Positions 1 through 64,000 of a stretch of DNA of 64,000 nt are shown in pieces. The notes beneath the pieces were generated by a model. The model made no database searches. It worked only from the letters and a program-made list of their open reading frames with translations, and was not told where the DNA came from. Where the stretch lies: the NCBI RefSeq assembly GCF_007995015.1, contig NZ_VORB01000002.1, forward strand, positions 248,001-312,000, given 5' to 3'. The translations under genes and the position numbers were made by a program. Numbering within the stretch: position 1 is the first letter of the stretch; every line of letters starts with the position of its first letter. The stretch is from Luteibaculum oceani (GTDB lineage: Bacteria > Bacteroidota > Bacteroidia > Flavobacteriales_D > Luteibaculaceae).

Positions 1-498
1 AGATCCCATCCATACAAATTTGTTGGATTTAAGCTTTACCTGCGTTCCAAGTTCCTTTTGTAGTTGTTCCCTTATTTTACTTCCAATACCATCTGCTGCA
101 ACAACAATGTCGTATTCAGCTTGTATGGATAAGTCGGTTTGCTCTGTCTCAAAATGCAATTGAACCCCTTCTTCTTTGCAACGCTGTTGCAGTAATTGAA
201 GTAATTTCTTTCTAGAGCAGCCGCAGAATCCGTTACCGGTAATTCTAACTTTCTTCCCATCCCTGGCTATGTCCAAATCGTCCCAATAGGCAAAATGGGT
301 TCGGATTAGCTCATAGGATTTAGGGTCTCTTGTTAAGAACTCACTTAGGGTTTCATCCGAGAATACCACGCCAAATCCAAAACTATCATCCGCTTTGTTT
401 CGCTCATACACCTCGATATGGCAATCGGGGTTTGCTTTTTTTGTTAAAATGGAGAAATACAATCCTCCGGGACCTCCGCCAATAACTGCTATTCTCAT
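1..498 (-). CDS. FAD-dependent aromatic acyl-CoA monooxygenase, N-terminal part (runs off the window)
   Basis: Reading leftwards from an ATG at 496-498, the frame is open to the window edge, giving the first 166 residues. It opens with a Rossmann FAD-binding motif (MRIAVIGGGPGGLYFSIL) followed by FERN/YERN-like and DDSFGFGVVFSDETL segments and GNGFCGCSRKKLL. This combination is characteristic of the salicylyl-CoA 5-hydroxylase / 2-aminobenzoyl-CoA monooxygenase group of class A flavin hydroxylases, which act in CoA-dependent degradation of aromatic acids such as anthranilate from kynurenine. The start overlaps the stop of the upstream flavin reductase gene (TGA/ATG sharing 495-498), so the two are translationally coupled. 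The substrate cannot be fixed from the N-terminus alone, and whether a C-terminal reductase domain is fused is not visible. Confidence 0.8.
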   Translation of the reverse strand, partial: MRIAVIGGGPGGLYFSILTKKANPDCHIEVYERNKADDSFGFGVVFSDETLSEFLTRDPKSYELIRTHFAYWDDLDIARDGKKVRITGNGFCGCSRKKLLQLLQQRCKEEGVQLHFETEQTDLSIQAEYDIVVAADGIGSKIREQLQKELGTQVKLKSNKFVWMGS

Positions 499-1106
499 TT
501 TAATTGTCGTTTTATTGAGAACATTTCTCCCAGTTTCGAATAGTTAGAGCCAGCTAAACGGGCTACAGGTCGGTATTTAGATAGATCGATGTGAAATTTT
601 TCATTTACTATTTCATCGTTTACGTGGATGCAGATAATCTTGCCTATCACCACACAAGCGCCTCCATTTTTATGATCTTCTAGAAAGTAGTGGTGCACCA
701 TCTCACATTCAAAATGCACAAGAGCTTCCTTAACGCGAAAGGGTTTGATAAAATCGCTTGAAAGGGTGGTTAATCCTGCGTATTCAAATTCATTTTCCTC
801 TGGAAGCAGGGGAGCAGAGGTAGCATTCATGGCTTCTACCAATTCCTCGGTTACCAGATTAACCACAAACTCTTTATTTTCCAACACATTGTTAAGCGTA
901 TCCTTGTTTTTATCTCCCGTCCTTACCGTAGAAAACATAACGTGAGGAGGATCTTCGCCAACGGCGTTGAAAAAAGAAAATGGGGCCAGGTTGTGGTTTC
1001 CAGAGTTACTTCGGGTGGATATCCAGCCAATGGGGCGTGGGATTACCGTACCGGTAAGCAACTTATATAATGTAGATCCTTCGGTTTCCTTAGAAATGAA
1101 TCGCAT
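495..1106 (-). CDS. Flavin reductase family protein (FMN-binding split barrel)
   Basis: This 203-residue protein belongs to the DIM6/NTAB flavoredoxin-like flavin reductase family. Characteristic segments are the N-terminal TGTVIPRPIGWISTRS and NLAPFSFFNAVGEDPPHVMFS, which form the FMN-binding split barrel. Such proteins reduce flavin with NAD(P)H or act as FMN-binding oxidoreductases. Here the gene lies directly upstream of the aromatic acyl-CoA monooxygenase and overlaps it by 4 bp, so a shared role in ring hydroxylation is the natural inference. A weak -7-like box (TAATATTG, one mismatch) lies 13 nt before the ATG. Specific substrate is not deducible. Confidence 0.8.
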   Translation of the reverse strand: MRFISKETEGSTLYKLLTGTVIPRPIGWISTRSNSGNHNLAPFSFFNAVGEDPPHVMFSTVRTGDKNKDTLNNVLENKEFVVNLVTEELVEAMNATSAPLLPEENEFEYAGLTTLSSDFIKPFRVKEALVHFECEMVHHYFLEDHKNGGACVVIGKIICIHVNDEIVNEKFHIDLSKYRPVARLAGSNYSKLGEMFSIKRQLK

Positions 1107-1519
1107 TTAGTAGGGTTTGCAATATTAAAGTTGCTGTAAACTAAATAATCCTAGAATTTTTGTTGGAACGAGAAGAGGAGAAATAATTAACAAGAGCATC
1201 CATTTTCGTGCTCAACTTGGTAAGCTAACCCTTTGTTTATTTAGGTTTAAATCAATTCGATATCCCTGACAAAAGCAAAAATTTTTATAAAAAACCCGAA
1301 GATCTGTCAGGTTTTGTTTAATCCGACATCATGTCAGGTTAAACAAAATTCATCGATAAAAAAAAGCCTGCTATCCAACCTATAGTGGTGTATAGCGAAG
1401 ATTCGCTTTTTGTGATTAAGGTACCTTATTTCGAAAAACCTTTTAAAATCAAGGCTTTTCGCATGGTTATTGCACTGACATGTACCGTAAACTAAACATT
1501 AATCCAAAAAATCAAGCCT
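1107..1519. other. Intergenic region between divergent flavin reductase and proC genes
   Basis: A 413-bp spacer between divergent genes. It holds a strong imperfect palindrome (listed separately), AT-rich flanks, and a start-less open frame on the plus strand from about 1343 to 1495. That frame translates to plausible protein (IVVYSEDSLFVIKVPYFEKP...) but has no ATG, GTG or TTG at a sensible position. It may be a decayed gene fragment or chance. A short hairpin (AGCGAA/TTCGCT, 1394-1407) followed by T residues is also present. No perfect TAnnTTTG box in front of proC was found. Confidence 0.5.
1312..1348. promoter_or_regulatory. 37-bp imperfect palindrome with TGTCAGG boxes, probable operator
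   Basis: Arms 1312-1329 and 1331-1348 pair at 16 of 18 positions around a single central base, with outer TTTTGTTTAA/TTAAACAAAA and inner GACAT/ATGTC. The motif TGTCAGG occurs at 1305-1311 and 1332-1338 and inverted (CCTGACA-like) at 1265-1271. Such nested symmetric repeats are typical of dimeric repressor sites (for example TetR or MarR families). It lies between the aromatic degradation genes and proC; the degradation genes are the likelier target, but this is inference. Confidence 0.5.
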
Positions 1520-2347
1520 ATGAAAGTTTTAGTCATTGGCGGAGGGAACATGGGATTAACCTATGCCGAAGCCATTGCCAAATCCAAATTTTTATTGTCC
1601 CAAGATGTGATGATTTTAGATTCATCCAAGGACAAAACCGAATCACTTAAAAAGAAGAGTCACTTCGATGTCTACGAAGATCTCACCGACTGTCTTCCAA
1701 AAGCAGATGTAATTTTTGTAGCGGTAAAGCCTTACCATGCCGAGGAGTTATTTACCGAAATGCGACCGTTAATGGCCGAGGGGCAAATTGTAATTTCTCT
1801 AATGGCCGGGGTAACCATTGCCTTTATCAAAGAAGGTTTAGGTATAGATAAAGTGGTAAGAGCAATGCCTAATTTACCTGCCCAGGTAGGTCAGGGGTTA
1901 ACATCGTTTACCGCGTCAGACGAGGTCTCCAGGCTGGAATTATCTACGGTGGAAAACCTTTTAGATACCACTGGAAAGTCGGTGAAATTAGATACTGAAA
2001 ATGATATAGACGCCTCAACGGGTATCTCTGGATCTGGTCCAGCGTACATTTTCTATTTCATGCAATCTATGATAGAAGCCGCGCTGAAAATGGGATTCTC
2101 AGACCACGACTCGCGTGTTTTAGTAGGACAAACATTCCAAGGGGCGGTTGAGCTATTTAATTCATCAAACCTAGAGCCAGATGCCTGGATGGATAGAGTA
2201 GCCTCTAAAGGAGGGACTACCCGAGCTGCCTTAGATTCTATGGACGATAACAATGTAAAAGAACTTATTAAAGAAGCTGCGTTTGCTGCCTTTGAGCGCG
2301 CAGTAGAATTAGGAAAGGAGTACGATCATGTCGGCGAAAACGCATAA
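1520..2347 (+). CDS. proC: Pyrroline-5-carboxylate reductase
   Basis: ProC catalyses the last step of proline synthesis, NAD(P)H reduction of 1-pyrroline-5-carboxylate to L-proline, in the cytoplasm. The 275-residue length is usual. The N-terminal Rossmann motif VIGGGNMG, the AMPNLPAQVGQG segment and the family signature region ISGSGPAYIFYFMQSM followed by SKGGTTRAALDSM are all visible. It is the first gene of a proC-proB-proA run; its 3' end overlaps proB by 20 bp, implying translational coupling. The start ATG is preceded by an A-rich leader without a strong Shine-Dalgarno sequence, as is common in Bacteroidota. Confidence 0.95.
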   Translation: MKVLVIGGGNMGLTYAEAIAKSKFLLSQDVMILDSSKDKTESLKKKSHFDVYEDLTDCLPKADVIFVAVKPYHAEELFTEMRPLMAEGQIVISLMAGVTIAFIKEGLGIDKVVRAMPNLPAQVGQGLTSFTASDEVSRLELSTVENLLDTTGKSVKLDTENDIDASTGISGSGPAYIFYFMQSMIEAALKMGFSDHDSRVLVGQTFQGAVELFNSSNLEPDAWMDRVASKGGTTRAALDSMDDNNVKELIKEAAFAAFERAVELGKEYDHVGENA

Positions 2348-3119
2348 GAAAAGAGTGGTTATAAAGGTTGGAACCAATGTGATGACCAACAGAGATAATC
2401 GCATCGTTCAGCCGATATTGAAAAAGTTAGTAGAACAGATTGCCGTGCTATATGAGCGCGATATAATGGCCGTTTTGGTCTCCTCGGGTTCTGCCATTGC
2501 CGGTAAAGAAGTAATGGGGAAACTGCAGGTGCCTATTGAGGATAAGGCCACGCGAAGACAGGTTTTTTCGGCGGTAGGACAACCTAGAATGATGCGCCAT
2601 TACTACAGTATTTTCCATGACTACGGAATGCGTTGTGCGCAGGTGTTAGCTACAAAGCGGGATTTTGCCCCAGGAAAGCACCGCGAAAACATGATCAATT
2701 GTTATGAGGCGCTTCTAGAGCAAGGAATTATCCCCATTGCAAACGAAGACGATGCCGTATCGTTATCCATGTCTATGTTCACCGATAACGATGAGCTCGC
2801 CTCTCTGGTAGCGGAGTTAATCAACGCAGATATGCTCATCCTCCTTACCGATACCGATGGTGTTTTTAACGGACACCCCGACGATGAGGATAGCGATTTG
2901 ATTAAGCACTTAAAAGCCGATCAATCTGTTAAGGAATTTATTCAAGAATCGAATAAAGGCGAAGGAGAAGGTCGCGGAGGAATGGAGTCTAAATTAGGAG
3001 TTGCGCAAAAAGCAGCCAAAAAAGACATTCCAACTTTTATTGCCAATGGAAAGTGGGACAATGTTATTGTAGACATTGTAGATGGCAAAGAAGTGGGAAC
3101 TCGAGTTACAAAATCGTAA
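2328..3119 (+). CDS. proB: Glutamate 5-kinase, short form without PUA domain
   Basis: ProB phosphorylates L-glutamate to glutamyl-5-phosphate, the committed step of proline synthesis and usual target of proline feedback inhibition. The amino acid kinase fold is shown by RVVIKVGTNVMT, VLVSSGSAIAGKEVM, NEDDAVS and LLTDTDGVF. At 263 residues it consists of the kinase domain only; the C-terminal PUA domain of the E. coli-type enzyme (about 370 aa) is absent, as in many Bacteroidota. It starts inside the end of proC and stops 8 bp before proA. Confidence 0.95.
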   Translation: MSAKTHKKRVVIKVGTNVMTNRDNRIVQPILKKLVEQIAVLYERDIMAVLVSSGSAIAGKEVMGKLQVPIEDKATRRQVFSAVGQPRMMRHYYSIFHDYGMRCAQVLATKRDFAPGKHRENMINCYEALLEQGIIPIANEDDAVSLSMSMFTDNDELASLVAELINADMLILLTDTDGVFNGHPDDEDSDLIKHLKADQSVKEFIQESNKGEGEGRGGMESKLGVAQKAAKKDIPTFIANGKWDNVIVDIVDGKEVGTRVTKS

Positions 3120-3127
3120 AATCAACT

Positions 3128-4327
3128 ATGAAAATTTTAAATACAGAAACTAAAAATAAAGTGTTGGCATCGATGGAGCGTATTATCGATGCAAAAAGAG
3201 AAGAAATATTAGCAGCAAATAAACTGGACTTGGAGGCTTTTAGTAAAGACGACCAAGCGCTCTACGATCGATTGGTGGTAGATGATAGAAAGATTAATGG
3301 AATGATTCAGGCTGTGGCCGAAGTGCGGTCTCAGGAAGATCCAGTAGGTAAAGTTATTTCCGAACGCAAGTTGGATAATGGCCTTACCATTACCAATAAA
3401 ACCGCACCTTTTGGTACCATTTTAATTATTTACGAATCCAGGCCAGATGTTACCATAGAAGCCGCAGTTTTGGCTTTTAAAGCCAATTCTAAAATCCTTC
3501 TTAAAGGGGGGAAAGAAGCTATTAACAGCAACAAAGTTTTGGTTGACTGTTGGCACGAAGCCTTGGAGGAAAACGGTTTGTCTAAGGATTGGATAACCTT
3601 GTTTACTCTAAATAGGCAAGAAACACAGGAATTCTTAAGAAACCCAAGCGAAAAACTAGATCTCATTGTGCCCCGTGGTGGTGAGCGTTTGATTGCTTTT
3701 GTGAAGGAGCATGCCCAATGTGCTGTTTTGGTAAGTGGAAGAGGAAACAATTTCGCCTACGTTGCCGAAGATAGCGACTGGGAAATGGCTAAAAAGGTGA
3801 TCATCAACGCTAAAACCAATAAAATCTCTGGTTGTAACGCCTTAGACAAGATTTTGGTGGATAAGAAATTACCACATAGAGCCGAAAAATTAAAAGACCT
3901 AGAAAACGAATTCCGCAATTATCAGGTGGAGCTGTTGGCTGATAAAGAAAGTCTTAATTTCTTGGATCATGCCAAGGAAATAGAAGACAGAGATGTTTGG
4001 TATGAGGAGTTTTTAGCCCTAAAAGCGGTTGTTGGCCAGGTAAACGGACTAGAAGAGGCCGTGGACAAGATAAACACCTTTAGTGGAGGGCACTCGGCCA
4101 CTATTCTAACAAGCGATACCGAAAAGGCCGCTGCATTTATGGAAAAGGTAGATGCTGCTGCGGTATATCATAATGCCTCAACCCGTTTTACCGATGGAGG
4201 ACAGATGGGAGTGGGTGCAGAATTGGCTATTAGTACCGATAAACTGCATCACAGAGGACCACTTGGATTAGAACAATTAGTAACCAATAAATACTACGTG
4301 TTTGGTAACGGGCAGATAAGGGATTAA
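3128..4327 (+). CDS. proA: Glutamate-5-semialdehyde dehydrogenase (gamma-glutamyl phosphate reductase)
   Basis: ProA reduces glutamyl-5-phosphate with NADPH to glutamate semialdehyde, which cyclises to the ProC substrate. The chosen start (ATG at 3128) gives 399 residues, beginning MKILNTETKNKVLASMERI; an upstream in-frame start at 3053 would overlap proB heavily and add an unrelated tail. The ALDH-like family is visible in APFGTILIIYESRPDVT, LKGGKEAINSN and NKISGCNALDKILVD, which carries the catalytic cysteine. It is the last gene of the operon, followed by a strong hairpin shared with the convergent dinB. Confidence 0.95.
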   Translation: MKILNTETKNKVLASMERIIDAKREEILAANKLDLEAFSKDDQALYDRLVVDDRKINGMIQAVAEVRSQEDPVGKVISERKLDNGLTITNKTAPFGTILIIYESRPDVTIEAAVLAFKANSKILLKGGKEAINSNKVLVDCWHEALEENGLSKDWITLFTLNRQETQEFLRNPSEKLDLIVPRGGERLIAFVKEHAQCAVLVSGRGNNFAYVAEDSDWEMAKKVIINAKTNKISGCNALDKILVDKKLPHRAEKLKDLENEFRNYQVELLADKESLNFLDHAKEIEDRDVWYEEFLALKAVVGQVNGLEEAVDKINTFSGGHSATILTSDTEKAAAFMEKVDAAAVYHNASTRFTDGGQMGVGAELAISTDKLHHRGPLGLEQLVTNKYYVFGNGQIRD

Positions 4328-4350
4328 TGTTTAGTTACCAATAGAGAGAT

Positions 4351-4380
4351 GGGGCCGTTTCCGATTATGGAAGCGGCCCC
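4351..4380. terminator. Bidirectional terminator between proA and dinB
   Basis: A 12-bp GC-rich stem (ggggccgtttcc / ggaagcggcccc, one G-T wobble) with a 6-nt loop, followed by a T-rich tract. It sits in the 61-bp gap between convergent genes. Confidence 0.85.
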
Positions 4381-4388
4381 TTCTTATT

Positions 4389-5600
4389 TTAAGCTCGTCT
4401 ATGCGCAGGGATAATCGGGGGCTGACCGTTGAAGGGGTTACTTCTACCTATGGCTTTAGACCCCATGGCAACTGCTCGCTTTACAGCATCTTGTCCGTAT
4501 CTATTTCTGATATTGTCCATGGCTTGGTATAGCGAAAGCATTTTTGGAGCATCTTGAAATAAGTCCATCTGATAATTTCCCTGCACCAAATGCGAAAAAC
4601 GCACTCCAACCAAGCGTACCAGCATTCTTCGGCTATAAAGCGTTTCGAAAAGTTCTAGAGTGGTTTTAATTAGCGTATCGTCTAAGGAGGTGTAGGGAAT
4701 GCGCATTTGTTTGCTGTAGGTTTGGAAATCGGTATATCGAATACGTACAGCAACGCAGGCGGTTAGTTTGTTCCCGTTTCTTAACTGATAGGCCAGATTT
4801 TCGGCCATAGCTGTTACAATGCTTTTTAGTTTTACCGTGTCTGTGGTGTCTTTCTCAAAAGTACGCTCAATAGAAATGGATTTTCTTTCGTGGTAGGGTA
4901 TAACAGGACTGTTGTCTATGCCTTGTGCTTTTTTCCAAAGCGAAACACCGTTTTTTCCCATTACTTGACGTAGTAAATCGGGGTGCATTTGCTGTACGGT
5001 ATAGATTTTTTCTACGCCCATATTTCTGAGCATTTTGTAGGTCTGGTCTCCAACCATGGGGATTTTCTTTACCGATAAAGGAGCGAGAAAGGGCTTTTCT
5101 GTACCCTGAATAATCTGCTTGTGGTTGTTGGGTTTGGCTAATCCTGTCCCCACCTTAGAAACCGTTTTATTTATAGAGAGCGCAAAGGAGAGGGGGAGGT
5201 GGGTTTCTTTAATGATTTTCTCGCGGAGTTCTTGCGCCCATTTATAAGCTCCAAAAAAACGATCCATCCCTGTAAAATCAACATAAAATTCATCGATAGA
5301 TGACTTCTCGTACAGCGGAGAGTTTTCTGAAATGATTTCGGTAACCATATCCGAAAACTTGCTGTACGTACCGCTGTTTCCGCGTATTACAATGGCGTGT
5401 GGACATAGTTGTCTAGCCATGCGCATGGGCATTCCAGAGTGAATACCATAGGTTCTGGCTTCGTAGCTACAGCTAGCCACAACACCACGGTCGCTAGTTC
5501 CACCAATAAGAACAGGTCTGTTGTGTAACTTTCTGTCCATCAGGCGTTCGCAGGATACAAAAAAAGTATCAAGATCTAAATGTAAAATCGCGCGCTCCAT
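4389..5600 (-). CDS. dinB: DNA polymerase IV (Y-family translesion polymerase)
   Basis: A 403-residue Y-family polymerase. The catalytic palm residues are in HLDLDTFFVSCERL near the N-terminus and SSIDEFYVDFTGM near residue 105. A finger segment (VVASCSYEARTYGIHSGMPM), helix-hairpin-helix region (KKIPMVGDQTYKMLRNMG) and C-terminal little-finger domain follow. It copies past DNA lesions with low fidelity. It is monocistronic and ends at the shared terminator. The promoter region carries AT-rich inverted TTTAAnCG-like sequence but no recognised SOS box. UmuC is the alternative family name, but the motif spacing fits DinB. Confidence 0.9.
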   Translation of the reverse strand: MERAILHLDLDTFFVSCERLMDRKLHNRPVLIGGTSDRGVVASCSYEARTYGIHSGMPMRMARQLCPHAIVIRGNSGTYSKFSDMVTEIISENSPLYEKSSIDEFYVDFTGMDRFFGAYKWAQELREKIIKETHLPLSFALSINKTVSKVGTGLAKPNNHKQIIQGTEKPFLAPLSVKKIPMVGDQTYKMLRNMGVEKIYTVQQMHPDLLRQVMGKNGVSLWKKAQGIDNSPVIPYHERKSISIERTFEKDTTDTVKLKSIVTAMAENLAYQLRNGNKLTACVAVRIRYTDFQTYSKQMRIPYTSLDDTLIKTTLELFETLYSRRMLVRLVGVRFSHLVQGNYQMDLFQDAPKMLSLYQAMDNIRNRYGQDAVKRAVAMGSKAIGRSNPFNGQPPIIPAHRRA

Positions 5601-5650
5601 ATTTTGACTATTTTATCGACGTTTAATCGTTTATAAGATAGTCATTTTTT

Positions 5651-5727
5651 GGTTAGGAGTGAGGGGTCAGTAGTTAATGGTTAATGGTCAGTGGTTGTAC
5701 ATCCTGTAATAGCGTTGACCGTTTTCA
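5651..5727. repeat. Dispersed repeat element, copy 1 (short heptamer array)
   Basis: Starts ggttaggag, then heptamers ggtcagt (5665-5671), agttaat, ggttaat, ggtcagt and ggttgta (to 5699), and ends with a unique tail ending agcgttgaccgttttca. The same head, array and tail recur at 6866-7004, so this is a repeat family with a variable-number core. It lies upstream of dinB and downstream of the 5849-6343 gene. Confidence 0.75.
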
Positions 5728-5747
5728 TTTTACTTTTATACCAGAAA

Positions 5748-5777
5748 ACTAGTTTACCAGTACACTAGTAAACTAGT
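5748..5777. repeat. Inverted repeat ACTAGTTTAC / GTAAACTAGT
   Basis: Perfect 10-bp arms at 5748-5757 and 5768-5777 separated by 10 bp that itself contains ACTAGT. It is adjacent to the heptamer repeat element and next to the stop of the 5849-6343 gene. No poly-T tail, so it is not an obvious terminator; function unknown. Confidence 0.5.
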
Positions 5778-5848
5778 GTGACTCGAAATCACTAGGAAAA
5801 AAGGGGGGGATCTAATACCAAAAAGCTCTCATTTCTGAGAGCTTAATG

Positions 5849-6343
5849 TTATGCAGCGGGCTTTATTTCTTTGTTGATGGTTTTAACCCATTTTTCTAAT
5901 GAAATTAATTCCCCAGACATCTGAAAGCTTTTTTCAGCATCGTAAAACTCCCAGCGAATTTCCTCTTTCCTGTTCTTGGGTGTAAAACATAATTCCAGTC
6001 GATCTATTACACGGTGATTTTCTCCGTCATAATTAATTTTCCTTGAAACATTTAAAATTTTACACCCTGCTAATTCCTGAAGATTCACTGTAAGCACCTG
6101 CTCAATACCCACACTTGGGTTATAAAAAAACAAGTGTTTTTTAATGTTGTCGAATCCTATGGCATAGGAACCTACAATCTCTGTTTCATTTATGCTACAT
6201 TGAAACTGGACAGCAGCCTCTTTTAATTTTTGAAGTAGTTTTTGTTCTACTGCTTTCCTTTTTTTGTTCGTGATAACAAAGGGAAGGGTACACCCGATTA
6301 TTGACAAGGCTCCAACTAAAATGGTGCCTGCATCTATATCCAT
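5849..6343 (-). CDS. Hypothetical protein with one N-terminal membrane segment
   Basis: 164 residues, not recognised. Residues about 8-25 (TILVGALSIIGCTLPFVI) form a single membrane span followed by a basic stretch (TNKKRKAVEQK), so the remaining soluble domain is probably cytoplasmic. The C-terminal part alternates hydrophobic and charged residues like a beta-rich domain. A near-consensus -7 box (TATTTTTC, 6348-6355) lies exactly 4 nt before the ATG, fitting the leaderless pattern seen elsewhere. The gene lies between the two heptamer repeat copies. Confidence 0.65.
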   Translation of the reverse strand: MDIDAGTILVGALSIIGCTLPFVITNKKRKAVEQKLLQKLKEAAVQFQCSINETEIVGSYAIGFDNIKKHLFFYNPSVGIEQVLTVNLQELAGCKILNVSRKINYDGENHRVIDRLELCFTPKNRKEEIRWEFYDAEKSFQMSGELISLEKWVKTINKEIKPAA

Positions 6344-6438
6344 TTAAGAAAAATATTGATTGTTTATTCCACTTTAAAATTGATTTAACCAAGCGTGGAA
6401 CTCAGTTAAACAACATCCTGAGAACTATTGAAAGGGGG

Positions 6439-6804
6439 CTATTTAAAGCTGTGGAAGGGATACAAAAGAATTCGCTTTTTGTGGGAAATATGAGTTTGGA
6501 CCCACACAAGATGACATAATGGTACACGCTGATTATCTTGCGCTGAATACCCAGTTGCCAACCATTTATGCCCTTTGTAGGATTTGCTTTCGCTACTTGG
6601 GGTGCTATGAATAACATTCCCACTAGTGGAGATGCATAATAGTCCTTTGGAAAGCTGCTTTAACTCCAGATCAGTAATTATGTTACCGCTATTTCCATGT
6701 TTTAATGGGTAGGGCCCTTCGATTTTATGAACGGCCGATTTACCCAGAAAGCCAATGGCTATAAGGAAAATAAAAAGACCGAAATGTTTAATCAAAGATT
6801 GCAC
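6439..6804 (-). CDS. Hypothetical small secreted or membrane-anchored protein (GTG start)
   Basis: 121 residues with an N-terminal hydrophobic segment (HFGLFIFLIAIGFLGKSAV) consistent with a signal peptide or anchor; the rest is not recognised. The start is GTG at 6802-6804. A perfect Bacteroidota -7 box, TACATTTG (6809-6816), ends 4 nt before this GTG, the same spacing as at several other genes here, which supports both the start and the reality of the gene. It is upstream of, and on the same strand as, the 5849-6343 gene. Confidence 0.5.
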   Translation of the reverse strand: MQSLIKHFGLFIFLIAIGFLGKSAVHKIEGPYPLKHGNSGNIITDLELKQLSKGLLCISTSGNVIHSTPSSESKSYKGHKWLATGYSAQDNQRVPLCHLVWVQTHISHKKRILLYPFHSFK

Positions 6805-6808
6805 GGCA

Positions 6809-6816
6809 CAAATGTA
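6809..6816 (-). promoter_or_regulatory. -7 box TACATTTG of the 6439-6804 gene
   Basis: Perfect TAnnTTTG match on the minus strand, 4 nt before the GTG start; predicts a leaderless transcript. Confidence 0.5.
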
Positions 6817-6865
6817 TTTCGGAAAAAAATCGCTTTTACATGGACTGGAAAATTTTTTGTTTAAG

Positions 6866-7004
6866 GGTTAGGAGCAGGGGGTGAAGGGTGAGTAGTTAAT
6901 GGTCAGTGGTTAATGGTCAGTAGTTAATGGTCAGTGGTTAGTGGTCAGTGGTTAGTGGTCAGTAGTTGTACATTGTACATCCCTGATTAGCGTTGACCGT
7001 TTTC
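6866..7004. repeat. Dispersed repeat element, copy 2 (long heptamer array)
   Basis: Same head (gggttaggag) and tail (attagcgttgaccgttttca) as 5651-5727, but with a longer core. From 6887 to 6970 twelve heptamers run in register, GGTCAGT (or GGTGAGT) alternating with RGTTART variants. It occupies most of the roughly 300-bp gap between the 6439-6804 gene and the giant secreted protein; apart from the terminator at 7066-7095 nothing else is seen there. Confidence 0.8.
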
Positions 7005-7065
7005 AGTAAACTGGTGCGGATTGACATCATTTAGAAAGAAATATGGTGTAGTCCCTTCCACCAAA

Positions 7066-7095
7066 AAAAGGTCACCCATAATTGGATGACCTTTT
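7066..7095 (-). terminator. Terminator of the DUF2341/Ig-like T9SS gene
   Basis: Stem aaaaggtcaccca / tggatgacctttt with one mismatch and a 4-nt loop, followed on the minus strand by a T-run (7063-7069). It lies 20 bp past the stop of the 7117-10206 gene. Confidence 0.8.
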
Positions 7096-7116
7096 GCAAA
7101 GACTGACTATTAAAAA

Positions 7117-10100
7117 CTACCTCAATACAACTTGTTTCGCGATGCTATTGCCTTTTCCATCCATAACCAAAACAGTGTATAAACCAGGTGCCACTGATAA
7201 TTCAATTTCTTTTTTCAGCGTATTTTTTGCATCTGCATAAATTGCTTTACCCGTCATATCTAACACCTGTATGCTAAATGCAAGCTCAGCGGTTATGGTA
7301 AAGGCCCCATTGTTTGGATTTGGATACAACTCAAAAGTAAAGGCCTCCTTTCTTTTTATTCCTGTGGTTGGACTGAAATTAAATGGTTCTGATTCCTCCG
7401 AAAGACAGTTAAACTGGTTTTCCGAGATTACGGTGTAGGTTCCATTCGTATCAGGAAGAAAGAAAGACTGGGTGGCTCCAGCAATTACGTTTCCATCCTT
7501 GTACCACGTGTGTAATACCCCAGCTGGATTGGCAAATAGCGTGTCGCCAGATTGAGTGATGCTTGGCTGAACCGGATTGGGATTTACGTTAATTACTACA
7601 CTGTCGCTTAGGTTTGAGCATCCTGCCGCATTGGATATTTCTATAGCGTAATAGCCCGCGTCACTTATTTGTAAAACCAGATCGGTTTCGTTAAAAGGAC
7701 TTCCGTTCTTGTACCACTTGAAAAATCCAGTACTGCTACTTGTTATGGTAGTACTTTCTCCCTCACAAAGCTCCGTGTCTGTGTTACTTAGATCTAAAGT
7801 AGCCTCCGGAGTTTCATTTACCCTTAATTCTTCGGTATTACTGGTGTCCGAACATCCGAATGCGTTGTATGCTACCAGGTATATCTCTGTGCTGTAACCT
7901 ATTTTAATTAGGCTGTCTACACTATTGTTAGGCCCATTACTTAATACCCATTTAAAGGTGCTTTCGGGTGGTAAATTCACAAGGAATTCTCTCGATTCTC
8001 CCTCGCAAATGCTTAAACTCCCGTCGATATCGAATTGAGGTTGAGCAAACTCTCCGAGGGTTTCAAGTACGGTAGTGCTGCTGCATCCTAATTCGTTGTA
8101 TACGGTAGCACTGTATGTTCCTGGGGCACCAGGAAATAAATCGGTAGAATTTTCATTTGGAATTTCCACGCCATTGTATAACCACACAATTGAATCGGTA
8201 CTTTCCGTACCTAAGAGACTGAGTTGTGCATTTACCCCTTTACAAACAAAGGGACCAGTTTTATTTTCCAGAATTGCATTGGGAACTGGAAGTTCAGCAA
8301 CATTGAAAAATCTTTTTTCTGATAAACACCCTTTCGGTGTAACGACTGTTGCGGCGTATTTTCCGGGTGAAGAAATCCATAATTCGTTCTTATGAGCTAG
8401 CACACTACCCGCTCTTTCCCAAATAACCTCAAGGCCATTGGGTTCGAAAAAACGAATAGAATCCCCGGTGCAATAGGTGGTATCCAATAGGTTTATTTCA
8501 TTCTCGGGGGTAGGAAATACCTCAACCGTTTGTCCTAGGCTGGTTCCTGTGCACCCATTTGCATTGATTTCGTGTAATTGGTAAGCTCCACCTTCTTTGA
8601 TATAAAAATCCTGCTGTGTATAGGTTGTATCCGTTTGGTTGTGGATCCAGGCTATGGTACTGCCACTTTCTACTATGGGTAAGGCCAATAAGCTGTCACC
8701 GTCGCAAAACCCAACGGTAGTTACCATAAAGCCAAAGGATGGAGTAGGATTGGGGTTTACAGATAATTCATAAGGATCTGTTTCTAAAGTACATGTCCCC
8801 ACGGTTACCGTTGCTGTAATGGCGTATCTACCTTCTGGTAACTTAACTGTTAACAGATTGCTGCTTCCATTTTGAACCGAAGCACCCTCCACCTTGAAAT
8901 TATAATTGCTAGCTCCTGGGGTTGCGCTCAAAGTAATATCCTGTTCAGCACAACGAATAGTAGATATGAGATCAATTCCAAACGAATTGTCCAAAATTTC
9001 GGTAGCAATTTTAAAAGTGTCCTGAGCATTATGTATGGTACCTGACATTCCATCTTGAGCCTCAGTAATACCTCCAATACCAGCTCTACCACCGTCTACC
9101 TTCAGGTTGCCAGTAAAGTTGTTGCTTTCTGAGTAAAACACCTTTATTCGGCCTCCACCGGCTCCGCCACCGGCGTAATAAATTCTGTCGCTATCACCTC
9201 CGCGACCGCCTTTTGCCGTTATGGTTCCGGTTCCAGAAATAAATCGGGTTTCTATAAGGATACCCCCTCCAGCACCTCCACCGGGGCTATACGATGCTTG
9301 TGTACTTAATCCAGGTAATCCATCGGCGATTAATTTTCCATTTACCGTAAGGTCCTGACAACGGATAACGTATTTAATTCCTCCTGGAGCGCCTGGGTTT
9401 CCACCTCCAACAAGACCAGCGGCCCCACCGCCAGATCCCGGTTCAATATCTCTTCCTGAGGCAGTTCCGTATGCAGTCCCACCAACCCCTGCAGAGGTTT
9501 GGTTACTTCCATAAGACCCATCGCCACCGTCACCACCGTAGGCACCACCGCCTCCTCCAGTTATTTCCATGGTTCCACCTCCAGGTCCTTGTCCATCGCC
9601 ATAAATGGTCCCAGGATATCCAAATCCCGCCCCATTAAGGGTTCCTGAAATCTCAATTTTACTCGCGGTTAAACGCAATTGCCAGGGCAAGCTTAGGGTA
9701 GGATCGAACTTAACCAGAACGTCTTCAGCAATTTTAATGTAGTTGTATTCCCACACCGAATCAGCGATTAAGCCCGTTAGAGTGTCTGTTGTTTCAATGA
9801 GTAATTGATTGGGGAAAGTTGCGTCGAAATCCGATACGTCTGCTGCACCAGCATTACCATAAAAAAGATAAATAACGGTGTCGGAAGCAGCTGGAATTTC
9901 TGGTAAAAGACACCATAATTTGGTGTTAGTTGTATTAATTCCAGACTCTAAAAAGTGAGGAATTACAGCGTTTCCTTCACAATCCATCGCAATTCTAATG
10001 TCTTTTCCATCGGTAGCCATTTTATTGTCTCCAACCAAGCTTTGCGTGTCAATGAGTAACAAATGACTGTAGTTGCTTTTGGCTACATTTTGGTTGTTAG

Positions 10101-10206
10101 AAATCTTAATTGGAATTTTGTGCTGCCATGCGCTCAGTTGGGCCTTAGACTCTTGATTAACAATAAGAAATAGGCCTAGTGATAGGAAAATAATAAGGTG
10201 CTTCAT
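7117..10206 (-). CDS. Giant secreted protein: DUF2341, glycine-rich region, Ig-like repeats, T9SS sorting tail
   Basis: 1029 residues. Residues 1-22 are a signal peptide (MKHLIIFLSLGLFLIVNQES...). Residues about 27-120 match DUF2341 (WQHKIPIKI ... IYLFYGN). Residues about 190-375 are extremely glycine-rich (GGGGGAYGGDGGDG, GGAGGGRIKVFY). From about 400 to 940 come tandem Ig-like/PKD-like modules with paired cysteines. The last about 75 residues (LYPNPNNGAFTI ... YTVLVMDGKGN) are a type A T9SS sorting domain. The protein is therefore probably exported and attached to the cell surface, perhaps as an adhesin or matrix protein; no catalytic motif was seen. A near-consensus -7 box (GAAATTTG) lies 17 nt before the ATG. 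Confidence 0.85.
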   Translation of the reverse strand: MKHLIIFLSLGLFLIVNQESKAQLSAWQHKIPIKISNNQNVAKSNYSHLLLIDTQSLVGDNKMATDGKDIRIAMDCEGNAVIPHFLESGINTTNTKLWCLLPEIPAASDTVIYLFYGNAGAADVSDFDATFPNQLLIETTDTLTGLIADSVWEYNYIKIAEDVLVKFDPTLSLPWQLRLTASKIEISGTLNGAGFGYPGTIYGDGQGPGGGTMEITGGGGGAYGGDGGDGSYGSNQTSAGVGGTAYGTASGRDIEPGSGGGAAGLVGGGNPGAPGGIKYVIRCQDLTVNGKLIADGLPGLSTQASYSPGGGAGGGILIETRFISGTGTITAKGGRGGDSDRIYYAGGGAGGGRIKVFYSESNNFTGNLKVDGGRAGIGGITEAQDGMSGTIHNAQDTFKIATEILDNSFGIDLISTIRCAEQDITLSATPGASNYNFKVEGASVQNGSSNLLTVKLPEGRYAITATVTVGTCTLETDPYELSVNPNPTPSFGFMVTTVGFCDGDSLLALPIVESGSTIAWIHNQTDTTYTQQDFYIKEGGAYQLHEINANGCTGTSLGQTVEVFPTPENEINLLDTTYCTGDSIRFFEPNGLEVIWERAGSVLAHKNELWISSPGKYAATVVTPKGCLSEKRFFNVAELPVPNAILENKTGPFVCKGVNAQLSLLGTESTDSIVWLYNGVEIPNENSTDLFPGAPGTYSATVYNELGCSSTTVLETLGEFAQPQFDIDGSLSICEGESREFLVNLPPESTFKWVLSNGPNNSVDSLIKIGYSTEIYLVAYNAFGCSDTSNTEELRVNETPEATLDLSNTDTELCEGESTTITSSSTGFFKWYKNGSPFNETDLVLQISDAGYYAIEISNAAGCSNLSDSVVINVNPNPVQPSITQSGDTLFANPAGVLHTWYKDGNVIAGATQSFFLPDTNGTYTVISENQFNCLSEESEPFNFSPTTGIKRKEAFTFELYPNPNNGAFTITAELAFSIQVLDMTGKAIYADAKNTLKKEIELSVAPGLYTVLVMDGKGNSIAKQVVLR

Positions 10207-10223
10207 AGGTGATAAACTTGGTG

Positions 10224-10231
10224 CAAATTTC
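10224..10231 (-). promoter_or_regulatory. -7 box (GAAATTTG) of the giant DUF2341 gene
   Basis: One mismatch to TAnnTTTG on the minus strand, 17 nt upstream of the ATG at 10206. Confidence 0.4.
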
Positions 10232-10408
10232 CTCCAATTAATACGGATTTAATATTCAATTTACCAGTGCTTTTGGAAGTCCATTAATCGAGATTTGCCT
10301 TCGTGTTTTTAAACTAATTTTAGTTAATCGGGAGACTGGCTTCCAAGCTGGAAAACAATAATTTGAATTCACCGTAAATAGATTGAGGACCGCTAAATTT
10401 CTTTAGCC

Positions 10409-10416
10409 TAAAATTG
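10409..10416 (+). promoter_or_regulatory. -7 box (TAAAATTG) of the exonuclease/GIY-YIG gene
   Basis: One mismatch to TAnnTTTG; it ends exactly 4 nt before the GTG start at 10421, predicting a leaderless mRNA. Confidence 0.4.
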
Positions 10417-10420
10417 TTTT

Positions 10421-11797
10421 GTGAAATACGCAGTAATCGACATTGAAACCTCTGGTTTTTCGGGTCTTTTTAATAGAATAACGGAGATATCTGTTTTTAT
10501 AACGGATGGGATACAGGTGCTGGATGAGTATACATCGCTAGTAAATCCGCATTGTAAGATTCCGTATAGCATAACTCGATTAACAGGGATAGACAATTCC
10601 ATGGTGGATGAGGCTCCTGATTTTTCGGAAATCGCAGATAAAATTGATGAAATTACGCAAGGCTGCGTATTTGTAGCCCACAATGTGAATTTCGATTACT
10701 CCTTTGTAGAACGCGAGTTTAGAGAGGCTGGAAAAAGTTTTAAGCGCAAAAAACTGTGCTCTGTCCGCTACGCTAAATCGGTTTTTCCAGATCATCAATC
10801 TTATAGTCTTGGGAATATTTGCCGCGATTTGGGAATTCAAATTACCGACAGACACCGGGCCCGAGGTGATGCCGAAGCTACGGTGGAGTTGCTGCGTCGT
10901 TGTCTTAAAAAGGATGCGAATAAAACGGAGCTCAACAAAATGCTTAATCCCCGATTACGTGGAGCAACGCTACCTACTAACATCGATTTCGAATTGTTTA
11001 ATAGTCTACCCGAATGTCCGGGAGTTTACCATTTCTTAAATAAATCTGGGAAAGTAATCTACGTGGGAAAGGCCCTTAATATAAAGCAGCGAGTTACTTC
11101 CCATTTCACCAGTAAAGCGGCCAAATCCATTAATATGAAGTTGGAGATTGCAGATATACGGTGTCAATTGAGTGGAAATGAGCTTTTGAGTTTCCTGATG
11201 GAAACGCACGACATTAAACGCTATTATCCTAAATACAATAGTGCTCAGAAAAGGTATACCAAGCTTTTAAACTTGGCTGTTTATGAAAACCAAAAGGGAA
11301 TTCTTCAATTGGGAGTGCTCGTAGGTCGACCGCGCGAACCCTACATTCAATTTACCAATCGAAGTGCAGCATACCGTTTTATTCAAGATTTCATAGATGA
11401 GTACGAGTTATGCATTCACCAACAAGCAATGCAACCCCTGAAGAAAAATGCCGAGGTGATAAACCATGATGCATGTAGAGGGGTATGCGCTGGAAAAGAA
11501 TCTGTAAAAGATTATAATGAAAGAGTTAGAGATGCTTTAAACCAGCAAAAACCAAATTTAGACCAGGAGTTTATCGTTTTGGAGGGTAGAACCGAAGATG
11601 AAAAGGCGGTAGTGCAACTGGAAAATGGCATTTATGCAGGTTACGGATTTATGTCAATGGAAATAGAAGAAGAGGAGTATGCCAACTTTATTCAGCCGCA
11701 GATTAATGACCCCGACACGCAAAGTATAGTGTTAGGCTATCTTCAAAGACATCATCTGCAGGATGAAATGGAAAAAGTACAGTTAGAGCCGAATTAA
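10421..11797 (+). CDS. DnaQ-like 3'-5' exonuclease fused to GIY-YIG nuclease domain
   Basis: 458 residues, GTG start. Residues 1-165 are a DEDDh exonuclease like the DNA polymerase III epsilon subunit: DIETSGFSG (acidic pair), HNVNFDYSF, and HRARGDAEATVELL with the terminal His and Asp. Residues about 195-275 are a GIY-YIG endonuclease of UvrC/Cho type (CPGVYHFLNKSGKVIYVGKAL). The C-terminal 180 residues include a cysteine pair (HDACRGVCAGKE) and no recognised domain. The fused architecture is common in bacteria and suggests a role in excision repair or DNA end processing. It is monocistronic. Confidence 0.85.
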   Translation: MKYAVIDIETSGFSGLFNRITEISVFITDGIQVLDEYTSLVNPHCKIPYSITRLTGIDNSMVDEAPDFSEIADKIDEITQGCVFVAHNVNFDYSFVEREFREAGKSFKRKKLCSVRYAKSVFPDHQSYSLGNICRDLGIQITDRHRARGDAEATVELLRRCLKKDANKTELNKMLNPRLRGATLPTNIDFELFNSLPECPGVYHFLNKSGKVIYVGKALNIKQRVTSHFTSKAAKSINMKLEIADIRCQLSGNELLSFLMETHDIKRYYPKYNSAQKRYTKLLNLAVYENQKGILQLGVLVGRPREPYIQFTNRSAAYRFIQDFIDEYELCIHQQAMQPLKKNAEVINHDACRGVCAGKESVKDYNERVRDALNQQKPNLDQEFIVLEGRTEDEKAVVQLENGIYAGYGFMSMEIEEEEYANFIQPQINDPDTQSIVLGYLQRHHLQDEMEKVQLEPN

Positions 11798-11802
11798 GAT
11801 GA

Positions 11803-11810
11803 TACCTTTG
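11803..11810 (+). promoter_or_regulatory. -7 box TACCTTTG of hdc
   Basis: Perfect TAnnTTTG, 19 nt before the hdc ATG and just 5 bp after the preceding stop codon, so hdc has its own promoter. Confidence 0.6.
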
Positions 11811-11829
11811 CACCACTTAGAAGGTAAGT

Positions 11830-12990
11830 ATGGAACAGGTATTGAAATCGCTAAAACCAGCGGATAGAGAAAGAATCACTGAACTAAAGAAGGAAACTGA
11901 AAACGCAAGTGAATTTTGCATTGGGTATCCGGTAGCAAGAGACTTCGATTATTCAGAAATAGCAGATTTTCTCTCCCTAGCCATCAATAACATCGGTGAT
12001 CCATTTGAGGAGGGTACTTATAAGGTTGAGACCCACCCGCTAGAGCGAGAAGTTATAGGTTTTTTCGCCAAGCTGTTTAGAGCTAATCCAAAAGACTATT
12101 GGGGATACGTAACCAATGGAGGATCTGAAAGTAACCTTTATGGTTTGTATTTAGCTCGTGAATTGCATCCCAAAGGGATAGTATATTATTCAGAATCAAC
12201 CCATTACTCAGTTAAAAAGAACATTCACCTTTTAAATATTCCAAGTATAGTAATTCGATCTCAGGAAAATGGAGAAATGGATTATGAGGACTTTGAGAAT
12301 ACCATAAAAATGAACCGTCATAAGCCCGTCATCGTGCTGGCTACGTTTGGAACCACAATGAAAGAAGCTAAGGATGACGTTTCTAAGATTAAATCCATCA
12401 TAAAAAACCTAGCGATACAAGACCATTACATTCACTGTGATGCAGCGCTAGCAGGTTCTTTTGGTGCTTTTATGGAACCCAAATTGCCTTTCGATTTTAA
12501 AGATGGATCTGATTCCATATCTATCAGTGGTCATAAGTTTATTGGTTGTCCAATTCCTTCAGGGGTTATTGTGGCGAAAAAATCAAATAGAGATCGCATC
12601 GCTCATGGTATTTCCTATATAGGCTCTTCGGACACTACCATAACTGGCTCCAGAAATGGTCACAGTCCTTTATTTCTTTGGTATGCCCTTAAAAAGCTAG
12701 GCTTAGAGGGAATGAAAGCGCGCTATCAGCACGGTTTGGAAATGGCGAAATACTGCGAGGCCAGATTAAAGGATTTAGGCCTTAACGCCTGGCGAAACCC
12801 CGGAGCATTAACCGTTGTAATTCCCAAAGTCCCTAAAACAATCAGGGAAAAGTGGCAGTTGGCTACCGAAGGCGATATTTCACATATCATCTGTATGCCA
12901 AATGTTACTAAGGATCAGCTGGATATGTTTTTTGAGGATTTAATTAATGCTAAGGAGGAAGCCGAAGACGACTTCGAGTTCGATTTTTAA
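11830..12990 (+). CDS. hdc: Pyridoxal-phosphate histidine decarboxylase
   Basis: 386 residues, group II PLP decarboxylase. GYVTNGGSESNLYGLYLAR, ATFGTTMKEAKDD, HCDAALAGSF and SGHKFIGCPIPSG closely follow the histidine decarboxylases of Morganella/Klebsiella type, which are about 378 aa; Lys-236 in SGHKF should bind PLP. The expected reaction is histidine to histamine plus CO2, in the cytoplasm. The gene has its own promoter and no partner such as a histidine/histamine antiporter nearby. Its stop overlaps the stop of the convergent gene at TTAA. A decarboxylase for a related amino acid is the alternative, less likely given the match. Confidence 0.8.
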   Translation: MEQVLKSLKPADRERITELKKETENASEFCIGYPVARDFDYSEIADFLSLAINNIGDPFEEGTYKVETHPLEREVIGFFAKLFRANPKDYWGYVTNGGSESNLYGLYLARELHPKGIVYYSESTHYSVKKNIHLLNIPSIVIRSQENGEMDYEDFENTIKMNRHKPVIVLATFGTTMKEAKDDVSKIKSIIKNLAIQDHYIHCDAALAGSFGAFMEPKLPFDFKDGSDSISISGHKFIGCPIPSGVIVAKKSNRDRIAHGISYIGSSDTTITGSRNGHSPLFLWYALKKLGLEGMKARYQHGLEMAKYCEARLKDLGLNAWRNPGALTVVIPKVPKTIREKWQLATEGDISHIICMPNVTKDQLDMFFEDLINAKEEAEDDFEFDF

Positions 12991-13847
12991 TCCTCCTCTA
13001 TATTAAAGGCTCGATAATAGTTTTCCTTGTTGTACCACTTGTATTCCTCTGGTTTGTTAAACAAGGAAAAGGAGTAATACTGAGCACGATCCCCGTATAC
13101 TTCATCCTTTATAAATCCTGCAATAAATGGTATTCTAAAATTGTAAAAGGTGGTTTTTCCATTTGCTTGTATGGCTGGAATCCATCTTAAATCTTCCTCT
13201 AAAATAAGCTCTTTCATGCGCTCTTTATAGGAATCTGGGATGCCTATCAATTTCAATTTTTCGGTATTGCCATATGCATCGATGGAGAATTCTATAAACC
13301 CCACATGATTTTCCTGCCAAAAGAAATCTCGTAGGTTAGACGCGTAAAATCCATCTTCCTGCATGGCCTTGATCAAGGATTTATAAATACAATCGTAAAA
13401 ATCGGTGTAATTGCCGAGTGGTATAGGTGGGTATATATTTTGCTCGTCCGGATAGCGTTCCTGACTGTAATAATGGCAACTGCCAAATCTTCCCATACCG
13501 TTGAAATAGTAAGTAGGGTAAGTAAATTTACTTTCTAAATTGATAAAAGTGATTTTATCATTCGTGAAGTTATACCCAAAAATGCTATCTCCACTTACAT
13601 CGTAATAGGTCCAGTTTCCTTTCTTTTCGTTGTCTATATACAAGCCCTTTTCTATGCAGACTTTGTTTTCCGAGGAATAAAATAAAAAATGCTCGTAGGT
13701 GCCGTGCTTTACGATTTCTTTATTCTCATTCTTAAAGTATTGGTATTCAATAAATTCACCTTTTTTAAACTCCTTCTTTCGCTTAATTCTTTGGGCATGG
13801 GTGGTGGAAAAAATTATTAGACCTACAATAAATAAGAAAATTCTCAT
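12987..13847 (-). CDS. Hypothetical secreted protein with MORN-like and TonB-C-like regions
   Basis: 286 residues with a signal peptide (MRIFLFIVGLIIFSTTHAQ). The middle has phrases such as GTYEHF and KGNWTYYDVSGD that resemble the MORN-like (toxin-antitoxin type) repeats common in Bacteroidota. The C-terminal part (GFIEFSIDAYGNTEKLKLIG ... FRIPF) resembles the TonB C-terminal fold often found in secreted Bacteroidota proteins. No enzymatic motif was seen. It ends on the same TTAA as hdc. Confidence 0.65.
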   Translation of the reverse strand: MRIFLFIVGLIIFSTTHAQRIKRKKEFKKGEFIEYQYFKNENKEIVKHGTYEHFLFYSSENKVCIEKGLYIDNEKKGNWTYYDVSGDSIFGYNFTNDKITFINLESKFTYPTYYFNGMGRFGSCHYYSQERYPDEQNIYPPIPLGNYTDFYDCIYKSLIKAMQEDGFYASNLRDFFWQENHVGFIEFSIDAYGNTEKLKLIGIPDSYKERMKELILEEDLRWIPAIQANGKTTFYNFRIPFIAGFIKDEVYGDRAQYYSFSLFNKPEEYKWYNKENYYRAFNIEED

Positions 13848-14024
13848 GGGGTGGGTAGTGGTAATTTATGGTGGGTAAAAGTAATGAATAGCAAGTGAAC
13901 TATACCTTTTAAAACAATTGTAATTACTAGGAAAATCAGTTTTAATAGATTAAAACTGAACTAAAAAAGTACTTCAAGGCGTATATTTTGTTAAATTCCT
14001 GCAAAATAAATAATCCCCTACACT

Positions 14025-16829
14025 ATGAATAAGCTTTCAAAATGCTTGATGCTTCTAGGCTTGGGCGGAATTTTATCCCACCCAATCTATGCCCAGGAGC
14101 TCACTGAAGAATGCGGCTCAAAAATGAGTCCAGCCCAAGAACAAATCTTCCTTTCAACGTTAAAATCTCGACAGCAATTTACAGTCGATTTTACTCAGAA
14201 ATCGCAGCGTAGTTTGCCGGTTCAACATCATATTATAAGGCGATCAAATGGCACAGGAGGATTGGATCCAGCGGAGATTCCCAATTTGATGAATGAACTA
14301 AACACCTACTACGCCAATGCTAATATCGATTTCTACGAATGCTCTTCGGTAAATTTCATTGATGACGACACCTATTATGATTTTCAGACATCCCAAGAAT
14401 CTGCATTGGCTTCGGCCCACGAAGTTCCCAATGTAATTAACATTTACTATGCGAATACCGTAATGAGTGGTTCTAGTAGTTATTGTGGTTACGCTTATTA
14501 TCCTGGCGGGCCGGATAGAATTCTAATGAAAAATAGTTGTGCACTTAACGGTTCAACTTTAATCCACGAGGTGGGTCACTTTTTCTCACTGAGACATACC
14601 CATGGAGGAACACCTAATGAGTTGGTAGATGGATCTAATTGTGCAACAGAGGGAGATTACATCTGTGATACCCCTGCGGATCCTAATCTTAGTGGAAAGG
14701 TGAATACAGCTTGTCAATACACCGCTAATGAGCAAGATGCAAATGGCGATACTTATGTACCCGATGAGAATAACATCATGTCATACTCGCGAAAATCTTG
14801 CCGAAATGTGCTAACCACCGGCCAATATAACAGTGTGGCGTACAGCGCTTTAAATCAACGACAAAATTTAGGATGTAATCAAGGAGGAGGGAATTGTGTC
14901 GCAACAGTAAGTAATTTCCCTTATTCCGAGGGTTTTGAAGCTAGTTTAGGTGCCTGGACTAATGCCTCGGGCGATGATTTTGATTGGACGAGAAGAACAG
15001 GGTCAACACCTTCTACAGCTACTGGGCCAAGTTCCGCCAAGGAAGGTAATTATTACATCTATACAGAGTCTTCAAGCCCTAATTATCCATCAAAAACGGC
15101 AATATTCGAATCTCCTTGTTTCGATTTAACAAGTGTTGCCAGCCCAGAGTTTAGATTCTCTTATCACATGTATGGATCTGCTATGGGTACTTTACGCATT
15201 GATGTTAGCTCTGATGGTGGAGCAAACTGGACGACGGGAGTTTTGACTAAATCCGGAAATCAAGGAAATGTTTGGCTAGATGCATCTGTAGACTTATCAA
15301 GTTTTAAATCTAACCAGGTAAAAATTAGGTTGCACGTAAGTACGGGTTCAAGTTATACCAGTGATGTTGCCATTGATTATATTGCAGTGGGTGCAAAAAG
15401 TGCATGTCCTGTAACGGTAACAAACTTTATGTACAGAGAGACCTTTTCATTCAATAACATTGGTTTATGGAGTCAATCCACCAGTGACGATACCGATTGG
15501 AAAGTGCATTCAAACGGAACACCAACGGTGGGTACAGGACCATCTTCAGCTTCACACGGATCATACTATGTTTACATAGAATCTTCCTATCCAACCCCGG
15601 CTTATGCAAAGGCCATTATAGAAAGCCCATGTTTTGATGTGAGCAATATGAGTAGTCCTGAGTTGCGTTTCGATTATCATATGTATGGCGCCAATATGGG
15701 AACTTTGGCGGTACAGGTTAGTGAAGATGGCGGGCAGACTTGGAGTTATAATGTTTGGTACAAATCTGGAGACCAGTCCAACGGGCCACAAATAAGCTAT
15801 TTGGATAGGATAGGAGAGGTTATAGATCCTGGATTCACCCCAGATTATGAATTGGCTTTAACGCATCAAGAGCCATGGATTGAGGGTGTAGTTGATCTAG
15901 GAAGATACGCCTCTAGCTCTCTTAAAGTGCGTTTTGTCGGAACCACAGGATCTGGTGTAACAAGTGATATGGCTTTAGATAATATTCGAGTGCAAAGTGC
16001 ACCTTGTACTAAAACAGAGGAGGTGTTTCCTTATTACGAAAATTTTGAAACTAATATTCATGGATGGACTCAAGAAACCAACGATGATATAAGCTGGACC
16101 GCCCGCCAGGGGAGTACTCCAAGTTCTTCCACTGGTCCTTCAGCAGCATCTTCGGGTTTAAAATATATGTATGTAGAAGCTTCAGGTCAGTATAATAAAA
16201 CAGCTGGATTTGTAAGTCCTTGTTTCGATTTAGAACCGATGATTAGAACCTCAAGAGGATGGGAAGATGCATTGATGCCCTTCGACCTGGTAATTAGCTT
16301 TGATTATCACATGTACGGATCCACCATGGGGAATTTGAAAATGCAAATTTCGGATGATGGAGGAAATTCGTGGGTGGACAAATGGTCAAGATCCGGAAAC
16401 CAAGGTAATTACTGGAGAAAGCAGAGCATAACCATTTATCAATATACCAACTCCAACATAAGGGTGCGATTCATGGCTACAACGGGTAGTGGCTATTATA
16501 GTGATATTGCAATTGACAATTTTGCTATTTCTGCACCTATTAATATTACTTTAACCGAGCCGGCAATTGATGCAGGAATTGAAAATACAACCATTAAATT
16601 ATACCCAAATCCAAGCAAGGGTATAAGCACGCTTAATTTTGGAGACTATGATTCCAACGCGGAAATAAAGGTATACAACGCCCTTGGAAAACTAGTCCAC
16701 GAAACGATTAAGCAGGAAGGCGAGTACGAGAAGCAACTGAAGCTAGATCATTTACCTCCAGGTTATTATCTGGTGGTGATATCGGGGGATGGACTGGATG
16801 TTCCACCGAAAAAGATGATAATCAACTAA
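14025..16829 (+). CDS. Secreted M43-type zinc metalloprotease with three MAM-like domains and T9SS tail
   Basis: 934 residues. A signal peptide covers residues 1-23. Residues 181-193 carry the extended zinc motif HEVGHFFSLRHTH, followed by a Met-turn (NIMSYSRKSC) near residue 250; both fit the M43 (pappalysin/cytophagalysin) metzincins. Three MAM-like modules follow from about 300 to 845, each with a FE/F..W...DDxDW start, a GPSSA turn, a SPCFD segment and FDYHMYG. The C-terminal 75 residues (LYPNPSKGISTLNFG) are a T9SS sorting domain. It is expected to be exported and surface-attached or released, degrading proteins. A hairpin terminator follows directly. Confidence 0.9.
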   Translation: MNKLSKCLMLLGLGGILSHPIYAQELTEECGSKMSPAQEQIFLSTLKSRQQFTVDFTQKSQRSLPVQHHIIRRSNGTGGLDPAEIPNLMNELNTYYANANIDFYECSSVNFIDDDTYYDFQTSQESALASAHEVPNVINIYYANTVMSGSSSYCGYAYYPGGPDRILMKNSCALNGSTLIHEVGHFFSLRHTHGGTPNELVDGSNCATEGDYICDTPADPNLSGKVNTACQYTANEQDANGDTYVPDENNIMSYSRKSCRNVLTTGQYNSVAYSALNQRQNLGCNQGGGNCVATVSNFPYSEGFEASLGAWTNASGDDFDWTRRTGSTPSTATGPSSAKEGNYYIYTESSSPNYPSKTAIFESPCFDLTSVASPEFRFSYHMYGSAMGTLRIDVSSDGGANWTTGVLTKSGNQGNVWLDASVDLSSFKSNQVKIRLHVSTGSSYTSDVAIDYIAVGAKSACPVTVTNFMYRETFSFNNIGLWSQSTSDDTDWKVHSNGTPTVGTGPSSASHGSYYVYIESSYPTPAYAKAIIESPCFDVSNMSSPELRFDYHMYGANMGTLAVQVSEDGGQTWSYNVWYKSGDQSNGPQISYLDRIGEVIDPGFTPDYELALTHQEPWIEGVVDLGRYASSSLKVRFVGTTGSGVTSDMALDNIRVQSAPCTKTEEVFPYYENFETNIHGWTQETNDDISWTARQGSTPSSSTGPSAASSGLKYMYVEASGQYNKTAGFVSPCFDLEPMIRTSRGWEDALMPFDLVISFDYHMYGSTMGNLKMQISDDGGNSWVDKWSRSGNQGNYWRKQSITIYQYTNSNIRVRFMATTGSGYYSDIAIDNFAISAPINITLTEPAIDAGIENTTIKLYPNPSKGISTLNFGDYDSNAEIKVYNALGKLVHETIKQEGEYEKQLKLDHLPPGYYLVVISGDGLDVPPKKMIIN

Positions 16830-16831
16830 AT

Positions 16832-16861
16832 AAAAAAGGCTGCCATTTGGCAGCCTTTTTT
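16832..16861. terminator. Terminator after the M43 protease gene
   Basis: Stem aaaaaaggctgcc / ggcagcctttttt with a 4-nt loop, 2 bp past the protease stop; symmetric A/T runs let it serve the convergent gene at 16879 too. Confidence 0.9.
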
Positions 16862-16878
16862 ATTTCACATCAAATCCT

Positions 16879-17427
16879 TTAAGATGATGCCAATGGAACG
16901 GAAACTCTTGTTTTGTCCCACATTAAATGCATGGTTAAATCGTCGCTAAATTTAATGGTGAATTGTTCTACAGTCTGGGGTAACTCTTCTGTAGGAACTG
17001 ATACTTTTAGAGCGTCATGCTTAGGTTCGCGGGCCGCTTTGGCGGAAAAGTCAACCCCCCAATCATATAGTTTTTTAGACCAAATAATGTCCCATTGATC
17101 CTTGTTTGGGATAGTCCAAAGCGTGTACTCTCCAGCCTTTAATGTTTTACCGTTTATGGTAAGGTCCTGATTGGTCTTAAATCTTGTTGCTTCATTTGCA
17201 CCCGTTCTCCATACTTCTCCATAAGGAACAAGTCCACCAAAAATTTCTCGGTCTTTCTTAAAGGGGCGGCAGTATTTCACCTCTACTTCTGTATCGTTAA
17301 TGGCTATAACCTCTACGGCCTCTGGACTGTGCTTTTTGGTTTGCTTTTTAAGAATATTAAAACCTACAAAACCGATTACAATTAAGGCTCCTACAATAAT
17401 GAGAGCCCATTTAATTACTTTGCTCAT
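16879..17427 (-). CDS. DUF2911 domain protein, membrane-anchored
   Basis: 182 residues from the chosen start (MSKVIKWALIIVGALIVIG), which puts a clean membrane anchor at the N-terminus; an upstream in-frame ATG at 17487 would add 20 residues before the anchor. Residues about 38-150 match DUF2911: EVKYCRPFKKDREIFGGLVP, EVWRTGANEATRF and GEYTLWTIPN. DUF2911 proteins are widespread in Bacteroidota and their function is unknown. Confidence 0.8.
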   Translation of the reverse strand: MSKVIKWALIIVGALIVIGFVGFNILKKQTKKHSPEAVEVIAINDTEVEVKYCRPFKKDREIFGGLVPYGEVWRTGANEATRFKTNQDLTINGKTLKAGEYTLWTIPNKDQWDIIWSKKLYDWGVDFSAKAAREPKHDALKVSVPTEELPQTVEQFTIKFSDDLTMHLMWDKTRVSVPLASS

Positions 17428-17495
17428 GGCACATAAATTTGGTTGAATGCCAAAGTAGCAAAAATCTATTTTGGATTGTAGGAGCATGATGCTTA

Positions 17496-18122
17496 TTAAT
17501 CGTGAAACCCAAGCCCATCAAGTATTTTGACTGTATATCGTTCTATCCGTTTTACACGGGTTGCAGCTTGTTTCGCTTGATTAAAATGCAGTAAGTAACC
17601 CCTTTGTCTTCCTGGAGTCAGTTTGTAAAATGCCGTTTTAAAGGCTGGATTATTTTCAAAGGCTTGCATTAATTCCTCCGGAATGGGTTCAGACTCCTTC
17701 TTGAAGTCAACCTTCTTTCCCTCTTTCTCAATTGCTATAGCTAAATTAATAAGGCGCAATATTTCCTTTGCGTTATCCTTTATTTCCTTAGTCGATGTGA
17801 ATTTTATTAAACGTACGGCCTGGCTATTTTCCCCAGGGGCTTCAAGTAGAGTAGATTGGGATTCTATTAAGGCACCTTTGAAAAAACCAATACATGCAGC
17901 GCTTTTCAAAGCACTTATGTTCAACACGTTTTTATCCTTTAGGATGTAGCATGGTACTCCCCATTTAATGGATTCCTCCAACTCGGTTTGTTGAATGATC
18001 TCTCGTAAAAGCAGTATTTCTTTCCGCCAGCTATTTACTTTGCAATCAGGGGTTGCGCCATACTTGCAGCGCATGCACCCGTTTTCTATGTAATGATTAA
18101 AGGAATCTGGCAAATGACCCAT
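17496..18122 (-). CDS. YdeI/OmdA-like protein with DUF1801 domain
   Basis: 208 residues. The N-terminal half (ESIKWGVPCYILKDKNVLNI) resembles the DUF1801 fold. The C-terminal stretch LTPGRQRGYLLHFNQAKQA followed by TRVKRIERY is the YdeI/OmpD-associated (OmdA) signature, a family tied in Enterobacteria to resistance to cationic peptides. There are four cysteines near residues 16-26, which could bind metal. The gene stands alone with a terminator-like hairpin from the upstream gene before it. The biochemical role is unknown. Confidence 0.75.
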   Translation of the reverse strand: MGHLPDSFNHYIENGCMRCKYGATPDCKVNSWRKEILLLREIIQQTELEESIKWGVPCYILKDKNVLNISALKSAACIGFFKGALIESQSTLLEAPGENSQAVRLIKFTSTKEIKDNAKEILRLINLAIAIEKEGKKVDFKKESEPIPEELMQAFENNPAFKTAFYKLTPGRQRGYLLHFNQAKQAATRVKRIERYTVKILDGLGFHD

Positions 18123-18149
18123 ATGGGAGTTTTCTGCCTAATTAAATAA

Positions 18150-18177
18150 AAAAAGCCATCGTTAAGGATGGCTTTTA
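18150..18177 (-). terminator. Terminator of the TlpA-like gene
   Basis: Stem aaaagccatc / gatggctttt with a 6-nt loop and a T-run on the minus strand, lying 25 bp past the stop of the 18202-19650 gene. Confidence 0.85.
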
Positions 18178-18201
18178 AATTCTATAATTTCAGTTAGATG
18201 A

Positions 18202-19650
18202 TTAATGCGCCTCATCATCTTCATCAGCAGGCTCAAAACCAAAGTCTATTTGCCCTTTCAGCTTAAGCTTATCGAGTAATATATCTCCAAGTTGTACCAC
18301 TCCGATTTGCTTAGCAATAATTTTCTTGTCTTCATCTAGTAAGAAAACCTTAGGATAAGCAAAGATGTCGTACACCGTTCTAAAACCATTTGGACGCTCG
18401 GGAGTATCCGAAACATTAATCCATGGAAGTTCATTCTTCTTAATGTATTTTTTCCAAGAGTCAGTCTCTAATTCACCTCCAACAGCATAAACCTCTACAC
18501 CGTACTTATGTAGTTCTTCGTATATCTTTTTAAGTTTTGGAGTAGCTTTTTTACAATGCCCACAGGTGGAGTCCCAGAAATACAGAACCGTATACTTAGC
18601 CTTAACCGAGTATAGCGATACCAGCCTGTTACCGGTAGTATCAAATAAGGTGATGGCAGGTGCTTTTTTTCCAATTAACGTTGGACTAGCGGCAATAACC
18701 TTTTCGGTTAATTTGGCTACCGTAGCAGAATCCGCCCAATAGGCTCTTCCTGTCATATAGTAATTCTTGGCCATGTGGATGTACACGGCATCCATCCCCA
18801 TAATTTTAGATCTGCTGTAATGGTTTATTAACCAGTTTACCGTGATTTTAAACATTTCGCTTTCAGGATCTAGCTGGGAGATATATTTGTCGGCATATCT
18901 AGAAATAGTGTCTGGATGTTGCAGAACAACCTTATCAAAATAGGTCTCTAACTTTTTAATGTAAGAAGGGTCTCTTACCAATGCATCATTGTTCAAATTG
19001 GTATTGTCCCAGTAGTGATCGCGGTAATAGTAATATTGAAAAGTGGAATCTATACTTCCATCTTCATTTTTAGGTGGTTCAGGAATTTCAATGTCCATGG
19101 ACATCTTTACAATTTCAGAAATAAGAGCAGTAGGGTGGTCCGCAATCATCTTTTTCTGAAAATCGATTACCTCTTTGTTCTTTGCCGTGATTTCATCGGA
19201 CAATTTCTTTTTCTCCTTTTCTGATTTACTTGCTTGGTACTTTTTGTTTAGCGCCTCTATTTCGGTTTTCTTATTGTTAATCAATTTTATGTATTGATAG
19301 AACAATTGGTTCTCCAAAGAATTTTCCACCTGCATATTTCCAATCAGGTTGCTGGTGTCTCCTTTAAAGGTGAACTCTGCTTCGTTAATGATTAGCTCGA
19401 AATACATCTTACCCGGTTGGACAATAGCAAACTTTCCAGGCTTAATGCTTCTCTTTTTAGAAAAAATAAAAGTTCCGTTTTTGTCGGCAACAGCGGTATC
19501 GTTGTAATAAAGCTGTTTACCAAAGTAGTTGGCAAGGAAAATGGTGTCCTTTGCTCCCTGTATTTTAAAGGTGTATTTGTAATTACTTAACTGTCCGAAA
19601 ACAGTAGCACCGATAAATAGTGAAAGAAAACCGAGCAATAATTTTTTCAT
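18202..19650 (-). CDS. TlpA-family thiol:disulfide oxidoreductase with DUF4369-like N-terminus
   Basis: 482 residues from ATG 19650 (MKKLLLGFLSLFIGATVFGQ signal peptide); a TTG three codons upstream is less likely. The N-terminal 120 residues resemble DUF4369 (YTFKIQGAKDTIFLANYFG). The middle is helical and charged and resembles DUF5106. The C-terminal thioredoxin-like domain (residues about 335-470) has the redox motif DSTCGHCKKATPKL and the cis-Pro region. Such proteins are periplasmic or surface reductases for cytochrome c maturation or protein folding in Bacteroidota. A perfect -7 box lies 19 nt before the start. Confidence 0.85.
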   Translation of the reverse strand: MKKLLLGFLSLFIGATVFGQLSNYKYTFKIQGAKDTIFLANYFGKQLYYNDTAVADKNGTFIFSKKRSIKPGKFAIVQPGKMYFELIINEAEFTFKGDTSNLIGNMQVENSLENQLFYQYIKLINNKKTEIEALNKKYQASKSEKEKKKLSDEITAKNKEVIDFQKKMIADHPTALISEIVKMSMDIEIPEPPKNEDGSIDSTFQYYYYRDHYWDNTNLNNDALVRDPSYIKKLETYFDKVVLQHPDTISRYADKYISQLDPESEMFKITVNWLINHYSRSKIMGMDAVYIHMAKNYYMTGRAYWADSATVAKLTEKVIAASPTLIGKKAPAITLFDTTGNRLVSLYSVKAKYTVLYFWDSTCGHCKKATPKLKKIYEELHKYGVEVYAVGGELETDSWKKYIKKNELPWINVSDTPERPNGFRTVYDIFAYPKVFLLDEDKKIIAKQIGVVQLGDILLDKLKLKGQIDFGFEPADEDDEAH

Positions 19651-19669
19651 AGGGTACAATTAGTGGTTT

Positions 19670-19677
19670 CAAAAATA
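19670..19677 (-). promoter_or_regulatory. -7 box TATTTTTG of the TlpA-like gene
   Basis: Perfect TAnnTTTG on the minus strand, 19 nt before the ATG at 19650; it favours that start. Confidence 0.55.
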
Positions 19678-19714
19678 AACTTCATCTCCAATAAGGAGGG
19701 GGGATTAACAATTC

Positions 19715-21310
19715 TTAATCAGCTAACTTAAATTCACTATTGAAATGGAATTTAATATCTGGATTGTTTTCTTGTTCTACCTTTAGTATCCATGGAGTTT
19801 GGGCAAGGAAAACATCAAGGTCATCTTTGTCCTTTGCCATAAAGTTTCCTTTAACTCGCTTAAAATCGTCTAGTTTCTTTTGGTCATCGCTGGTGATCCA
19901 ACAAGCTTTATGGAATGACTTAGCTACAAACTCACACTTCGCTCCGTATTCGTGTTCCAATCTATACTTAATAACGTCGAACTGTAATTCTCCAACAGTT
20001 CCAACTATTTTTGCAGAACCATAATTCATTATAAATAGCTGAGCAACACCTTCTTCTGTTAGCTGTCTTATACCTTTTTCTAGCTGCTTAGTTTTCATGG
20101 GATCCTTGTTTAAAAGCTCCCTGAATATCTCTGGAGAGAAGGAAGGAATCCCCTTAAACATAAAATCAGAACCCTCTGTAAGGGTGTCGCCAATTTTAAA
20201 ATTCCCAGTGTCGTATAATCCAATTACATCTCCAGCATAGGCCTCCTCAACGGTTTCTTTACGCTGAGCCATAAAAGAAGCAGGGTTAGAGAAGCGTAAT
20301 TTTTTACCTAGCCTAACGTGGTGAAAGAATTTATTACGTTCGAAAGTTCCACTACAAACGCGAAGAAACGCAATGCGATCGCGGTGTTTTGGGTCTAAGT
20401 TGGCGTGGATTTTAAATACAAATCCGGAGAACTTTTTATCGGTTGGAGCGATTTCTCCCTGATTTGTCGGTCTGCTAACAGGAGTAGGGGCATAGCGTAC
20501 AAAGGCTTCAAGCAATTCTTTAACCCCGAAATTATTGACAGCAGATCCAAAGAAAACAGGTGCAATACGGGCATTTTCGTAGTCCTTGGCATCAAAGTCT
20601 TCGTAAACCCCGTTAATTAATTCTATATCTTCTCTAAGCTGGTCTGCATCCTCCTCGCCAATTAATCCTACTAATCTTGGATCATTTAAATCCTCTATCA
20701 ATACCTGGTCATCAGCAACTTTTGTTTTGTTTACAGAAAACAACAGTAGGTTATTGTCGTAAACATTGTAAACTCCCTTAAAACGCTCGCCCATATTTAT
20801 AGGCCAGGTCAATGGTCTAACCTTTATATCTAGCTTGGTTTCAAGCTCATCTAACAAATCGAATGGATCCTTCCCTGGACGGTCTAACTTATTTACAAAG
20901 ATCATTACTGGGGTGTCGCGCATTCTACACACCTCCATTAAACGCTCAGTTTGTTCCTCAACACCCTTAACACAGTCAACCACCAGAACAACACTGTCTA
21001 CGGCAGTTAAGGTTCGGTAGGTATCTTCGGCAAAATCCTTGTGACCCGGTGTATCAAGTAGGTTTATTAAGGTGTCCTTATACTCAAACCCCATTACAGA
21101 GGTTGCAACGGATATCCCTCTTTGCTTCTCGATTTCCATGAAATCGGAGGTTGCTGTCTTCTTTATCTTATTTGATTTAACGGCACCTGCAGTATGAATA
21201 GCTCCTCCAAATAATAAGAACTTCTCGGTTAGAGTAGTCTTTCCTGCATCGGGGTGACTGATGATAGCAAAGGTCTTCCGTTTATTTATCTCTTCTAGTA
21301 ATGCGCTCAA
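19715..21310 (-). CDS. prfC: Peptide chain release factor 3 (TTG start)
   Basis: RF3 is the GTPase that recycles RF1/RF2 from the ribosome after termination. The 531-residue length is normal. G1 is [15 protein letters not shown]3 is [16 protein letters not shown] and G4 is [10 protein letters not shown], followed by the family-specific C-terminal region. The start codon is TTG at 21310; no upstream ATG gives the conserved beginning [21 protein letters not shown] perfect -7 box lies 20 nt upstream, between this gene and the XRE regulator, so prfC has its own promoter. Confidence 0.93.
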
Positions 21311-21330
21311 ACTGCTGTATTTTAAGCTGG

Positions 21331-21338
21331 CAAATTTA
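21331..21338 (-). promoter_or_regulatory. -7 box TAAATTTG of prfC
   Basis: Perfect TAnnTTTG on the minus strand in the 48-bp gap between the XRE gene and prfC, 20 nt before the TTG start. Confidence 0.55.
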
Positions 21339-21358
21339 GAATTTTAAATAGGAGTGTA

Positions 21359-21748
21359 CTAAACTGCTTTGTATCTAGTATAGGTGCCATCAGGATTAAG
21401 TACCACAAGTTCTTTGTATACAAATGTCGCAGGATCTGAGTTTACAAGTGTATCGTTTGTAGTTGTAGAATCTTGTTCATTTTTGTTTTCTGCTGTAAAC
21501 AGATTTTGCTCATTTATGAACTCCTTTGGTTTGGCGCTATACTTACCTAAAATAAGGTAATCCATGCTGTATTCAGGGTAGTGTTTATGAATCTTTAATA
21601 ACAAATCTACCGATGGTTTATTACGTCCATTTAACAAGTGTGAAAGGGTTGATCTCTGAACATCTATCTTATTTGCAAAGGAACTTGGCGTGTGTCCCTC
21701 ATCGCTTATTAACTTTTGTAACCTGCTTATGAATCCCTGATCGCTCAT
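21359..21748 (-). CDS. XRE-family helix-turn-helix regulator
   Basis: 129 residues. Residues about 5-65 form an HTH-XRE domain (TPSSFANKIDVQRSTLSHLL, NGRNKPSVDLLLKI). The rest is low-complexity and hydrophilic and ends in a short conserved-looking tail (ELVVLNPDGTYTRYKAV). This layout is common for Bacteroidota chromosomal regulators of unknown target. A perfect -7 box ends 4 nt before the ATG, so its mRNA is probably leaderless. No toxin or phage gene is adjacent. Confidence 0.85.
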   Translation of the reverse strand: MSDQGFISRLQKLISDEGHTPSSFANKIDVQRSTLSHLLNGRNKPSVDLLLKIHKHYPEYSMDYLILGKYSAKPKEFINEQNLFTAENKNEQDSTTTNDTLVNSDPATFVYKELVVLNPDGTYTRYKAV

Positions 21749-21752
21749 AAGG

Positions 21753-21760
21753 CAAAAATA
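21753..21760 (-). promoter_or_regulatory. -7 box TATTTTTG of the XRE regulator
   Basis: Perfect TAnnTTTG on the minus strand, separated from the ATG by CCTT (4 nt); predicts leaderless translation. Confidence 0.55.
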
Positions 21761-21934
21761 GCATTAAAATTTACCCTATAAAGCGTTAAAACTAATATTA
21801 ATTAACCTTTATAATCAACTGATATTTAGCCAATTATAGTTCTGTCCAAATTTTATTCGGAGATAAGGTGAGTGGATTGGATGTATGAAAGATAGGTGTT
21901 GTGGGGTGTGAATGTGGTCTGTTTAGACGAATGT

Positions 21935-22888
21935 TTACTTAAGTAAACCTATCTCTTTAAGTCGTTGTGTTAAGTAATCGCCAGCGGTGATGTCATCCCA
22001 TATTTTAGGATTTCCTGGAGTTACGCAATTTGGGAGTGCATTCAATGGCATTTCAGGACGAGGGTGTAGAAAAAATGGAATGCTAAATCTTGGTTGGCTC
22101 CATTTTTCACGAGGTGGATTAATTACACGGTGCGTTGTCGATGATAATTTGCCATTTGTCAATCGTTGAAGCATATCCCCAACGTTTACTACAATCATTT
22201 CTTCCCCAGCCTTAATATCTATCCACTCATTGTTTTTGCTTAGCACTTGTAAACCATCGGCACTAGAACCAATTAATAAGGTGATAAGATTTATGTCTTC
22301 GTGGGCTGCAGCTCTTACTGCATCTTTTGGTGCGCTAGTTATAGGAGGGTAGTGTATGGGGCGTAGAATGGAATTACCGTGAAATATGTGAGAATCGAAA
22401 AAATGTTCATCCAAATTCAGGTAAATAGCAATTGCTCTTAAAATTTTGGCGCCCATGGCTTCCAAGTCTCTATAAATAGCAATACACCGTTCATTAAATT
22501 CAGGAACTTGCTCACAGTAAACATTTGGAAGGTGGTTTTTGTAATCTGGATGTTTGGAGTCTATCTCTTGTCCAAAATGGTAGAACTCTTTTAAATCTCC
22601 TACATTGGAGTCTTTTGCGTGCTCTTTCCCAAAGCTGGTAAACCCTCTTTGCCCCGCAATTCCTTCAATTTCATATTGCTTCTTAATGTTTTCTGGAAGC
22701 TTAAAAAACGCTTTTACCGCACTGTATAGTTCGGAAATCTGCTTTTTGGATATTCCGTGGTCCTCAATAGCGGCAAATCCTATTTCGGTATAGGCCTTAC
22801 CTATATTTTGTATGAATTCATTTCTTTTTTGCTCACTTCCTCCGGTAAAATCTTCCAATTTTAAAACGGGAATCCCAACAATACTCAT
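21935..22888 (-). CDS. 2-oxoglutarate/Fe(II) oxygenase of the isopenicillin N synthase family
   Basis: 317 residues. The N-terminal DIOX_N region (GKAYTEIGFAAIEDHGI, FFKLPENIKKQYE) is followed by the catalytic core. The iron ligands are H and D in AAHEDINLITLLIG and H in SSTTHRVINPP; RFSIPFF supplies the 2-oxoglutarate-binding Arg-x-Ser. The family oxidises diverse small molecules, and the substrate is not predictable here. It is probably cotranscribed with phoH, whose stop lies 10 bp upstream. Confidence 0.85.
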   Translation of the reverse strand: MSIVGIPVLKLEDFTGGSEQKRNEFIQNIGKAYTEIGFAAIEDHGISKKQISELYSAVKAFFKLPENIKKQYEIEGIAGQRGFTSFGKEHAKDSNVGDLKEFYHFGQEIDSKHPDYKNHLPNVYCEQVPEFNERCIAIYRDLEAMGAKILRAIAIYLNLDEHFFDSHIFHGNSILRPIHYPPITSAPKDAVRAAAHEDINLITLLIGSSADGLQVLSKNNEWIDIKAGEEMIVVNVGDMLQRLTNGKLSSTTHRVINPPREKWSQPRFSIPFFLHPRPEMPLNALPNCVTPGNPKIWDDITAGDYLTQRLKEIGLLK

Positions 22889-22898
22889 ATCAATTTCC

Positions 22899-24230
22899 TT
22901 ACAACATTTCGTTGGCCAAATTAGCCAATTCGGAGCGTTCTCCTTTTTCTAAGTGAATATGTGCATACAAGTCTTGTCCTTGTAATCTGTCTATTAAATA
23001 CGTAAGTCCATTACTGTGTTCATCTAGGTAAGGAGTATCAATCTGCCTTACATCCCCAGTAAACACCAATTTGGTATTGTCTCCTGCACGGGTAACTATG
23101 GTTTTTACTTCGTGAGGGGTTAAATTTTGAGCCTCATCGATAATAAAGATAACATCAGTAAGGGACCTACCTCTTATAAATGCTAAGGGGGAAACAACAA
23201 TTCTTCCTTCTTCCTGCATTTGCATTATTTGCTGGTATTTTTTCTCCGTTTCTTTAAACTGATTTTTAATGTAGCTCAAGTTATCCCATAATGGAGCCAT
23301 GTAAGGATTTACCTTGTCGTGCGCTGATCCTGGTAAAAAACCAATTTCCTTATTCGAAAGAGGAACTATGGGGCGAGCCAATACTATTTGATTGTAATTA
23401 TTGCGTTGCTCTAGCGCCGAAGCAAGTGCAATGAGTGTTTTTCCCGTACCCGCAACTCCGGTAATGGTAACCAGTTTAATGTTGTTGTTCATTAAGGCGT
23501 GAATGGCAAAAGCTTGTTCGGCATTTTTTGGTTTAATACCGTATACAAACTGCTTTTCTACGCGTTCTACTGACTCGTTTAACGGGTTGTAGTATGCCAG
23601 TAACGATGAGGAACCGTTTTTAACGATGTAAAACTGGTTGTTTTTAACATTACCATTAAGCACAGTGAGGTCGTCGCTTACTTTGTCTTTAAATACTTGT
23701 CGGATCGCATCGGGGTCGGCATCGTTAATGGTCTCAATACCTTTAAAGGTTTCCATTTCTACCTTTACCTTGCCCGTTTCGTAGTCCTCCGCTTGTAGTC
23801 CAAGTGCTTTGGCCTTTAATCTTAAGTTTATATCCTTAGTAACAAGTACCGTTATTCGGTCTTTATTTTCTTCCTGTAGCTCCAGGGCAGCATCTAATAT
23901 CTTATGATCCGCTTTTTGTCCCATAGATCGCTCGGCGGTAGATTCCATCTTTTTTGTAAAGTGGATTTTAAATCTACTTTGTCGCTTTTGATCTAGCGTG
24001 ATCCAATTATTTAAGGTGTTTTTCTCCGAAAGCCTATCTATTATTCGAATAAACTCACGTGCTTCGAAATTTTTTGATTCATTTCCTCGCTTAAAGTTAT
24101 CAAGCTCCTCCAAAACCATAATGGGTATGGCTACATCGTGCTCTTCAAATTCGTGAATAGACCTGTGGTCGTGTAGGATTACCGAGGTATCCAGAACAAA
24201 TAATTTCTTGGTTTTTTTAGTGCGAGGCAT
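22899..24230 (-). CDS. PIN-PhoH fusion protein (PhoH2-type ATPase)
   Basis: 443 residues. Residues about 8-150 are a PIN RNase domain (LFVLDTSVILHDHRSI, MVLEELDNFKRG). Residues about 235-440 are the PhoH ATPase/helicase domain, with Walker A GVAGTGKTLIAL and Walker B DVIFIIDEAQN. This PIN-PhoH order is the PhoH2 family, described as RNA unwinding and cleaving enzymes. It is divergent from lysC across 157 bp and probably heads an operon with the 2-oxoglutarate oxygenase. Confidence 0.88.
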   Translation of the reverse strand: MPRTKKTKKLFVLDTSVILHDHRSIHEFEEHDVAIPIMVLEELDNFKRGNESKNFEAREFIRIIDRLSEKNTLNNWITLDQKRQSRFKIHFTKKMESTAERSMGQKADHKILDAALELQEENKDRITVLVTKDINLRLKAKALGLQAEDYETGKVKVEMETFKGIETINDADPDAIRQVFKDKVSDDLTVLNGNVKNNQFYIVKNGSSSLLAYYNPLNESVERVEKQFVYGIKPKNAEQAFAIHALMNNNIKLVTITGVAGTGKTLIALASALEQRNNYNQIVLARPIVPLSNKEIGFLPGSAHDKVNPYMAPLWDNLSYIKNQFKETEKKYQQIMQMQEEGRIVVSPLAFIRGRSLTDVIFIIDEAQNLTPHEVKTIVTRAGDNTKLVFTGDVRQIDTPYLDEHSNGLTYLIDRLQGQDLYAHIHLEKGERSELANLANEML

Positions 24231-24361
24231 AGGCGAAGAATTTTCATTTAAGATAGTGCTATCCCTTTCCCTTTTTGTGGGGAGGAAAATGGCTTATTCA
24301 CTTTAAATTTTTAATAACCCGAATTCCCTAAGCTAAATGTCTAGTAAACAACAAAAACGGA

Positions 24362-24369
24362 TACATTTG
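24362..24369 (+). promoter_or_regulatory. -7 box TACATTTG of lysC
   Basis: Perfect TAnnTTTG, 18 nt before ATG 24388. It lies downstream of an alternative in-frame ATG at 24337, which therefore cannot be the start from this promoter. Confidence 0.6.
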
Positions 24370-24387
24370 CGCCCCCAACAATTAGTT

Positions 24388-25707
24388 ATGAAAGTTTTAA
24401 AATTTGGTGGTACCTCAGTTGGTTCGGCTGAGCGTATGAAACACGTTGCTGACATTTTAATGCAACACCCTGGCAACAAAATAGTTGTTTTATCGGCTAT
24501 GGCAGGAACAACCAATAAGTTGGTTTCCCTCTGTAGTTATTTAAATCAAGGCAATAAATCTGCGGCTCAAGAATTACTATGGGCGCTAGAGCAGGATTAT
24601 AAGAAAACAGTAGATGAGCTTTTTGAGAAAAAAGACTTTATAAAATCTGGTAATGAGGTAATCGACGAGCATTTTTCCTACTTGCGAGAGGTGGCTCTTG
24701 GAGAGTATAATCCACGCATGGAAAAAACGGTGCTTGCTCAAGGTGAGCTTTTAAGCACCAAGTTGTTTCACCTTTTGCTTTCTGAACAAGGTAAAGATGC
24801 TGCTCTGATTCCCGCTTTGGATTTTATGAAAATCAACGAGGATTCAGAACCAGAAATAAATTACATCAAGTCGAAATTGGGTAATCAGTTAAAGGATATG
24901 GCTTCTAAAAGCCTATTCATTACCCAGGGCTTTATTTGTAGAAATGCATTTGGAGAAATAGACAACCTTAAAAGGGGAGGAAGCGATTATACCGCAAGTT
25001 TAATTGGTTCTGCTATTTCGGCCACTGAAATTCAGATTTGGACGGATATAGATGGGATGCACAACAACGATCCAAGATATGTGGAGCCTACAAAACCAAT
25101 ATCTAGATTAAGCTATGATGAGGCAGCGGAGCTTGCCTATTTTGGCGCCAAGATCCTTCACCCATCAAGTATCTTACCTGCTCGCTTTGCAAACATTCCA
25201 GTAAAACTTAAAAATACGCTTAAACCTGATGCCGAGGGTACCCTAATCTCTTCAGATAGTGAAAAGGGGAAAATTAAGGCAATAGCAGCTAAGGATGGTA
25301 TTGTAGCCATTACAATTAAGTCGAGCCGCATGCTTATGGCCTATGGTTTTTTAAGGGCTATTTTCGAAGTTTTTGAACGTTATAAAACACCTATAGACCT
25401 TATTACCACTTCTGAGGTAGCTGTATCAGTTACCATTGACGATACAACCAATCTAGATGCGATTGTAGATGATTTACGAACCTACGGAATGGTAGAGGTA
25501 GATGATCAGCTAAGTATTGTATCTGTTGTGGGGAATTCCATTGGAGATCAGAAAGGAGTGGCCAATATGGTAATGCACGCTTTAAAGGATGTATCCATCC
25601 GAATGATTTCATACGGTGGAAGTAAGCATAACGTGAGTATTCTGATTCCGACGGAATACAAACAGGCGGCATTAAAAAGTTTTAATAAGGAAATCTTTAA
25701 ACTTTAG
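24388..25707 (+). CDS. lysC: Aspartate kinase, monofunctional
   Basis: 439 residues from ATG 24388 (MKVLKFGGTSVGSAERMK), the canonical kinase N-terminus; the upstream ATG at 24337 lies before the promoter box. It phosphorylates aspartate to start lysine, threonine and methionine synthesis. Motifs: FGGTSVG, LKRGGSDYTASLIG, and two ACT-type regulatory regions at the C-terminus (ITIKSSRMLMAYGFLR; VGNSIGDQKGVANMV). It is followed after 3 bp by lysA, giving a lysine-biosynthesis pair. Confidence 0.93.
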   Translation: MKVLKFGGTSVGSAERMKHVADILMQHPGNKIVVLSAMAGTTNKLVSLCSYLNQGNKSAAQELLWALEQDYKKTVDELFEKKDFIKSGNEVIDEHFSYLREVALGEYNPRMEKTVLAQGELLSTKLFHLLLSEQGKDAALIPALDFMKINEDSEPEINYIKSKLGNQLKDMASKSLFITQGFICRNAFGEIDNLKRGGSDYTASLIGSAISATEIQIWTDIDGMHNNDPRYVEPTKPISRLSYDEAAELAYFGAKILHPSSILPARFANIPVKLKNTLKPDAEGTLISSDSEKGKIKAIAAKDGIVAITIKSSRMLMAYGFLRAIFEVFERYKTPIDLITTSEVAVSVTIDDTTNLDAIVDDLRTYGMVEVDDQLSIVSVVGNSIGDQKGVANMVMHALKDVSIRMISYGGSKHNVSILIPTEYKQAALKSFNKEIFKL

Positions 25708-25710
25708 GGT

Positions 25711-26874
25711 TTGAGAGCATATATAGATAAATTAAAGGCCTACGACACTCCTTTTTATCTCTACGATCTCGATTTGCTTAACGCCTCTTTATCGGCGTGC
25801 AAAACTCAGGCAGATAGATTTGGTTATCACGTGCATTACGCAATGAAAGCCAATACCAATGATATGGTGCTGCGCGAAATTGTAAAAGCAGGTTTTGGTG
25901 CAGATTGTGTTAGTGGTAATGAGGTTAAAAAGGCTTTTCAAAGTGGATTCGATCCAAAAGCCATTGTCTTTGCTGGAGTAGGGAAGAGCGATAAAGAAAT
26001 TACCGATGCCTTAGAAATTGGGATTGGTAGATTTAATGTGGAGTCGGTTCAAGAGTTAGAAGTTCTGAACGAGTTAGCCGCAAAGTATAATGCAATAGCG
26101 GAGGTGAACATTAGGATAAATCCAAATGTAAAATCCTACACACATGCCAATATCACTACCGGGCTAAACGAAAATAAATTTGGGGTTAGCGCGGAAGATA
26201 TCCAAGAGATAATTCAGCTTACTGAAAACCTAAAGCATATTAAGTTGGGCGGTCTACATTTTCATATTGGATCGCAAATTACCCGCATGGAGGCCTTTAA
26301 AAACCTTTGTCTACGCGTTAATGAGATAAATGAGAATTGTAAGCAATACGGTTGGAAACCCGATGTTTTAAACCTAGGAGGGGGATTAGGGATTGATTAT
26401 GTTAATCCAAAGGATAACCCTCACGCCGATTTCCAATTGTATTTCGAAACTATAAATGGGCTTTTAGAAGCAGATCAAGACCAAGAAATTCATTTCGAAT
26501 TGGGACGATCCTTGGTAGGGCAATGTGGTCAATTAATTACCAAGGTATTGTATGAGAAATTAGGTAAAACCAAGGATTTTCTAATTGTAGATGCTGGAAT
26601 GACGGAGCTAATGCGTCCAGCCTTGTATCAGGCACAGCATTTTATAGAGAATCTTAGTTCCGAAGCTGCAGAGCAAAATTACGATGTGGTAGGCCCCATT
26701 TGCGAGTCGACCGATTGCTTTGGAAAAGAGATGCCTTTACCGAAATCTAAGCGAGGGGACTTGCTGGCTATATACAGTGCAGGGGCCTACGGGGAAAGTA
26801 TGGCAAATGCCTATAATCTAAGAGCTCAAAATCCCAGCGCTTACATTATTAATGGAAAAGTGGTTAGACCATAG
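25711..26874 (+). CDS. lysA: Diaminopimelate decarboxylase (TTG start)
   Basis: 387 residues; the PLP fold-III decarboxylase that makes L-lysine from meso-diaminopimelate. The PLP lysine is in VHYAMKANTN, with GGLHFHIGSQI, LNLGGGLGIDY, and CESTDCFGKEMPLP supplying the active-site Cys of the second subunit. The start is TTG, 3 bp after the lysC stop; no nearer ATG or GTG preserves the N-terminus, and translational coupling would explain use of a weak start. Length is slightly under the usual 400-420. Confidence 0.93.
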   Translation: MRAYIDKLKAYDTPFYLYDLDLLNASLSACKTQADRFGYHVHYAMKANTNDMVLREIVKAGFGADCVSGNEVKKAFQSGFDPKAIVFAGVGKSDKEITDALEIGIGRFNVESVQELEVLNELAAKYNAIAEVNIRINPNVKSYTHANITTGLNENKFGVSAEDIQEIIQLTENLKHIKLGGLHFHIGSQITRMEAFKNLCLRVNEINENCKQYGWKPDVLNLGGGLGIDYVNPKDNPHADFQLYFETINGLLEADQDQEIHFELGRSLVGQCGQLITKVLYEKLGKTKDFLIVDAGMTELMRPALYQAQHFIENLSSEAAEQNYDVVGPICESTDCFGKEMPLPKSKRGDLLAIYSAGAYGESMANAYNLRAQNPSAYIINGKVVRP

Positions 26875-26894
26875 CTCAATTGTAATTGCATAAA

Positions 26895-26922
26895 AAAAAA
26901 GGGACCTCGTGGTCCCTTTTTT
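26895..26922. terminator. Bidirectional terminator after lysA
   Basis: Stem aaaaaagggacc / ggtccctttttt with a TCGT loop, lying between convergent lysA and the prolyl oligopeptidase gene. Confidence 0.9.
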
Positions 26923-26923
26923 G

Positions 26924-29017
26924 TTATAGCTTCATGCCAACATGTTGCATGACAAATGCCCATTGGTCGGCGAATTCTTCTACCTGTTTTTCTACGGGTT
27001 TTCCAGCTCCGTGGCCAGCGTTTTTATCTACGCGTAGTAAAATGGGTTCGTTTCCTTTTTGATGCGCCTGCAAAGTTGCTGCAAACTTGAAAGAGTGTGC
27101 AGGTACAACCCTGTCATCATGATCTCCTGTAATTACCATTGTAGCGGGATATTCGATTTCCTTCACATTGTGAATGGGGGAGTATCCTTTTAGGTAATCA
27201 AACATTTCCTTGCTTTCATCACTTCTTCCGTAATCTCCTGCCCATGCCCATCCAATGGTAAACTCATGGTATTTAAGCATGTCTAAAACCCCAACTTTTG
27301 GAAGTGCAACGGCAAATAAATCTGGTCTTTGTGTTAACACGGCTCCAATAAGTAAGCCTCCGTTACTACGACCGTGAACCGCCATTTTCTCCTTAGATGT
27401 GTATCCTTCCTTTTGAAGATATTCTGCAGCAGCGATGAAATCATCGAAAACATTCTGCTTGTTCATCTTGGTTCCTGCTTGGTGCCAAGCCTCACCGTAT
27501 TCGCTTCCACCTCTAATATTGGCTACAGCGTAAATACCACCAGCATTTAAAAAGGCCATGCGATCTGGTTTGTAATGTGGTTGTATAGATATATTAAATC
27601 CTCCATAGGCATAGAGAAAGCAAGGGGTGTTCGGTGATTTTTTCAGTCCCTTTTTCATGACCAAGAATAGGGGAATTTTTGTGCCATCTTTTGAGTTGTA
27701 GAATTTTTGTTCTACGGTGTAATCCGCTGGGTTGAATGGAAGTTGTACCTCCTTAAACGGCTCTGGTTTTTTCGTAAAATCCTTATACACATAAACGCTA
27801 TTCGGATTTACATACCCTTCATAGGTGAAATACAAATGTTTTTGTTCCTTATCAAAGCGTAAACCACCAATATTCCCCATTCCTGGTAGGGCCAACTCCG
27901 ACAACTCGTTATTCTCTAGATTTAACAAATAAAGCTTGTTAACCACATCTTGTAAGTAGTTTAAAACCAATCCTTTATGAGTGAGTTTAGCGCCTTGGAG
28001 CAGTGATTCTTTCTCTTCTACAATAACTTTCCAGTTTTGCTTGTCAGGATTATTTGGATCCACCCAAATAATTTGGTTGTTGGGCGCTTTTGCGTTGGTA
28101 ATAAAAAGAAAACCTTTATTCCAGTTTCCTAGATAGTTAAAGTCATTGTCGAACCCACTAACCATGGTAGTGAAATCCGTCTTACCTTTTTCTCTGAAAA
28201 GCACGTTGTTGCCACTGGTGCTTTGAGATCCGTAGATGAAAAGGAATTTTTTGTCATCATCAAGTTCTGCTCCAAAGGTTTTTTGCGCATTTTCTTTATC
28301 CTCGAAAACTAAACTGCTTTTATTCTCCGCTAAATTGTGGTAATAGATTTTGTGGTATTCATTCTTGGCAGAATACTCATTACCCTCTTTAGGAGCGGGG
28401 AAAGAAGCATAGTAAAAGCCTTTTTCATCCCAGGTAATGCCCGAGAATTTCACCCATTTTATCTCGTTAGGTAATTGTTTGCCTGTGCTAATTTCTTTAA
28501 CCTTAATAGTAACCCAATCGGATCCAGAAGCGGAAACTCCGTAGGCCAGATATTTTCCATCTTTAGATACACTCCAGGCGTTTAGCGAAGCCGTTCCATC
28601 TTCTGAAAAAGTATTGGGGTCCAGTAAAACCGATTCCTCTCCGTCCTTGATCAACTTTAGAACCGAGTGGTTCATTTTACCGTCGTTATAACTGTATACC
28701 AGTCCAGCTTTGGTTCTTTTAGGTGAACTGTAGCGCTCATAATCCCAATATTTGGGAAGCATTTCTACAAGCTTTTTACGTTGAGGGATATCTTTAAGGT
28801 AGGATTGAGTTAATTGATTTTGTTGATCGACCCAAGCCATGGTTTCCTCACTATAATCGTCTTCGAGCCAGGCGTAGGGGTCTGCAATTTGTTCTCCAAA
28901 GTAGGTTTTAGTAGAATCTACTTTTTTAGTTTCGGGATAATTTAAGCTGGATGCTTGGTCCTTGCATCCGAATAACAAAAGGGCTACAGCTCCTAAACTT
29001 AGATATTTTGCTTTCAT
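26924..29017 (-). CDS. Prolyl oligopeptidase family serine peptidase (S9A), lipoprotein
   Basis: 697 residues. A lipoprotein signal (MKAKYLSLGAVALLLFGCKD, lipobox Cys at about residue 18) is followed by the S9 N-terminal beta-propeller (DPYAWLEDDYSEETMAWVDQ) to about residue 420 and the alpha/beta-hydrolase domain. The catalytic triad is visible as Ser in GRSNGGLLIG, Asp in TGDHDDRVVP and His in AGHGAGKP. It cuts short peptides after proline. The protein is probably periplasmic or outer-membrane anchored. It is the last gene of an overlapping minus-strand run; the cyclophilin stop lies 2 bp upstream. Confidence 0.92.
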   Translation of the reverse strand: MKAKYLSLGAVALLLFGCKDQASSLNYPETKKVDSTKTYFGEQIADPYAWLEDDYSEETMAWVDQQNQLTQSYLKDIPQRKKLVEMLPKYWDYERYSSPKRTKAGLVYSYNDGKMNHSVLKLIKDGEESVLLDPNTFSEDGTASLNAWSVSKDGKYLAYGVSASGSDWVTIKVKEISTGKQLPNEIKWVKFSGITWDEKGFYYASFPAPKEGNEYSAKNEYHKIYYHNLAENKSSLVFEDKENAQKTFGAELDDDKKFLFIYGSQSTSGNNVLFREKGKTDFTTMVSGFDNDFNYLGNWNKGFLFITNAKAPNNQIIWVDPNNPDKQNWKVIVEEKESLLQGAKLTHKGLVLNYLQDVVNKLYLLNLENNELSELALPGMGNIGGLRFDKEQKHLYFTYEGYVNPNSVYVYKDFTKKPEPFKEVQLPFNPADYTVEQKFYNSKDGTKIPLFLVMKKGLKKSPNTPCFLYAYGGFNISIQPHYKPDRMAFLNAGGIYAVANIRGGSEYGEAWHQAGTKMNKQNVFDDFIAAAEYLQKEGYTSKEKMAVHGRSNGGLLIGAVLTQRPDLFAVALPKVGVLDMLKYHEFTIGWAWAGDYGRSDESKEMFDYLKGYSPIHNVKEIEYPATMVITGDHDDRVVPAHSFKFAATLQAHQKGNEPILLRVDKNAGHGAGKPVEKQVEEFADQWAFVMQHVGMKL

Positions 29018-29019
29018 TT

Positions 29020-29823
29020 TTAGGGTTTGATTTTAACTTTCATAAATACATTTTCATCAGGCCAATCCTGCGAATCTGTGGGTAATTTCGAAATTTTTTC
29101 AACTACATCCATACCGCTGGTAACATGACCAAATACTGTGTGTTTACCGTCTAAATGCGGGGTTCCTCCTGTAGTTTTGTACAACTTCCTTTGTTGTGAT
29201 GTGAAAGTGATGTTGTTTTCTCTTTCCAAACGCTGAAGTGCCAGTTCGCTTACTTTTTTACCAATTACTATGTAAAAATCATAGCTAACACTTAAACCAT
29301 CATTTTTATTATCGTAATGTCTGCACATGGCTACAGCTCCGGGTTTATGGTATAAGTCAGGAGAAATTTCCTGTGGTAAAGCGTATTCTCCAATGGAATA
29401 CTTGCGTCCAGAAATTAGGTAGTTGTCCGCGTCTCCGCCCTGGATAATAAAGTCTTCTGCAACCCGATAAAAAAGGGTGGAGTCGTAATACTGTTTCTCT
29501 TTTACCAGATACAAGAAGTTTCCGGTGTGGATAGGGGTTTTATCAGAGAGTCTTATTTCAATTTCACCGTATTTAGTGGAAATTACAAAATCCCTTTCCG
29601 GGTTCTTTTTAAAATATTCCCCCAAAAACTTCGGAGCATTTTCATTGTTGAGAAAAAATGCCTTTTTTTCTTCCTTTTTCTTTTTAGGAGCAGGCTTTTT
29701 AATCTCCGTTTTTTGTGCTTTATCCTTTGTCGATTTTCGGGGGTCGCTGCACCCAAAAAAAACGCCCGATAAAATACCGAGCGCAGCTAATTGAATGAGT
29801 TTAACCTTAGTACTTAGGATCAT
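29020..29823 (-). CDS. Peptidyl-prolyl cis-trans isomerase, cyclophilin type, lipoprotein
   Basis: 267 residues. A lipobox (ILSGVFFGCSDP) and a Lys-rich linker precede the cyclophilin domain (about residues 78-267): TPIHTGNFLYLVKEKQYYDS, FYRVAEDFIIQGGD, and PHLDGKHTVFGHVTSGMDVV. It should catalyse proline isomerisation in periplasmic protein folding. It overlaps the upstream 162-aa gene by 17 bp and is followed after 2 bp by the S9A peptidase, so it is part of one transcript. Confidence 0.9.
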   Translation of the reverse strand: MILSTKVKLIQLAALGILSGVFFGCSDPRKSTKDKAQKTEIKKPAPKKKKEEKKAFFLNNENAPKFLGEYFKKNPERDFVISTKYGEIEIRLSDKTPIHTGNFLYLVKEKQYYDSTLFYRVAEDFIIQGGDADNYLISGRKYSIGEYALPQEISPDLYHKPGAVAMCRHYDNKNDGLSVSYDFYIVIGKKVSELALQRLERENNITFTSQQRKLYKTTGGTPHLDGKHTVFGHVTSGMDVVEKISKLPTDSQDWPDENVFMKVKIKP

Positions 29824-30295
29824 TGAATTCTAAATCGTAAAGTTTATCGTCAGTTAAATAAGGTAAATCGTCGAATACCAATTTTGGATAAGCATCCATT
29901 AAGCGGCGATCTAGTTCATTATTCATGGGCAAGTTTTTCATGGCACTCTTTTCGCTAGCTCCGTATTCCCAGTGTTTAGGTTTAACATCGTTTTTTACAT
30001 GGTATACGTTAAAAGCTAACCTTCTAGCGTAATCAGAGTGGTGCATTGCATTTAGAAACTCACCATCTAAAAAAAGCTTTCTGGCATAGCGCTGATGCAT
30101 TACAGCTTGGTCAAAGGTTCCATCTAATTGTTGCTTTTCCATGTCTCCCAAAAATTTGTGAGACTCCTTTATGATATTGGCTGATTTAATCAGGAAGGTT
30201 TTACTTCTCTGCTTTAAATAGGTTTGGCCCTTGGCATTAATACCTACAGCAAGCAGGATGGTGCTTAAAGCAATTAATTTAAGCGCTAGCTTCAT
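29807..30295 (-). CDS. Hypothetical secreted protein in the TerC-cyclophilin operon
   Basis: 162 residues, not recognised. There is a clear signal peptide (MKLALKLIALSTILLAVGINAKGQ). The mature part is helical with paired repeats around HQRYARKLFLDGEFLNAMHH and HSDYARRLAFNVYH, both with an H/Y-A-R-x-L core. It overlaps TerC upstream and the cyclophilin gene downstream by 17 bp each, so all are tightly coupled. The function may relate to envelope metal or folding stress, but that is only context. Confidence 0.7.
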   Translation of the reverse strand: MKLALKLIALSTILLAVGINAKGQTYLKQRSKTFLIKSANIIKESHKFLGDMEKQQLDGTFDQAVMHQRYARKLFLDGEFLNAMHHSDYARRLAFNVYHVKNDVKPKHWEYGASEKSAMKNLPMNNELDRRLMDAYPKLVFDDLPYLTDDKLYDLEFNDPKY

Positions 30296-31013
30296 TTTTC
30301 TTTCTTTTTTTGGTTGCGTTAATGTTGATGGTTTCTACGGCTAGTGAAAAGAAAACCGCGAAGTAAATATAGCCTTTTGGAATATGGATACCCAGAGCTT
30401 CAACCTCCAAAATCAGAGTAAACCCTATCAATATTAAAAAGGAAAGCGCTAGCACTTGTAGTGTGGGGTACTTATTGATAAAGTCGGAAATTTTTCCAGC
30501 GAAAACCATCATGATAATTATGGATATGATTACAGCAATAATCATAAGAATGAGTTGATCTGTCAAGCCTATGGCGGTTAGAATACTATCGAAGGAGAAT
30601 ATCAAATCAAGCACTATAATTTGAAAAATTGCCTTGGCAAACGAGTTATATGCCTTAGCGGTAACCTCGTGTTCCACATCCGTTACTTTGTGGTGTAATT
30701 CTTTTGTAGACTTAGCAATTAAGAATAATCCTCCAACAAAAAGTATTAAATCGCGCCAAGTTATGGCGTATCCAAACAACTCAGTAATGGGCTGCGTTAA
30801 CTGGGTTATATAGCTAATCATACTAAGCAAGATCAACCTCATTATTAATGCAAGTGAAAGTCCAACCATTCTCGCTTTTGGCTGTTGTTCTTTGGGGAGC
30901 TTTCCAGATACCATCGAAATAAAAATTATATTGTCGATGCCTAAAACTATTTCTAGGAAAGTAAGCGTAAGTAAGGCAATCCATGCCTCAGGCTGGGTAA
31001 ATATTTCTAGCAT
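30279..31013 (-). CDS. TerC-family integral membrane protein
   Basis: 244 residues from ATG 31013 (MLEIFTQPEAWIALLTLTFL), the usual beginning for this family in Bacteroidota. An ATG seven codons upstream is disfavoured because a near-consensus -7 box (TAAACTTG) ends only 1 nt before it. The family motif EIVLGIDNIIFISM near residue 20 and a second FSFDSILTAIGL near residue 120 carry the conserved acidic residues; about seven membrane spans are evident. TerC proteins are linked to tellurite resistance and to metal (Mn) export for secreted proteins. It heads a four-gene overlapping run. Confidence 0.88.
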   Translation of the reverse strand: MLEIFTQPEAWIALLTLTFLEIVLGIDNIIFISMVSGKLPKEQQPKARMVGLSLALIMRLILLSMISYITQLTQPITELFGYAITWRDLILFVGGLFLIAKSTKELHHKVTDVEHEVTAKAYNSFAKAIFQIIVLDLIFSFDSILTAIGLTDQLILMIIAVIISIIIMMVFAGKISDFINKYPTLQVLALSFLILIGFTLILEVEALGIHIPKGYIYFAVFFSLAVETININATKKRKKNEASA

Positions 31014-31053
31014 GTTATGGCTTTTATAAACCATGCAAGTTTAAACAATTATT

Positions 31054-31902
31054 ATGCCAATGAAAGGGATTAACTACATAGATATTGGACCTTATAAAGT
31101 AGCTTTCGAGGTGAAAGAAACTGCTAATGCCAAAGCTTGTATACTCATGGTGCATGGAATGGGAGAGCATTGTTGGAGGTATAATCATGTGGTAGATTAT
31201 TTCGTTGAGCAGGACTTAAACGTAATAAGATTCGATCTTCCAGGACATGGGTTAAGCTCTGGGAAGCGTGGTCATATAAAAAGCTACGATGAGGTGCTAG
31301 ATTGTGTAGATTATTTTCTTGGCCTACTAAATGATTATAATGTCCCAAGTTTCCTTTTTGGACATAGCATGGGGGGAAATATTGTTTTGGGGGAGTTGAT
31401 GTATAGAAAACCAAAATTGGTAGGTGCCATTGTGGCGTCCCCTTGGGTTGCACTAACCTTTAAAATGGGCTTTTTTAAAAGCTTAATGGCTACCATAGCC
31501 TCAAAGCTGATTCCAGCGGCAACCAAAAAAAATGCTCTGGCACCAGAAATCTTAAGTAAGGATATTGAGGTTGTAAATCAGTATCAATCAGATTCATTAG
31601 TACACGACGCTGTAAGTCCCAGGCTTTTTGTTGAAATGAGTAGGGTAGCTACAATGGTTCAACTTCGTGCTTCCCGAATTAGAACCCATACTTTATTGTA
31701 TCACGGTAGTGGAGATCAACTTACAGCACCATGGGCTACTAAAGCTGTAGCGGATGCCATGCCCAATTCTAAGTTTATTTTATACGATAGTGGATACCAC
31801 GAAATGCATAACGAGCCCAATAAAAAGGAGGTGCTCGAGAACATAGGTCAATTCATTAATGAGCGACTGGCTACGCTTGTCCCTCAATTTCAAACAAGCT
31901 AA
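31054..31902 (+). CDS. Alpha/beta hydrolase, monoacylglycerol lipase-like
   Basis: 282 residues. Features of the serine aminopeptidase S33 / hydrolase_4 family: LMVHGMGEHCWRY near the oxyanion hole, DLPGHGLSSGKRGHI, nucleophile elbow FGHSMGGNIV (Ser near residue 108), Asp in HGSGDQLTAPW and His in DSGYHEMHNEP. These are typical of bacterial monoglyceride lipases or lysophospholipases. The 3' end overlaps the convergent metallophosphoesterase by 32 bp. Start may be ATG 31054 or 31060. Confidence 0.85.
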   Translation: MPMKGINYIDIGPYKVAFEVKETANAKACILMVHGMGEHCWRYNHVVDYFVEQDLNVIRFDLPGHGLSSGKRGHIKSYDEVLDCVDYFLGLLNDYNVPSFLFGHSMGGNIVLGELMYRKPKLVGAIVASPWVALTFKMGFFKSLMATIASKLIPAATKKNALAPEILSKDIEVVNQYQSDSLVHDAVSPRLFVEMSRVATMVQLRASRIRTHTLLYHGSGDQLTAPWATKAVADAMPNSKFILYDSGYHEMHNEPNKKEVLENIGQFINERLATLVPQFQTS

Positions 31903-33127
31903 TTTCTGGTGGCATACCAACCCTGCCAGGAAATCCAATGTAACCAAAGCCCCTGTTTACGTATAGCATCTTGTCTTGGTGCATGTAGGTGCCTGCCCAT
32001 TTCTTGTAGCGGTATTGTACAGGACTCCATTTGAAACTACCTAATATCAAACCAAATTGCATACCATGGGTGTGTCCAGAAAGCGTTAAATCTGGTGCTT
32101 TTTGGTGGGTTTTTACCTGCTCATCAAAGTGGGTTGGGTCATGCGACATTAAAATTCCAAAAGCGTCTGGATTGTATTTTGCCAAAGCTCTTTCTATATC
32201 TCCGTGCTGAGGAAAAGGAGGGAGTCCCCAATTTTCAACTCCACCCAAATAAATCTGCTGACCCTCTATTTCAATGTAGTCGCCTTCATTAAGCATTAGG
32301 GTAAAGCCCATTTCTCCGTGTATGGTCTTTAAGCGATCTAAATTGGCTCTTTTCTCCTCAACAGAATCCCATTTGTAGTAATCTCCGTAATCATGGTTCC
32401 CTAAAACGGAATACTTCCCATATTTTGCTTGTAACTTGGAAAATTCAGGTACCCAGGGCTCCGCTTCCGATGCGATATCGTTTACTAGGTCTCCTGTGAA
32501 TAATATTAAATCGGGCTCTAGTTTGTTAATTTCATTAATCGCTGTTCTAACGGGCTTTTTGTGATCTAAAAAAGAACCCAAATGAGCGTCGGATATTTGA
32601 ACCACTCGAAGTCTAGTTCCCGCATTCAGTTTACTAGTTTTTATAGTTTTCTTTTCCGTTCTAAATGCAAACCTTCCGAAAACAATTCCATATAAAATGG
32701 ATGCAAAGGGTAGTGCGGCAATAAAGGTTCCGAGTATTCTTAAAAACTCTTGTCGAGTGATTAAAACTCCGCTGAAATCTGGTTTTCTCCCAAATTCAAA
32801 TTTTGCTGCAATCCAGAATAATATGTTTTTAAAGTCAGCAACTAGGTTAAAAAGTAATAGGATAAGTTTAGGAACATAAAATAGGATAAAAACCCCCATA
32901 AACCCTAGTATCCAGGTTGTAGATGGTTTTTCGCCATTTTTTATGAAGAAAAAATAAATCGTCATTGCGGTTAAAGTCAGTGGCACCGACCAGTACGCAA
33001 AATTGCTTATAACTTTAATTAGGGGTTTTCCTTCTAATGGGAAACTGTATTTTAATCCTCTGTAGATGTACCAATCAAGCAGTAAAAATGCCAACCAGAA
33101 AAAGAACACAATAATCATCCTAGACAT
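31871..33127 (-). CDS. Membrane-anchored metallophosphoesterase
   Basis: 418 residues. The N-terminal 150 residues contain about four to five membrane spans. The calcineurin-like phosphoesterase domain follows (about 170-418) with all metal motifs: ISDAHLGSF, LFTGDLVND, VLGNHDYGDYY, LMSHDP and LSGHTHGMQFG. It resembles the YkuE/YaeI-type phosphodiesterases. A perfect -7 box ends 5 nt before the ATG, so the message may be leaderless. The substrate is unknown. Confidence 0.88.
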   Translation of the reverse strand: MSRMIIVFFFWLAFLLLDWYIYRGLKYSFPLEGKPLIKVISNFAYWSVPLTLTAMTIYFFFIKNGEKPSTTWILGFMGVFILFYVPKLILLLFNLVADFKNILFWIAAKFEFGRKPDFSGVLITRQEFLRILGTFIAALPFASILYGIVFGRFAFRTEKKTIKTSKLNAGTRLRVVQISDAHLGSFLDHKKPVRTAINEINKLEPDLILFTGDLVNDIASEAEPWVPEFSKLQAKYGKYSVLGNHDYGDYYKWDSVEEKRANLDRLKTIHGEMGFTLMLNEGDYIEIEGQQIYLGGVENWGLPPFPQHGDIERALAKYNPDAFGILMSHDPTHFDEQVKTHQKAPDLTLSGHTHGMQFGLILGSFKWSPVQYRYKKWAGTYMHQDKMLYVNRGFGYIGFPGRVGMPPEISLFEIEGQA

Positions 33128-33132
33128 AAGGT

Positions 33133-33140
33133 CAAAGGTA
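33133..33140 (-). promoter_or_regulatory. -7 box TACCTTTG of the metallophosphoesterase
   Basis: Perfect TAnnTTTG on the minus strand, 5 nt before the ATG at 33127. The divergent DUF493 gene has its own box at 33218-33225. Confidence 0.55.
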
Positions 33141-33217
33141 CATCGCGCGAACTTTTGTAATTGTTAAAAGAAGCTTATTAAAAATTGCATTTACTGTAGC
33201 GCTCGCAATTCAAGTTG

Positions 33218-33225
33218 TACCTTTG
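33218..33225 (+). promoter_or_regulatory. -7 box TACCTTTG of the DUF493 gene
   Basis: Perfect TAnnTTTG, followed by CATC and the ATG at 33230 (4-nt spacing), so a leaderless start is likely. Confidence 0.6.
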
Positions 33226-33229
33226 CATC

Positions 33230-33502
33230 ATGAATATAGAGCAGGAAATTAAGCTAAGAGCTCAATTAGCTGAATTACACAACTTTCCAGATTTATACAT
33301 GTTTAAGTTTATAGTGCCTAACGAGCCTGGAAAGAAGGATGAGGTATTGAAATTCTTTTCAGAAAAGGCAGATGTGAGTACCAAAAAATCTCGGAATGGT
33401 AAATATTTGGCCATTTCTATAAAGGAAGTAATGATAAGTGTGGATGCAGTAATGCAGCGTTACCACGAATTGAAATCGGTAAAGGGATTAATGTCATTAT
33501 GA
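33230..33502 (+). CDS. DUF493 (YbeD-like) protein
   Basis: 90 residues from ATG 33230; a TTG at 33215 is inside the promoter region and is rejected. The sequence FPDLYMFKFIVPNEPGKKDEV and a second half with YHELKSVKGLMSL fit the DUF493/YbeD ACT-like fold, small cytoplasmic proteins of unknown, possibly regulatory, role. Its stop overlaps the next gene by 4 bp (ATGA), so the two are coupled. Confidence 0.8.
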   Translation: MNIEQEIKLRAQLAELHNFPDLYMFKFIVPNEPGKKDEVLKFFSEKADVSTKKSRNGKYLAISIKEVMISVDAVMQRYHELKSVKGLMSL

Positions 33503-33861
33503 TAAAGGCACTTTTAGAAATTTTAGCCGGTTCGGCAATTGTCATTTCCCTTTATATAGTGGGGAGGTACCTATGGAGAAAATACATAGGAAAGAATGAG
33601 CCCAACCGACATGCTGTTATTGAGGAATATGAGGTGACGCCTGTGGAAAACGGTGCAGAGGTTTTTCTTAAATACAGACTTCCAGTGGCGGGTAAGGTTG
33701 TAATTTCCGAGCAAATAGATCAGGTTGCTGGCAAAGTCTTTTTTAATGATTTTCAGGAAGTTGGTTTGTATAAAATTCGATGCACCTTCAAATCGTTGGG
33801 AACCTCAAATAAAATTTCTTTCAAGGCACCGGGAACACACTTGATGAAAACTGTGAAGTAA
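33499..33861 (+). CDS. Hypothetical protein with N-terminal membrane anchor
   Basis: 120 residues, not recognised. A membrane span at residues about 5-27 (LLEILAGSAIVISLYIVGRY) is followed by a basic patch (RKYIGK) and a soluble domain of alternating beta-strand character. It overlaps the DUF493 gene by ATGA and is followed by a strong terminator, so it is the second gene of a two-gene operon. Confidence 0.7.
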   Translation: MIKALLEILAGSAIVISLYIVGRYLWRKYIGKNEPNRHAVIEEYEVTPVENGAEVFLKYRLPVAGKVVISEQIDQVAGKVFFNDFQEVGLYKIRCTFKSLGTSNKISFKAPGTHLMKTVK

Positions 33862-33888
33862 ATAAAGAAGACAACGTCTATTGAAATA

Positions 33889-33920
33889 AAAAAACCGCCT
33901 AAGCAATTAGGCGGTTTTTT
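33889..33920. terminator. Bidirectional terminator between the 33499 gene and clpC
   Basis: Stem aaaaaaccgccta / taggcggtttttt with a 6-nt loop, between convergent genes. Confidence 0.9.
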
Positions 33921-33924
33921 TGTT

Positions 33925-36528
33925 TTACTTCTTTTCTTCGGTGGAATCTTCTTCCGAAGGTTTGTTTTTACTCGATTTCTTTTTCGTGGCTGGTTTTGAG
34001 TTTCCTGATAGAGAAATGGTTATACCATCGCCAGTTTTATTGCAATCGAGAATGATTTTATCACCTTCATTTACCCTGCTATGGATAATTTCTTCGGCTA
34101 AAACATCTTCGATGTACTTTTGAATAGCTCTTTTTAGCGGTCTTGCACCAAATTTCTCATCAAACCCTTTCTCGGCTATAAAATTCTTAGCCTTGTCGCT
34201 TAGTTCTATTTCGTAACCAAGAGTTCTAATTCTAGCGTAAACCTCTTTAAGTTCTATATCAATAATCTTGTGGATGTCTTCTTTTGTTAAGGTGTTAAAG
34301 AGTACCACATCATCAATTCTGTTTAGGAATTCGGGCGCAAAGGTTTTTCTCAATGCACTTTGAATTACGCTTTTTGCGTCTTCATCTGCAGAGGCCTGCT
34401 TAGCTTTTGTGCTAAACCCAACTCCAGCTCCAAAGTCAGACAGTTGTCTGGCTCCAATGTTGGAGGTCATGATGATAATGGTATTTCTAAAGTCAATCTT
34501 TCTTCCTAAACTATCAGTAAGCTGGCCGTCATCCAGTGCTTGAAGTAACAAATTAAATACGTCTGGATGTGCTTTTTCAATCTCGTCCAATAATACAATA
34601 GAGTATGGCTTTCTTCTGATTTTCTCAGTCAGCTGTCCACCTTCCTCGTATCCAACGTAACCGGGAGGCGCTCCAACCAGTCTAGAAATTGAGAATTTCT
34701 CCATGTATTCACTCATATCTATCCTAACCAGCGCGTCTTGCGAGTCGAATAGGTATTTAGCAAGTGCTTTCGCTAATTGCGTTTTACCAACTCCAGTAGG
34801 GCCTAGGAAAATGAAAGAACCAATAGGTCTTTTTGGGTCTTTTAGTCCCGCTCTATTTCTTTGGATGGCGCGAACCACTTTTTTAACCGCTTCGGATTGC
34901 CCAATTATCTCGGCATCCATCTCGTCGGCCATTCTAGCAAGTTTGCCACTTTCGTTTTCTGCAATTCGCTGCACAGGAATTCCTGTCATCATTGCTACAA
35001 CCTCAGCTACATGGTCCTCAGTTACCTTAATACGTTTGGTTTTAGCATCCTCTTCCCAACGAAGTTTTGCATTTTCCAAATCATGAATAAGGTTTCTTTC
35101 CTTATCTCTAAGTTTGGCTGCTTCTTCGTATTTCTGAGATTTAACAACCTTAGTTTTCTCTTCCTTAACTTCTTCAATAGCCTTTTCAATGTCCAAAATT
35201 TCTTTTGGAACATTGATGTTGTTAAGATGCACTCTAGATCCGGCCTCATCTAAGGCGTCAATAGCTTTGTCTGGCAGATGGCGGTCGGCCAAATACCTGT
35301 TTGTAAGCTCAACACATGCGTGTATGGCTTCATCCGAAAAAGTAACACTATGATGATCCTCGTACTTGTCTTTGATATTGTGGAGGATTTGAATAGTTTC
35401 TTCGATAGAGGTAGGTTCTACCAATACCTTTTGAAATCTTCTTTCTAAAGCGCCATCTTTTTCTATGTATTGTCTGTATTCGTCTAGCGTAGTGGCTCCA
35501 ATGCATTGGATTTCTCCACGCGCAAGTGCTGGCTTAAACATGTTACTAGCATCAAGGCTTCCACTTGCACCACCGGCACCGACGATAGTGTGAAGCTCAT
35601 CAATGAAAAGAATAACATCCGGAGATTTTTCCAATTCATTCATTACCGCTTTCATTCTTTCCTCGAATTGACCGCGGTATTTAGTTCCTGCAACTAAAGA
35701 AGCAACGTCTAGTGCAACTATCCTTTTATTAAATAAAACCCTAGAAACTTTTTTCTGGATAATTTTAAGAGCTAAACCTTCTGCAATGGCTGATTTACCA
35801 ACTCCAGGTTCACCTATAAGTATGGGGTTGTTCTTTTTTCTTCTGGAAAGGATTTGAGAAACTCTTTCGATTTCTTTCTCTCTTCCCACTATTGGATCTA
35901 ACTTTCCTTCTTCGGCGATTTTGGTTAAATCTCTCCCAAAATTATCTAGAACTGGAGTTTTAGATTTCGTGTCGCCGCTTCTTCTTGAGGCTCCACCTCC
36001 TGAAAATCCCGCTCCAGCGTCATCGTCGTCAGAGGATGGAGTTCCTGGGAATTCAGCTCGGGGAGGGGTATTGCCATCACCACGGTCGGCTAAAATTGAT
36101 TCTAATTCTTCTCGTGTTATTTCGTAATCCACGTCCATTCGGTTTAAAGTCTTCGTAGCAATATTGTCTTCGTTCTTCAAAATCGAAAGTAATAAATGCT
36201 CCGTGCCTATGATCTCGCTTTTGTAAAGTTTAGCTTCTAAATAGGTGATTTTAATCACATTTTCTGCTTGCTTTAAAAAGGGGATGTGTGCGGCATTGCT
36301 CACAGTACTTATAGATGTATTCTGAGGAATTCCACCTTCTATAGATTTCCTCAAGGTTTGAAGATTTACTTCTAACCTTCGTAATATCTGAATTGCGGTT
36401 CCTTCGCCTTCGCGCAGCAAGCCTAACATCAGATGCTCCACACCTATATAGTCATGACCAAGTCGCAAGGCTTCCTCTCGGCTGAAAGTAATAACATCCT
36501 TAACTCTTGGTGAAAATTTTGCTTCCAT
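33925..36528 (-). CDS. clpC: ATP-dependent Clp protease ATP-binding subunit ClpC
   Basis: 867 residues. Two Clp N-domain repeats (residues 1-145: [20 protein letters not shown]) precede AAA module 1 (Walker [15 protein letters not shown]; Walker [10 protein letters not shown]). A UVR-like middle region ([18 protein letters not shown]) follows, then AAA module 2 ([14 protein letters not shown]) and an acidic-basic Lys-rich tail. ClpC unfolds substrates for ClpP and takes part in protein quality control. A perfect -7 box lies 40 nt upstream. It is divergent from gyrA. Confidence 0.95.
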
Positions 36529-36568
36529 TATATATGCTTGGATTTTGGCTTCTCTAACTGAATTCTTT

Positions 36569-36576
36569 CAAATGTA
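36569..36576 (-). promoter_or_regulatory. -7 box TACATTTG of clpC
   Basis: Perfect TAnnTTTG on the minus strand, 40 nt before the clpC ATG, predicting a leader of about 34 nt. Confidence 0.5.
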
Positions 36577-36730
36577 GAAACGAACATAAAAGTATTCAGT
36601 TTGTCGACGCCCAATTTTTAACAAAAATCTGTTAGTAATATAGGATAACTTTATTGTAGTTACCGCCTGATAAATATGTAATTTCGTTTCCTATCCTACA
36701 AACATTGTGCACATTTTATTTTAAGTAATT

Positions 36731-39253
36731 ATGACAGGAGACGAGAGGATAATTCCGGTTTTAATAGAGGAGGAAATGAAGACAGCCTACATCGATTATT
36801 CGATGTCGGTAATTGTGTCTCGAGCCCTGCCAGACGTAAGAGATGGTTTAAAACCGGTGCACCGACGTGTACTTTTCGGGATGCAAGAACTTGGAGTTCT
36901 TAGCAACCGCCCTTATAAGAAATCGGCAAGAATTGTCGGTGAAGTTCTTGGTAAGTATCACCCACATGGTGACTCATCTGTATACGATACTATGGTGCGT
37001 ATGGCGCAAGATTGGTCTTTGCGCTACCCATTGGTCGATGGTCAGGGTAACTTTGGATCGGTAGATGGCGATAGCCCGGCGGCAATGCGTTACACCGAGG
37101 CTAGGTTGAGAAAAATCGCCGAGGAGATGTTAACAGACATCGACAAGGAAACGGTTGATTTTAGACCCAACTTCGATGACTCTCTTAAGGAACCAATTGT
37201 TCTGCCTGGTAAGCTTCCGAACTTAATTGTAAATGGAGCTTCTGGTATTGCCGTTGGTATGGCTACTAATATGCCACCTCACAACCTTACCGAAACCATC
37301 AATGCCATTTGTGCTTATATCGATAATAGAGATATCGATGTAGCTGGTCTTATGGAGCACGTAAAAGCTCCTGATTTCCCAACTGGTGGTATTATCTATG
37401 GTTACGAAGGGGTAAAGGAGGCTTTCGAAACGGGTAGAGGCCGCGTTGTGATGCGTGCAAAAGCTACCACGGAGGAAATGCCAAACGGTAAGGAAATGAT
37501 CATCGTAACCGAAATTCCTTATCAAGTGAATAAGGCGGAAATGATCAAGAAAACCGCCGACTTGGTTAATGATGGTAAACTAGATGGTATATCTGATATC
37601 CGTGATGAGTCGGATAGAAACGGTATGCGCATTGTTTATGAGTTGAAAAAAGACGCCATTCCAAATGTTGTCCTAAACAAACTTTACAAGTACACCGCTC
37701 TTCAAACTCCTTTTAGTGTTAACAATATCGCACTGGTTAACGGAAGACCGGAAACACTTAACCTAAGAGATTTGATTCACTACTTCGTAGAACACAGACA
37801 CGAAGTAGTAACAAGAAGAACGCAATACGAGCTTAGAAAAGCCGAAGAGCGTGCTCATATTTTAGAGGGATTAATAATTGCAGTTGATAACCTCGACGAG
37901 GTAATTAAATTAATCCGTGGTTCGCGTACCCCAGAAGAAGCTAGAAACGGATTGATGGAGCGTTTTGAGCTTTCTGAACTTCAAGCCAAGGCTATCCTTG
38001 ATATGCGTCTTCAAAAATTAACGGGTCTTGAAATAGACAAGTTAAAGGAGGAGTATGACGAGCTAATGAAGCTTATCGAGAAATTGAAAGCCATTTTGGC
38101 AGACGAAGGGCTAAGAATGCAGATCATCAAAGATGAAATGCTAGAACTTAAAGATAAGTTTGGAGACGAGCGCAGATCTGAAATCGTTTATTCTGCAGAT
38201 GACTTTAAAATTGAAGACATCATTGCCGATGAAGCTGTGGTTGTTACCATTTCGCATTTAGGATATATTAAGAGAACCCCGTTATCTGAATACAAAACTC
38301 AAGCAAGAGGTGGGGTAGGATCTAAAGGATCTACAACTAGAGATGAAGACTTCTTAGAGTCCTTATTTGTAGCTACAAACCACAACTACTTGTTATTCTT
38401 TACCGAAAAGGGTAGATGTTATTGGATGCGTGTATTTGAAATTCCAGAAGGTGCTAAAAACTCCAAAGGGCGTGCAATCCAGAACTTAATTAATATCGAA
38501 AGTGACGATAGAATTAAGGCCTTTATTAAAGCTACAGATCTTAAGGATCAAGAGTACATTGAAAATAACTTCGTGGTTATGGTTACCAAAAAAGGAGTTA
38601 TTAAGAAAACCAGTCTTGAAGCTTACTCTAGACCAAGGTCTAACGGTATTAATGCCATCACTGTACGAGACGGCGATACTTTATTAGAAGCTAAGCTTAC
38701 AGATGGTAAGGATGATATTCTAATGGCATTAAGGTCTGGTAAGGCGATCAGATTCCCAGAAGAGAAGGTAAGACCTATGGGAAGAAATGCCTCTGGTGTT
38801 AAAGGAATCACCTTGGGCCATGACAAAGATGAAGTAGTTGGCATGGTTACTGTAAAGGAAGGGGAGGCAACCATCCTTGTGGTTTCTGAAAATGGATACG
38901 GGAAACGCTCCGCTTTAGAGGACTATAGGATTACCAACCGTGGTGGGAAAGGAGTTAAAACACTGAATGTCACGGATAAAACAGGTGAACTTGTATCGCT
39001 TAAGGCTGTTACCGATGAAAATGACCTAATGATTATTACCAAAAATGGTATTACAATCAGAATGGCCGTTGAAAATATTAGAGTAGCAGGAAGAGCAACC
39101 CAAGGTGTGCGTTTGATTAGCCTTAAAGGTAAAGATCAAATTGCTGCTATTGCCAAAGTAGAGCACCAGGAGGAGGATGAGCACGAAGATGAAAACAGTG
39201 ATGCCGAAAACAATGTTGCCGACAACGAAAATAATGATGCTGCTTCGGAGTAA
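36731..39253 (+). CDS. gyrA: DNA gyrase subunit A
   Basis: 840 residues, the breakage-reunion subunit of gyrase. The N-terminus has [20 protein letters not shown] and [13 protein letters not shown]; the catalytic tyrosine is Tyr-121 in [10 protein letters not shown]. Ser in [10 protein letters not shown] lies in the quinolone region. The six-bladed C-terminal domain has the GyrA box region [12 protein letters not shown], which distinguishes it from ParC. The last 30 residues are an acidic tail rich in E, D and N. A near-consensus -7 box (TAATTTCG, 36679-36686) lies 44 nt upstream. It may be cotranscribed with the TPR gene 34 bp downstream. Confidence 0.95.
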
Positions 39254-39287
39254 ACTGTTAATTTTGAAACTCAAAAATTACAAGAAC

Positions 39288-40424
39288 ATGAAATTATTAG
39301 CCTTTTCAACGGCAATTTTATTAAGCGTAGCTGCTTTTGGACAGAAGTCGGCTCAGGTAACTGCATATAACTACATGAAAGATGCAGAGTTTACCAAGGC
39401 TTACGATATGATTAAAAAAGCTTCTGAACACGAAAAAACTGCTAACGATCCTAAAACTTACTATTACATGGGGCAAATCCTTATGGCAATGGCAGGTTCA
39501 CAGGACGTTGAGCAACGTACATACGTTGAAGACCCTTTGCAAAAAGGAGTAGCAGCTTGGAAGAAGTGTCTTAAGTTAGATACTAAAGAAAAGTACAGCG
39601 ACGATATCAAAATGAAGATTCCTCAAACAGAAAATATGCTTCTTAACATGGGTGTTAAGATGTATAACGAGGAAAAATTTGCCGAAGCCTATGAGTTGTT
39701 TAAAACAGCTAACATCATGGCGAGCGTTTTAGACCAAAGCGATTCTTTAGCAATTTTCAATGCAGCAGTTTCGGCAGAGAAAGCGGGGCAGTTCGAAGAT
39801 GCTATTGAAATGTACAAGCTAAGTAGCGAGATACAGTATCAAACTCAAAGTTCTATCCTTTCTATGGCTAAAATCTATAAGGAAAACTTAAACGATACTG
39901 CTGCAGCACTTAATACCTTGAAAGAAGCTAGAACAGCTTATCCTAATGATCAAGGATTAATTATCGAAGAACTAAACATCTATCTACAGGGTAGAAAATT
40001 CCAAGAGGCAGCAGATAATCTTGAGTTAGCGATTAAAAATGATCCAGAAAATGCGATTCTTCATTATGCTTTAGGTTCTGCATATGACAACATGGGGAAC
40101 ATTGAGAAAGCAAAGGTTTCTTACAAAAAGGCATTGGAGTTAAAGCCAGATTATTTCGACGCTGCATATAACTATGGAGCAATGGTTTACAACCAAGGAG
40201 TTGAGTTGACTAAACAAGCTAACGAATTGGATTATAGAACCAAAGGAAAGCAAATCGATGCGCTTAACGCTAAGGCTAATGAAAAGTTTAAGGAAGCTGT
40301 GGTTCTTTTAGAAAATGCACATAATATAGATCCAGAGGATAAAAGTACAATTAGCTCCTTAACTCAATTGTATGTGCGCCTAAAAATGAACGACAAATAC
40401 AAGGAAATGAAAGCCAAATTATAG
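39288..40424 (+). CDS. TPR-repeat secreted protein downstream of gyrA
   Basis: 378 residues from ATG 39288, which starts a signal peptide (MKLLAFSTAILLSVAAFGQ); an upstream in-frame ATG lies inside gyrA. The mature protein is built of tetratricopeptide repeats. Clear ones are AEAYELFKTANIMA, GQFEDAIEMYKLS, and NAILHYALGSAYDNMGNIEK with AKVSYKKALELKPDY. It is probably a periplasmic scaffold protein; this gyrA-TPR order is frequent in Bacteroidota. A terminator follows. Confidence 0.85.
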   Translation: MKLLAFSTAILLSVAAFGQKSAQVTAYNYMKDAEFTKAYDMIKKASEHEKTANDPKTYYYMGQILMAMAGSQDVEQRTYVEDPLQKGVAAWKKCLKLDTKEKYSDDIKMKIPQTENMLLNMGVKMYNEEKFAEAYELFKTANIMASVLDQSDSLAIFNAAVSAEKAGQFEDAIEMYKLSSEIQYQTQSSILSMAKIYKENLNDTAAALNTLKEARTAYPNDQGLIIEELNIYLQGRKFQEAADNLELAIKNDPENAILHYALGSAYDNMGNIEKAKVSYKKALELKPDYFDAAYNYGAMVYNQGVELTKQANELDYRTKGKQIDALNAKANEKFKEAVVLLENAHNIDPEDKSTISSLTQLYVRLKMNDKYKEMKAKL

Positions 40425-40450
40425 GCAACTATCTATATAATTTCCGTCTA

Positions 40451-40478
40451 AAAAGCGAGTCCGAAATGGCTCGCTTTT
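40451..40478 (+). terminator. Terminator after the TPR gene
   Basis: Stem aaaagcgag / ctcgctttt with a 10-nt loop followed by a T-run. Confidence 0.8.
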
Positions 40479-40567
40479 TTTGTGCCCACTCCCCTGAGAA
40501 TACAATAATTTCTACAAGCTGGGTACGTAAAAATTGCAAAGGCTAAAAGAAAACTAATTACACGCAT

Positions 40568-40575
40568 TATTTTTG
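40568..40575 (+). promoter_or_regulatory. -7 box TATTTTTG of the first GEVED paralogue
   Basis: Perfect TAnnTTTG, followed by CCTC and ATG 40580 (4 nt). Almost identical in sequence and spacing to the box before the XRE regulator. Confidence 0.6.
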
Positions 40576-40579
40576 CCTC

Positions 40580-43500
40580 ATGAAGAAACTGATCTTTACC
40601 TTATTCACCTTTTTTATTGTTCAATTCGGCTTTGGACAAAATTATTGCAGTCCCTCTTATTCAAGTGCATCTTACTATATTTCTCAAGTAAGATTTGGAA
40701 CGGGATCCGCCCCCAACGGGTGGACGAACAATACAGGTTACAATTCCAACGGATACGGGAATTTTACTGGGAACAGTAACTACAGAGCAGATGTAGAACC
40801 TTGTAAGCAGTACGATTTAAGAATCACGTCTAACAGCGGCGCTACGAGGGATTTTCACGTAAAAGTGTACTTTGACTGGAACGATGATGGAGACTTCAAT
40901 GATTCGGGTGAATTATTACCTCTTGGAACTCGTTCAGGGGATCCCTATGTATGGAATGGTCAGTTTGTGGTACCACCCAGTGCCAAAAATGTAGATACCA
41001 GAATGAGGGTGGTTCTTGATTTTGAAAATACAGGGAACTACAATGATCATGCGGGTCCATGTGAAGATGATACTTGGGGAGAAGCTGAAGACTACAGAAT
41101 TAAAGTGGGAGATGCTGATTTAATGACATTCGAGAACATTACTGCAGTTCAGAACACCACAGCTCCAGCTCCAAAGGGCTCGAACAATACAGAAATAATT
41201 GGAATAAATGTAAAAACGGCTGATTGCACCAATCCACTAAAAGTGCGTTCCATGAATTTTGGTAAAGGTGATTCAGAGAATTTACCTTCCGATGCAACTA
41301 ACGCCAAACTATTCTATACTGGAGGATCAGCAAGTTTTTCTACTAACTCACAGGTAGGAGGGGTGGCAACACCAGCAAATACTTTTACCATTTCTGGAAT
41401 CGATGGTAGCCTGCCTGAACTACTGAGTGGTGACAATTGGTTTTGGCTTACTTATGATGTTCCAGCAGGAGCTACAGTTGATAATCACCTAGATGCCGAG
41501 CTTTTGTCAGTTAATATGGATACCACTAATGCTTCCAATGTGGTTATTACAACATCAAATACCGATCCAACCGGGAAAAGGCTGATTGTAAATTCTTATT
41601 GTGCACCCACACCAGCCAATGAAGTAGGCGCGCGAATTGATCGCATAAGAATAAGCAACCTAGATAACCAAACCAATAGTAATGGGCTTTACACTTCTTT
41701 TGTAGCAACACTTCCAGCCTTTGACTTCTGTGTTGGTAACGAGCACTCGTTAACAGTTAATTGGCACACCGATGTCAATTATATTAACGGAAGTGTTCCC
41801 TTTTTTATTCATGCATACTTCGACTGGAACAGGGATGGTGATTTTAATGATCCAGACGAGCATTATTTTGTGGGCAACGAAAGAACGCGCCAATACCCTT
41901 TAGACGGGGTTAAAACGGGTAACTTTGCCATAAAAGTAACGCCTCCACAAAGTGCTTTGCCAGGCCCATCCGTGATGAGAATTCAGGTAGGAAGGGAGCC
42001 GGATAGTAACCCTTGCCTAGGAACTATAGATGGCGAAACAGAGGATTATGGGTATAATTTATTAAAGTTAGGTGAGCTTTCGGCAACCCCTGATATCCTT
42101 TGCAAAAAAGATTCTGTTTTATTGGATGCAACCAAAACGACGGGCAACTATACCTTCCAATTTTCAACAGACCGCATAAATTTCACCGATATTTCTTCCG
42201 CCTCGGCTAATAGCGGGGTGTACAGTAGCGTGATTGATACCACTACGATATTTAGGTTGTTTGAAGCGGACATGAGGTGCCCTGATGGAGGCCTTTCATC
42301 TGACCTTGTGGATGTTCCTTTTGTAGGAGTTAGCAGTATTACAAGCGATAAATCACAATTGTGTTTAGGGGACAGTGCGAACCTAAATGCAAATTACGAA
42401 TATCGAACCCAGGAATTTACTGAAACTCCTGGGACTGGAAACACTACCGTTATAGGATTAAGAGCTTCCACTTTTCAATTACCAGTATCTGGACTGCCAT
42501 ACAACGGCATAAACACGGTGGCATTGAACTCTGTATGCATCAATGGCTCACTGGTGAGCGGGGCGGATCGTAGTTTTTTCTATTTATACCCGCCTAATTC
42601 CAATAAGAAAGTCCTTTTAAGTGAGGGGAATGGAGCCGAGCATCCAGCAGGAACTAGTGAGACTTTTTGTTTTACCGATAAAGCAAACACGGCTGTAACT
42701 TCAGAGTCGAATGCCTTTAACGGTAACTACCGTCCCGAGGAGCCTCTATCCAGACTTAATGGGACTAATCCAAATGGTACTTGGACCTTAATGGTGTATA
42801 ATGATTATACAGATGGCGCTGTGGAAATAAATGAGTTTACACTCAATTTTGGTACTAATTCTGAAATTACTTGGACACCAAACAGTAATATCGACGATAT
42901 AAATTCCGACACACCGGAAGTTACCCCTACTTCAAGCACTACGTACATAGCAAGTCTGACTAATGACATTTGCAGCCCGATGGACTCTGTTGAGATTACT
43001 GTTTTAGATCCATCTAAGGTTATTACCGTAGATATAACAGAGGTTCTGCCAACAGGGATAATTTGTAGTGGAGACCTTGTTACTTTTAAGAGTTCGCTGA
43101 GCGAGTCGGTTGCAAATGCTCCACTGCAATGGTTTATTAATGATTTTCCAGTAAGTGGAGAGACCAATGAAACCTTTAATTCCAACACACTTAGCGATGG
43201 CGATGAGGTTAAAGTAACTTTTAACCTTCTTACGCAGTGTGGAACGTTCAGTTCTGCAGATTCGGTTGTGGTAAATATTTCAAACTCTTTAGCGCCAAGT
43301 TTAACCTTGAACATTGGAAGTCAGCTTCCAGTTTGTGAGGGCGCAACAGTAAATTTTACCGCGAATGACAAAGATTTCGGACCAAATCCAATTTACAAAT
43401 GGTTCTTAAACGGAACACAACAGTCAAATTCTGGTAAAACATATAGCTCAAACACTTTGGTGAATAACGACACCGTTGTGGTAGAGGTAAGCACAACTTA

Positions 43501-44899
43501 TCCCTGTGTTTCCGTTTCTAGTTTAAGAGACACCCTTGTGGTAAAAACCACAACAGAATTAGATCCTAAGATTGAGTTAACAAGTGATGTAAATCCAGAA
43601 TTATCTTGTCTTGGTAACACCATTAATTTTGTGGCAGATACCGTTTTCAATAATTCGGGTGGAAAGGGTACCGTTACATGGTTCCACAATGGTACACAGT
43701 TAAACATATCTAGCATGACTACTTCATCGGATACGTTTAGTACCGGGAACCACTTAATTAGAGTAGAGTACAATGTGAATTCTGGTTGTACGAAAAGCAC
43801 CTTTGTTACCGATCAAATTGCTTTTGAGGTAGGGGATGATGTTGTACCTGGAATCACTATCAAAGTAGATAGAGATAAGGTTTGTAAAGGCGAACTGGTT
43901 ACCTTCTCGGTAGACCAAATTGAAAATGGAGGAAGTGCTCCAGAAATTCAATGGTTCAAAAATGGAGATCCTGTTTCCGGACAAACTGGAATGACATACA
44001 GCAGCAATTCGTTTAAAAATCAAGATGAGATTACTGCAAGATTAATTTCCAGCATAGAATGTGTTTCTTTTGAACAGGCGTTTTCTGGATCTAAGGAGGT
44101 TAAAATTTCTGAAAGAACCCAGACAGAAATTAATATCATCTCGCCTTTTGAATCGACCCCATTTTGCGAAGGGACAGATGTTAGGGTAGAAGTAGACCTG
44201 CTTTTTGGTGGAGGAGTTGAACCAAATATTGAGTGGTTCCTAAACGATAAAAGTATACAGAAAAGAAAGTTCCAGTTTATTAGTTTGGATAGCCTTAAGC
44301 ATGGTGACAGAGTATATGCTAAACTGCATCCTAATTCTGTTTGCCCAACACCAGCTCTTCCAACTAGTGATACCTTAACTTTTGAGGTTAACCCAACACC
44401 ATTTGTGGATTTCCAAGCCGTGCAGGTGGAAGGCGGTCTTCAGTTTATCCCTAATTCACAAGCTTTTGAAAATTACAATTGGAGTTTTGGTACAGGACAA
44501 ACCAGCGATCAAATTACTCCAGTTTATCAGTATGAGAATACGGGTGTTTATAGGGTTTGTTTGGATATCCAAGATGAAAATGGCTGTGTAAATACGAGAT
44601 GTAAAGACGTTAATTATACGGTTGTTTCAAGTATTGCAGAGGCTGGTGAATTATCCTTCACTTATTTCCCTAACCCAGTTGGTAACGAGTTAAATATTGA
44701 GTTAAATACCACAGTATCTCAAACTCAAATAACCGTTGTTGCTGCAGACGGAAAGACTATCAAACCTAGTTTTAAGAAGGAGGTATTAAATGGTAAGACT
44801 ATTTATAGGTTAGATACCGACGAATTAAGTAGTGGATTATATATGGTACACTTGGTTTCCAAGGATGCCAAATTGAACTTCCGATTCGAAAAGCTTTAA
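40580..44899 (+). CDS. Giant T9SS-secreted protein with GEVED, P-domain, Ig-like and PKD modules (paralogue 1)
   Basis: 1439 residues. Signal peptide 1-20 (MKKLIFTLFTFFIVQFGFGQ). A GEVED domain spans about 25-172 (FDWNDDGDFNDSGE, WGEAEDYRIKVGD) and a second about 355-485 (DGETEDYGYN). A proprotein-convertase P-domain lies near 625-760 (SRLNGTNPNGTWTLMVYND). Four to five Ig-like repeats with NGxxxSGET/QTG turns follow to about 1270, then a PKD module (YNWSFGTGQTSDQITPVYQY) and a T9SS sorting tail from about 1362 (YFPNPVGNELNIEL). It is exported and probably surface-displayed; a sugar- or protein-binding role is inferred from the module types. It has its own leaderless-type promoter and terminator. 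Confidence 0.88.
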   Translation: MKKLIFTLFTFFIVQFGFGQNYCSPSYSSASYYISQVRFGTGSAPNGWTNNTGYNSNGYGNFTGNSNYRADVEPCKQYDLRITSNSGATRDFHVKVYFDWNDDGDFNDSGELLPLGTRSGDPYVWNGQFVVPPSAKNVDTRMRVVLDFENTGNYNDHAGPCEDDTWGEAEDYRIKVGDADLMTFENITAVQNTTAPAPKGSNNTEIIGINVKTADCTNPLKVRSMNFGKGDSENLPSDATNAKLFYTGGSASFSTNSQVGGVATPANTFTISGIDGSLPELLSGDNWFWLTYDVPAGATVDNHLDAELLSVNMDTTNASNVVITTSNTDPTGKRLIVNSYCAPTPANEVGARIDRIRISNLDNQTNSNGLYTSFVATLPAFDFCVGNEHSLTVNWHTDVNYINGSVPFFIHAYFDWNRDGDFNDPDEHYFVGNERTRQYPLDGVKTGNFAIKVTPPQSALPGPSVMRIQVGREPDSNPCLGTIDGETEDYGYNLLKLGELSATPDILCKKDSVLLDATKTTGNYTFQFSTDRINFTDISSASANSGVYSSVIDTTTIFRLFEADMRCPDGGLSSDLVDVPFVGVSSITSDKSQLCLGDSANLNANYEYRTQEFTETPGTGNTTVIGLRASTFQLPVSGLPYNGINTVALNSVCINGSLVSGADRSFFYLYPPNSNKKVLLSEGNGAEHPAGTSETFCFTDKANTAVTSESNAFNGNYRPEEPLSRLNGTNPNGTWTLMVYNDYTDGAVEINEFTLNFGTNSEITWTPNSNIDDINSDTPEVTPTSSTTYIASLTNDICSPMDSVEITVLDPSKVITVDITEVLPTGIICSGDLVTFKSSLSESVANAPLQWFINDFPVSGETNETFNSNTLSDGDEVKVTFNLLTQCGTFSSADSVVVNISNSLAPSLTLNIGSQLPVCEGATVNFTANDKDFGPNPIYKWFLNGTQQSNSGKTYSSNTLVNNDTVVVEVSTTYPCVSVSSLRDTLVVKTTTELDPKIELTSDVNPELSCLGNTINFVADTVFNNSGGKGTVTWFHNGTQLNISSMTTSSDTFSTGNHLIRVEYNVNSGCTKSTFVTDQIAFEVGDDVVPGITIKVDRDKVCKGELVTFSVDQIENGGSAPEIQWFKNGDPVSGQTGMTYSSNSFKNQDEITARLISSIECVSFEQAFSGSKEVKISERTQTEINIISPFESTPFCEGTDVRVEVDLLFGGGVEPNIEWFLNDKSIQKRKFQFISLDSLKHGDRVYAKLHPNSVCPTPALPTSDTLTFEVNPTPFVDFQAVQVEGGLQFIPNSQAFENYNWSFGTGQTSDQITPVYQYENTGVYRVCLDIQDENGCVNTRCKDVNYTVVSSIAEAGELSFTYFPNPVGNELNIELNTTVSQTQITVVAADGKTIKPSFKKEVLNGKTIYRLDTDELSSGLYMVHLVSKDAKLNFRFEKL

Positions 44900-44918
44900 A
44901 ATACTAGTACTTGTGTTG

Positions 44919-44946
44919 AAAGGTCGACCTCTGAAGGTCGACCTTT
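44919..44946 (+). terminator. Terminator after GEVED paralogue 1
   Basis: Stem aaaggtcgacct / aggtcgaccttt with a short loop, followed by a T-run. It separates the two tandem paralogues. Confidence 0.9.
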
Positions 44947-45058
44947 TTTTTTGCATTGATAATTTACTGGGAGTCAATTTTGATTTAAGAATACAAGGGA
45001 TTAAAAAATTGTTAAGGTGGTATCGCGCTTCGATTAAGCGTTGGTAAACAACGACTTA

Positions 45059-45066
45059 TATTTTTG
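45059..45066 (+). promoter_or_regulatory. -7 box TATTTTTG of the second GEVED paralogue
   Basis: Perfect TAnnTTTG, followed by TGTT and ATG 45071 (4 nt). The same box and spacing as before paralogue 1. Confidence 0.6.
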
Positions 45067-45070
45067 TGTT

Positions 45071-48000
45071 ATGCACAACTATATTTTAAACCTTATCACT
45101 TTCCTAATTATCCTGTTTTTGGTAATGACAGGATTGAACAGTTCTGGTCAGAGTTATTGCGGGATTTCCTTTAGCTCAACTTCAGATTACATTACCCAGG
45201 TGAAGTTTGGAACTGGTTCCGCACCCAATGGCTGGACCAATAACTCAGGAGGTCAAAGTGCAAATGGATACGGGAATTTTTCAAACAATATTGCATACCG
45301 TGCTACCGTAGAACCGGGGAAATCATACCCTATGGAAGTAAGGGTTAGTGGTACAGGAACTCAATATGTAAGAGTTTTTGTGGACTGGGATGGAAATGGA
45401 ACCTTTGAGTATTCTTCTTATTTCGGAAGTCAATCGTCAGGCTACGTTTTTAGTGGGAATATTGTTGTTCCTGGAAATGCTACCAATAAAATAACTAGAA
45501 TTAGAGTGGTAGATGAGTATAACGAAGATCCTACCGCCTGTCAATCTGATACCTGGGGAGAGGCCGAAGATTACTCCATTGAAATTTGTGATGGAACCAC
45601 CATGTCTTTTAAAAGTCTTTCTGTAAATCAAAACAATACGGCAGCGGCGCCAAAGGGTTCGAATAGAGCTGAAATTATTGGTTTTAACATTAATGTAGCA
45701 GGCTGTGATACAAAGGTTAAAGTGAAATCCGCAAAATTTGGGCAGGGTGATTCTGACAATATAACTGCTGATGCAACCAATGCAAGACTATACTATACTG
45801 GAAGTTCTAACACTTTTGCAACTACGAACCAGGTAGGAGGTACAACAGCTCCCGGAGCATCCTTTACCATTTCAGGTATTGACAACAATCTTAGTGGGCT
45901 TACAGATGGGGATAACTGGTTTTGGCTTACCTACGATATTCCAAATAATGCCAATATTGATAATTATGTAGATGGTGAGCTCCTTTCGTTAACACTAGAC
46001 ACTCTTAATGCTTCAGGTATAATCTATAATGTACCTAACGGGGACCCTAACGGAAAGCGTTTGATTGTAAATTCCTATTGCACTCCTGCAAACCCTGCAA
46101 ACGCGGCTGGCGCTCATATTCAGAAGGTAGAAATAGGTACTCTATCTAACTCCAATACGGGAAATTCTATTTATAGATCTTTTGTTCCAACAGTAAACCC
46201 TTTTGATTTTTGTGTAGGTAATGAATATGACTTAAAGGTCAATTGGTATACCGATGTAAATTATATAGATGGTTCCGTTCCATTTTTTGTGCATGCTTAT
46301 TTCGATTGGAATAGAGATGGAGATTTTAACGATGCGGATGAACATTACCTTGTTGGGAATGAGATGACCAGACAATACCTAATAGATGGGGTTAAATCTG
46401 GAACCTTTACCGCCAAGATAACACCTCCACAAAGTGCAAAAGGAGGAGCGTCTGTTATGCGTGTTTCCGTATCAAGAGATATGGGTGCTTATCCTTGTAC
46501 CGGTTCCGTAGATGGTGAAACAGAAGATTATGGCTATAATTTAAATAAGGCAGGTAACCTTATTAACACGGATCCAATTGTTTGCACAACTGGCACGGTT
46601 CAATTCAATGTGTCAAATACCAATAATCAACCTTATACGGTTCAGTATGCCACCGATAGAGAAAATTTCACGGATCTTTATCAGAATATTTCTTCAGCTT
46701 CTTTTACAACGCAATTAATTGATACTACCACAAGCTTTAGAATAGTTAATGCAAAGACCGAATGCCCTAATGGACTAAAGTCATCTGATATTATTGACAT
46801 CATGTATGCTGGGATTAATCGAATTGAGTCTGATAAATCGCAATTATGTGCCGACGATACCGCTAAATTAAAGGCTGTTTACGAATACAATGCAGAGTCT
46901 TTTACCGCAACCTTCGGTGCTACAAATTCAACCGTTAGGGGCATGCAGGTTACTGAGTTCCCCCTTGATGTTTCTGGCTTACCTGCTAATGTAAAGTTAA
47001 ATGAGGTGATGTTAGATTCGATATGTATTACTGGCGGAGTGAACGTGGGCGCTGCTCAATTATATTATTACCTCTATGCTCCAAATGTTAACGATCAGAA
47101 AAGAGTGTTGTTAAGTGGAGGGAATGGATTAAACAATGTTGGAGCTACCAATAAGTTTTGCTTTACTACCGAAGCAACAAGATCGGTTGTTGGAGAAACA
47201 GCAAGTTTGTCGGGAGAATATAAATCACAGGAACCTCTTTCAAGGTTAAACGGATATAACCCCAATGGGACATGGAAGCTTATGGTTTTCATAGATTTCA
47301 TTGACGGAAATGGATCCGTAGAGGAATTCTCTTTGCATTTTGGGGTAAATGATGGTGTGAATTGGAGTCCGAATTCGGCTATTTCTAGCACTACGGACGA
47401 TGCGCCTGAAGCCTATCCAACAAGTAGTACTACGTATATAGCAAGTCTTAGCAACAAGTATTGCATGGCCCTCGATTCTCTTCCTTTGGCAGTTCTTGGG
47501 AATACGGCAATAACTGCTTCTATTACCGATCAAACTCCAACAGGAAGTGTTTGTGCTGGAAGTTCTATTAGGTTTGATGCGGCATTATCTGATAACATAG
47601 CTAATCCACCAGTGCAATGGTATATAAACGATCAACCTGTGACAGGAGAAACTGGGATGAATTTCACCACAAATACCCTATCAGATGGAGATGAGGTGAA
47701 ATTCGAATTCAATCTAGTTACAGCTTGTGGCACGTATTACAGCACTGATTCCGTGATTGTTGAAATCGATGATTTTTTAACCCCAAGCTTAACTTTAAAC
47801 TCCGGTTCTCCAATGCCTATTTGCCAGGGAGCAACCGTAAACTTTACTGCGGACGATAAGGATTTTGGTCCCAATCCAAATTTTGAGTGGTTTCTTAACG
47901 GTACCAGTGTTCAAAATCAAGGTAAAACATATTCAGGAAATGGTTTGAATAATGGAGATGTAGTTGTTGTTAAGGTTAACGCTAACTATGCATGTGTGTC

Positions 48001-49372
48001 TGTAAACGAATTGTCAGATACCATTGTAGTTACCACCACAACCGAACTGGATCCTAATTTGGAAATGACCTCGGATGTTAATCCAGAATTATCCTGTATT
48101 GGTAAAGAAATAACGTTTACCGTAGATACCGCGTTTAATAATTCCGGAGGAAAAGGGAGTGTTTCGTGGTTTCACAACGGGAAACCAATAAATGTAACCA
48201 CCTTGTCTACCTCTACGGATACTTTTTCGGTAGGAAACCATGTGATTAGAGCAGAATACAATGTGAATAGTAGTTGCACCAAATCGACTTTTGTAACAGA
48301 CCAGGTATCTTTTTTAGTCGGATCTGATGTTGAGCCGGAAATTACTATTACTTCAGATCGAACTAAGATTTGTGATGGAGATAGCATCCATTTTCTGGTA
48401 ACTAATATCAAACACGGTGGCAGCGCTCCCGAAATTCAATGGTTCCTTAATAGTGATCCCATTAGCGGGGAAACCGGAATGACATACAGTGGTGCTAATT
48501 TCAATAATCAGGACGAGGTAAATGCTAGGTTAATCTCTAGCATAGAGTGTATTTCTTTTGAACAAACCTTTAGTGGTCCTATAGAAGTAAAGGTCTCTGA
48601 GTTGACTCCGACGGCTATAAATATTCGTTCAGATTTTGAGCAAACACCATTCTGTAAAGGAGAAAGTATACTTATCGAAGTAGATTTATTAGAAGGTGGA
48701 GGAGTAGAACCGAATATTGAGTGGTTCCTAAATGATTTAAGTATCCGCAAGAGAAAATTCACCAAAATAGCCTTAGATTCTCTTAAAAATGGAGATAAGG
48801 TCTACGCTAAGCTGCATCCTAATTCGGTATGTCCAACACCTGTAATCCCAACGAGTGATACATTAACTTTTTCTGTATTGGATTTACCATTTGTAGATTT
48901 CCAGCCAGTTGTATCGGGTGCAGATGTGCAGTTTATACCCAGTGACACTAATTTTACTGCTTACGCATGGCAATTTGGAAATGGTCAATCTTCGCAGCAA
49001 GTTAAACCATCTATGCAGTACGAAGAGTCTGGTGAATACGAAGTTTGTTTATCGGTTGAAGACACCAATGGTTGTGTAAATGTTAGATGTAAAATGGTTA
49101 GTTACTCGGTGCCTGTGGGACTCAATGAGCATAAAGGTTACGCAATGAGCCTATTTCCTAATCCAGTAAAAGAAAAGGTTTTCATTACTCACAACTTAAC
49201 TTCGGTTAAGTCTATTAAAGTTATGAGCCAGGATGGTAAGCTTGTTAGCACTAACTACGTAGAATCCGACGGGAGAATTACAGTACCTATGAACGATGTT
49301 GTAAGCGGGGTTTATTTAATTCAAGTATACCACGACAATGGAGTGTTAAGTTCTAAGTTCACCAAATTATAG
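45071..49372 (+). CDS. Giant T9SS-secreted protein, tandem paralogue 2
   Basis: 1433 residues from ATG 45071; a TTG at 45041 lies upstream of the promoter box and is rejected. The signal peptide is MHNYILNLITFLIILFLVMT. Module order is the same as its upstream neighbour: GEVED (about 30-165), second GEVED (to about 482), P-domain (SRLNGYNPNGTWKLMVFID, near 725), Ig-like repeats, PKD (AYAWQFGNGQSSQQVKPSMQ, near 1290) and T9SS tail (LFPNPVKEKVFI). Long stretches align closely with paralogue 1, for example SGGKGSVSWFHNG against SGGKGTVTWFHNG, so the pair arose by tandem duplication. Confidence 0.88.
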   Translation: MHNYILNLITFLIILFLVMTGLNSSGQSYCGISFSSTSDYITQVKFGTGSAPNGWTNNSGGQSANGYGNFSNNIAYRATVEPGKSYPMEVRVSGTGTQYVRVFVDWDGNGTFEYSSYFGSQSSGYVFSGNIVVPGNATNKITRIRVVDEYNEDPTACQSDTWGEAEDYSIEICDGTTMSFKSLSVNQNNTAAAPKGSNRAEIIGFNINVAGCDTKVKVKSAKFGQGDSDNITADATNARLYYTGSSNTFATTNQVGGTTAPGASFTISGIDNNLSGLTDGDNWFWLTYDIPNNANIDNYVDGELLSLTLDTLNASGIIYNVPNGDPNGKRLIVNSYCTPANPANAAGAHIQKVEIGTLSNSNTGNSIYRSFVPTVNPFDFCVGNEYDLKVNWYTDVNYIDGSVPFFVHAYFDWNRDGDFNDADEHYLVGNEMTRQYLIDGVKSGTFTAKITPPQSAKGGASVMRVSVSRDMGAYPCTGSVDGETEDYGYNLNKAGNLINTDPIVCTTGTVQFNVSNTNNQPYTVQYATDRENFTDLYQNISSASFTTQLIDTTTSFRIVNAKTECPNGLKSSDIIDIMYAGINRIESDKSQLCADDTAKLKAVYEYNAESFTATFGATNSTVRGMQVTEFPLDVSGLPANVKLNEVMLDSICITGGVNVGAAQLYYYLYAPNVNDQKRVLLSGGNGLNNVGATNKFCFTTEATRSVVGETASLSGEYKSQEPLSRLNGYNPNGTWKLMVFIDFIDGNGSVEEFSLHFGVNDGVNWSPNSAISSTTDDAPEAYPTSSTTYIASLSNKYCMALDSLPLAVLGNTAITASITDQTPTGSVCAGSSIRFDAALSDNIANPPVQWYINDQPVTGETGMNFTTNTLSDGDEVKFEFNLVTACGTYYSTDSVIVEIDDFLTPSLTLNSGSPMPICQGATVNFTADDKDFGPNPNFEWFLNGTSVQNQGKTYSGNGLNNGDVVVVKVNANYACVSVNELSDTIVVTTTTELDPNLEMTSDVNPELSCIGKEITFTVDTAFNNSGGKGSVSWFHNGKPINVTTLSTSTDTFSVGNHVIRAEYNVNSSCTKSTFVTDQVSFLVGSDVEPEITITSDRTKICDGDSIHFLVTNIKHGGSAPEIQWFLNSDPISGETGMTYSGANFNNQDEVNARLISSIECISFEQTFSGPIEVKVSELTPTAINIRSDFEQTPFCKGESILIEVDLLEGGGVEPNIEWFLNDLSIRKRKFTKIALDSLKNGDKVYAKLHPNSVCPTPVIPTSDTLTFSVLDLPFVDFQPVVSGADVQFIPSDTNFTAYAWQFGNGQSSQQVKPSMQYEESGEYEVCLSVEDTNGCVNVRCKMVSYSVPVGLNEHKGYAMSLFPNPVKEKVFITHNLTSVKSIKVMSQDGKLVSTNYVESDGRITVPMNDVVSGVYLIQVYHDNGVLSSKFTKL

Positions 49373-49420
49373 CAAGAAATTCGTTACCAAATTTTCCAGG
49401 TTAACGTTTTATAATAGTTT

Positions 49421-49444
49421 AAACCACCTCTTTTGAGGTGGTTT
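49421..49444 (+). terminator. Terminator after GEVED paralogue 2
   Basis: Stem aaaccacctc / gaggtggttt with a TTTT loop and trailing T residues. It lies only 28 bp before the next gene's start, so the promoter of that gene must overlap or lie very close to this hairpin. Confidence 0.85.
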
Positions 49445-49472
49445 TTTGTTTCTTCCAGTACAAAGTTATTTC

Positions 49473-50669
49473 GTGAAAACCCAACGCATAAAATTTAAAA
49501 ATAGAAAAGGGGTAGAACTTGCAGCCCTATTGGATTTACCAGAATTTTCAGCCACCGAAAATTTTGTCTTGTTTGCGCATTGTTTTACCTGTGGTAAAAA
49601 TTTAAAAGCAATTCAGTATTTAAGTGAAGCGTTATGCGATAAGGGTTTTGGAGTTTTTCGTTTTGATTTTACAGGATTAGGCCAAAGTGAAGGCGAATTT
49701 ACTCAAGCCGGGTTCACCTCTGATATATCCGATTTAATTGACGCTGCATTCTACCTTAAAACGAATAGAAAAGCCCCAAGCATTATACTCGGACACTCCC
49801 TAGGTGGAGCTGCGGTTATTCACGCCGCCAAAGAAATAGAGGGCCTAAAGGCAATAGCTGTTATTGGAGCTCCATACGATCCCGAACACGTTACAAACCT
49901 TTTTTCTGGGGATATCGAAAAAATCCAATCCGAGGGTAAAGCTGAAGTGAATATAGGTGGGAGATCTTTCGAAATTTCTAGGCAATTTGTAAACGATTTA
50001 AAGCAGGAAGACAGTGGTAAGATTCTTAAAGACTTAAAACTTCCTTTTTTAATTCTCCATTCACCAAATGACAAAATTGTGGGTATAGAAAACGCCCGTA
50101 AATACTTCGAAAAAGCATGGCATCCAAAATCATTTGTTTCTTTAGATAATTCGGACCATTTACTGAGTACTAAAGCAGACGCACAGTACGCTGGTTTGGT
50201 AATAGCTGCTTGGGCCAATCGCTACGTAGAAAAGGCTGAAAAGGAAGATGTTACAGTAAGCGGAAATGCGAGTGCTATAAACAGATACAAGGATTTAGAA
50301 ACCCTTGTAGGAATAGGTGATCATCGCATTGTAACCGACGAGCCAGAAAGGGTTGGAGGAAATAATTTTGGACCGGCTCCCCACGAGTTAATAGCCGCGG
50401 CTCTTGCTTCTTGTACAGCCATGACTTTAAACCTTTACGCCAAAAGAAAAGGGTGGGTGTATAGTTCGGTTAAGGTGGATGTAACCCATGAAAGTAAAAA
50501 GGACGAAAATGGCAATAAATACGACCTTTTCAGCAGGCATATTAATGTTGATTCCGGGTTGGATTTTGACCAAAAACAGCGACTCCTAGAAATTGCCAAT
50601 AAATGCCCTGTGCACAAAACCTTAGAATCCGTTTCTAAGATTGATACCCAAATCAACTCAAAATACTAG
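49473..50669 (+). CDS. Bifunctional alpha/beta hydrolase-OsmC family protein (GTG start)
   Basis: 398 residues from GTG 49473 (VKTQRIKFKNRKGVELAALL); an upstream TTG at 49446 sits in the terminator stem-loop. Residues about 1-250 are an alpha/beta hydrolase: FAHCFTCGKNLKAIQYLSEA, nucleophile elbow LGHSLGGAAVI, Asp in HSPNDKIVG and His in DNSDHLL. Residues about 265-398 are OsmC-like: NNFGPAPHELIAAALASCTA with a redox Cys, and NKCPVHKTLES with the second. OsmC domains reduce organic hydroperoxides. It is 4 bp from egtB and so leads the ergothioneine operon. Confidence 0.88.
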   Translation: MKTQRIKFKNRKGVELAALLDLPEFSATENFVLFAHCFTCGKNLKAIQYLSEALCDKGFGVFRFDFTGLGQSEGEFTQAGFTSDISDLIDAAFYLKTNRKAPSIILGHSLGGAAVIHAAKEIEGLKAIAVIGAPYDPEHVTNLFSGDIEKIQSEGKAEVNIGGRSFEISRQFVNDLKQEDSGKILKDLKLPFLILHSPNDKIVGIENARKYFEKAWHPKSFVSLDNSDHLLSTKADAQYAGLVIAAWANRYVEKAEKEDVTVSGNASAINRYKDLETLVGIGDHRIVTDEPERVGGNNFGPAPHELIAAALASCTAMTLNLYAKRKGWVYSSVKVDVTHESKKDENGNKYDLFSRHINVDSGLDFDQKQRLLEIANKCPVHKTLESVSKIDTQINSKY

Positions 50670-50673
50670 CACA

Positions 50674-51855
50674 ATGGACTCAGTGACAGTTGCAGATAAT
50701 ACCGAAATCATTAGGCGATTTAAAAAAGTTAGGGCGAGAACCGAGGAATTATGCTCTCCACTTGGAGTGGAGGATTTTATTCCGCAACCCGCTGTATTTG
50801 TAAGCCCGGCAAAGTGGCACATAGCGCATACAACTTGGTTTTTCGAAGAGTTTGTCCTAAGCAAGTTTAAAAAAGGTTACACGAGATTTCACAAGGACTT
50901 TGCTTTTCTTTTTAACTCGTATTACAATTCGGTAGGTGAGCGCTTAGAAAGAGACAACAGGGGATTGCTAACACGCCCCAGACTTGAGTTGGTTTTTGAT
51001 TACAGAAAATCCGTAGATCAAGAAATAGTCAGCCTTCTTCAAAATACAGATAGACAGGAACTTATTAATACAATTGAGCTTGGTTTACAACACGAGCAAC
51101 AGCACCAAGAACTGTTAATTACCGACCTTAAGTATATTTTTTCGCAGAACCCAATTTATCCAACCTACCACAAGGATTATTATTGGGAAAAAATAGTGGA
51201 GCCGAGTCAGCCAGATGTATTGATAGAGGAAGGTGTTTATAACATAGGATATGAAGGTAAAGACTTTAGCTTTGATAATGAACATGGTAAGCATAAAGTG
51301 TACATCAATCCGGTAGAGATTTCAGGGAATTTAGTATCCAATCAAGAGTTTATAGAATTTATTGAATCTGGAGGTTATGATAAATCAGAGTTTTGGCTGG
51401 ATGAAGGGTGGGCCTTTATCCAAGAAAATAGTTGTAAACTCCCTTTATACTGGAAAAAGGAGGATGGAAACTATTTCCAGTACACACTAAACGGTTTACA
51501 GGAAGTAAACCCTAAGGCCGTCTTAATGCATATTAACTATTTCGAGGCAGTAGCATATGCCAACTATAAAGGACATAGATTATGTACGGAATTTGAATGG
51601 GAAGTTGCCAGTGAAGAACTAAACTGGGGTACGGTTTGGGAGTGGACGCAAAGTGCTTATTTACCCTATCCTAATTACAAAAAACCAGCTGGTGCCATAG
51701 GTGAGTACAACGGGAAATTTATGGTAAACCAAATGGTGTTAAGAGGTGCTTCCGTGGCAACGGCAAAGGGGCACTCCAGAAATACCTACCGAAATTTTTT
51801 TCATCCCCAATACAGTTGGCAAGTAGCGGGTATAAGACTAGCAAAGGAGATTTAA
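50674..51855 (+). CDS. egtB: Ergothioneine biosynthesis sulfoxide synthase EgtB
   Basis: 393 residues from ATG 50674; a TTG at 50641 overlaps the previous gene. EgtB is a non-haem iron enzyme that joins the sulfur of cysteine or gamma-glutamylcysteine to the imidazole ring of hercynine using O2. The N-terminal DinB-like four-helix part has the iron ligands in KWHIAHTTWFFEEF and LQHEQQHQELLI. The C-terminal FGE/sulfatase-type domain ends in WEWTQSAYLPYP, RGASVATAKGHSRNTYRNFF and AGIRLAKE. No egtA or egtC homologue is in the window, so the sulfur donor is open. The next gene, egtD, starts 1 bp after its stop. Confidence 0.9.
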   Translation: MDSVTVADNTEIIRRFKKVRARTEELCSPLGVEDFIPQPAVFVSPAKWHIAHTTWFFEEFVLSKFKKGYTRFHKDFAFLFNSYYNSVGERLERDNRGLLTRPRLELVFDYRKSVDQEIVSLLQNTDRQELINTIELGLQHEQQHQELLITDLKYIFSQNPIYPTYHKDYYWEKIVEPSQPDVLIEEGVYNIGYEGKDFSFDNEHGKHKVYINPVEISGNLVSNQEFIEFIESGGYDKSEFWLDEGWAFIQENSCKLPLYWKKEDGNYFQYTLNGLQEVNPKAVLMHINYFEAVAYANYKGHRLCTEFEWEVASEELNWGTVWEWTQSAYLPYPNYKKPAGAIGEYNGKFMVNQMVLRGASVATAKGHSRNTYRNFFHPQYSWQVAGIRLAKEI

Positions 51856-51856
51856 A

Positions 51857-52786
51857 ATGAGCAGTTTTGAATTGGATGTATTACAGGGGCTAAAGGCAAC
51901 TCCCAAATATTTACCCTCCAAATATTTTTATGATCATAAAGGTGATGAACTCTTTATAAAAATTATGAATTCACCCGAGTATTACCTTACCGATTGTGAG
52001 TTTGAAATTCTTTCTGAACAAGCAAAAGATATACTATCACCCTTCGAAGGTTTAGAATACTTTGAAATTATAGAATTAGGAGCAGGTAATGGCAAGAAAA
52101 CCGTAGAACTTCTCAGGGGGTTAAATACTAAAAAGTTCACTTATAAACCCGTGGACATCAGCTCTAACGCCCTAGAACTACTCTCTAAACGACTAAAAAG
52201 AGAATTACCTCAAGTTCGATGTGAACCTGAACAAGGGGAATACTTTAAGGTGCTCGAGAGCCTTAGAGGAAAACACCCAAAACTTGTGCTGTTTCTTGGC
52301 TCTAACCTAGGGAATATGGTGGATGAAAGAGCGGCCTCTTTTCTTGGGGCCCTGTCTCAGGTGCTAAATTCGGGGGATAGGGTTTTGCTTGGGCTAGATC
52401 TGATAAAATCAAGAGAAATCGTTCTTCCAGCCTACAATGACAAAAATGGATATACTGCAGCATTTAACTTAAACCTTCTTAAAAGGATTAATAAGGAACT
52501 GTTAGGGGACTTCCAGCTTGATAAATTTGTTCATTCTCCAGAGTATGATGAGGTTTCAGGGCTTGCCAAAAGTTATCTTACGAGTACTGAAAATCAGGTG
52601 GTAAGCCTTAACAAACCAGGAGTTCAAATATCCTTTCAAAAGGGGGAGAGGGTATTCATGGAAGTTTCTAGAAAATACAATGACCAAATTTTGAAAACCC
52701 TACTAACGAGAACTCAGTTGCTCATTGAAGAACGATTTTTAGATAGTAGAAAATACTTCTGCGATTATCTTCTCGCTAGAATCTAA
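51857..52786 (+). CDS. egtD: L-histidine N-alpha-methyltransferase EgtD
   Basis: 309 residues, full length for the family. EgtD trimethylates histidine to hercynine with S-adenosylmethionine, the first step of ergothioneine synthesis. Motifs: YFYDHKGDELFIKIMNSPEY, YLTDCEFEIL, SAM-binding IELGAGNGKKT, VLFLGSNLGNM and DRVLLGLDLIKS. It follows egtB by 1 bp. Its stop overlaps the stop of the convergent PLP enzyme at CTAA. Confidence 0.92.
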   Translation: MSSFELDVLQGLKATPKYLPSKYFYDHKGDELFIKIMNSPEYYLTDCEFEILSEQAKDILSPFEGLEYFEIIELGAGNGKKTVELLRGLNTKKFTYKPVDISSNALELLSKRLKRELPQVRCEPEQGEYFKVLESLRGKHPKLVLFLGSNLGNMVDERAASFLGALSQVLNSGDRVLLGLDLIKSREIVLPAYNDKNGYTAAFNLNLLKRINKELLGDFQLDKFVHSPEYDEVSGLAKSYLTSTENQVVSLNKPGVQISFQKGERVFMEVSRKYNDQILKTLLTRTQLLIEERFLDSRKYFCDYLLARI

Positions 52787-53877
52787 CTCGAGATGGCATT
52801 AATCAGAATTTCCACGTCCTCTTCGGTGTTGTAAAAATGAAACCCTAACCTAACAACACCATTTCTGTAGGTATGAACAATGTTCTTGTTGGTTAATTTC
52901 CCTGACAGTTTTCTCTCTTTATCTCGGATACAACAAAAGTTGGCATAGGAGTCATTATCAGGGTTCCCGACAATATTTTCTATTTGAGGAAAGCTCTCAA
53001 AAAACTGAGAAAGCAAATTTTTGCCTATTAGATGAGCGTTACTTTCTTTAAGCTTTAAATGCATGTCCAGTGCACTGCTGAGGCCGGTTAAAGCAAAAGG
53101 AGCCACATGTCCCGGTTGTAATTGTGCCAAGCCTCTGTCAACGGTATTGGAATTCTCTTTCCAGAGTACGGCAGTAAAGCCACCTGTTTTAATATCTAAG
53201 GCACTTAAAAATGATTCCTTGGCAAGGATAATTCCCGAGCCAAAACCTGCATTTAACCATTTATAGCAGCTCATGATAGCACAGGAAATGTTGCTTTTTG
53301 AAAAATTGAAATCGGAGTTTCCCGCTGATTGGGTGCTGTCTACAATTATGAATATTTCATGGGCCTTCAATTTCGCTCCAATGAATTCTATATCTAACTT
53401 CTGTCCGGAATTGTATTGCACGTGACTTAGGAACAAGAACCTAACTCCTGTCTCCACACATTGCGTTATGATTTTTTCTTCTGAATAAAAACCATCTTCA
53501 TTGGGTGCAATTTCTATTGAGTTATAGGTGCCTAAAGAAAGTGGTAGTGTTAGGGATGGGTAATCGGTTTTGAGATAGGCAACGCTTTCCAGAGAGTATA
53601 GACCAGAAAGTAAATAGTTAATACCTGCTGAAAAGCTAGGAACTAGACCTATTTGGCCAAAATGGCACCCAAAATAAGTTGCAATTTTGTTTTTGAGATC
53701 AGATTTAAAAGGGTACTCAAGTTCATCGATATAGGTTGAGCCTTGCCTGTCGAAATTGCGGAGGTAATTCTGTTGTTCTTCTCTTGCTTCCTTGGAGACT
53801 AATCCAGTTGCTGGTGTGTTAAGATAAGTGCAGGATTTTAAGGCAAGAAATTCGTAGTTGAGGGTATCGGTTATCAT
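52783..53877 (-). CDS. Aminotransferase class V PLP enzyme, candidate ergothioneine C-S lyase (EgtE-like)
   Basis: 364 residues of the class V fold-I PLP family (cysteine desulfurase/kynureninase-like). The PLP lysine is in IMSCYKWLNAGFGSGIIL and the aspartate in IFIIVDSTQSAGN; a small C-terminal domain (FYNTEEDVEILINAI) is typical. It lies convergent to egtD with overlapping stop codons. In mycobacteria the final lyase, EgtE, is from this same superfamily, so a lyase acting on the EgtB sulfoxide is a reasonable inference. A cysteine desulfurase or kynureninase-related enzyme of other function cannot be excluded. Confidence 0.7.
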   Translation of the reverse strand: MITDTLNYEFLALKSCTYLNTPATGLVSKEAREEQQNYLRNFDRQGSTYIDELEYPFKSDLKNKIATYFGCHFGQIGLVPSFSAGINYLLSGLYSLESVAYLKTDYPSLTLPLSLGTYNSIEIAPNEDGFYSEEKIITQCVETGVRFLFLSHVQYNSGQKLDIEFIGAKLKAHEIFIIVDSTQSAGNSDFNFSKSNISCAIMSCYKWLNAGFGSGIILAKESFLSALDIKTGGFTAVLWKENSNTVDRGLAQLQPGHVAPFALTGLSSALDMHLKLKESNAHLIGKNLLSQFFESFPQIENIVGNPDNDSYANFCCIRDKERKLSGKLTNKNIVHTYRNGVVRLGFHFYNTEEDVEILINAISS

Positions 53878-53935
53878 AGATCTAATTTACAATACTTAAT
53901 GATTGGTTCCATATCTTGCCGAAAATCTAAATGAA

Positions 53936-55666
53936 ATGACCTTTTATCGCTGGTTGGTATTGTCTTTGATATCCTTATTTTTCATTGGTTGTGAATCCAT
54001 AGAGTTAAAAAAGAGTTTCCCTGAAACGAAATTCGAAAAAAGTTATGGTCTCGAAAGTTCTGATTATCGAGAGACCATAAGTTTTTGGAATGCTGCAAGT
54101 AAGATATGCCAGAGACTACAAATAGATTCATTAGGAGAAACCGATAGCGGATTTCCACTTCATTTGGTTAAATGGAATGAAGAGGGAGGAAGCAGTGGTA
54201 GGAAAATTTTTATCATCAATGGCATACATGCAGGAGAACCAGATGGAATAGATGCTTGCCAGCTTCTTATTAAGGAGATAGAACAAAACGAACAGTTAAT
54301 TGAGGAGTTTAAGGATATTGCCCTTTACATTATTCCGGTTTATAACATTGGCGGGGCGTTAAACAGAAATAGTACAAGTAGAGCCAATCAAGCCGGACCT
54401 AGGGATTATGGATTTAGAGGTAATGCTCAAAACTTAGATCTTAACCGAGATAACATAAAGATGGACAGCAAAAATGCTGCCCTATTAGCAGTATTACTTG
54501 ATTCCATAATGCCAACTCTTTTCATAGATAATCATGTTTCAAACGGAGCAGATTATCAGCATGTAATTACACTTTTAACTACACAGGAGCAAAAGTTAGG
54601 CGGACCTTTGGAGTCAGTTTATTCGGAGTTTACCAAATCTCTATATCCTGAGATGGAAAGTGCCGGTTATCCCATGGTGCCCTATGTAAATGTATGGGGA
54701 CGCGCTCCACAAGATGGGGGGATAGAACAATTTTTTGATTGGCCAAGGTACACTACTGGAATGGCTGCGTTGCACCATATTCCTGGATATACTGTTGAAA
54801 CGCATATGCTGAAGCCATTTAAAGAAAGGGTTTTAGCCACCAAAGCTTTTATGCACGTGTGCATGCGGAAATTGGCAAGTTTTGGGGATGATCTAGTAAA
54901 AGCACAAAAACAACAAGTTGATTTTTACGCAAATGCCGACTCCATACCTGTAAACTGGGAGTTAAATAAAACAATAGCTGATAGTGTCTATTACGCGGGA
55001 TATCAGTATGTTAATGCTGAGAGTAGGGTCGGTAAATTTCCCTTTAAAATCTATGATAGAGACAGCCTGTGGAATGGTAAAATACCCTATTACAATAGCT
55101 ACACCCCAAATGATTATGTTAAGAAACCATCATGCTATATTATAAAAGCGGGGTACCATCAAATAGTAAGCAAGTTACAGGCCCATGGGGTATCTGTAAA
55201 TCGTGTTACCGAAAAATATAAGGTTTGGGCAGAGAAAACGGTTATAACCTCCTGGGAAACGAGTAGTAGCGTATACGAGAAGCACTTTCCTCATTATAAT
55301 GTGTCGATTGAAAGTGCCTTCGACACCCTTTTAATAGAACAAAACGATTTCATAATTAAAACAGGAGGGAAGTACGATAGAATTTTGGCTGAAACCCTTG
55401 AACCAACAGCCTTTGACTCGTATTTTAAGTGGAATGCTTTCGATGCTATTCTACAAAGAAAAGAGGGGTTTTCCCCTTACGTATGGGACAAAAAAGCGGC
55501 GGAAATCTTAAACACGAATCAGGGCTTAGAAAAGGAATTTAATCAAAAGCTCAATGATGATATTGAGTTTAGGAATAGCCATTATCAACAGTTGCAATGG
55601 ATTTACGAAAGAAGTGAATATAGCGAATCAGCCTATTTACAATATCCGGTTTACAAGGTATACTAA
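53936..55666 (+). CDS. M14-family zinc carboxypeptidase, lipoprotein
   Basis: 576 residues from ATG 53936, which gives a lipoprotein signal ([20 protein letters not shown]); an earlier in-frame start adds a non-signal tail. The zinc carboxypeptidase domain has [18 protein letters not shown] (His and Glu ligands), [41 protein letters not shown] with the third ligand, and a glutamate in [11 protein letters not shown] as general base. M14 enzymes remove C-terminal residues or process peptidoglycan peptides. It faces the divergent PLP enzyme and ends overlapping the PhnA-like gene. Confidence 0.88.
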
Positions 55667-56004
55667 GCCTTTTTTACAAACTCAGATTTTAACCCCATTG
55701 CACCGAAACCAGGTATTTTACAATCGATGTTGTGGTCACCGTCAACCAGTTTGATAGATTTTACTTTGGTGCCGGCTTTAACTGGGTTGGAGGCGCCTTT
55801 AACTTTAAGGTCCTTAATTACGATTACATCATCGCCATCGGTTAAAGTATTGCCATTAGTATCTAATACCTCTGGTTGCTGATCCTCGTTTGCCACGACA
55901 GCTTCGTCTGGATTCCATTCATGTGCACATTCTGGACAAATTAATAAAGCGTCTAAAGGGTAAACGTGAGGACTTGAACATTTGGGGCAAGGTGGAATGG
56001 TCAT
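55663..56004 (-). CDS. PhnA/YjdM family zinc-ribbon protein
   Basis: 113 residues from ATG 56004; a start 15 codons upstream would add an unrelated tail. The N-terminal zinc ribbon is [12 protein letters not shown] ... CPECAHEW (two CxxC pairs). The C-terminal PhnA domain has [20 protein letters not shown] and [17 protein letters not shown]. The family was named from the E. coli phn region, but its function is unclear; it is not phosphonoacetate hydrolase. It shares its stop region (CTAA) with the M14 gene. Confidence 0.85.
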
Positions 56005-56410
56005 GATGAATTTTCTTTTGGCGAAGCTATGCTTTATTAGCAAATACAACTTAACATAACTTATTAGTGTTTAGCTGGGAATTTGAATTAATTATGATCA
56101 CTCGACAATAGGAGTAAAAAAGAGATTTTTACTGCATATTATTATATAAGCACCAGGAAGGTGAAATTAGAATACAGGATTTCATTTTACACACAGAGTT
56201 CTGGTTTTTTTATATGTAAATGAAATATTGTTTTTAAGCTGAAGCTTCTTCGTTAAGGTCTGCATTAGTAAAAAGTCATAAACTGTAGTTTGATTCAGTT
56301 TACCCGGAGAAACCGCTTATAGAACCCTAGACTTCAAATCATCTAATAATATTGTCTTATAATTAATATTATGTTAAGTATATATAGGTGGAAGAAAATC
56401 CACCATAGGA
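56005..56410. other. AT-rich intergenic region between PhnA-like and cold-shock genes
   Basis: About 406 bp, very AT-rich (tracts such as taatattgtcttataattaatatta). The only structure seen is a 6-bp hairpin (ggtgga/tccacc, 56387-56404), a weak candidate terminator for the cold-shock gene. No open frame with coding character and no tRNA-like cloverleaf were recognised. It also carries the upstream region of the PhnA-like gene. Confidence 0.4.
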
Positions 56411-56866
56411 TTAACCACCAGTGGATAACTTCACTCTAACTGCACTCATCCCCTTAGGGCCTTTTTCAAGTTCAAAAACAACTTTGTCGTGAACTTTGAT
56501 GTCCTCTAAACATTCTGTTTGATGAACGAAGTACTTATTCTCGCTCGATAAATCTTTGATAAAACCATATCCTTTTTCATCATTCCAGAAAACAAGTCTA
56601 CCTTTCTTCTCTAGGTGATTTACACGCTCAGATGCTTTGGGTACTCCAATCTCTATGTTTTCCGCCTTGATCACTTCTTTTTCAGACTCATCTGGTGGAG
56701 TATCAACGATGTTACCATTTACATCTACGTAAGCTATCATTTCATCTAAACTACCTCCAGTAGCATTAGCTTTTCTCTCCTCTTTCTTAGCGAGCTTTTC
56801 TTGTCTTTTTTTAGCTCTTTTCTTCTCTCTCTCCTTTTTGCTGAAAGTTTCTTGTGATCTACCCAT
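56411..56866 (-). CDS. Cold-shock domain protein with long basic N-terminal extension
   Basis: 151 residues. Residues about 1-35 are a Lys/Arg/Glu-rich helix (KKEREKKRAKKRQEKLAKKE). Residues about 86-150 form a cold-shock domain with RNP1 KGYGFIKDL and RNP2-like KYFVHQTE, followed by VHDKVVFELEKGPKG. Such extended CSD proteins are common in Bacteroidota; they bind single-stranded nucleic acid as RNA chaperones. The only perfect -7 box upstream (57001-57008) predicts a 5' leader of about 128 nt, reminiscent of cold-regulated cspA-type leaders. Confidence 0.88.
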   Translation of the reverse strand: MGRSQETFSKKEREKKRAKKRQEKLAKKEERKANATGGSLDEMIAYVDVNGNIVDTPPDESEKEVIKAENIEIGVPKASERVNHLEKKGRLVFWNDEKGYGFIKDLSSENKYFVHQTECLEDIKVHDKVVFELEKGPKGMSAVRVKLSTGG

Positions 56867-57000
56867 AAAAAATATTATCCGTTTTATTGCGCCAGTGTTG
56901 GGATAGCTCCCCTTTCTTGATTCTCTATTACAGTAAGAAGTTTCCCTGTGGTAGTTGACTTAGTCGCTGGTAATTAGAACTGACTGTTGCGCTTTGCCTA

Positions 57001-57008
57001 CAAAGATA
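57001..57008 (-). promoter_or_regulatory. -7 box TATCTTTG, candidate promoter of the cold-shock gene
   Basis: Perfect TAnnTTTG on the minus strand, 134 nt before the ATG at 56866; it would give an unusually long leader for this genome. Confidence 0.5.
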
Positions 57009-57088
57009 CGATTTATTAAGCGAATGTTAATGCCCTCCGCTAATTCGCGAGCTTTATAAAAATTCAAACCAAGGTGAAAGGCCAAAAT

Positions 57089-57466
57089 TTATCCTGCATT
57101 TACGGGAGCTGGAGTATAGAAAAATTGTTCGTAGGTAATTTTTCCATCTTTGACTCCATAAACACAAATCTCTTCCATTTGTGTCCTACCTACACCCTTA
57201 AAAGTGACATCCATTTTCATTTGGACCGAGAAAAAGTCTTCTGCTATAACTGGGTCAGAAACTTCGTTTTTGTGAAATTCTTCCACCGAGTCAGCAAAGT
57301 GTTTGGCTTTTTCTATTACTTGCTGTATTCCCTCTGCATTTGGTGCTTGGCTTCCTTCTGGTTCAATTGAAACAATTTCGGGACTGTATAATTCCTGCAT
57401 TGCAGTTTCAAAATCTCCTTTACGGCAAAGTTCAACTAGTCTGTTTGCTACTTTTTCTGTACTCAT
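57089..57466 (-). CDS. NTF2-like/SnoaL-like protein
   Basis: 125 residues from ATG 57466 (MSTEKVANRLVELCRKGDFE); an upstream ATG at 57493 is less likely. The layout, with an N-terminal helix FETAMQELYSPEIVSIEPEG and beta strands ending KDGKITYEQFFYTP, fits the SnoaL-like NTF2 fold. These are cone-shaped proteins that act as enzymes or ligand binders. No catalytic residues can be assigned and the gene is alone. Confidence 0.75.
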   Translation of the reverse strand: MSTEKVANRLVELCRKGDFETAMQELYSPEIVSIEPEGSQAPNAEGIQQVIEKAKHFADSVEEFHKNEVSDPVIAEDFFSVQMKMDVTFKGVGRTQMEEICVYGVKDGKITYEQFFYTPAPVNAG

Positions 57467-57547
57467 AAGATTACTTTTTGAGTACAATTTCAAATAAAAT
57501 CAAGGGGATAAAAATGACAAAGGTTAATTACAACAAAGACTTCTATT

Positions 57548-57955
57548 CTAGGCACAATTTGCAACCTTGAATAACTCTTCCCTCCTTATGGGTTTTATGA
57601 AGAAATCTCTTACACATTTGTTGGATTTGGCCCTGGAAATATCATCCGGATCAATGGTGGACGAGATAACGTAAATGATAATGTTCTGGTCTTTTAGACT
57701 TTGCGTGATTTGATTGTCGAACTCCTCTAGAAACCCCCAGCCATCCATCACCGGCATAAATAAATCTAGAAGAATAACCTTGGGTAATTCTTCTCCAGAT
57801 TTCAATCTAGATTCTAAACATTGAATAGCTTCTAATCCGTTAGAATAAACTTCTAACTGAGAGTTAGAACCTTCCATTTCGAATAGATGTATGGTAAGAC
57901 TTTGGTAAACGGGGTCATCGTCTACCAACCAAATTTTTTTGCCCAATTCACTCAT
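57548..57955 (-). CDS. Single-domain response regulator
   Basis: 135 residues consisting only of a receiver domain: acidic pocket WLVDDDPVYQ, phospho-Asp in VILLDLFMPVMDGWG, and Lys in DFFIKPIRREEL. It has no DNA-binding output. The ATG at 57955 overlaps the kinase stop (ATGA), so the kinase at 57952-59052 is its expected partner. Signalling is probably by protein-protein contact or as a phosphorelay intermediate. Confidence 0.88.
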   Translation of the reverse strand: MSELGKKIWLVDDDPVYQSLTIHLFEMEGSNSQLEVYSNGLEAIQCLESRLKSGEELPKVILLDLFMPVMDGWGFLEEFDNQITQSLKDQNIIIYVISSTIDPDDISRAKSNKCVRDFFIKPIRREELFKVANCA

Positions 57956-59052
57956 ATAGCCAGTTGGCAAGGTAAGGAAATTTTAAATTCGGTTCCAACC
58001 CCTATCCTACTAGTGGCCTCAATATTTCCACCAACGGCAAGAACTTGGTTTTTAACTAAGAAAAGACCTAGCCCACGCTCATTTGGAAGTTGATGAAAGG
58101 TTTGATGTAACCCAAACAGTTTGTTAGGATTTTTTTCTAAATCCATCCCTCTCCCATTATCGGACACCCTAATGACTAAATCCTTTCCTTCTATTTTAGA
58201 GGAAACATGAATTCGGGGGGCTTCATTCTCCTTGGAAAATTTTAGGGCGTTACTAATTAAGTTCAGCAGAATGCTATCCAGAAAACCCACCATAGCTCTA
58301 AGGCCTGGAACTTCACATTTTTGTGTGATTTCCGCCTTCATTTTCATAATGTCAGCTTGTAGCAAATGAGATACTTTTTCTATGGTAGTTGAAAAAAACT
58401 GTTCTGTAAAGTCGTTAGAAGATAAAGTGGCGGAGGCATCCATGACTAAATTTTCGAAAATGCCTTCCAAAATATTGATGGTTTTTTTCTGAAGTTCTAG
58501 GTAATCTTTAATCCTATGCATGGATTGAGTTGCATCCATCAACTCGTTCAGCATAAGGAGATTTGCCATCGGTGCTCTAAAATCATGAGCGATGATTTGA
58601 GAAATGTCCTTGAGCCTTTTATACTGCTGCTTTAGCTGGCTATTCTTAGTCTCCAACTCTTTTTTAGTTAATTCTATATCGGTTTGCTCATGCGATATAA
58701 TAATAACTCCATCAACTTTATCATCAAAGGATACAGGACTCATGATATTTTTAAAATACCTTACGTTTCCCTCCGGGTCGGTGTAGATAGTTTCGTACCT
58801 GTTTGTTCGACTTTCTGTAAGGGTTTTATTGAGATTGTATTTGAGTTCCTCCGCCGTTTTCGTATCTAAAAAATCATAAAGCCTAGCCCCGAGGAATGAG
58901 GCCCTATCGACACCTGGAGCAACTTTATTTATGTATAGGACTATTCCATCAGTATTTAAAACTGTAATGTAGGCTTCCGTGTTTTTTAGGAGGGTATTTA
59001 AAACACTATCTAATTCAGATATTTTGGATCTTAGAATATCGGCGTCCTGCAT
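57952..59052 (-). CDS. PAS-domain sensor histidine kinase, soluble
   Basis: 366 residues, no membrane span. Residues about 20-140 form a PAS domain (YITVLNTDGIVLYINKVAPG, PEGNVRYFKNIMSP). A coiled-coil linker leads to the H-box ISQIIAHDFRAPMANLLMLN and a GHKL ATPase domain with NLISNALKFSKE, RVSDNGRGMDLEKN and GLGLFLVKNQ. It therefore senses an intracellular cue. It overlaps the response regulator gene by ATGA and ends the operon's first half. Confidence 0.9.
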   Translation of the reverse strand: MQDADILRSKISELDSVLNTLLKNTEAYITVLNTDGIVLYINKVAPGVDRASFLGARLYDFLDTKTAEELKYNLNKTLTESRTNRYETIYTDPEGNVRYFKNIMSPVSFDDKVDGVIIISHEQTDIELTKKELETKNSQLKQQYKRLKDISQIIAHDFRAPMANLLMLNELMDATQSMHRIKDYLELQKKTINILEGIFENLVMDASATLSSNDFTEQFFSTTIEKVSHLLQADIMKMKAEITQKCEVPGLRAMVGFLDSILLNLISNALKFSKENEAPRIHVSSKIEGKDLVIRVSDNGRGMDLEKNPNKLFGLHQTFHQLPNERGLGLFLVKNQVLAVGGNIEATSRIGVGTEFKISLPCQLAI

Positions 59053-59107
59053 TTCCTGTTTTTTACAATAATAGGACTTAGAACGGATGTTTTGACTAAT
59101 TCTTTGT

Positions 59108-61384
59108 TTAAAAAATCCATTTAAGCCCTAAATAAGTTCTACGACCCTGGTTGGGCGCGTATACATAGCTAGGGTCAAATGTTAATGCATTGGGATTGGA
59201 TGGGGTTGCCACCGCATTTCCTTCGCCATCAAAGGTTACTCCTTTGTCAAATGGATCAAAAGCTCGAGCTATTGAGTTAGCTGCCGGTGTAAAGTTTAGT
59301 AGGTTTTTTATCCCTCCATATAATTCAATGTTCTTAAATCCCTTGTAGGAAAAGTTTAGGTTTTGGATGCTCCACCAAGGGCTTTCTTTTGGTCTTGGAT
59401 CTAGTTCTCCAAGAGTTGGTAATAACATAGGGCCATATAAATTACCGGTATAATCTATTTCCATCTTCCAACTTCTTATAGGGTAAGAAATGGTCCAAGT
59501 TCCTGTCCAGTTTTCACTTAATAACGGACGAGATTTAACCATGCTGCTACCCTCCTGCTCCATCAGAAAAACATCTATATAGCTCACTCCTGCTAAGATG
59601 GATAACCCCGATTTTAAAACGGCATTGAGGTTTGCCGAAATCCCTCTAGAAACCGAGTAGTTATCTAGATTTTCATACCTAATTTCATTGGGATTGCTTT
59701 CGTAATCTGGTATGATTTGATTAGAAAAATGGGTGTACCATGAATTGAAATCCACTCCAAATCGATCTCCCGTTAGGCTGTAAAAATGCTGCTCATAATT
59801 AAGGTTTAAGCTTTTACTCTGCTCAGGTTTAATATTAGGAGCAATTACAACTTCTCTGGCACCTGTTAATGCGGCATGGTCTTCAGTAAAAATGTTTACC
59901 ACTCTAAAACCCGTACCACCGTTAAGGCGGATTGTACTTTGATCGGTAGGATTAAACTTAACTGCAAACCGAGGGGTGAAAATATTTCCATGATTAGATT
60001 GATGGTCTAACCTAGCTCCTGCTAACCAACTCCATTTTTTGGATAACTCTTGTTGAACCTGTACAAATACTCCTGGAATATATGTTGCAGATGGATTGTT
60101 GCTAACAGTACCTCCAAAATCTTTTTCGGTAGCGGTGGTATTGTCATCGTATATGTTAAACCTATAGGTTAACCCACTTGTAATCCCAATGGAGTTAACT
60201 TTTGTATTATGAACCAACTGTCCAAATCCTATTTGTTGTGTGGCATTGTACGATGTAGTTCCGTAAAACGAGCTTTGTTCATGGCGGTTATAGGAAGTTT
60301 GTAATTGTAAGTTTTTAATGGATGGAATATCGTACAGAGATACTAGCTCAATACGTTCAGTTTGTATGGTTTCTCCGTAAACAGAATCACCGCCTGCAAA
60401 TTCTGGTGTCCAATTCATTTCTCCACCCCATCTATCCTCGTAAAAATACCTTGCAGCTACAGAAAAGTGCTTTCCGTTTTTACGATCAACTGCAAGTTTG
60501 TTAAATAAAGATATGCGATTTTGTAGGGTTATATCGGTGAAATTATCCCCGTTGTTATCCTTTGGGTTGTTGTATTGAAAATGATTAATTCCAGTAAGTA
60601 AGTTCACTCCTTTTCCTATTGGTGTATTTAAAGATAAATCGGTATTGGTCTCTAGCCATGAAGTGGCATAAAAGTCTAGTTCCCCACCAAACTTGGCGTT
60701 GGGCAATTTGGTTATGATGTTAATTACACCTCCCAAAGCTTCGGAACCATACAAGGCAGATGATGGTCCCTTTACAACCTCCACTTGATCCAAAATACCA
60801 TTGGGTATTCCGCTTAATCCATAAACTGTAGATAAACCGCTAACAATAGGCATTCCGTCAATGAGAATCATGGTGTAAGGCCCTTCAAGCCCATTAATGT
60901 GGATATCCCCAGTATTGCACACATTGCAGTTAATTTGAGGTCTAACTCCATTAATTCGCTCCAATGATTCGAAAATATTTGGTGCTGGATTTTTGGTAAG
61001 GATTGATTTTGTATACACTTCTACCGGAACGGGGCTATCCAGTTTTTTAACCGGATTTAGGGTTCCTGTGACTACCACCTCATTTAATTCAAGGTTGGGT
61101 TCAAGATTAATATTTAAATACTGGTTTTTATTAAGCCTTATCTCCTTTGGTTTAAAACCGACAAAGCTTACTAATATTTCAACGGGGTATTCGATTTCCC
61201 CAAACTTAAGGACAAACTCTCCGTTTTTATCGGTTGTGGTCCCAGTCTTAAATTTTTTACTGTAAATATTGGCACCAACTATTGCTTCGCCATTTGAAAG
61301 AACTTTTCCTGTTATATCTATCTGACCCATTAGGATAATGGGACAAAAGAGTAAATAAAATAGGCTGGTTAATTGTGTCTTCAT
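59108..61384 (-). CDS. TonB-dependent outer-membrane receptor, probable metal transport
   Basis: 758 residues. A signal peptide (MKTQLTSLFYLLFCPIILMG) precedes a carboxypeptidase-D-like domain (ITGKVLSNGEAIVGANIYSK), a plug domain (about 105-225) and a beta barrel ending in WIF. The plug contains a cysteine pair in INCNVCNTGDIHINGL, then ILIDGMPIVSGLSTVYGLSG and VEVVKGPSSALYGSEALGGV. The gene is divergent from a DtxR/MntR-type repressor across 36 bp, with a palindrome in its promoter, so iron, manganese or a related metal complex is the inferred cargo. Cobalamin or haem are alternatives. Confidence 0.85.
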   Translation of the reverse strand: MKTQLTSLFYLLFCPIILMGQIDITGKVLSNGEAIVGANIYSKKFKTGTTTDKNGEFVLKFGEIEYPVEILVSFVGFKPKEIRLNKNQYLNINLEPNLELNEVVVTGTLNPVKKLDSPVPVEVYTKSILTKNPAPNIFESLERINGVRPQINCNVCNTGDIHINGLEGPYTMILIDGMPIVSGLSTVYGLSGIPNGILDQVEVVKGPSSALYGSEALGGVINIITKLPNAKFGGELDFYATSWLETNTDLSLNTPIGKGVNLLTGINHFQYNNPKDNNGDNFTDITLQNRISLFNKLAVDRKNGKHFSVAARYFYEDRWGGEMNWTPEFAGGDSVYGETIQTERIELVSLYDIPSIKNLQLQTSYNRHEQSSFYGTTSYNATQQIGFGQLVHNTKVNSIGITSGLTYRFNIYDDNTTATEKDFGGTVSNNPSATYIPGVFVQVQQELSKKWSWLAGARLDHQSNHGNIFTPRFAVKFNPTDQSTIRLNGGTGFRVVNIFTEDHAALTGAREVVIAPNIKPEQSKSLNLNYEQHFYSLTGDRFGVDFNSWYTHFSNQIIPDYESNPNEIRYENLDNYSVSRGISANLNAVLKSGLSILAGVSYIDVFLMEQEGSSMVKSRPLLSENWTGTWTISYPIRSWKMEIDYTGNLYGPMLLPTLGELDPRPKESPWWSIQNLNFSYKGFKNIELYGGIKNLLNFTPAANSIARAFDPFDKGVTFDGEGNAVATPSNPNALTFDPSYVYAPNQGRRTYLGLKWIF

Positions 61385-61401
61385 AAATTTGTTAACTGAG
61401 G

Positions 61402-61409
61402 CAAAATTA
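61402..61409 (-). promoter_or_regulatory. -7 box TAATTTTG of the TonB receptor gene
   Basis: Perfect TAnnTTTG on the minus strand, 17 nt before the ATG at 61384 and 4 bp from the edge of the metal-regulator palindrome. Confidence 0.55.
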
Positions 61410-61413
61410 TAAA

Positions 61414-61429
61414 GTTAGACATGACTAAC
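61414..61429. promoter_or_regulatory. Palindromic DtxR-type operator (GTTAG-N6-CTAAC) overlapping the repressor start codon
   Basis: Arms GTTAG and CTAAC flank ACATGA; the centre is itself nearly symmetric (14 of 16 positions). The arms resemble the core of DtxR/IdeR boxes. It covers the ATG of the DtxR-family gene (61421-61423) and sits directly upstream of the receptor's -7 box. Binding would block both divergent genes. Confidence 0.55.
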
Positions 61430-62098
61430 AAAATTAAAAAGGATAGACTTACAAAAAACGAAGAGGATTATCTCAAAGCCATATTTTATTTAACGGCTGA
61501 ACAGCAGGAAGAAAAGGTCGGAACCAATAAGCTAGCTGAGTTTCTTGAATTATCCCCTGCTTCGGTTAATAGCATGGTTAAAAAACTGAAGGGAAAAGGA
61601 TTTCTTAATTACGAACGTTACGGTAAGCTAGAATTGAGTGAAGACGGGTTTAAAATTGCCGTTAACCTTATTAGAAAGCACAGGCTTTGGGAAACCTTTT
61701 TATATAATCACCTAAATTTTGGTTGGGATGAAGTACATGAGGTTGCAGAGCAGCTAGAACATATCCAAAGTGAAAAACTGATGAAAGAATTGGACGCTTT
61801 TCTGGGGTTTCCCGGTACAGACCCGCATGGTGATGTAATTCCTGGTGCTGATGGAAGCTACAAAATCCCAGTAAAAAAGACCTTATCCGAAATGACCGCT
61901 GGGGCAGTATGTAAGCTGGTTTCCGTAAAAGATGGTTCTGTTCAATTCCTACAATATTTAACGGAACTAGGATTGGAGTTGAGTGCACCGATAGAAATTC
62001 TTGAAAAAAGAGATTTTGACGGCAGTATGTCATTAAAAGTGAATAATAAGCGTGTAAATGTCTCTAAAAAGTTCACCCAAAATATTTATGTCATATAA
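61421..62098 (+). CDS. DtxR/MntR-family metal-dependent transcriptional repressor
   Basis: 225 residues. N-terminal winged HTH (EEDYLKAIFYL, TNKLAEFLELSPASVNSMVK) is followed by the dimerisation/metal-binding domain (NLIRKHRLWETFLYNHLNFG, DEVHEVAEQLEHIQSEKL, FPGTDPHGDVIPG) and a C-terminal FeoA-like SH3 domain (about 150-225). Such proteins bind Fe or Mn and then repress uptake genes. The neighbouring divergent TonB receptor is its likely target, and it probably represses itself via the palindrome over its start codon. Fe versus Mn specificity is undecided. Confidence 0.88.
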   Translation: MTNKIKKDRLTKNEEDYLKAIFYLTAEQQEEKVGTNKLAEFLELSPASVNSMVKKLKGKGFLNYERYGKLELSEDGFKIAVNLIRKHRLWETFLYNHLNFGWDEVHEVAEQLEHIQSEKLMKELDAFLGFPGTDPHGDVIPGADGSYKIPVKKTLSEMTAGAVCKLVSVKDGSVQFLQYLTELGLELSAPIEILEKRDFDGSMSLKVNNKRVNVSKKFTQNIYVI

Positions 62099-62185
62099 TC
62101 AACTCTACACTTTATTGAGCCTAATGCGACCTTGTTAACCTCCAGTTAAATAAAGAGCCTTTAATTTGTAGCATATTTCCGTTTT

Positions 62186-64000
62186 ATGAAGTTGGGTAGA
62201 CTAAGCTACCGGTCCCTTGGTAGCCGGTTAGTTGGATCGTACTTTTTGTTAATCATAGTGTTTTTAACCTGTGTGGGTTTCTTTGGTCTTATTCAAACCA
62301 ACAAGACGGAAATTCAACGCTACGAGAATTCTCTCATATACATAGAAAATGACTACCTGGCCTTTAGTAGAGATATTCAGGATATGGTGCTCAATGGTTA
62401 TACTGAGGAGAATTTTTTCAAGGGAAAGGGGCGTCAGTTTAACTGGATTTTGGACAGACATTATGAAAAAATGCAGCGACGCATTTTTCAAATCGAAAAA
62501 CTAAATCTAGAATTAGGACTGGACATTGGGGATAAGTTGGAGGAATTAAATGCCTTTAATGATTCGATATTCAAAGATTTAAAAATTTTAAAGGAGCTGC
62601 TGCTTCAAAGAGGATTTCAGGATAACGGATTAGTGGGTGAAATGCGTAATTACGCCCACCAAATTGAAGATAACGCATATATATCTCCCAAAGATTTGTT
62701 GTCCCTCAGGAGACACGAAAAAGATTATCTACTTCGCGGGGATACGGTATACCAAACCAAGTTTAATAAACTGATTGAATCCATAAATCAAAAATACATT
62801 CTAGAGGAAAGAGCATCGCTTACCGTAAATCGCTATGCCGAGCTTTTTAATAAAGTGGTTGCTCTTGATATGGCACTTGGCGTTAAATTTAATCAAGGGG
62901 TGTACCACCGAGTGGTAAATACCATAGAATCACTGCGGGCAGATTTAGCGGAGGTAATTGGGATCTCGCGAAGTAAAATTGAGGAAAAGAATAAGATCAA
63001 CAAGAATCTTTTAGCTCTTGTAATTGGTCTGGGCCTTTCAGCATTGGTACTGTTCAGTTTTATCATGTCTGATATCCTTTCCAAGGATTTAAATCGACTG
63101 AGTTTTAAAATGTCGGGGTTTGTGGACAACGGGTTCAAATACGATGAGAGTGAATCTCCTATCAATCCTACAATTTTAGAAGTTGAAAAAATCAATAAAA
63201 AGTTCGACCAACTAGCTCAACGATTTCAACAAATGTTGAAAGAATTAGAAGAGGCAAAGGAAAAAGCCGAGCAAGTCTCGAATTATAAATCCATGTTTCT
63301 GGCCAACATGAGCCACGAAATCAGAACTCCTCTTAATGGAATAGTTGGGATGGTTCACATAATGAAAAAGGAGAATCTTACCGAATCACAGCAACGGTAT
63401 ATGGATGTTATTTCCTTTTCTGCGGACCATTTGCTCTCGTTGGTAAATATGATTTTGGATTATTCCAAAATCGATGCAGGGAAAATGGAATTGGACCACG
63501 TAGATTTTGATTTAAAATCGAATGTGGAACAAGTGGTGGGGATATTCCAGCCTACAGCAAATGAAAAGGGAATAAAACTAGAGTTAAACGACAATTTATC
63601 AGATGAATTTTGGGTAAGTGGTGATCACATAAGAATACATCAGGTATTTATTAACCTAATAAACAACGCAATAAAGTTCACTAACGAAGGTAGGGTCGCG
63701 CTGAATATTAATTTGGTGGAAATAGTGGATAATCACGCTAACATTTTTATTTCCGTTGAGGATACAGGAATTGGTATTCCGGAACACAAAATATCGGGAA
63801 TTCTCGATGCCTTTGAACAGAGTGATAAATCAACAACCCGGAAATTTGGAGGTACTGGACTGGGTTTAACCATTTCCAATCAGTTACTGGAGTTAATGGG
63901 GTCTTCGCTGCAAATTGAAAGTGAACCAGAGAAAGGTTCAAAATTTTCATTCTACTTAAAATTGGAATTGGCGGCCTCAAAGAAAATTACTGAAATAAGA
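62186..64000 (+). CDS. Membrane sensor histidine kinase, N-terminal part (runs off the window)
   Basis: 605 residues are visible and the frame is still open at the window edge. The N-terminal membrane span (GSYFLLIIVFLTCVGFFGLI) is followed by a helical extracytoplasmic sensor region of about 230 residues, a second span (LLALVIGLGLSALVLFSFIM, near residue 275), a coiled-coil linker, the H-box MFLANMSHEIRTPLNGIVGM and a GHKL domain with NLINNAIKFTNE, EDTGIGIPEHK and GGTGLGLTISNQL. This pattern usually continues into receiver domains (hybrid kinase), but that lies outside. The signal is unknown. Confidence 0.88.
   Translation, partial: MKLGRLSYRSLGSRLVGSYFLLIIVFLTCVGFFGLIQTNKTEIQRYENSLIYIENDYLAFSRDIQDMVLNGYTEENFFKGKGRQFNWILDRHYEKMQRRIFQIEKLNLELGLDIGDKLEELNAFNDSIFKDLKILKELLLQRGFQDNGLVGEMRNYAHQIEDNAYISPKDLLSLRRHEKDYLLRGDTVYQTKFNKLIESINQKYILEERASLTVNRYAELFNKVVALDMALGVKFNQGVYHRVVNTIESLRADLAEVIGISRSKIEEKNKINKNLLALVIGLGLSALVLFSFIMSDILSKDLNRLSFKMSGFVDNGFKYDESESPINPTILEVEKINKKFDQLAQRFQQMLKELEEAKEKAEQVSNYKSMFLANMSHEIRTPLNGIVGMVHIMKKENLTESQQRYMDVISFSADHLLSLVNMILDYSKIDAGKMELDHVDFDLKSNVEQVVGIFQPTANEKGIKLELNDNLSDEFWVSGDHIRIHQVFINLINNAIKFTNEGRVALNINLVEIVDNHANIFISVEDTGIGIPEHKISGILDAFEQSDKSTTRKFGGTGLGLTISNQLLELMGSSLQIESEPEKGSKFSFYLKLELAASKKITEIR

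Follow-up and report, generated by a model that had tools for sequence, protein, structure and literature searches.

In the 64,000-nt stretch of Luteibaculum oceani DNA analysed here (the window), a gene for a TonB-dependent receptor and a gene for a DtxR-family repressor diverge from a gap of only 36 bp (nt 61385–61420), and a palindrome lies across the repressor end of this gap. The question raised by the locus is whether the palindrome is an operator and, if so, which of the two genes it controls, which protein binds it and which metal is sensed. A first-pass annotation had proposed that a single repressor dimer could shut off both genes. The reading favoured here, with a probability of roughly 0.8, is that the palindrome serves as operator for the MntR-like repressor whose gene occupies nt 61421–62098; this protein would shut the receptor gene off, likely in response to Mn2+, and would also regulate itself. 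The model draws on the sequence, its conservation, the geometry of the site, the metal-ligand residues and a second site, all observed directly; operator binding, the identity of the metal, the direction of regulation and the receptor substrate are what we infer.

Geometry of the palindrome and the flanking promoters

The palindrome GTTAGACATGACTAAC (nt 61414–61429, assigned to neither strand; GTTAG-ACATGA-CTAAC) is regarded as a predicted MntR-type box from its sequence, its conservation and its fit to the consensus KTTAGAYWWRTCTAAM (see below), from which it differs at one position. Seven of its eight pairs are complementary, with A61419/A61424 as the exception. The palindrome spans the repressor ATG (nt 61421, with no start codon before it in its frame) together with codons 2 and 3, while the receptor ATG lies at nt 61384–61382 on the minus strand. 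The 36-bp gap, the near-perfect GTTAG-N6-CTAAC over the repressor ATG and its abutment on the -7 box of the receptor, all described in the first-pass annotation, were confirmed in the sequence, the palindrome ending 4 bp from the predicted -7 box TAATTTTG (nt 61409–61402, minus strand).

The -33 consensus of promoters of this kind is well established. The accompanying sigma-A box, TAnnTTTG, is located at -12 to -5 in Flavobacterium psychrophilum (PMC9723704). TAATTTTG was found as a match to this pattern, and a TTTTG at nt 61429–61433 (minus strand) provides a predicted -33 element in the arrangement TTG-N19-TAATTTTG, with transcription of the receptor gene predicted to start near nt 61397. 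The palindrome, at about -32 to -17, sits exactly between the two elements, and the G at nt 61429 (minus strand) belongs to the palindrome arm and to the -33 element alike, so that the operator fills the spacer of the receptor promoter. On the plus strand, a possible -7 box of the repressor gene, TAAATTTG (nt 61384–61391), was found by its pattern. Inspection of the sequence upstream of it revealed no clear -33 element, and this promoter is for that reason tentative; its transcript is predicted to start near nt 61396, placing the palindrome at about +19 to +34.

These positions suggest how the switch could work. When the cell has sufficient metal (most likely Mn2+), the metal-loaded repressor would bind nt 61414–61429. 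It would then occupy the -33/-7 spacer of the receptor promoter, turning the receptor off, and would cover the start region of its own gene, giving a negative autoregulation that here would act downstream of the predicted start site of the repressor transcript.

The overlap between palindrome and start codon, to which the first-pass annotation had drawn attention, is present but is not a trait of the family. Among the loci examined it is shared only with one from Aquimarina (L004), where the repressor has the same N-terminus (MTNK) and the divergent side holds a gene for a protein of outer-membrane type and an operon for a troA-like transporter; for this reason the overlap was rejected as a general design. 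A further candidate, L016, was discarded because in L037, a locus similar to it, the ATG in question is directly followed by a stop codon. The overlap is best seen as a compaction of the 36-bp gap, and an effect on the expression of the repressor itself is possible.

Conservation of the box at repressor and receptor genes

Related genomes had been named as the place to look for the palindrome, and it was recovered there on both sides of the gap. The pattern TTAGN6CTAA occurs within 250 bp upstream of 58 of 74 orthologous repressor genes, where about 0.5 would be expected from dinucleotide shuffles; the 74 regions are mutually related, and the ratio of 58 to 0.5 is not a probability. Conservation extends to two positions that the search pattern leaves free, position 6 being a pyrimidine and position 9 a purine in 116 of 118 half-site readings, and this yields the consensus KTTAGAYWWRTCTAAM. 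Four of the 16 misses (L009, L012, L072 and L078) come from loci with a same-strand arrangement, in which the repressor gene follows the receptor gene and would belong to its operon; each of these receptors has an upstream box. No box was found upstream of the repressor genes of L001, L002, L003 and L005 (three Ignavibacteriota and one other MAG), which are the orthologues closest in sequence (61–63%). Most Flavobacteriales orthologues are merely about 45–50% identical, and the closeness of these four is a possible sign of gene transfer.

The receptor (nt 59108–61384, minus strand; 758 aa; Pfam PF00593, PF07715 and PF13715) carries the motif CNVC in its plug (residues 153–156). A plug CxxC is present in all 25 orthologous receptors compared (L082–L106, including that of the window), and the box is found upstream of 23 of them, in most cases 4–5 bp or 7–10 bp from a TAnnTTTG box; in the other two, L089 and L101, it is degraded. 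The fetched stretch includes the repressor gene for 22 of the 25, divergent in 20 and downstream on the same strand in two (L083 and L087, the same places as L072 and L078), both of which have the box upstream of the receptor. Two further receptors, L086 and L093, have retained the box in fetched stretches that contain no repressor gene, and the genome of the former (G006) has no repressor orthologue at E ≤ 1e-20. Four distant receptor paralogues (L107, L109, L110 and L111) have neither the box nor the plug CxxC. Since the box is kept at receptors that have no adjacent divergent repressor gene and is absent from the paralogues, the receptor appears to be a target in itself.

It may then be asked whether the receptor promoter is the only target, the overlap with the repressor ATG having arisen as the gap shrank to 36 bp, with no autoregulation. 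This is a less likely reading, but one to be taken seriously: the box lies in a spacer flanked by good -33 and -7 elements, the promoter of the repressor gene lacks a clear -33 element, and a single other locus has the start-codon overlap. Against it, the repressor gene is the constant partner of the box across the family, also at loci, such as those of Pedobacter and Chitinophagaceae, whose vicinity yielded no such receptor, and L004 retains the overlap though its divergent genes differ. In the loci compared, the box also adjoins repressor orthologues that are followed by troA-like genes. Of the dual control suggested originally, the receptor promoter is the clear target, while autoregulation by the repressor is likely from the family pattern. 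At one locus the gene divergent from a repressor orthologue that has a GTTAG/CTAAC box encodes a TonB receptor of another kind (L054, nt 2–1414), whose plug lacks CxxC, and the receptor partner of a boxed repressor may therefore be exchangeable.

The repressor, its metal and a second site

MntR is distinguished from DtxR by Asp8 and Glu99, which replace Met and Cys. The repressor of the window (nt 61421–62098, plus strand; 225 aa) consists of a DNA-binding, a metal-binding/dimerisation and a FeoA domain (PF01325, PF02742 and PF04023), and all three Pfam models exceed their cut-offs, PF01325 with 55 bits and PF02742 with 100 bits. Its placement in the DtxR family, as first annotated, therefore stands, but its metal site is of the MntR rather than the DtxR type. 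Alignment with Bacillus subtilis MntR (sequence checked against PDB 1on1) pairs D16, H87, E110, E113 and H114 with D8, H77, E99, E102 and H103, so that Asp and Glu occupy the two discriminating positions, and the sensor is accordingly MntR-like. The sixth ligand, E11, is replaced by Lys19, as it is by Lys in 16 aligned relatives, leaving five of six ligands in place. The closest NCBIfam model is likewise MntR (NF047407), with a score of 159 bits that falls short of the cut-off of 350; this score and the Lys are the reasons for writing "MntR-like". The best guess for the metal, judged from the sequence, is Mn2+, with Fe2+ also possible.

TonB receptors usually carry iron complexes or vitamin B12, and one alternative is an iron sensor of the DtxR/IdeR kind, controlling a receptor for ferric siderophores or haem. 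The window receptor does resemble haem and siderophore receptor models, weakly and far under their cut-offs. In addition, the related PgMntR of Porphyromonas gingivalis binds both Mn2+ and Fe2+, according to excerpts of its published description (PMC4805248). The presence of Asp and Glu in place of Met and Cys, the ties of the box to ZnuA/TroA-type transporters and a separate Fur homologue (the genome has one Fur-family protein) nevertheless make an iron sensor improbable.

Exact GTTAGN6CTAAC occurs twice in the L. oceani genome that holds the window (G000). The other copy (G000:C2:329244–329259) precedes by about 55 nt an operon for an ABC transporter of the Mn/Zn type, with genes for a binding protein of the ZnuA/TroA type, an ATPase and two ABC-3 permeases. 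With the same box at this operon, uptake across the outer and the inner membrane would come under one switch. One of the permeases (L043 9000–10253, on G000:C2 outside the window) bears a C-terminal DtxR-type metal-binding domain, and this fusion and the window repressor are the only PF02742 proteins found in the genome. We take the fusion to resemble YtgCR of Chlamydia, the YtgR part of which acts as a regulator.

It follows that the fused domain, being the sole other PF02742 protein and encoded in the operon that follows the second exact site, has to be considered as the main binder in place of the stand-alone repressor. This is very unlikely, as the box tracks the stand-alone gene at many loci with no troA-like gene detected close by, and Pfam detects in the fusion the metal/dimerisation domain only, with no PF01325. 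The fused domain could bind the site as well, and this second DtxR-type domain counts against the operator model, as do the four repressor genes without a box (L001, L002, L003 and L005), the exchange of E11 for Lys, the boxed receptor of G006 in a genome that yielded no repressor orthologue, and the tentative promoter of the repressor gene. Several other loci show a second DtxR-like match about 2.6–3 kb after the repressor or troA-like gene.

The count of exact copies is unremarkable by itself, since base composition predicts 0.07 occurrences in 64 kb and about 3.4 in the 2.92-Mb genome, against the two found. Nor is there genome-wide enrichment, with 51 matches at one mismatch or fewer compared with 80 for the reversed control, and the case accordingly rests on position and conservation. 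That the palindrome is a chance match, as these counts alone would permit, can be dismissed almost completely, given that it is conserved in the same position next to orthologous genes and that the other exact copy lies in the leader of an operon for metal transport. Found at repressor loci, at receptors and at the ABC operon of its own genome, it is real and conserved, and very probably a working operator of a known kind.

Within the window, nt 61414–61429 has the top score with the box matrix, which was built with this site included. TTTAAGCATGTCTAAA (nt 27272–27287) also scores well; it lies inside a prolyl-oligopeptidase-like gene and is probably a chance match. Near-matches inside genes (L045 and L121) and where two glycosyltransferase genes meet (L046) were likewise treated as chance. 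As for further targets, FeoB was set aside with no match to PF07664 in G000, and the sole distant Nramp locus has no box.

Relation to known manganese systems

In Stenotrophomonas maltophilia, a TonB receptor with CQNC in its plug has a predicted MntR box between its promoter hexamers and is followed by a thioredoxin-fold protein (PMC13217887, 2026). The window locus shares with this module the MntR-type regulator near a TonB receptor, the box between promoter elements and the plug CxxC. Among the 25 relatives, 12 have a gene for a small thioredoxin-fold CxxC protein, apparently secreted, directly after the receptor gene (e.g. L083 3762–4220 and L087 3735–4178, with similar places in ten others). 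No such gene follows the receptor of the window, where a PAS/histidine-kinase gene is found instead, and the locus is for this reason not counted as a member of a CxxC-receptor/thioredoxin module. Besides this and the different phylum, the plug motif is CNVC rather than CQNC, the box is modelled with 16 bp compared with 25 bp in S. maltophilia, and an ABC importer takes the place of MntH (PMC13217887). The exact motif CQNC does occur in two more distant receptors, L035 and L075, which stand beside MntR-like genes and boxes. Going by the description of the Stenotrophomonas module, the two groups appear to resemble each other in architecture and regulation.

In much of the Bacteroidota the palindrome has been kept next to these same genes, which points to a circuit for manganese uptake. 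A broader proposal, for and against which the odds seem to us about even, is that there is a manganese regulon in Bacteroidota, with an MntR-like repressor in control of a TonB receptor that has CxxC in its plug, imports Mn2+ across the outer membrane and often has a thioredoxin-fold partner; this would be the functional module of Stenotrophomonas recurring across phyla. While the operator is a fresh example of an already known type of control, the wider link to the CxxC-plug receptor is the more interesting part: a widespread receptor tied to Mn-type regulation makes outer-membrane manganese import testable in Bacteroidota. Likewise, KTTAGAYWWRTCTAAM provides a concrete predicted binding site for reading their metal regulons. 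In the open-access literature, to which the search was confined (subscription papers and regulon databases lay outside its scope), no such site was found described for Bacteroidota.

Among characterised regulators, PgMntR is, like the window repressor, a Bacteroidota DtxR-family protein with FeoA, although excerpts of its description give it two FeoA domains and Cys108, compared with one FeoA domain and Glu110 here (PMC4805248). The same excerpts report that it binds the promoter of an operon containing its own gene and a manganese transporter, and that the equivalents of Asp8 and Glu99 were mutated to shift its metal preference; neither a box sequence nor a TonB receptor was found in them (PMC4805248). 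B. subtilis MntR (PDB 1on1), in which five of the six primary ligands are those of the window repressor, has no FeoA domain and retains the Glu at position 11. The streptococcal manganese regulators SloR and ScaR (PDB 5cvi and 3hrs), which contain FeoA, share all three domains and nearly full-length similarity with the window repressor, but belong to Gram-positive hosts without outer-membrane receptors.
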